21,588 nt of DNA from an uncultured Odoribacter sp. (GTDB lineage Bacteria > Bacteroidota > Bacteroidia > Bacteroidales > Marinifilaceae): the NCBI GenBank assembly GCA_947176455.1, contig CAMWQQ010000005.1, positions 1-21,588 on the forward strand, read 5' to 3'. The notes under the pieces are model-generated. The model saw only the letters and a program-made list of their open reading frames with translations. It did no database searches and had not been told where the DNA came from. Positions within the stretch are counted from its first letter, which is position 1, and each line of letters starts with the position of its first letter. Positions 1-21,588 of this stretch are shown piece after piece. Both the position numbers and the translations under genes were made by a program.

Positions 1-170
1 TTTCCCGGGCGGCTAGCGGGGAACGGCACTTGGTTATCTATTACAAGCGTTTGAATATGGAAACCTTTCTGAACGGCTCTGCAATTGGAGGAACATACGA
101 GATGATGACCGACAATTATGTGTGGCCGTTGCCGGATGTTGAAAAGGATAAACGAGGCATGGTTGATTAA
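1..170 (+). CDS. RagB/SusD-family outer-membrane lipoprotein, C-terminal end only
   Basis: The reading frame that begins at base 3 is open from the window edge to the TAA at 168-170 and gives about 55 residues. The end of the protein carries YVWPLPDVEKD, which resembles the W-P-[IL]-P-x-x-E signature that closes RagB/SusD proteins. These are surface lipoproteins that cap a SusC-type TonB-dependent porin and bind its nutrient. The partner susC and the lipoprotein signal would lie upstream, outside the window. The DUF4843 gene starts 15 bases later, the usual order in this kind of locus. The substrate cannot be read from this fragment. The family call rests on a short tail plus context. Confidence 0.75.
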   Translation, partial: SRAASGERHLVIYYKRLNMETFLNGSAIGGTYEMMTDNYVWPLPDVEKDKRGMVD

Positions 171-185
171 TTAAATAATAGAGTT

Positions 186-1106
186 ATGAGAAAGTTTACT
201 TGCAATACGATATTCCTGTTGTTGGCAGGAACTTTTCTGTTCACCGCTTGCGAAAAAAAGGAAGTGATGGATTATGAAGGCGTGGACGGCATTTACTTTG
301 ATGTGCAATATGGTGCAGACTATGGAAATGAAAGCCTGTGGGCACGACAGAATTATACCTACGTTTCTTTCGGGTCGATGGAGGATACGGTGGTTGACCT
401 TAAATTAAAAATAGGCATTGTAGGTTCTGTCAAAGAGTATGACCGTCCGTTTCGGGTGGAAATCGTTCAGGACAGCACGAATGCTGTTCCGGAGACGGAA
501 TATACGGATTTTACGGAAGATCAGGTAATCAAGGCAGGGGAAAACAAGACGTATGTGACCCTGAAGGTTTACCGCTCCGCACGGTTGACCCGGGATACGG
601 CACGGATACAGTTCCGCATCAATCCGGGAGAACATTTTACCCTGCCTTTTTCCGAAGTGGGGAAAATACCGGGGCGGTGGAATGATACGAAAGCGACGTT
701 TGTAACCGGTTGCGATGCGGCAGTCCATGACGTATTTTTCAATAATATTCTGGAAAGACCTGCCGGTTGGGGAGCAAATGAATATTCCGCCTATTTTGGG
801 ACTTTCTCTCCCACCAAGTATCAATACCTGATGGATGTCACCGGATATCCCAAGGCGCGTTTTGAACAAATGGCGTTGATAACACAAGGAGGGCTTGGAA
901 CCAGAATCAGAACGATTGCCAATAAAGATTTGATTGCCAAGTTCAACAAGGGATATTTCAGACTCCAGAAGGGAGATGCGGACGGTTGGGAAGAATGGGT
1001 GTTGGATGAAGGGGGAAAGATGATGTGGGTGCCGACCATCACCTGGTGGAACGAAGATACGTTGCCGGAGGAGTTAGTGAAACTATATTACAAACCTCAA
1101 GAGTAA
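186..1106 (+). CDS. DUF4843 domain lipoprotein
   Basis: This 306-residue protein begins with a lipoprotein signal: MRK, a hydrophobic stretch, then FTAC with the acylated cysteine at residue 22. Acidic and lysine residues follow it (EKKEVMDYEG). The mature part contains GIYFDVQ, repeated beta-strand patterns and an R-A-R-L-T-R-D-T-A-R-I-Q-F-R-I segment typical of DUF4843 proteins, which are found almost only beside SusC/SusD pairs in Bacteroidota. It is probably an accessory outer-membrane lipoprotein of the uptake complex. The biochemical role of the family is unknown. The next gene starts on the base after its stop codon, so the two are almost certainly co-translated. The start is chosen because it gives a complete signal peptide. 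Confidence 0.8.
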   Translation: MRKFTCNTIFLLLAGTFLFTACEKKEVMDYEGVDGIYFDVQYGADYGNESLWARQNYTYVSFGSMEDTVVDLKLKIGIVGSVKEYDRPFRVEIVQDSTNAVPETEYTDFTEDQVIKAGENKTYVTLKVYRSARLTRDTARIQFRINPGEHFTLPFSEVGKIPGRWNDTKATFVTGCDAAVHDVFFNNILERPAGWGANEYSAYFGTFSPTKYQYLMDVTGYPKARFEQMALITQGGLGTRIRTIANKDLIAKFNKGYFRLQKGDADGWEEWVLDEGGKMMWVPTITWWNEDTLPEELVKLYYKPQE

Positions 1107-2771
1107 ATGACGGATATGAAAAAGAATAAAACAGGGAATTATCTATTTCTATGGATGTGTTTGTTTGTATGGCAGGCATGCGATACGAATGACAAGGGAA
1201 ATTACAGCTATACTCCGCTGAACGGAGTGGAAATCACCTTTGCTCGGGAGGAGGAGAATCAGTCGCTGGAAAAAGGGATGGATACGTTGAGAATTCATCC
1301 GACGGTTGCGGGAGATTTATATGGAGAGAATGAAGAGAGTTATGAATATACCTGGTACTTTTGTTCCGGAAAAGAGCATCGGCATACGGTGGTGGGGAAG
1401 GGAAAGAATCTGGAATGGCCGGTTTCTTTCAAGCCGGGTAATTATACCCTCTATTTGCAAGTGGATGACAGGAGTACTGCTCTGCAATGGATAAAAAGCA
1501 CGAACGTAAATGTTTTCAGTGAATTGACCGAGGGGTGGATGTTGTTGGGCGAGACGGAGGACGGAGAAGTTCGTATGGATATGCTGGTGCAAAAACCGGA
1601 TACGGTTGTGCTGGTTGAGAATATATTCGATAATTCCGAACTGCATTTGAAAAATCCGCGCGATTTGATTTTTACGGGTTATAGAGGGAATAAAGTAGCA
1701 CTTGTGCAATTATGGTTAACGACAGAGGATCAAGATTGGCGATTGACGTGGGGGAACAACTTTTTGCCTGTCGGAGAGTTTCACGAGGTAATGACCGTGG
1801 AAGAAGCGGAGGTGTCCAGGAAGACGCCGAGACTTCGAGATCTGTTCCCGAGGCAATTTCCTTCTTATGGAAGTGTTGGCATGGCTATGCGGAATTATGA
1901 CTCTAGAGGAATTGTGACAGACAATGCGATTTATATGACGGCGATAGGATGGGACGGAAGTGAGGCTTATGTAAATCCGATGAATCGTTACAATGCGAAC
2001 AGCAATGAGTTTTTTAAACCGTATCCCATGGCATTTGTGATGTTGGGGGTATCTTATTCCGCTAATCGACATCCTCTTTTTTACGATATGGACGAGGATT
2101 GTTTTGTAAAACCTGGGGCTACTTATGGAACCAATGCGACCTATTGTGAAAAGTTGGCCGATTATGCGAACGACCCGTTCCCGTGGAATCAATATGGCAG
2201 GAGAACCATCGTGTACGGCGAGAATCTGAGAAATACGACTTCGGATTATACTTGCAACTGTGTGGCATTGATGAAAGATACGGAGGGAGAGAACCCCAAT
2301 TATTATATTTACGTGTTCCGGCCTGGTGGTAAAGGTTATATAGGTACAGCGCTTAATGCTCCTACTAAAGTAGGAGGTTACACGGTGAACAAGGCGGTAG
2401 CTGTTAATTTTGACCAGGCGACGCATTATACGTTCATGTCGAGTGCGAATGTCCTTTTGTATACGGTGGGTTCTACCTTGTATGCCTATAATTATTCTTA
2501 TAATACGATGAGTTCGCTGGAACTGGAGAATCCGGTTTCTTACCTGAGTGCGGATGCTTATCTGGATAATAATTGCTGTTGGGTGGGCACATATGATGAA
2601 GGAGCTGGGCAGACCGAATTGAAAATCGTACAGCTTTCGGGATACAATGCGCCTGTATTGGCATACGAAGAGGAGGATTGCTGGCGGTTGAACATGAAAC
2701 TGGTCAGGATTGAAGGGAAGTACGGTGATGACCCGGCAGAAGAGGATGATGAAGAAGAAGAGGGTAATTAA
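1107..2771 (+). CDS. PKD-like family lipoprotein
   Basis: The 554-residue product has a lipoprotein signal ending WQAC (cysteine 25). The methionine at residue 4 (base 1116) is an equally good start. After the signal, GNYSYTPLNGVEI and then EYTWYF, GNYTLYLQVDD and ELTEGWMLLGE match the PKD-like lipoproteins that accompany SusD and DUF4843 genes. The first 130 or so residues look like an Ig-like beta domain. The rest is unassigned and rich in aromatic and aspartate residues, and may form a propeller or other beta fold. The C-terminus is a strongly acidic tail (PAEEDDEEEEGN), unusual for a folded end. It abuts the DUF4843 gene with no spacer. It is probably a surface-exposed accessory binding protein; the substrate is unknown. 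Confidence 0.75.
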   Translation: MTDMKKNKTGNYLFLWMCLFVWQACDTNDKGNYSYTPLNGVEITFAREEENQSLEKGMDTLRIHPTVAGDLYGENEESYEYTWYFCSGKEHRHTVVGKGKNLEWPVSFKPGNYTLYLQVDDRSTALQWIKSTNVNVFSELTEGWMLLGETEDGEVRMDMLVQKPDTVVLVENIFDNSELHLKNPRDLIFTGYRGNKVALVQLWLTTEDQDWRLTWGNNFLPVGEFHEVMTVEEAEVSRKTPRLRDLFPRQFPSYGSVGMAMRNYDSRGIVTDNAIYMTAIGWDGSEAYVNPMNRYNANSNEFFKPYPMAFVMLGVSYSANRHPLFYDMDEDCFVKPGATYGTNATYCEKLADYANDPFPWNQYGRRTIVYGENLRNTTSDYTCNCVALMKDTEGENPNYYIYVFRPGGKGYIGTALNAPTKVGGYTVNKAVAVNFDQATHYTFMSSANVLLYTVGSTLYAYNYSYNTMSSLELENPVSYLSADAYLDNNCCWVGTYDEGAGQTELKIVQLSGYNAPVLAYEEEDCWRLNMKLVRIEGKYGDDPAEEDDEEEEGN

Positions 2772-2783
2772 TGCTTGGTGAAG

Positions 2784-3872
2784 ATGAAAAAAGGATTGTT
2801 TTTACTGGTCATCTGTGCAATGGGCTTTTCAGCCCTTGCACAGACTCATTTTCGTGACCTCTCTTTCAAGGAGGCGATAAGAACGGCGAAAAAGGAAGGC
2901 AAGCTGGTATTTATTGATTTTTATACCACTTGGTGCGGTCCCTGTAAAATGATGTCGAAGGACGTGTTTCCGCAGAAAAAGGTGGGCGACTATTTTAATG
3001 CGAAGTTTGTTTGCCTGAAACTGGACGCGGAGAAAGAGGGCAAGGAGTTGGCTGGGCGTTTCAAGGTAAACGCTTATCCTACTTTTGTGGTGGTCGGTAC
3101 GGACGAGAAAGTGCGGGTACAGTTGAAAGGGGCGATGGATGCAGACAAATTCGTGAACAAGATAGAGGAGCAATTGAATCCCGATTATGCGCCGGACAGG
3201 CTGACTGCCCTTTACAAGGAAGGCAACCGGACACAGGAGGTAGTGAACCGCTATGCGATGTATCTGTTGGAACAGCGGAAAGAACAGGAGGGTTTCAAGG
3301 TGGTAAACGATTACTATGCTTCCTTGACGGATGCGCAGCGTCTGGAACCTGCCAATTCGTTTTTGTTTACCCGCTATACGCTGGAAGTCGATGATGAAAA
3401 AGCGGCTTTCATGGTGAAGAACCGGGAAAACTTCGATGCTTCGTTGCGAAAGGAAATAGAAGAGAAAATCGCTCAGCTGTATCATTCGGAGCTGATGCGT
3501 TATTTTTCCGGTTACCTGTGGAGCAAAGGGGAGTATAAGGAGGAGAAATTCGAGGCTTTGAAAAAAGATATCGAGAAGTTGGGATTGACAGCACCCAACC
3601 GTTACGAACCGGCATTCCGTCTGATAGAAGGACGGGTGAAAAATGACGACAAGGCTTTTCTGGCATTGTGCCGGGAGAACTTCGAGGCATTGAGCGGGGT
3701 TTGCCGTAATGCACTTGTCATGAATATGACGCGTCTGGTACAGACGGAAGACAAGGAGGTATTGGGCGAACTGGCTGAATTTGTCCGCTCCCGCCTGAGT
3801 GTGTTGCCTCCGGCGGCGATTACGTTCGCCGGGCGGATGCTGGATGGCATTGAGGAAAGATTGAATCGATAG
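2784..3872 (+). CDS. Exported thioredoxin-fold protein with long C-terminal helical region
   Basis: The ATG at 2784 gives 362 residues starting with a type I signal peptide (MKKGLFLLVICAMG..SALAQ, cleavage near residue 20). A TTG nine bases upstream is possible but less likely. A thioredoxin domain covers about residues 22-130: FIDFYTTWCGPCK holds the redox cysteines at 51 and 54, and AYPTF supplies the cis-proline. The remaining 230 residues are charged and mostly helical and match no domain I can name. The protein should act in the periplasm as a disulfide reductase or a thiol-dependent chaperone. Its place 12 bases after the PKD-like gene suggests it serves proteins taken up or secreted by this locus. 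The Trx call is firm; the role is inferred. Confidence 0.85.
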   Translation: MKKGLFLLVICAMGFSALAQTHFRDLSFKEAIRTAKKEGKLVFIDFYTTWCGPCKMMSKDVFPQKKVGDYFNAKFVCLKLDAEKEGKELAGRFKVNAYPTFVVVGTDEKVRVQLKGAMDADKFVNKIEEQLNPDYAPDRLTALYKEGNRTQEVVNRYAMYLLEQRKEQEGFKVVNDYYASLTDAQRLEPANSFLFTRYTLEVDDEKAAFMVKNRENFDASLRKEIEEKIAQLYHSELMRYFSGYLWSKGEYKEEKFEALKKDIEKLGLTAPNRYEPAFRLIEGRVKNDDKAFLALCRENFEALSGVCRNALVMNMTRLVQTEDKEVLGELAEFVRSRLSVLPPAAITFAGRMLDGIEERLNR

Positions 3873-3886
3873 GAGGGGACTGCACT

Positions 3887-5629
3887 ATGAACAGAGTATT
3901 GCGACTGGTCTGCCTGGTTTTGGTGGGTTGGACGTGTGGGGAGCGTTTGGTGGCGCAGGAAGTGGTTTATCGCGATTACGGGGCGATGAAGGATTCGCTC
4001 AGCGGACGAATGCTGGATTTCTGGCGCACGAAACGTTGCATCAACATCAATACGGTGCGCCGGGATTTGTTGTGGAATCTGAGCGAGGACGGACGGATAC
4101 GGGAGTCGCTGACGTTTCCGGCAAAACGGAAAAAGCATTTGGACGCCAAGGGTATCTATCGGATGTGCAAGGAGCATGTGCTTTCTTTTTGCATGATGGA
4201 ATACCGTCCGCAGACAAAAGACTACCTATCGCATCCTATGGCATCGGCGGTAGTCCTAACGGCTGACGGCGTGTGTGTGACGAATTACCATGTACTGGCG
4301 AATGTCATTCTTTCCGGTGCGTTGAAATATTATTGGCCGAATGACTTTATGCGCATGGTGATGACCTCGGAAGGGAAGGTGTATCCTGTCTGCCGGATAT
4401 TGGCGGCAGACCCGGTGAACGATTTTGCGATTTTCCAGGTAAATACGGGAGGCGACCGCTTATCGCCGATACCCTTGGGAGAGCCTTTGCCGGAAGGAAG
4501 CGAGGTGTATCATATCGGCAATCCGCAGGGAAATCTGTTTTACTTGACGCAGGGCATCGTGGCGCGGAACGTGTCGACGGTCGACAAGGAGAGTGGTCAT
4601 GCGAAACTGGAAATGGAGATTACGGCGGATTATGCGACGGGGTCGAGCGGAGGCGCGATTATTGACGAGTGCGGAAACTTGGCAGGGATTGTCGGTGGCA
4701 CTTATTCCGTATATGCCAATCCGCAGTTGTCCCGAAATTTCCAGATGTCCATTAAGAAAGCGGTGCCGGTGAAACTGATCAAAGAATGTTTTTCCACAGG
4801 TCGGCATGACCAACCGTTGCGGGAGGCGCTGAAAACGGGAACTGACACGGTTGCCGTTGCGGTGGACACGGTGATGTATGCCGTCCGTTATCTGTGGACG
4901 TACTGTTACGACAAGGAGCGTCATTTGACTTATCGGGAAGACCGGATGGTGTTGGTGGCGCCGGAGGTGACTCTGGACATGAGCTATCAGCCGATGGGCG
5001 AACGGAAATGGAGACGGCAACAGGGACAAGAAGCGCGGATGAAACGCGATTCTTCGCTGGCATATCACTTGACTCCTTCGTTTTATTACTATTATCCGCA
5101 AGAACAACGTTTGAAAAATACCTACCGGGTAGTTGACGAAGATTTTCTGTTGCGGGATACGCTGTGCAGTCCGTCGTGGGTGTTGACGGAAGAGGAAAAG
5201 AGCATTGGTGGTTATGCTTGTCGCAAGGCTTGTTGCGAGTACGGCGGACGCCGTTGGACGGCATGGTTTACTACCGACTTGCCCGGCATGGCGGCACCCC
5301 GTCACCTGACGGGATTGCCCGGTGTCGTATTGGAAGCATCGGATGAGGAGCGGGAGGTTGTGTGGACTTATAACGGCAAAGTAGAGGCGACGGAGGAAGA
5401 ACCGCTGTATATCCGTTTCCCGGAAATATTTTCGGGACTTCCGGCAGAGAAGTTTCCCATGATATTGCGTCTGTTCGCCTTGTCGGGTGCCAATAACTTT
5501 GGCGTGAGCGGTTACATTGAGGCTTCCGGCGTACTGAACAAGAATACCGCACCGCAGGTGCAGAAATTATTGCCTTCTACCGGTATCGATGCCTGTCGCG
5601 TGACCAATCCGATAGAACGGGCGAAATAA
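3887..5629 (+). CDS. Exported trypsin-like serine protease fused to a GLPGLI-family domain
   Basis: The 580-residue product has an N-terminal signal peptide (about residues 1-24, ending LVAQ). A chymotrypsin-fold protease domain follows at about 115-305. Its triad is visible: His135 in VTNYHVLANV, Asp179 in DPVNDFAIFQV and Ser254 in TGSSGGAIID. HIGNPQG and GGTYSVY are also typical of Deg/trypsin-like proteases. No PDZ domain is evident. The C-terminal half (about 325-575) matches the GLPGLI family: WVLTEEEKSIGGYACRKA, RRWTAWFTTDLP and HLTGLPGVVLEA. GLPGLI proteins are Bacteroidota-specific, exported and of unknown function, and normally stand alone. A strong AGGAGG lies 10 bases before the ATG, unusual in this phylum. 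The gene follows the thioredoxin gene by 14 bases. It probably processes peptides in the periplasm or at the cell surface. Confidence 0.85.
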   Translation: MNRVLRLVCLVLVGWTCGERLVAQEVVYRDYGAMKDSLSGRMLDFWRTKRCININTVRRDLLWNLSEDGRIRESLTFPAKRKKHLDAKGIYRMCKEHVLSFCMMEYRPQTKDYLSHPMASAVVLTADGVCVTNYHVLANVILSGALKYYWPNDFMRMVMTSEGKVYPVCRILAADPVNDFAIFQVNTGGDRLSPIPLGEPLPEGSEVYHIGNPQGNLFYLTQGIVARNVSTVDKESGHAKLEMEITADYATGSSGGAIIDECGNLAGIVGGTYSVYANPQLSRNFQMSIKKAVPVKLIKECFSTGRHDQPLREALKTGTDTVAVAVDTVMYAVRYLWTYCYDKERHLTYREDRMVLVAPEVTLDMSYQPMGERKWRRQQGQEARMKRDSSLAYHLTPSFYYYYPQEQRLKNTYRVVDEDFLLRDTLCSPSWVLTEEEKSIGGYACRKACCEYGGRRWTAWFTTDLPGMAAPRHLTGLPGVVLEASDEEREVVWTYNGKVEATEEEPLYIRFPEIFSGLPAEKFPMILRLFALSGANNFGVSGYIEASGVLNKNTAPQVQKLLPSTGIDACRVTNPIERAK

Positions 5630-5675
5630 ATCGTTATCGAATCAAATAGTCGCTTTTGCTGTTGCGAACCTGATT

Positions 5676-5717
5676 AAATCCGCAAGAATCACAATATATC
5701 GTGATTCCTGCGGATTT
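5676..5717 (+). terminator. Long hairpin, probable terminator after the protease gene
   Basis: Arms 5676-5692 and 5701-5717 are complementary over 17 bases with one A-C mismatch, around an 8-base loop. A T-rich but interrupted stretch follows. It lies 46 bases after the stop of the protease-GLPGLI gene, so it most likely ends the left operon. The lack of an uninterrupted T run leaves room for another role. Confidence 0.6.
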
Positions 5718-5730
5718 CAACTTTCAATTT

Positions 5731-5784
5731 TGTCGCAAAACGAAAAATTCACAACATGATGTGATTTTTTGTGTTGCTACGACA
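5731..5784 (+). repeat. Second imperfect palindrome upstream of the accessory cassette
   Basis: The inner arms 5743-5752 and 5761-5770 pair with one mismatch around an 8-base loop. The outer arms TGTCG (5731-5735) and CGACA (5780-5784) close the structure with bulges between. The core TCACAA..GTGATT resembles the core of the hairpin at 5676-5717. It lies just upstream of the cassette promoter and could be a second terminator or a protein-binding site. Confidence 0.5.
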
Positions 5785-5815
5785 AGGAATTTACAAAGAT
5801 TGTCGGAAATATTCT

Positions 5816-5846
5816 TTTGTTTATCGCATTTTAATTTTTATCTTCG
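5816..5846 (+). promoter_or_regulatory. Candidate promoter of the DUF3791/DUF3990 cassette
   Basis: A -33 box TTTG at 5816-5819 is followed after 19 bases by TATCTTCG at 5839-5846, one base away from the Bacteroidota -7 consensus TAnnTTTG. Transcription would start about 60 bases before the first ATG at 5911. No other promoter-like pair stands out between the left operon and the cassette. Confidence 0.5.
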
Positions 5847-5910
5847 CTTTTCAGAGGTTGAAGTAATTGGCAGTATGTGAACATTGCGAAGAAGTCATTA
5901 TAGAACGAAT

Positions 5911-6132
5911 ATGTATAGCATTCGAGATATAGCGGAATATGCGGTGATGCTTATTGAAGTTTTTGCAAAACGTTTTCATCTTACGTTGCAGGAGGCACAG
6001 CGTTACCTGAGCAAGTATCATGCCCTTGAACTGGTTCAGAAGCACTATGGTATGATGCACACTCAGACTTTTGAAGATATGGCGGAGACACTTGCGGTGT
6101 ATTGTCGGAGAAAAGGAGGGCAGGTGGCATGA
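5911..6132 (+). CDS. DUF3791-like small helical protein
   Basis: The ATG at 5911 gives 73 residues. A longer reading from TTG at 5884 adds nine residues that do not look conserved. The protein is predicted to be helical and has the pattern I associate with DUF3791: an AEYAVMLIEVFAKRF helix, LTLQEAQRYLSKY (a helix-turn-helix-like segment), then MMHTQ at residues 48-52 and a following acidic helix. DUF3791 proteins are small, of unknown function and usually encoded directly beside a DUF3990 gene. Here the stop codon overlaps the DUF3990 start by four bases (ATGA), so translation is coupled. A partner, inhibitor or antitoxin role is an inference from this pairing. It is shorter than most genes in the window and lies in A+T-richer DNA. 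Confidence 0.7.
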   Translation: MYSIRDIAEYAVMLIEVFAKRFHLTLQEAQRYLSKYHALELVQKHYGMMHTQTFEDMAETLAVYCRRKGGQVA

Positions 6133-6605
6133 AACTCTACCATGGTTCAAATATTGCCATTGAAACGATAGACCTGAATCTTTCTAGACCCAACAAAGAT
6201 TTCGGTAAAGCATTTTATCTGTCTGATGTCCGGTCGCAAGCAGAAGAGATGGCTATGCTTAAGGCGGATTTTCTGGGTGGAAAACCTGTCGTGAGCACTT
6301 TTGAGTTTGATGAAAGACTATTGACGGACGGTACATTGCGTTTTAAGCGTTTTGATGACTATTCGGAGGAATGGGCGCATTTTATTTTTGAGCATCGTAA
6401 TGAGCCAAAGGGCCAGACGCTTCATAGCAATGATGTCATTTACGGTCCAATCGCCAACGACAGGGTTGGGGCACAGATAAACAATTTCCGTAGTGGCTAC
6501 ATTTCATTTGAAACATTTCTTGAACGTATCAGATATATGAAAGGAATTACTTTCCAATATGCTTTCTGTAGTCCATTGGCAATCTCTAAACTTCGAAAAG
6601 TATGA
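6129..6605 (+). CDS. DUF3990 protein, putative ADP-ribosyltransferase-fold enzyme
   Basis: The ATG at 6129 gives 158 residues beginning MKLYHGSN, the family's own N-terminus. A perfect AGGAGG sits 9 bases upstream, which favours this start over the TTG at 6102. Features that recall the ADP-ribosyltransferase superfamily are LYHGS (His5, Ser7) as the NAD-binding strand and FGKAFYLSD (Tyr30) as the second conserved strand. The conserved DVIYGPIANDRV (102-113) and QYAFCSPLAISKL (143-155) segments are typical of DUF3990. If active, it would transfer ADP-ribose from NAD to an unknown protein, nucleic acid or small-molecule target in the cytoplasm; no signal peptide is present. The gene is flanked on both sides by small helical proteins with ATGA overlaps, as expected for an enzyme kept in check by a partner. 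The family call is good; activity is unproven. Confidence 0.75.
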   Translation: MKLYHGSNIAIETIDLNLSRPNKDFGKAFYLSDVRSQAEEMAMLKADFLGGKPVVSTFEFDERLLTDGTLRFKRFDDYSEEWAHFIFEHRNEPKGQTLHSNDVIYGPIANDRVGAQINNFRSGYISFETFLERIRYMKGITFQYAFCSPLAISKLRKV

Positions 6606-6835
6606 ATGTGACGGAACAGGAGTTTAAGTTTATGGTACAATCCTTGGCGACAGACCTTATTATGTTGTTAGTGCAGGAAGAGCGGATGACCATGTCAGAG
6701 GCATTTGATGTGCTTTATCAGTCGAATGTCTTTGCAAAGCTTTCAGAGCCGACCACAGGGCTTTACTACCAGGCTCCAAGGTATGTATTCAGCTATCTTA
6801 AGGAAGAAATGGGTCTTGCTGAAAGAAACGGGTAA
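6602..6835 (+). CDS. Small helical protein, third gene of the DUF3990 cassette
   Basis: This 77-residue product starts inside the DUF3990 stop codon (ATGA overlap at 6602-6605). It has two predicted helices (residues 5-25 and 30-46) followed by TGLYYQAPRYVFSYLKEEM. That aromatic block resembles small hypothetical proteins I associate with DUF3990/DUF3791 loci, but I cannot give it a firm family name. There is no signal peptide, membrane segment or metal motif. The coupled position argues for a stoichiometric partner of the DUF3990 protein. It might be a second antitoxin, a specificity subunit or an adaptor. It is clearly a real gene, given its overlap and codon pattern. Confidence 0.6.
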   Translation: MNVTEQEFKFMVQSLATDLIMLLVQEERMTMSEAFDVLYQSNVFAKLSEPTTGLYYQAPRYVFSYLKEEMGLAERNG

Positions 6836-6841
6836 CTTTCT

Positions 6842-6859
6842 GACAATCTTGTCTTTTTT
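6842..6859 (+). terminator. Possible weak terminator after the DUF3990 cassette
   Basis: GACA (6842-6845) pairs with TGTC (6850-6853) around ATCT and is followed by six T residues at 6854-6859. The stem is short, so termination may be partial, and read-through into rpsL is possible. Confidence 0.35.
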
Positions 6860-6879
6860 AGAAAAAAGTGAAAGGAATA

Positions 6880-6911
6880 TTTGGTGGTTATTAAAAATGG
6901 ATGTACATTTG
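6880..6911 (+). promoter_or_regulatory. Promoter of the str-S10-spc cluster (rpsL promoter)
   Basis: TTTG at 6880-6883 and a perfect TAnnTTTG box (TACATTTG) at 6904-6911 are 20 bases apart, the classic Bacteroidota primary-sigma promoter. Transcription should start near 6916-6919, leaving a leader of about 42 bases, A+T-rich and without an evident Shine-Dalgarno sequence. This should drive rpsL, rpsG, fusA and probably the following ribosomal genes. Confidence 0.85.
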
Positions 6912-6960
6912 CACTCCATTTTGGATAAAAGTATAATAAAATTTAAAGAGTACTTGTAAA

Positions 6961-7368
6961 ATGCCTACTATTCAACAGTTAGTAAGAAAAGGAAGAGTAA
7001 AGATCGAGGACAAGAGCAAGGCGCCTGCTTTGGATGCTTGCCCGCAGAGACGAGGAGTATGTGTACGTGTTTACACCACGACTCCGAAAAAACCGAACTC
7101 AGCGATGAGAAAGGTAGCACGTGTTAGATTGACCAACGGAAAAGAGGTGAATGCCTATATTCCGGGTGAGGGTCACAATCTGCAGGAACACTCCATCGTG
7201 TTGATTCGTGGCGGTCGTGTGAAGGACCTGCCGGGTGTGCGTTACCACTTGGTTCGCGGAACATTGGACGCTGCCGGTGTTACCGGTCGTTGCCAGGGAC
7301 GTTCCAAATACGGTGCGAAGAAACCGAAGCCGGGTCAGGCAGCTGCTCCAGCTAAAGGTAAGAAGTAA
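6961..7368 (+). CDS. rpsL: 30S ribosomal protein S12
   Basis: The 135-residue protein is a full-length S12 of the decoding centre. [10 protein letters not shown] keeps Lys43, and GGRVKDLPG keeps Lys88 and Asp89. These are the streptomycin-contact lysines and the aspartate that is methylthiolated in many bacteria, so nothing here predicts S12-based streptomycin resistance. The C-terminal tail is rich in lysine, alanine and proline, as usual in the phylum. It is the first gene after the perfect promoter at 6880-6911. Unlike many Bacteroidales, no rpoC lies directly upstream; the DUF3990 cassette occupies that side. Confidence 0.98.
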
Positions 7369-7425
7369 ACAAAAGTGATTAACAGGAATTGTGTTTATGA
7401 AGCGTTCCCGAAAAACAGTTGAGTA

Positions 7426-7443
7426 AATGGTTGTGAAACCGTT
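7426..7443 (+). promoter_or_regulatory. Hairpin with GTGA tetraloop in the rpsL-rpsG spacer
   Basis: Bases 7426-7432 pair with 7437-7443 (seven pairs, one G-U) and close on GTGA, a GNRA-type loop. It lies in an otherwise featureless 125-base spacer. The corresponding spacer in E. coli is where S7 represses its own operon. Regulation here is inference only. Confidence 0.4.
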
Positions 7444-7493
7444 GAAGACCGAAAAAGGGCAGCTTGACGAACAAATTCGTAAACGAAAAGAAG

Positions 7494-7973
7494 ATGAGAA
7501 AAACTAAACCGAAGAAGAGAATCCTGTTACCGGATCCGAAATTCAACGATGTACTGGTGACGAGGTTTGTTAATGACCTGATGGTGGACGGTAAAAAGAC
7601 TGTTGCGTTCAAAATCTTTTACGACGCACTGGATATCGTTGAGGAAAAAATGGCAAAAAAAGAAGAGAAATCTGCTCTGGACATCTGGAAGCAGGCATTG
7701 GAGAACATCACTCCCCAGGTGGAGGTGAAGAGCCGCCGTGTAGGTGGTGCCACTTTCCAGGTGCCGACTGAAATCAATCCGAGCCGTAAGAGAGCGATTT
7801 CCGTTAAAAATATGATTCTTTACTCCCGCAAACGTAGCGGACACGGCATGTCAGAGAAACTGGCTGCTGAAATCATGGCTGCTTACAAGGAAGAAGGTGC
7901 CGCTTTCAAGAAGAAAGAAGATACCCACCGTATGGCGGAAGCCAACCGGGCATTTGCACATTTCAGATTTTAA
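7494..7973 (+). CDS. rpsG: 30S ribosomal protein S7
   Basis: The ATG at 7494 gives 159 residues starting MRKTKPKKR, the usual N-terminus in Bacteroidota. An in-frame TTG at 7464 would add ten residues and is rejected. [24 protein letters not shown] and the C-terminal [15 protein letters not shown] are diagnostic. S7 nucleates assembly of the 30S head on 16S rRNA and contacts tRNA in the E site. The gene lies 125 bases after rpsL, a long spacer for this cluster, and 12 bases before fusA. Confidence 0.97.
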
Positions 7974-7985
7974 TTTAGAGGCAAA

Positions 7986-10088
7986 ATGGCGAAGAGAGAT
8001 TTACATTATACAAGAAATATCGGTATCATGGCTCACATTGATGCCGGAAAGACGACGACCACTGAACGTATCCTGTATTTCACCGGTGTGAACCACAAAA
8101 TCGGTGAGACGCACGACGGTACGGCTACGATGGACTGGATGGTGCAGGAGCAGGAGAGAGGTATTACCATTACTTCCGCTGCAACGACCTGTTTCTGGAA
8201 ATATCAGGGCGACGATTACAAAATCAACATCATTGACACTCCGGGACACGTGGATTTCACGGTGGAGGTGGAGCGTTCTCTGCGTGTGTTGGACGGTGCC
8301 GTGGCATTGTTCTGTGCAGTGGGCGGTGTTGAGGCTCAGTCTGAGACGGTTTGGCGTCAAGCCAACAAGTACGGCGTGCCGAGAATCGCTTTCGTGAACA
8401 AAATGGACCGTTCCGGAGCCGATTTCTTCAAGGCCGTTCGTGAAATCAAAGAGAAACTGGGTGCAAATCCGGTGCCTTTGGTATTGCCGATTGGTGCAGA
8501 GGAAAATTATCAGGGACTCATCGACCTGGTGGAGATGAAAGCCTATGTTTGGGAAAACGGTGCCATGGAAGCTACCGTGAAGGATATTCCCGAAAACATG
8601 AAAGCTGAAGCTCAGGAATGGAGAGAGAAACTGGTGGAGGCCGCTGCCGTTCAGGACGAGGCTTTGATGGAACGTTTCTTCGAAGACCCGGATTCCATTA
8701 CGGTGGAGGATTTGAAAACGGTTATCCGGAAGGCTGTTATCGCCATGGACTTCTGTCCGGTGATGTGCGGTTCTTCTTTCAAGAATAAGGGTGTTCAGAA
8801 CTTGTTGGATGCGGTGATCGCTTATTTGCCGAATCCGCTGGATATTCCGAACAGCAAGGGTACCGACCCGAAGACGGGCGAGGAAGTACATTTCCCGGTA
8901 GACCCGGATGCTCCGCTGTCGGCTCTGGCATTCAAGATTGCTACCGACCCGTTCGTGGGCCGTTTGTGCTATACTCGTATTTATTCCGGTAAGATTGAAG
9001 CCGGTTCGTATGTTTACAATCCGCGTACGGACAAGAAAGAGCGTATTTCCCGTCTGTTCCAGATGCACTCCAACAAGCAGATGCCGAAAGAGGTGCTGGA
9101 AGCCGGTGACATTTGCGCTTGCGTAGGTTTCAAGGATATCCGCACCGGTGATACATTGTGTTCCGAAGAGAAGCCGATCGTGCTGGAAAGCATGACTTTC
9201 CCGGAACCCGTGATTGGTATCGCTATCGAACCGCTGACTCAGAAAGATACCGACAAGCTGGGCATGGCTCTGGCGAAGTTGGCAGAGGAAGACCCGACGT
9301 TCCGCGTGAAGACGGACGAGGAATCCGGTCAGACGGTCATCAGCGGTATGGGTGAGCTTCACCTGGACATCATCATCGACCGTCTGCGTCGTGAGTTCAA
9401 GGTGGAATGTAACCAGGGCGCACCGCAGGTTTCTTACAAGGAAGCGATTACGACGGCTGTCGATCATCGCCACGTGTTCAAGAAGCAGTCCGGTGGTCGT
9501 GGTAAGTTCGCCGATATCATCTTCCGCATGGAACCGGCAGAAGAGGGCAAAGAGGGCTTGACCTTCGTGAACGAGGTGAAAGGTGGTAACATTCCGAAGG
9601 AATTTATCCCGTCCGTTGAAAAAGGATTCAAGGAGGCTATGCAGAACGGTGTTCTGGCAGGTTACAGCCTGGAGGCTCTGAAGATTACCTTGATCGATGG
9701 TTCTTTCCACCCGGTAGACTCAGATGCCCTGTCATTTGAAATGGCTGCCAAAATCGGTTACAAGGAGGCTGCCCAGAAGGCGAAGCCGGTATTGCTGGAG
9801 CCGATTATGAAGCTGGAAGTGGTTACTCCGGAGGACTTCATGGGTGATATCATCGCCGACCTGAACCGTCGTCGGGGACAGGTGGAATCCATGGATTCAC
9901 GTATCGGTGCCCGTGTGATTACGGCGAAGGTGCCGCTGGCAGAGCAGTTCGGTTATGTGACCGTGTTGCGTACCCTGTCTTCCGGTCGCGCAAGTTCTTC
10001 CATGGAATTCGACCATTATGCTGAAGTTCCGAAGAACATCGCCAAGGAAGTGGTGGAGAAAGCTAACGGAAGAGTGGATTTAATTTAA
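7986..10088 (+). CDS. fusA: Translation elongation factor G
   Basis: The 700-residue protein is a full-length EF-G, the GTPase that drives translocation and, with RRF, ribosome recycling. The G motifs are intact: AHIDAGKTT (residues 16-24), [13 protein letters not shown] with the catalytic histidine, and NKMD. Domain II, the [14 protein letters not shown] segment of domain III, and domains IV-V with RRGQVESMD and the [14 protein letters not shown] end all follow in order. The gene starts 12 bases after rpsG. In E. coli tuf follows; here rpsJ does, after a 60-base spacer with a strong hairpin. A 569-codon antisense open frame over this gene is a codon-bias shadow. Confidence 0.98.
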
Positions 10089-10097
10089 AAAATTAAT

Positions 10098-10124
10098 GTC
10101 GGAGAGGACGTTGTCCTTTCCGAC
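10098..10124 (+). promoter_or_regulatory. Strong hairpin without T run between fusA and rpsJ
   Basis: Arms 10098-10109 and 10113-10124 pair over all 12 bases (one G-U) around a three-base loop. The following CCGCTTAAATATAATAA has no T tract, so a simple intrinsic terminator is unlikely. The hairpin stands exactly at the str/S10 boundary, 24 bases before rpsJ, and may be an attenuator, a processing site or a ribosomal-protein binding site. Confidence 0.6.
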
Positions 10125-10148
10125 CGCTTAAATATAATAATCAAAAAC

Positions 10149-10454
10149 ATGAGCCAAAAAATCAGAATTAAGTTAAAATCTTACGATCACAACTTGGTAG
10201 ACAAGTCGGCTGAAAAGATTGTTAAGACGGTAAAGGCTACGGGTGCAGTGGTAAGCGGACCGATTCCTCTTCCTACGCACAGGGCAGTGTTTACTGTTAA
10301 CCGCTCTACTTTCGTCAACAAGAAGAGCCGTGAACAATTTTTGTTGTGCACGTTCAAACGTCTGATTGACATCTACAGTTCCACTGCAGGTACGATTGAC
10401 GCTTTGATGAAACTTGAATTGCCGAGTGGTGTTGAAGTAGAGATTAAAGTGTAA
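10149..10454 (+). CDS. rpsJ: 30S ribosomal protein S10
   Basis: The 101-residue protein carries [20 protein letters not shown] at the N-terminus and [17 protein letters not shown], all diagnostic of S10. S10 belongs to the 30S head and in E. coli also pairs with NusB in antitermination. It opens the S10 block but has no promoter box of its own that I can see; a strong hairpin precedes it. Transcription probably comes from rpsL and passes through fusA. Confidence 0.98.
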
Positions 10455-10494
10455 TTAACGGCGAAAACCTATGTCGTTAAAATGAAGAATTAAC
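10455..10494 (+). promoter_or_regulatory. Mutually exclusive hairpins in the rpsJ-rplC spacer
   Basis: TTAACGGCG (10455-10463) can pair with TGTCGTTAA (10472-10480), six Watson-Crick pairs plus three more with wobbles. GTTAA (10476-10480) can instead pair with TTAAC (10490-10494). The shared arm makes the two structures alternatives, an attenuator-like layout. No T run follows, so the effect would more likely be on translation of rplC. Chance is possible in A+T-rich DNA. Confidence 0.35.
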
Positions 10495-10508
10495 CTATTA
10501 AAAAAGAA

Positions 10509-11132
10509 ATGAAATTACCAGGTTTAATTGGAAAAAAAGTCGGAATGACTTCCGTTTTCAGTGTTGAGGGGAAAAGCATCCCATGCACTGTTATCGAATG
10601 CGGTCCATGTGTCGTAACCCAGGTGAAAACCTTGGAAAAAGACGGTTACGAAGCACTTCAGTTGGGTTTTGACGAGAAAAAGGAGAAACACACGACGAAG
10701 CAGCTAAGTGGGCACTTTAAGAAGGCAGGCACAACTCCGAAGCGTAAACTCGTTGAGTTCGCGGGATTTGCCGAAGAACACAAGTTGGGCGATGTGATTG
10801 ACGTGACGCTGTTGCAGGACACGTCTTTCGTGGATATCGTCGGAACCTCTAAAGGTAAAGGTTTCCAGGGCGTTGTGAAACGTCACGGTTTCGGTGGTGT
10901 AGGACAGACTACCCACGGTCAGCACAACCGTACCCGTAAGCCGGGTTCTATCGGAGCATGTTCTACTCCGGCCCGTGTATTCAAGGGTATGCGCATGGGC
11001 GGCCGTATGGGCGGTGACAGGGTTACTGTAGAGAACTTGGAAGTTTTGAAGGTGATTCCTGAAAATAATTTGTTGTTGGTGAAGGGTTCTGTTCCCGGAT
11101 CAAGAGGTTCATACGTAATTATTCAGAAGTAA
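10509..11132 (+). CDS. rplC: 50S ribosomal protein L3
   Basis: The 207-residue product is full-length L3, an early-assembling protein near the peptidyl-transferase centre. [13 protein letters not shown] opens it, and the long loop [39 protein letters not shown] is typical. The loop has alanine and cysteine after GSIG where E. coli has the glutamine methylated by PrmB, so that modification site is absent. The stop codon shares one base with the start of rplD (TAATG), which couples the two. Confidence 0.97.
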
Positions 11133-11767
11133 TGGAGTTAAGTGTACTAAACATTGCCGGACAGGAAACCGGCAGAAAGGTAGTGTTGGATGACGCTATC
11201 TTTGGAATTCAACCTAACGAACACGCTATCTACCTTGACGTAAAGCAGTTCCTGGCCAACAACCGTCAGGGTACTCACAAGTCAAAACAGCGGAATGAAG
11301 TTTCCGGTAGTACCAAGAAGCTGAAGAAGCAGAAAGGCACCGGTGGCGCTCGTGCAGGTAGTATCAAGAACCCGGAGTTCAGAGGAGGAGGTCGTGTATT
11401 TGGTCCCGTGCCAAGAGACTACAGCTTCAAACTGAACAAGAAATTGAAGAAATTGGCTCGTAAATCAGCTTTGGCAATAAAAGCAAGCGCAAATGCCGTG
11501 AAAGTCGTTGAAGATCTCGCTTTCGAAGCACCGAAGACCAAGCAGATGGTTGCCTTAATCAACAACCTGAAGGTGAACAACGGTCGTCTGTTGCTGGTAC
11601 TGGGCAAAGGAGGAGACGAGAACGTGCTCTTGTCCGCCCGCAACCTGCAAGGCGTGGAAGTGATGCGAGTAAGCGACATCGCAACTTACAACGTGATGAA
11701 GGCGAAGAACCTGGTACTCGTTGAAAGTTCGATAGAGGGCCTTAACGAAATGTTCAATCTTAACTAA
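11132..11767 (+). CDS. rplD: 50S ribosomal protein L4
   Basis: This 211-residue L4 has the extended loop that reaches the exit tunnel, KKQKGTGGARAGSIKNPEFRGGGRVFGP, complete and free of the gaps or insertions linked to macrolide resistance. Its ATG overlaps the rplC stop by one base. In E. coli L4 also represses the S10 operon; whether the hairpins near rpsJ serve that purpose here is unknown. rplW follows after 11 bases. Confidence 0.97.
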   Translation: MELSVLNIAGQETGRKVVLDDAIFGIQPNEHAIYLDVKQFLANNRQGTHKSKQRNEVSGSTKKLKKQKGTGGARAGSIKNPEFRGGGRVFGPVPRDYSFKLNKKLKKLARKSALAIKASANAVKVVEDLAFEAPKTKQMVALINNLKVNNGRLLLVLGKGGDENVLLSARNLQGVEVMRVSDIATYNVMKAKNLVLVESSIEGLNEMFNLN

Positions 11768-11778
11768 TCAGAGAAGAG

Positions 11779-12069
11779 ATGGAAATCATAATGAAGCCCG
11801 TTTTGACGGAAAAGATGACAGCGCTTACGGAGAAACAGCACAAAGTGGCTTTTCTCGTGGCAAAGAATGCGAATAAGATTGAGATTAAGAAAGCAGTTGA
11901 GGCGATGTACGGAGTGAATGTGCAGGCCGTGAATACGCAGCGTTATCAGGGAAAGGTGAAATCTCGCTATACCCGTGCCGGCGTAATCAGTGGACGTACG
12001 AACTCGTACAAGAAGGCAATTGTGACTTTAGCAGAAGGTGATAGTATTGATTTTTTTAGCAATATTTAA
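11779..12069 (+). CDS. rplW: 50S ribosomal protein L23
   Basis: The 96-residue protein has the L23 pattern [37 protein letters not shown] and a C-terminal [17 protein letters not shown]23 surrounds the tunnel exit and docks trigger factor and SRP. The second methionine (residue 5) is an alternative start. It is spaced 11 bases from rplD and 5 from rplB, in the conserved S10 order. Confidence 0.96.
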
Positions 12070-12074
12070 ATAAG

Positions 12075-12896
12075 ATGGCTGTAAGAAAATTAAATCCTGT
12101 AACGCCTGGACAAAGGGGAAAAGTAGTGAATACTTTCGAACAGGTGACTACAGATAGACCTGAGAAATCATTGTTGAGACCCTACAGCAAGACCGGTGGT
12201 CGTAACAACTCCGGTAAGATGACAATGAGATATATAGGTGGTGGTCATAAACGCAAGTACAGAATTATCGATTTCAAGCGGGAGAAGGAAAATATTCCGG
12301 CCAGAGTGGCTACCATCGAATATGACCCGAACCGTACTGCCCGTATCGCTCTGGTGGTGTATGCGGACGGAGAGAAGCGTTACATCGTTGCTCCGATTGG
12401 CTTGACCGTAGGACAGACAATTGAAAGCGGCAAGGGTGTTGCTCCGGAAATCGGAAACACGCTGTACTTGTCTGAAATCCCATTAGGTACAATCATACAT
12501 AACATCGAGTTGCGTCCGGGACAGGGAGCTGTAATGGCTCGCAGTGCCGGTTCTTATGCTCAGTTGGTTGCGAGAGAAGGGAAATATGCTTCTATCAAGT
12601 TGCCTTCCGGCGAGGTTCGCATGGTGTTGGTGACTTGCAAGGCTACCGTGGGTACGGTATCTAACCCCGACCACTCTCTGGAACGTTCCGGTAAGGCGGG
12701 TCGTACCCGTTGGTTGGGCCGTCGTCCTCGTGTTCGTGGTGTCGTAATGAACCCGGTTGATCACCCGATGGGTGGTGGTGAAGGCCGCGCTTCCGGAGGT
12801 CACCCGAGATCACGTAAGGGCTTGTTGGCTAAGGGTTACAAGACTCGCTCACCGAAGAAGGCTTCTACGAAGTATATTGTTGAAAGAAGGAAATAA
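12075..12896 (+). CDS. rplB: 50S ribosomal protein L2
   Basis: Full-length L2 (273 residues), needed for subunit joining and peptidyl-transferase activity. Diagnostic segments are [19 protein letters not shown], the RNA-binding domain [12 protein letters not shown], and the C-terminal [19 protein letters not shown] with the conserved histidine near the catalytic centre. The E. coli VDHPHGGG is VDHPMGGG here, a common bacterial variant. It begins 5 bases after rplW. Confidence 0.98.
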
Positions 12897-12918
12897 TAAC
12901 TGATTAAAACTTGATGTT

Positions 12919-13188
12919 ATGAGTCGTTCGTTAAAAAAAGGCCCGTTTATTGATGTGAAGCTGGAGAAAAGAATCCTGGCGATGAATGAGACCAACAAGA
13001 AATCGGTTGTTAAGACCTGGGCTCGTTACTCCATGATTTCTCCGGATTTCGTAGGGCATACAGTAGCTGTACACAACGGTAATAAATTTATCCCGGTGTA
13101 TGTGACCGAAAACATGGTCGGCCACAAGTTGGGTGAATTTGCACCGACACGTACCTTTAGAGGTCACGCTGACAAGAAGAAAAAATAA
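12919..13188 (+). CDS. rpsS: 30S ribosomal protein S19
   Basis: The 89-residue S19 starts [12 protein letters not shown] and contains [21 protein letters not shown] and [16 protein letters not shown], matching the family throughout. It sits with S13 in the 30S head and contacts the bridge to the large subunit. The gene is complete and of usual length, in the normal place between rplB and rplV. Confidence 0.98.
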
Positions 13189-13224
13189 AGCGTGATGATG
13201 TTGAACAAATGAAGATTGTATAAA

Positions 13225-13647
13225 ATGGGTGCAAGAAAAAGAATAAGAGCAAATCAGATGAAGGAAGCCCGGAAGCAGAAGGCTTTCGCTGTGCTGCATG
13301 ATTGTCCTTCATCCCCTCAGAAGATGAGGTTGGTGGCTGACCTTGTACGTGGAATGGACGTACAGAGGGCATTGGATACGCTGAAATTTTGTCCGAAGGT
13401 GGCTGCTCGTCATATCGAGAAGCTGTTGCTTTCCGCGATTGCAAACTGGAGCGTGAAGAACGACGGGGCGCGCATTGACGATGCCGCGTTGTTTATCAAG
13501 GAAATCTTTGTGGACGGAGCAGGTATTTTGAAGAGACTGCGTCCGGCACCGCAGGGACGGGCTCACAGAATCCGCAAGAGATCCAATCACGTGACTATCG
13601 TGTTGGGAAGTAAAACCGCTGTTGTTGAAAACACTGAAAAAGAGTAA
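13225..13647 (+). CDS. rplV: 50S ribosomal protein L22
   Basis: The ATG at 13225 gives 140 residues starting MGARKRIRANQ, as in relatives. A TTG nine bases upstream is discarded. SPQKMRLVADLVRGMDVQRAL and the tunnel-loop end RLRPAPQGRAHRIRKRSNHVTIVLG are intact, with no sign of macrolide-resistance changes such as deletions in the hairpin. L22 lines the exit tunnel and binds 23S rRNA early in assembly. rpsC starts 3 bases after its stop. Confidence 0.97.
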   Translation: MGARKRIRANQMKEARKQKAFAVLHDCPSSPQKMRLVADLVRGMDVQRALDTLKFCPKVAARHIEKLLLSAIANWSVKNDGARIDDAALFIKEIFVDGAGILKRLRPAPQGRAHRIRKRSNHVTIVLGSKTAVVENTEKE

Positions 13648-13650
13648 AGC

Positions 13651-14388
13651 ATGGGACAAAAATGTAATCCAATAAGCAATAGATTAGGTATCATCCGTGG
13701 ATGGGATTCTAATTGGTTCGGCGGCAAGAATTACGGTGACAAGCTGGTAGAGGATTATAAAATCCGCAAATACCTGAACGCCCGTCTTGCAAAGGCCGGA
13801 ATCGCAAAAATCGTTATCGAGCGTACTTTGAAGCTCATCACCATCACCATCAACACTGCCCGTCCGGGTATCATCATCGGTAAGGGCGGTCAGGAAGTGG
13901 ACAAGTTGAAGGAAGAGCTGAAGAAGATTACCGACAAGGAGGTTCAAATCAATATCTTTGAAATCAAGCGTCCGGAACTGGATGCTGTGATTGTAGGCAA
14001 TAACATAGCTCGTCAGCTGGAAGGTCGTGTTGCATATCGCCGGGCTATCAAAATGGCTGTCGCTTCAACGATGCGCATGGGTGCCGAGGGTATCAAGATT
14101 TTGATTTCCGGACGTCTGAACGGTGCCGAAATGGCGCGTGCAGAGATGTTCAAGGAAGGACGTACCCCGTTGCACACGTTCCGTGCCGATATTGATTACG
14201 CACAGGCAGAGGCCCTGACCACCTATGGTCTGCTGGGCATCAAGGTGTGGATTTGCAAGGGAGAGGTTTACGGCAAGCGCGAGCTTGTTCCGAACTCGTT
14301 GTTGCAAAGCCGTGACAACAGTAGCCGTCCCGCAGCAGCCGGAAAAGCTGACGGAAAGAAGGGCGGTTTTAAGAAGAGAAGAAAGTAA
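13651..14388 (+). CDS. rpsC: 30S ribosomal protein S3
   Basis: The 245-residue protein has the N-terminal [20 protein letters not shown], a KH domain with GKGG at residues 77-80, and the S3 C-terminal domain ([37 protein letters not shown]). A lysine- and arginine-rich tail closes it. S3 forms part of the mRNA entry channel and helicase. It lies 3 bases from rplV and 30 from rplP. Confidence 0.98.
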
Positions 14389-14418
14389 GTAGTCTTTTAA
14401 TCAATTAAACAAAGAGCT

Positions 14419-14841
14419 ATGTTACAGCCGAAAAGGACTAAATTTAGAAGAAGCCAGAAAGGTAGAATGAAGGGGAACGCCCAGAGAGGCAACCAGCTTG
14501 CATTCGGCTCTTTCGGCATCAAGGCGTTGGAAGAAAAATGGATCGAAGGACGCCAGATAGAAGCTGCCCGTGTTGCAGTGACGCGTTATATGCAACGTCA
14601 GGGACAGATTTGGATTCGCATATTCCCCGACAAACCGATTACCAAGAAGCCTGCGGAAGTACGTATGGGTAAAGGTAAGGGTAATCCGGAGGGATTCGTA
14701 GCACCTGTGACTCCGGGAAGAATTCTTTTCGAGGCAGACGGTGTTCCGTATGCAGTGGCAAAAGAGGCTTTACGTCTTGCAGCACAGAAATTACCTATTA
14801 CGACGAAGTTTGTGGTTAGACGTGACTATGTGGAAGAATAG
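14419..14841 (+). CDS. rplP: 50S ribosomal protein L16
   Basis: This 140-residue L16 begins [19 protein letters not shown] and has [18 protein letters not shown], which includes the arginine hydroxylated by YcfD in E. coli. L16 helps shape the A site and is one of the last proteins to join the 50S. Its TAG stop lies inside a small perfect hairpin, an unusual arrangement in this cluster. rpmC follows after 40 bases. Confidence 0.97.
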
Positions 14842-14854
14842 TCTTCCGACTATT
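14833..14854 (+). promoter_or_regulatory. Alternative hairpins over the rplP stop codon
   Basis: AATAGTC (14837-14843) pairs perfectly with GACTATT (14848-14854) around TTCC. GAAGA (14833-14837) can instead pair with TCTTC (14842-14846) around ATAG. The two cannot form together, and both contain the stop codon at 14839-14841. There is no T run, so a terminator is unlikely; an effect on rpmC initiation or mRNA processing is possible. Confidence 0.4.
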
Positions 14855-14881
14855 AAGTGTAAAAATTAATTTGTCAGAGAG

Positions 14882-15082
14882 ATGAAAAATTCAGAAATTA
14901 TAGAAATGACCACAGCCGAGCTTAGGGAAAGAGTTGAGACCGAAAAGGCCGCTCTGAACAAGCTGAAGATGAATCATACCGTTACGCCGTTGGAAAACCC
15001 GATGCAGATTCCTGTAGCCCGTAAGACCATCGCCCGTATGATGACAGAATTACGTAAGAGAGAATTAACTGAAAAGAAGTAA
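14882..15082 (+). CDS. rpmC: 50S ribosomal protein L29
   Basis: The 66-residue L29 is the usual two-helix protein: [22 protein letters not shown] then [18 protein letters not shown]. It sits at the tunnel exit beside L23. The order rplP-rpmC-rpsQ is conserved, and rpsQ begins 4 bases after its stop. Confidence 0.95.
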
Positions 15083-15086
15083 AGCA

Positions 15087-15344
15087 ATGGAAGAAAGAAA
15101 TCTTAGAAAAGAACGTGTCGGTGTCGTGCTGAGCAATAAGATGGATAAAACTATCACCGTTGCTGTACACTTTAAGGAGAAACACCCGATTTACGGAAAA
15201 TTCGTAAAGAAGACCAAGAAGTTCACCGCTCATGATGAAAAGAATGAGTGCAATATCGGTGATACCGTGAGAATTATGGAAACCCGTCCCCTCAGCAAGA
15301 TGAAGAGATGGAGATTAGTTGAAATCATTGAAAGAGCTAAGTAA
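15087..15344 (+). CDS. rpsQ: 30S ribosomal protein S17
   Basis: The 85-residue S17 carries [40 protein letters not shown] and [19 protein letters not shown], all typical of this OB-fold 16S-binding protein. It is 4 bases downstream of rpmC and 2 upstream of rplN, consistent with coupled translation. Confidence 0.97.
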
Positions 15345-15346
15345 TC

Positions 15347-15712
15347 ATGATACAACAGGAAACCAGATTAGCAGTAGCAGACAACAGCGGTGCCAAGGAA
15401 GTGCTTTGTATCCGTGTTCTTGGAGGTTCCAAGAAAAGGTATGCACGTGTCGGCGATAGAATCGTTGTGGCTGTAAAGAGTGCCCTGCCCAACGGAGACA
15501 TCAAGCAGGGAAGTGTAAGCAAGGCCGTGGTCGTTCGCGTGACCAAGGAGTTCAAACGTCCGGACGGTTCTTATATTCGCTTTGACGACAATGCCTGTGT
15601 ATTGTTGAACAATGCCGGTGAAATGAGAGGAACCCGTATTTTCGGACCCGTGGCTCGTGAAGTGCGTGAAGGTTATACGAAAATCGTATCGTTGGCTCCG
15701 GAAGTTCTTTAA
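15347..15712 (+). CDS. rplN: 50S ribosomal protein L14
   Basis: This 121-residue L14 starts [28 protein letters not shown] and ends with [28 protein letters not shown], a complete match to the family. L14 binds 23S rRNA and takes part in inter-subunit bridges, and is the site bound by the silencing factor RsfS. An 83-base structured spacer separates it from rplX, the first break in the tight packing. Confidence 0.98.
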
Positions 15713-15722
15713 TTTACATGTT

Positions 15723-15782
15723 GGAGGCAGGAAGTCGGACGCTCCGTTTTCGGGCTTTGGACTTCTGGCTTCTCGACACTAA
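15723..15782 (+). repeat. Degenerate 8-base repeats in opposite orientation, rplN-rplX spacer
   Basis: On the right the units CGGGCTTT, GGACTTCT and GGCTTCTC follow head to tail (15751-15774). On the left, similar units read on the other strand (CCGACTTC as the complement of 15731-15738). Together they form an imperfect palindrome: GAAGTC (15731-15736) pairs with GACTTC (15760-15765), and CCG-TTTT-CGG lies inside. No gene or promoter box is apparent. Confidence 0.45.
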
Positions 15783-15795
15783 AAAAAGTAAAACG

Positions 15796-16119
15796 ATGAA
15801 TAGAAAGTTTCATATCAAGAAAGGCGACTTGGTTCAGGTGAATGCCGGAGAAGACAAGGGCAAGCAGGGCAAGGTGCTGCAAGTTTTTCCTGAGAAGGAA
15901 AGAGCCATTGTAGAAGGTATCAACATAGTGAGCAAGCATACCAAACCGAATGCCAAACATCCGCAGGGCGGTATCATCAAGCAGGAGGCTGCGATTCACA
16001 TTTCAAACCTGAATGTGGTGGATCCTTCTACGAACAAGCCGACCCGTATCGGACGGAAATTGGGCGAGAACGGCAAACTGGTAAGATACGCCAAGAAGTC
16101 GGGAGAAATTTTGAAGTAA
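15796..16119 (+). CDS. rplX: 50S ribosomal protein L24
   Basis: The ATG at 15796 gives 107 residues starting [28 protein letters not shown], the KOW motif that opens L24. An upstream in-frame ATG at 15718 would add 26 residues encoded by the repeat spacer; these have no family support and are rejected. [29 protein letters not shown] is typical. L24 starts 50S assembly and lies near the tunnel exit. The gene is bounded by two unusual spacers. Confidence 0.95.
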
Positions 16120-16127
16120 TGATGACC

Positions 16128-16190
16128 GGTTGTAAATTTTAGATTTTGAATCGCATTTTACGGGTGATTTGAGGTTTAAAATTTACAATC
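16128..16190 (+). repeat. Large imperfect palindrome in the rplX-rplE spacer
   Basis: TTGTAAATTTTA (16130-16141) is exactly complementary to 16177-16188, and two further outer pairs extend the stem to 14. The enclosed 35 bases contain further partial self-complementarity (GATTTTGAATCGC against the complement of GGGTGATTTGAGG). It lies immediately after the rplX stop and could weaken transcription from upstream. It fits the same pattern as the neighbouring palindromic spacers. Confidence 0.5.
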
Positions 16191-16236
16191 CCAATCAAAA
16201 TGTGACTTCACGAAGTGGCTTGTTAAAAATATTTTA

Positions 16237-16244
16237 TACCTTTG
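16237..16244 (+). promoter_or_regulatory. Perfect -7 box, probable internal promoter for rplE onward
   Basis: TACCTTTG at 16237-16244 matches TAnnTTTG exactly. A good -33 TTTG at the right spacing is not evident; only weak TTG-like bases occur. Transcription would start about 16250, leaving a leader near 75 bases that contains GAAAA (16251-16255) paired with TTTTC (16261-16265). It would let rplE to secY be expressed independently of the str promoter. Confidence 0.55.
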
Positions 16245-16323
16245 TCGCTTGAAAATCTGATTTTCGGTGGATGATGGCGTATAAAAAGCGGTCAATCGTG
16301 AATCAAAAATCATATTTAGTTAG

Positions 16324-16872
16324 ATGAAATACGTACCAAATCTTAAGACAAAGTATAACGAAGAGATTGTACCGACCTTGATGAAGGAGTTCGGATACAA
16401 GTCAGTTATGCAGGCTCCCCGTTTGGAGAAGATAGTAATCAATCAGGGAGTGGGTTCAGCTATTCAGGATAAGAAAATCCTGGAGTTCTCATTGAATGAG
16501 ATTACCGCGATAACAGGTCAGAAGGCTGTTGTAGGTAAGTCAACGAAAGACGTATCTAATTTTAAGTTGCGTAAGGGCATGCCGATTGGCGTGAAAGTGA
16601 CTTTGCGCAAGGAAAGAATGTATGAGTTCCTGGAAAGATTGATTTGCAGTGCTCTGCCGCGTATCCGCGACTTCAAGGGCATCAACAGCAAGCTGGACGG
16701 GAAAGGCAATTATACGTTAGGTCTTGAAGAGCAGATCATATTCCCTGAGATTGTGTTGGATTCCGTACACAAAATCATGGGTATGAACATTACATTTGTG
16801 ACTTCGGCTAATACCGACGAAGAAGGTTTTGCTCTGCTCAGAGAGTTTGGATTACCATTTAAAAAGAATTAA
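16324..16872 (+). CDS. rplE: 50S ribosomal protein L5
   Basis: Full-length L5 (182 residues), which binds 5S rRNA and touches the P-site t[16 protein letters not shown], the [25 protein letters not shown] segment and [16 protein letters not shown] are diagnostic. It follows a 204-base spacer with a palindrome and a promoter-like box, so it may head its own transcript. In E. coli the start of this gene is where S8 represses the spc operon. rpsN follows after 12 bases. Confidence 0.98.
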
Positions 16873-16884
16873 AAAAGAAGCGAA

Positions 16885-17154
16885 ATGGCAAAAGAATCAA
16901 TGAAAGCCCGTGAGGTGAAGCGTGCAAAATTGGTAGAAAAGTACGCCGAGAAACGAGCAAAGTTAAAAGAGGAGGGTGACTATGCTGCACTGAGTCTCCT
17001 GCCGAAAAACTCTAACCCCATTCGCTTGCACAACCGTTGCAAGCTGACGGGTCGTCCCAGAGGTTACATGAGACAGTTCGGAATCAGCCGTATCCAGTTC
17101 CGTGAAATGGCATCGGCAGGTTTGATTCCGGGAGTTAAAAAGGCTAGTTGGTAA
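16885..17154 (+). CDS. rpsN: 30S ribosomal protein S14, zinc-free type
   Basis: The 89-residue S14 has [29 protein letters not shown] and ends [11 protein letters not shown]. It has only one cysteine, so it lacks the paired CxxC zinc ribbon and belongs to the longer, zinc-independent form. S14 is a late-joining protein of the 30S head. The gene is complete, between rplE and rpsH as expected. Confidence 0.97.
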
Positions 17155-17173
17155 TTTTTAAAAGCGAAAAGAG

Positions 17174-17569
17174 ATGACAGATCCAATAGCAGATTTTCTT
17201 ACCCGCATTCGGAATGCAGTAAGAGTAGGTCACAAGGTGGTTGAAATCCCGGGTTCCAAGATGAAACTCGAAATGACCAGAATTTTGAAAGAAAAGGGAT
17301 ATATCCTGAATTATAAGTATGAACAGGATGGTGCAAAGAGCAATATCAAGATTGCGTTGAAATATCACCCCGAGACGAAAGTGCCTGCCATCAAGTCTTT
17401 GGTACGCGTTTCCAAACCGGGTTTGCGCCGTTATACGAACGTGGAGGAGATGCCGCGCGTATTGAACGGTCTGGGTATTGCCATTTTGTCTACCTCCCTG
17501 GGATTGATGACAGACAAAGAAGCTCGCCAGCGGAATGTGGGCGGTGAAGTATTGTGTTATGTGTATTAA
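17174..17569 (+). CDS. rpsH: 30S ribosomal protein S8
   Basis: This 131-residue S8 begins MTDPIADFLTRIRNAVRVGH and ends GLMTDKEARQRNVGGEVLCYVY, both highly characteristic. S8 binds the central domain of 16S rRNA. In E. coli it represses its operon by binding the rplX-rplE junction, which here is a long structured spacer; whether S8 binds it is untested. It is spaced 19 bases from rpsN. Confidence 0.98.
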   Translation: MTDPIADFLTRIRNAVRVGHKVVEIPGSKMKLEMTRILKEKGYILNYKYEQDGAKSNIKIALKYHPETKVPAIKSLVRVSKPGLRRYTNVEEMPRVLNGLGIAILSTSLGLMTDKEARQRNVGGEVLCYVY

Positions 17570-17586
17570 TTTAAAGTGAAGAAGAC

Positions 17587-18141
17587 ATGTCACGTATAGG
17601 GAAATTACCGATTCATATACCACAAGGAGTTACTGTAGCAGTAAGTCCTGATAACACCGTCACGGTAAAAGGTCCGAAAGGTCAGCTTTCTCAGAAAGTG
17701 AGCACAGACCTGACTGTTTCCGTTGAAGCGAACGAAGTGCACGTACAACGTCACACTGAAGACAAGGAGCACAAAGCACAGCATGGTTTGTACCGTGCTT
17801 TGATTCACAATATGGTGGTGGGTGTTTCTGAAGGCTATACCATCAAGCAGGAGCTGGTGGGTGTAGGTTTCCGTGCCAACGCCGAAGGCCAGGTGCTTGA
17901 ACTGGGATTGGGGTATTCTCACTCCATTTTCTTGCAATTGCCGGCAGAGGTGAAAGTTTCAGCCGTAACTGAAAAACGTGCGAACCCGATCATTACGTTA
18001 GAGAGTTGCGACAAGCAGCTGATCGGACAAGTGGCTGCCAAAATCCGTTCTTTCCGGAAGCCGGAGCCTTACAAGGGCAAGGGTATCCGCTTCGTAGGTG
18101 AAGAGGTTCGCCGGAAAGCAGGTAAGTCAGCTAAAGTTTAA
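17587..18141 (+). CDS. rplF: 50S ribosomal protein L6
   Basis: The 184-residue L6 has the duplicated L6 fold: MSRIGKLPIHIPQGVTV in the first half and VAAKIRSFRKPEPYKGKGIRFVGEEVRRKAGKS at the end, the strongest family signature. L6 lies near the sarcin-ricin loop and the factor-binding site. The length is usual and no truncation is seen. rplR follows after 21 bases. Confidence 0.98.
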   Translation: MSRIGKLPIHIPQGVTVAVSPDNTVTVKGPKGQLSQKVSTDLTVSVEANEVHVQRHTEDKEHKAQHGLYRALIHNMVVGVSEGYTIKQELVGVGFRANAEGQVLELGLGYSHSIFLQLPAEVKVSAVTEKRANPIITLESCDKQLIGQVAAKIRSFRKPEPYKGKGIRFVGEEVRRKAGKSAKV

Positions 18142-18162
18142 TCACTAAAGAGGTAAAAAGTT

Positions 18163-18519
18163 ATGGCTTTAACGAAAGAAGAAAGAAGATTAAGAATAAA
18201 ACGGAGAATCCGTAAGATTATCTCCGGAACGGCTGAACGTCCTCGTATGAGCGTTTTCCGTTCAAACGCGCAGATTTCCGTACAGTTGATTGACGATAAG
18301 GCAGGCAAGACTTTGGTATCCGTATCGTCCTTGTGCAAGGAGATTGCAGAAAAGAAAGGTACGAAGATCGAACAGGCCGCTCTGGTCGGTGCCGCTATTG
18401 CCGAGAAGGCGAAGGCTGCCGGTATCGTGGCTGTGGTTTTCGACAGAAACGGTTATTTGTATCACGGCAGGGTGAAGGCGTTGGCTGACGCTGCCCGTAA
18501 CGGAGGTCTTAATTTTTAA
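18163..18519 (+). CDS. rplR: 50S ribosomal protein L18
   Basis: The 118-residue L18 contains [30 protein letters not shown], a helix rich in alanine ([17 protein letters not shown]) and the end [26 protein letters not shown], all diagnostic. L18 binds 5S rRNA together with L5. It is placed between rplF and rpsE, 11 bases before the latter. Confidence 0.98.
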
Positions 18520-18530
18520 AAGTTAGCAGA

Positions 18531-19037
18531 ATGGAACAGAAAGTAAATAATACTGACTTGGAATTAAAGGACAGATTGGTGGCAATCAATCGTGTGACCA
18601 AAGTTACCAAGGGAGGTCGTACGTTCAGTTTCGCGGCTATCGTCGTGGTAGGTGACGAGAACGGAATCGTAGGCTGGGGACTGGGCAAGGCCAATGAAGT
18701 GACCACTGCCATTTCCAAAGGAATCGAGGCTGCAAAGAAAAACCTGATCAAGGTGCCCGTATTGAAGGGAACCATTCCTCACGAGCAAGTGGCTCGTTTT
18801 GGCGGAGCCGAGGTTTTCATGAAACCGGCTTCTTCCGGTACGGGACTGGTGGCTGGAGGTGCTATGCGTGCCGTATTGGAGAGCGCAGGCATCCACGACG
18901 TGCTGGCAAAGAGTAAAGGTTCGTCCAACCCTCACAACCTGGTGAAAGCGACGATTGCGGCGTTGAAGGAAATGCGTGACGCCCGCACGGTTGCGGCTAC
19001 CCGGGGAATCAGTCTGGATAAGGTGTTTAACGGATAA
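18531..19037 (+). CDS. rpsE: 30S ribosomal protein S5
   Basis: S5 here is 168 residues. The N-terminal dsRNA-binding-like part shows [24 protein letters not shown] and [17 protein letters not shown]. The C-terminal part has [23 protein letters not shown] and [19 protein letters not shown]5 helps decoding accuracy and the mRNA entry helicase. The loop tied to spectinomycin resistance (VTKVTKGGR) looks ordinary. rpmD starts 10 bases later. Confidence 0.98.
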
Positions 19038-19047
19038 ATGGAGTATC

Positions 19048-19230
19048 ATGGCAAAGATTAAAATAACGCTTGTAAAAAGTAAAATCGGTAGCGATAAAAC
19101 TCAGGTAGGCACTATTCGGGCATTGGGATTGAAGAAAACCAACAGCAGTGTAGAGCAAGAGGCTACTCCGCAGATTCTGGGTATGGTGGCTAAAATCAGC
19201 CATCTGGTTCGCGTGGAAGAAGTAAAGTAA
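19048..19230 (+). CDS. rpmD: 50S ribosomal protein L30
   Basis: The ATG at 19048 gives 60 residues starting [20 protein letters not shown] longer frame from 18976 overlaps rpsE and is rejected. [37 protein letters not shown] fits L30, a small protein of the 50S that is absent in some bacteria. It lies between rpsE and rplO in the standard spc order. Confidence 0.96.
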
Positions 19231-19259
19231 TTTGTTAAACATTTTAAGGACGAAATAAA

Positions 19260-19706
19260 ATGGATTTAAGTAACTTAAAACCGGCCTGCGGATCAACTCA
19301 TCACGATAAGAGAATCGGCCGCGGACAGGGTTCCGGAAGAGGAGGTACGTCAACAAGAGGACACAAGGGAGCCAAATCAAGATCAGGTTATCATACGAAA
19401 ATCGGTTTTGAGGGTGGTCAGATGCCTTTGCAGAGACGTGTACCGAAGTTCGGTTTTAAAAATATCAACCGTGTAGAGTACAAGGCTATTAATATCAGTA
19501 TGTTGCAGGCTTTGGCAGAAAGAGACAATCTTTCCGTGATCGACCGCGAGGTGCTGATTAATGCGGGTCTGCTCAACAAGAACGATTTGTTGAAAGTGCT
19601 GGGCGACGGTGCAATCAGCGCCAAACTGGAAGTGAAGGCGAACGCTTTCTCCAAGAAGGCTGTTGAGGCCATCGAGGCTGCCGGAGGCTCTGTTGTCGTT
19701 TTGTAA
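19260..19706 (+). CDS. rplO: 50S ribosomal protein L15
   Basis: The 148-residue L15 opens with MDLSNLKPACGSTHHDKRIGRGQGSGRGGTSTRGHKGAKSRSG, the glycine- and arginine-rich extension that runs into 23S rRNA, then FEGGQMPLQRRVPKFGF. The C-terminal domain has VKANAFSKKAVEAIEAAGG. It is the last ribosomal gene before secY and ends at a 109-base spacer built of short repeats. Confidence 0.97.
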   Translation: MDLSNLKPACGSTHHDKRIGRGQGSGRGGTSTRGHKGAKSRSGYHTKIGFEGGQMPLQRRVPKFGFKNINRVEYKAINISMLQALAERDNLSVIDREVLINAGLLNKNDLLKVLGDGAISAKLEVKANAFSKKAVEAIEAAGGSVVVL

Positions 19707-19718
19707 ACCCAAGCGAGC

Positions 19719-19806
19719 TTATAAGGTCATAAGGTTTATAAGGTTCGTGGGGTGATTTTACCTTTACTGGCTTTATAAACTTTATCGGCTTTATAAACTT
19801 ATAAAT
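19719..19806 (+). repeat. Head-to-head arrays of 8-9 base repeats before secY
   Basis: Left array: TTATAAGG (19719-19726), TCATAAGG (19727-19734), TTTATAAGG (19735-19743), TTCGTGGGG (19744-19752). Right array, period 9: CTTTACTGG (19762-19770), CTTTATAAA (19771-19779), CTTTATCGG (19780-19788), CTTTATAAA (19789-19797), CTTATAAAT (19798-19806). The right units are roughly the complement of the left, so the whole can fold into a long imperfect stem. TACCTTTA inside is one base from a -7 box, but this may be chance. Confidence 0.65.
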
Positions 19807-19815
19807 AAAAACCTT

Positions 19816-21159
19816 ATGAAGTTATTTGATACATTAAAGAACATTTGGAAAATTGAGGAATTGAAGACCCGGATTCTGACGACTTTGGGACTGATTCTCG
19901 TTTACAGGCTGGGTACGGAGATCGTATTGCCGGGTATTAATCCGGCGGGACTGACGGCATTGAAGGAGCAGACTTCCGGAAACGGAGTGCTGGGCTTGCT
20001 GGATATGTTTTCAGGCGGTGCGTTCTCCAATGCGTCGATATTCGCATTGGGTATCATGCCTTACATCTCTGCTTCCATCGTGGTGCAGTTGCTGGGTATT
20101 GCCGTTCCTTATTTTCAACGGATGCAGCGGGAAGGTGAGAGCGGAAGACGGAAAATCAATCAGATTACCCGTTATCTGACCGTGATTATTCTTGTGTTGC
20201 AGGGTTCTGCGTATCTTACCAACTTGAACATGCAAATCCCGAAGGAGTTCTTCATGATGGAGAAGGGATGGTTTACGGCTTCTTCCATAGCCATTCTGGC
20301 AGCAGGTTCAATGTTTGTGCTGTGGTTGGGTGAGAAGATTACGGACAAGGGAATCGGAAACGGTGTTTCCATCATCATCATGATTGGTATCATCGCCCGT
20401 TTGCCGTTTGCGTTTGTTGCCGAGCTTAGTTCGCGGATGAGTCAGCAGGGTGGCGGTGCCGTTGCCTTCTTGATTGAAATCGCGTTGCTGTTCTTTGTTT
20501 TCTGCGGCAGCATATTGCTGGTACAGGGAACCCGCAAGGTGCCCGTACAGTATGCCAAGCGGATTGTCGGAAACAAGCAGTACGGCGGTGTTCGTCAGTA
20601 TATTCCGCTGAAGATTAATGCGGCAGGAGTTATGCCGATTATTTTTGCCCAGGCGATCATCTTGTTGCCGATTTCGTTTGTCAACTATGCCGCTTCCGAA
20701 TCATTGTCCGGAATTGCGGCCGCGTTTTCAAACTTTACCGGTTTCTGGTATAACTTCACGTTCTTCATCCTGATTGTCGCTTTCACCTACTTCTACACTG
20801 CGATTACGGTAAATCCGATGCAGATGGCGGAAGACATGAAGAAGAACGGAGGATTTATTCCGGGTGTGAAGCCGGGACGCAAGACGATGGAGTTTTTGGA
20901 TACCATCATGTCAAGGATTACCTTGCCGGGTTCCATCTTCCTGGGGATTGTCGCCATATTGCCGGCATTTGCACAATTGTCGGGCGTGAACCATCAGTTC
21001 GCACAGTTTTATGGCGGTACTTCCTTGTTGATTCTGGTGGGTGTCGTTTTGGATACCTTGCAGCAGATTGAGTCCCATTTGTTGATGCGTCATTACGACG
21101 GATTGATGAAGACGGGAAGAATCAAGGGGAAGACTCCTGGAGGACCGACCGCATATTGA
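19816..21159 (+). CDS. secY: Preprotein translocase subunit SecY
   Basis: The 447-residue protein is the channel of the Sec translocon in the inner membrane, partner of SecE, SecG and SecA. About ten hydrophobic segments can be traced. Diagnostic parts are LVYRLGTEIVLPGI, the plug-region GLLDMFSGGAFSNASIFALGIMPYISASIVVQLL, KITDKGIGNGVSIIIMIGI, VPVQYAKRIVG, PLKINAAGVMPIIFAQ and NPMQMAEDMKKNGGFIPGVKPG. Length and order are normal. It sits between rplO and map as in most Bacteroidota, but after a repeat-filled spacer of 109 bases, which may tune its expression apart from the ribosomal genes. Confidence 0.98.
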   Translation: MKLFDTLKNIWKIEELKTRILTTLGLILVYRLGTEIVLPGINPAGLTALKEQTSGNGVLGLLDMFSGGAFSNASIFALGIMPYISASIVVQLLGIAVPYFQRMQREGESGRRKINQITRYLTVIILVLQGSAYLTNLNMQIPKEFFMMEKGWFTASSIAILAAGSMFVLWLGEKITDKGIGNGVSIIIMIGIIARLPFAFVAELSSRMSQQGGGAVAFLIEIALLFFVFCGSILLVQGTRKVPVQYAKRIVGNKQYGGVRQYIPLKINAAGVMPIIFAQAIILLPISFVNYAASESLSGIAAAFSNFTGFWYNFTFFILIVAFTYFYTAITVNPMQMAEDMKKNGGFIPGVKPGRKTMEFLDTIMSRITLPGSIFLGIVAILPAFAQLSGVNHQFAQFYGGTSLLILVGVVLDTLQQIESHLLMRHYDGLMKTGRIKGKTPGGPTAY

Positions 21160-21227
21160 TTTTAAATTGCAGGAATTACTGAGTCTTTGACCGGTTTTGA
21201 TACCATCGGGGACTTGGTAATTCGATT

Positions 21228-21258
21228 TTTGCAACTTTAAAAAAATATTGTAATTTTG
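21228..21258 (+). promoter_or_regulatory. Promoter of map, very close to the start codon
   Basis: TTTG at 21228-21231 and a perfect TAnnTTTG box (TAATTTTG) at 21251-21258 are separated by 19 bases. The ATG of map begins at 21263, only 4 bases after the box, so the transcript probably starts at or within a base or two of the ATG. A small stem TACCA (21201-21205)/TGGTA (21215-21219) lies upstream and might weaken read-through from secY. Confidence 0.75.
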
Positions 21259-21262
21259 CGGC

Positions 21263-21588
21263 ATGATTTTTCTGAAGACGGCAGAGGAGATTGAGCTACT
21301 GAGAGAGAGCAATCAGTTGGTAGGCAAGACGCTGGGCGAAATAGCGAAGCATATTCGTCCAGGTGTTTCTACGTTGGAACTTGACCGTATTGCGGAAGAA
21401 TTCATTTGTTCGCACGGGGCGAAACCCGGGTTCAAAGGTTATGGAGGTTTTCCGAATGCCTTGTGCATATCCGTCAACGACGTGGTCGTGCACGGGGTAC
21501 CTTCCGCCGAGTGCATCTTGAAAGAGGGCGATATCGTGTCTGTCGATTGCGGAACCTGCAAGAACGGTTTTTACGGAGACAGCGCATA
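21263..21588 (+). CDS. map: Type I methionine aminopeptidase, N-terminal part (cut by window end)
   Basis: From the ATG at 21263 the frame stays open to the window edge, 108 complete codons. MIFLKTAEEIELLRESNQLVGKTL is the usual start in this phylum. GFKGYGGFPNALCISVNDVVVHGVP carries the conserved histidine, and GDIVSVDCGTCKNGFYGDSA carries the first two metal-binding aspartates. The enzyme removes the initiator methionine from new proteins in the cytosol and follows secY in the spc block of most bacteria. The rest of the active site lies beyond the window. Confidence 0.95.
   Translation, partial: MIFLKTAEEIELLRESNQLVGKTLGEIAKHIRPGVSTLELDRIAEEFICSHGAKPGFKGYGGFPNALCISVNDVVVHGVPSAECILKEGDIVSVDCGTCKNGFYGDSA

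Follow-up and report, generated by a model that had tools for sequence, protein, structure and literature searches.

Several described systems resemble parts of the locus analyzed here, all of them covered only by the portions available of the sources cited. RES-Xre/ParST systems consist of two genes (PMC2701414), DarTG joins a toxin of the ADP-ribosyltransferase (ART) fold to an antitoxin (PMC9503650), and DUF3990, the family of the central protein of our locus, occurs in the C-terminal region of T6SS Rhs effectors that have a predicted immunity gene (PMC4524185). One clade of ADP-ribosyltransferases bears the name H-Y-[EDQ] (PMC9503650). For PDC-M13, a candidate label of PADLOC, the available part of a survey gives a count of 3324 in rumen genomes (PMC13356809). 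In the partly accessible literature on DUF3990, DUF3791, PDC-M13 and ART or RES toxin-antitoxin systems we found no experiment on the family, yet it is abundant and is carried by conjugative Bacteroides plasmids.

The window, meaning the whole 21,588-nucleotide stretch of DNA that was analyzed, carries three co-directional plus-strand genes, A, D and T, which an open-reading-frame reading places at 5911–6132, 6129–6605 and 6602–6835. A, of 73 amino acids (aa), matches DUF3791 (PF12668) at 62.9 bits against a cut-off of 25, and D, of 158 aa, matches DUF3990 (PF13151) at 147.4 bits against a cut-off of 32.2; both family identities given in the preliminary description thus lie above the Pfam cut-offs. 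T, a helical protein of 77 aa, had no Pfam match above cut-off, DUF3791 (PF12668) included, NCBIfam gave none above cut-off for the cassette proteins, and PHROGs gave only weak ones. The start of A is probably the ATG at 5911 and not the TTG at 5884, which would give 82 aa, judging from a comparison with two related loci (L033 and L083). The two ATGA overlaps reported earlier as joining the genes, at 6129–6132 (A stop, D start) and 6602–6605 (D stop, T start), were seen again on re-reading and are not a chance arrangement, since a −4 overlap recurs at 94/118 A-D junctions and 81/107 D-T junctions among 138 D genes examined. For this count the T start was taken as the methionine nearest the domain start, and the remaining D genes had no near A or T or no clear start. 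Such overlapping genes may couple translation, so that D would be made along with both of its partners. The start that D has of its own, overlapping the stop of A in most loci (94/118), also argues against an origin as a toxin and immunity cassette left over from a polymorphic secreted toxin; DUF3990 does occur in Rhs effectors, but no Rhs or delivery domain was found by Pfam among the window proteins scanned, and we consider this origin very improbable.

The predicted fold of a D relative is ADP-ribosyltransferase-like at middling scores, with RES/ParT toxins nearest, in keeping with the earlier link of DUF3990 to this fold. Three positions of D, all read on the plus strand, form a conserved H-Y-Q set: H5 (6141–6143) is invariant in 30 sequences and reaches at least 90% in 143, and both Y30 (6216–6218) and Q143 (6555–6557) are invariant in the 30 and in the 143 sequences. 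We infer that these residues may make up the active site. D, assigned from its Pfam match and the fold of its relative, would be an enzyme using NAD+ and the predicted toxin of the cassette; free D may arrest the cell that produces it, either through modification of a cellular target or by using up NAD+. A, placed on the antitoxin side by its Pfam and PADLOC matches and by fusions of its relatives to helix-turn-helix (HTH) domains, would jointly with T, the predicted second antitoxin half, hold D inactive through direct contact. We consider the cassette likely to be a toxin-antitoxin module, made of an ART-type toxin and a split antitoxin encoded by two genes. The earlier idea of a putative enzyme checked by its small partners gains support from the predicted fold, the fusions and the one-sided loss of D described below. 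A three-domain model, built on an alignment with only 5 A rows and with 1/73 rows misplaced, had a pTM of 0.62 and supports no assembly.

Helical proteins on both sides of the central gene had rightly been noted before as less usual than a two-gene pair, and the two flanking proteins are moreover related: by profile comparison, A and T are distant homologues. The iterated A and T profiles merged, so separate profiles were made from upstream-only and downstream-only genes (48 and 36 proteins, respectively), and these aligned gap-free over 60 columns with a local probability of 95.2% and an E of 2.9e-8 for one comparison, while global alignment gave 76.4%. On 102 trios, a set that overlaps the earlier one, the probability was 84.6%, compared with 1.0% when T was reversed and no more than 1.8% for any of 20 T profiles with shuffled columns. 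When one A sequence alone was compared with the T profile, the value was 12.7%, which is not significant. Structure models of A and of T each contain four helices.

To count the trio, D, A and T were each searched in the same 294 Bacteroidales genomes, with a threshold of more than 100 bits for D. Both A and T are adjacent to D in 47/60 matches, either on their own or fused, and the order is A-D-T, T-A-D or D-T-A. Six others have a single A-T-like partner of about 150 aa whose C-terminal half matches T; across the seven A-T-like proteins scored, the A half was weak, at 0.1 to 9.9 bits, against 7.8 to 36.2 bits for the T half, and it is thus the T half, along with position, that defines this class. 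The other matches are four cut by a contig end and three that are missing one or both partners, namely one with an HTH-A protein only (G277:C2) and two with neither (G211:C3 and G201:C49). In the first of these, the HTH-A gene precedes D and no T is recognizable. Two DUF3990 proteins (L034 and L061) are divergent and extended at length on the C-terminal side, and neither has an A or T partner. The genome of the window (67.7% complete) has one D match. A second set of 80 loci from named genomes, picked by similarity to D and so unable to show D-less loci, has both A and T beside 77/78 D genes, the other one being contig-cut. The trio is the rule for the D family in the Bacteroidales examined. 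Distances among A, D and T are correlated (Mantel r 0.74 to 0.81 over 102 trios), which shows only that the three are inherited jointly.

Departures from the trio are one-sided. A and T occur in the 294 genomes without an intact D at 11 places (nine A-T, one T-A and one with D in two pieces); two of these, in G169 and G251, are near-identical, one keeps a D remnant (G110:C25) and one lies at a contig end (G059:C75). The genome of the window has such a pair of its own, a second A and T that lack an intervening D and adjoin a gene for an Obg GTPase (G000:C173:1–4000). T alone was found at 8 further places, A alone at 3, and A with a D remnant and a D remnant alone at one each; among 13 listed A-bearing places without intact D, two (L188 and L200) have A only. 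An intact D with neither partner was found at 2 places and with A only at 1. The asymmetry between 11 pairs without intact D and 2 lone intact D genes is expected if D is a toxin, but with D roughly double the length of A or T, chance breakage would likewise favor its loss. A fragmented D next to A and T was seen at five loci, L067 and L160 as well as three (L075, L079 and L101) from the second set, with sequencing error possible; the stronger point is that D is missing altogether where A and T adjoin.

Remnants of A and T also fit the loss of an addiction module, one of a plasmid or chromosome that keeps its carrier and brings the host no benefit. Searches returned 3134 D homologues in one case, and D relatives were found in 67 plasmid records (28 predicted conjugative), 6 phage records and 19 viral contigs. 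The plasmid records favor this alternative, as does the position of the window cassette in an interval that varies from one relative to another. The conjugative plasmid pBF9343, where a T-A fusion accompanies D, has a zeta toxin gene a short way downstream, which again would suit addiction. The copies studied, however, are mostly on unassigned genome contigs, and we regard a purely addictive role as conceivable, with the balance leaning against it.

D and T form a single chain in 10 loci, and among 120 listed relatives of one such protein (L056) nearly all have the length of a D-T fusion, from 222 to 256 aa. A T-A single chain lies ahead of D at two loci (L023 and L024) as well as on pBF9343. 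Fusions of an Xre-type HTH domain to A account for 11 rows and 10 distinct loci, including one of Phocaeicola vulgatus ATCC 8482, three of them checked with Pfam and the rest read by eye; the A of the window has no HTH hit in Pfam. Two near-identical relatives (L190 and L191) combine HTH, A and T in a single chain without D. Among the loci examined T is fused to D and no A-D fusion was seen, which suggests that it is A that must be lost for D to be freed; titration of A, like its loss, would then release the toxin.

The D-T fusions, in which T is not free, and the near-uniform fusion length of the listed L056 relatives would also suit a multi-subunit enzyme, with D a regulatory modifying enzyme and not a toxin, and A and T its subunits or adaptors. 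We think this improbable, given the HTH-A fusions, the A and T genes without D or with D in pieces, the several copies per genome (up to 10 D matches in one) and the presence of DUF3990 in Rhs effectors. Returning to the toxin-antitoxin module, we tentatively propose, at somewhat short of even confidence, that the antitoxin consists of two homologues, products of a duplication, which clamp the ART toxin between them as unequal partners, that T can become a lasting part of the toxin chain, leaving the loss of A as the sole event that switches the toxin on, and that stand-alone pairs of A and T, such as the one in the genome of the window, act in trans as protection against incoming cassettes. 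A two-gene paralogous antitoxin of which one half can be fused to the toxin would, if true, represent an uncommon form of control, and with the fusions the hypothesis of binding can be tested directly.

The cassette is already among the candidate phage-defence systems of PADLOC: PDC-M13 models match A (7.6e-16), D (3.9e-41) and T (1.4e-14, PDC-M13C), while D also matches PDC-M10A and T weakly (1.4e-3) matches the end of PDC-M10B, which is a longer profile. The cassette might accordingly be read as an abortive-infection module in which infection triggers D, with A or T sensing the phage. The PADLOC matches of all three proteins, the abundance of PDC-M13 in rumen genomes, some viral contigs that carry A, D and T, and the defence against phage reported for the ART toxin DarT in the part available of PMC9503650 speak for it. 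Against it, neither of two other PADLOC candidates was protective in one test, as far as the accessible text of PMC12409345 reports, and among six other window proteins only the protease gene at 3887–5629 matches PADLOC, through protease-domain models, with no reverse transcriptase beside that gene. We find a defence role possible but rather doubtful; it is compatible with, and not opposed to, the toxin-antitoxin reading. A defence island was rejected for the window, as the six other proteins gave no defence match except the weak protease-domain models.

The surroundings of the cassette were compared with those of genus-mates. Homology with one of them (G003) on the protease side extends to 5636, and the rpsL side is common to seven other genus genomes only from 6828–6860 onward, overlapping the last bases of T in some genus-mates; these limits indicate that nearly all of the cassette fills an interval, 5637–6827, in a region that varies among relatives. 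The close relative of the protease gene in G003 is on a different contig from the rpsL of that genome. In the window, a Trypsin_2 protease is joined to a Porph_ging region in a single gene (3887–5629), and the G003 matches to these domains fall in two separate open frames. Composition differs mildly, and a strong foreign signature was rejected: the cassette is indeed richer in A+T, as described before (42.3% G+C against 47.2% for the window), but 6.5% of the 952-base tiles of the window are equally low.

A promoter of its own had also been assigned to the cassette. The pair is present on the plus strand at 5816–5846 as TTTG-N19-TATCTTCG, with TTTG at 5816, TATCTTCG at 5839 and one mismatch, but it is weak evidence for a promoter, because the plus strand of the window contains 5 pairs with no more than one mismatch; we take such pairs to be of the Bacteroidetes type from their consensus. 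A perfect pair, TTTG-N20-TACATTTG, lies at 6880–6911 before rpsL; the six aligned genus-mates conserve it, and its best reading is as a putative rpsL promoter. The possible terminator downstream of T did not hold up as part of the cassette: a scan of the plus strand within 5000–7500 gave none, and 6838–6859 is conserved well in 4/6 of the aligned genus-mates and poorly in 2/6, although the rpsL upstream region of those six has no nucleotide match to the cassette. By this alignment, the supposed terminator lies in the shared rpsL upstream region.

Set beside the described systems, the cassette shares features with each. The antitoxin of DarTG is an enzyme that removes the mark. The cassette resembles DarTG in its predicted ART-fold toxin with an antitoxin, but its A and T are small helical proteins. 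The T6SS Rhs effectors have DUF3990 in common with it; they are secreted and aimed at other cells, and the available portion of their description makes no mention of A and T (PMC4524185). PADLOC's PDC-M13 covers all three proteins, and PDC-M10 some of them, under a candidate label. RES-Xre/ParST comes near in two respects, as the nearest solved folds to a D relative are of this kind and some A proteins carry an Xre-type HTH; D itself has no RES family match in Pfam at an E of 1 or less, and in contrast to the two genes of RES-Xre/ParST, the cassette would surround its predicted toxin with two homologous partners.
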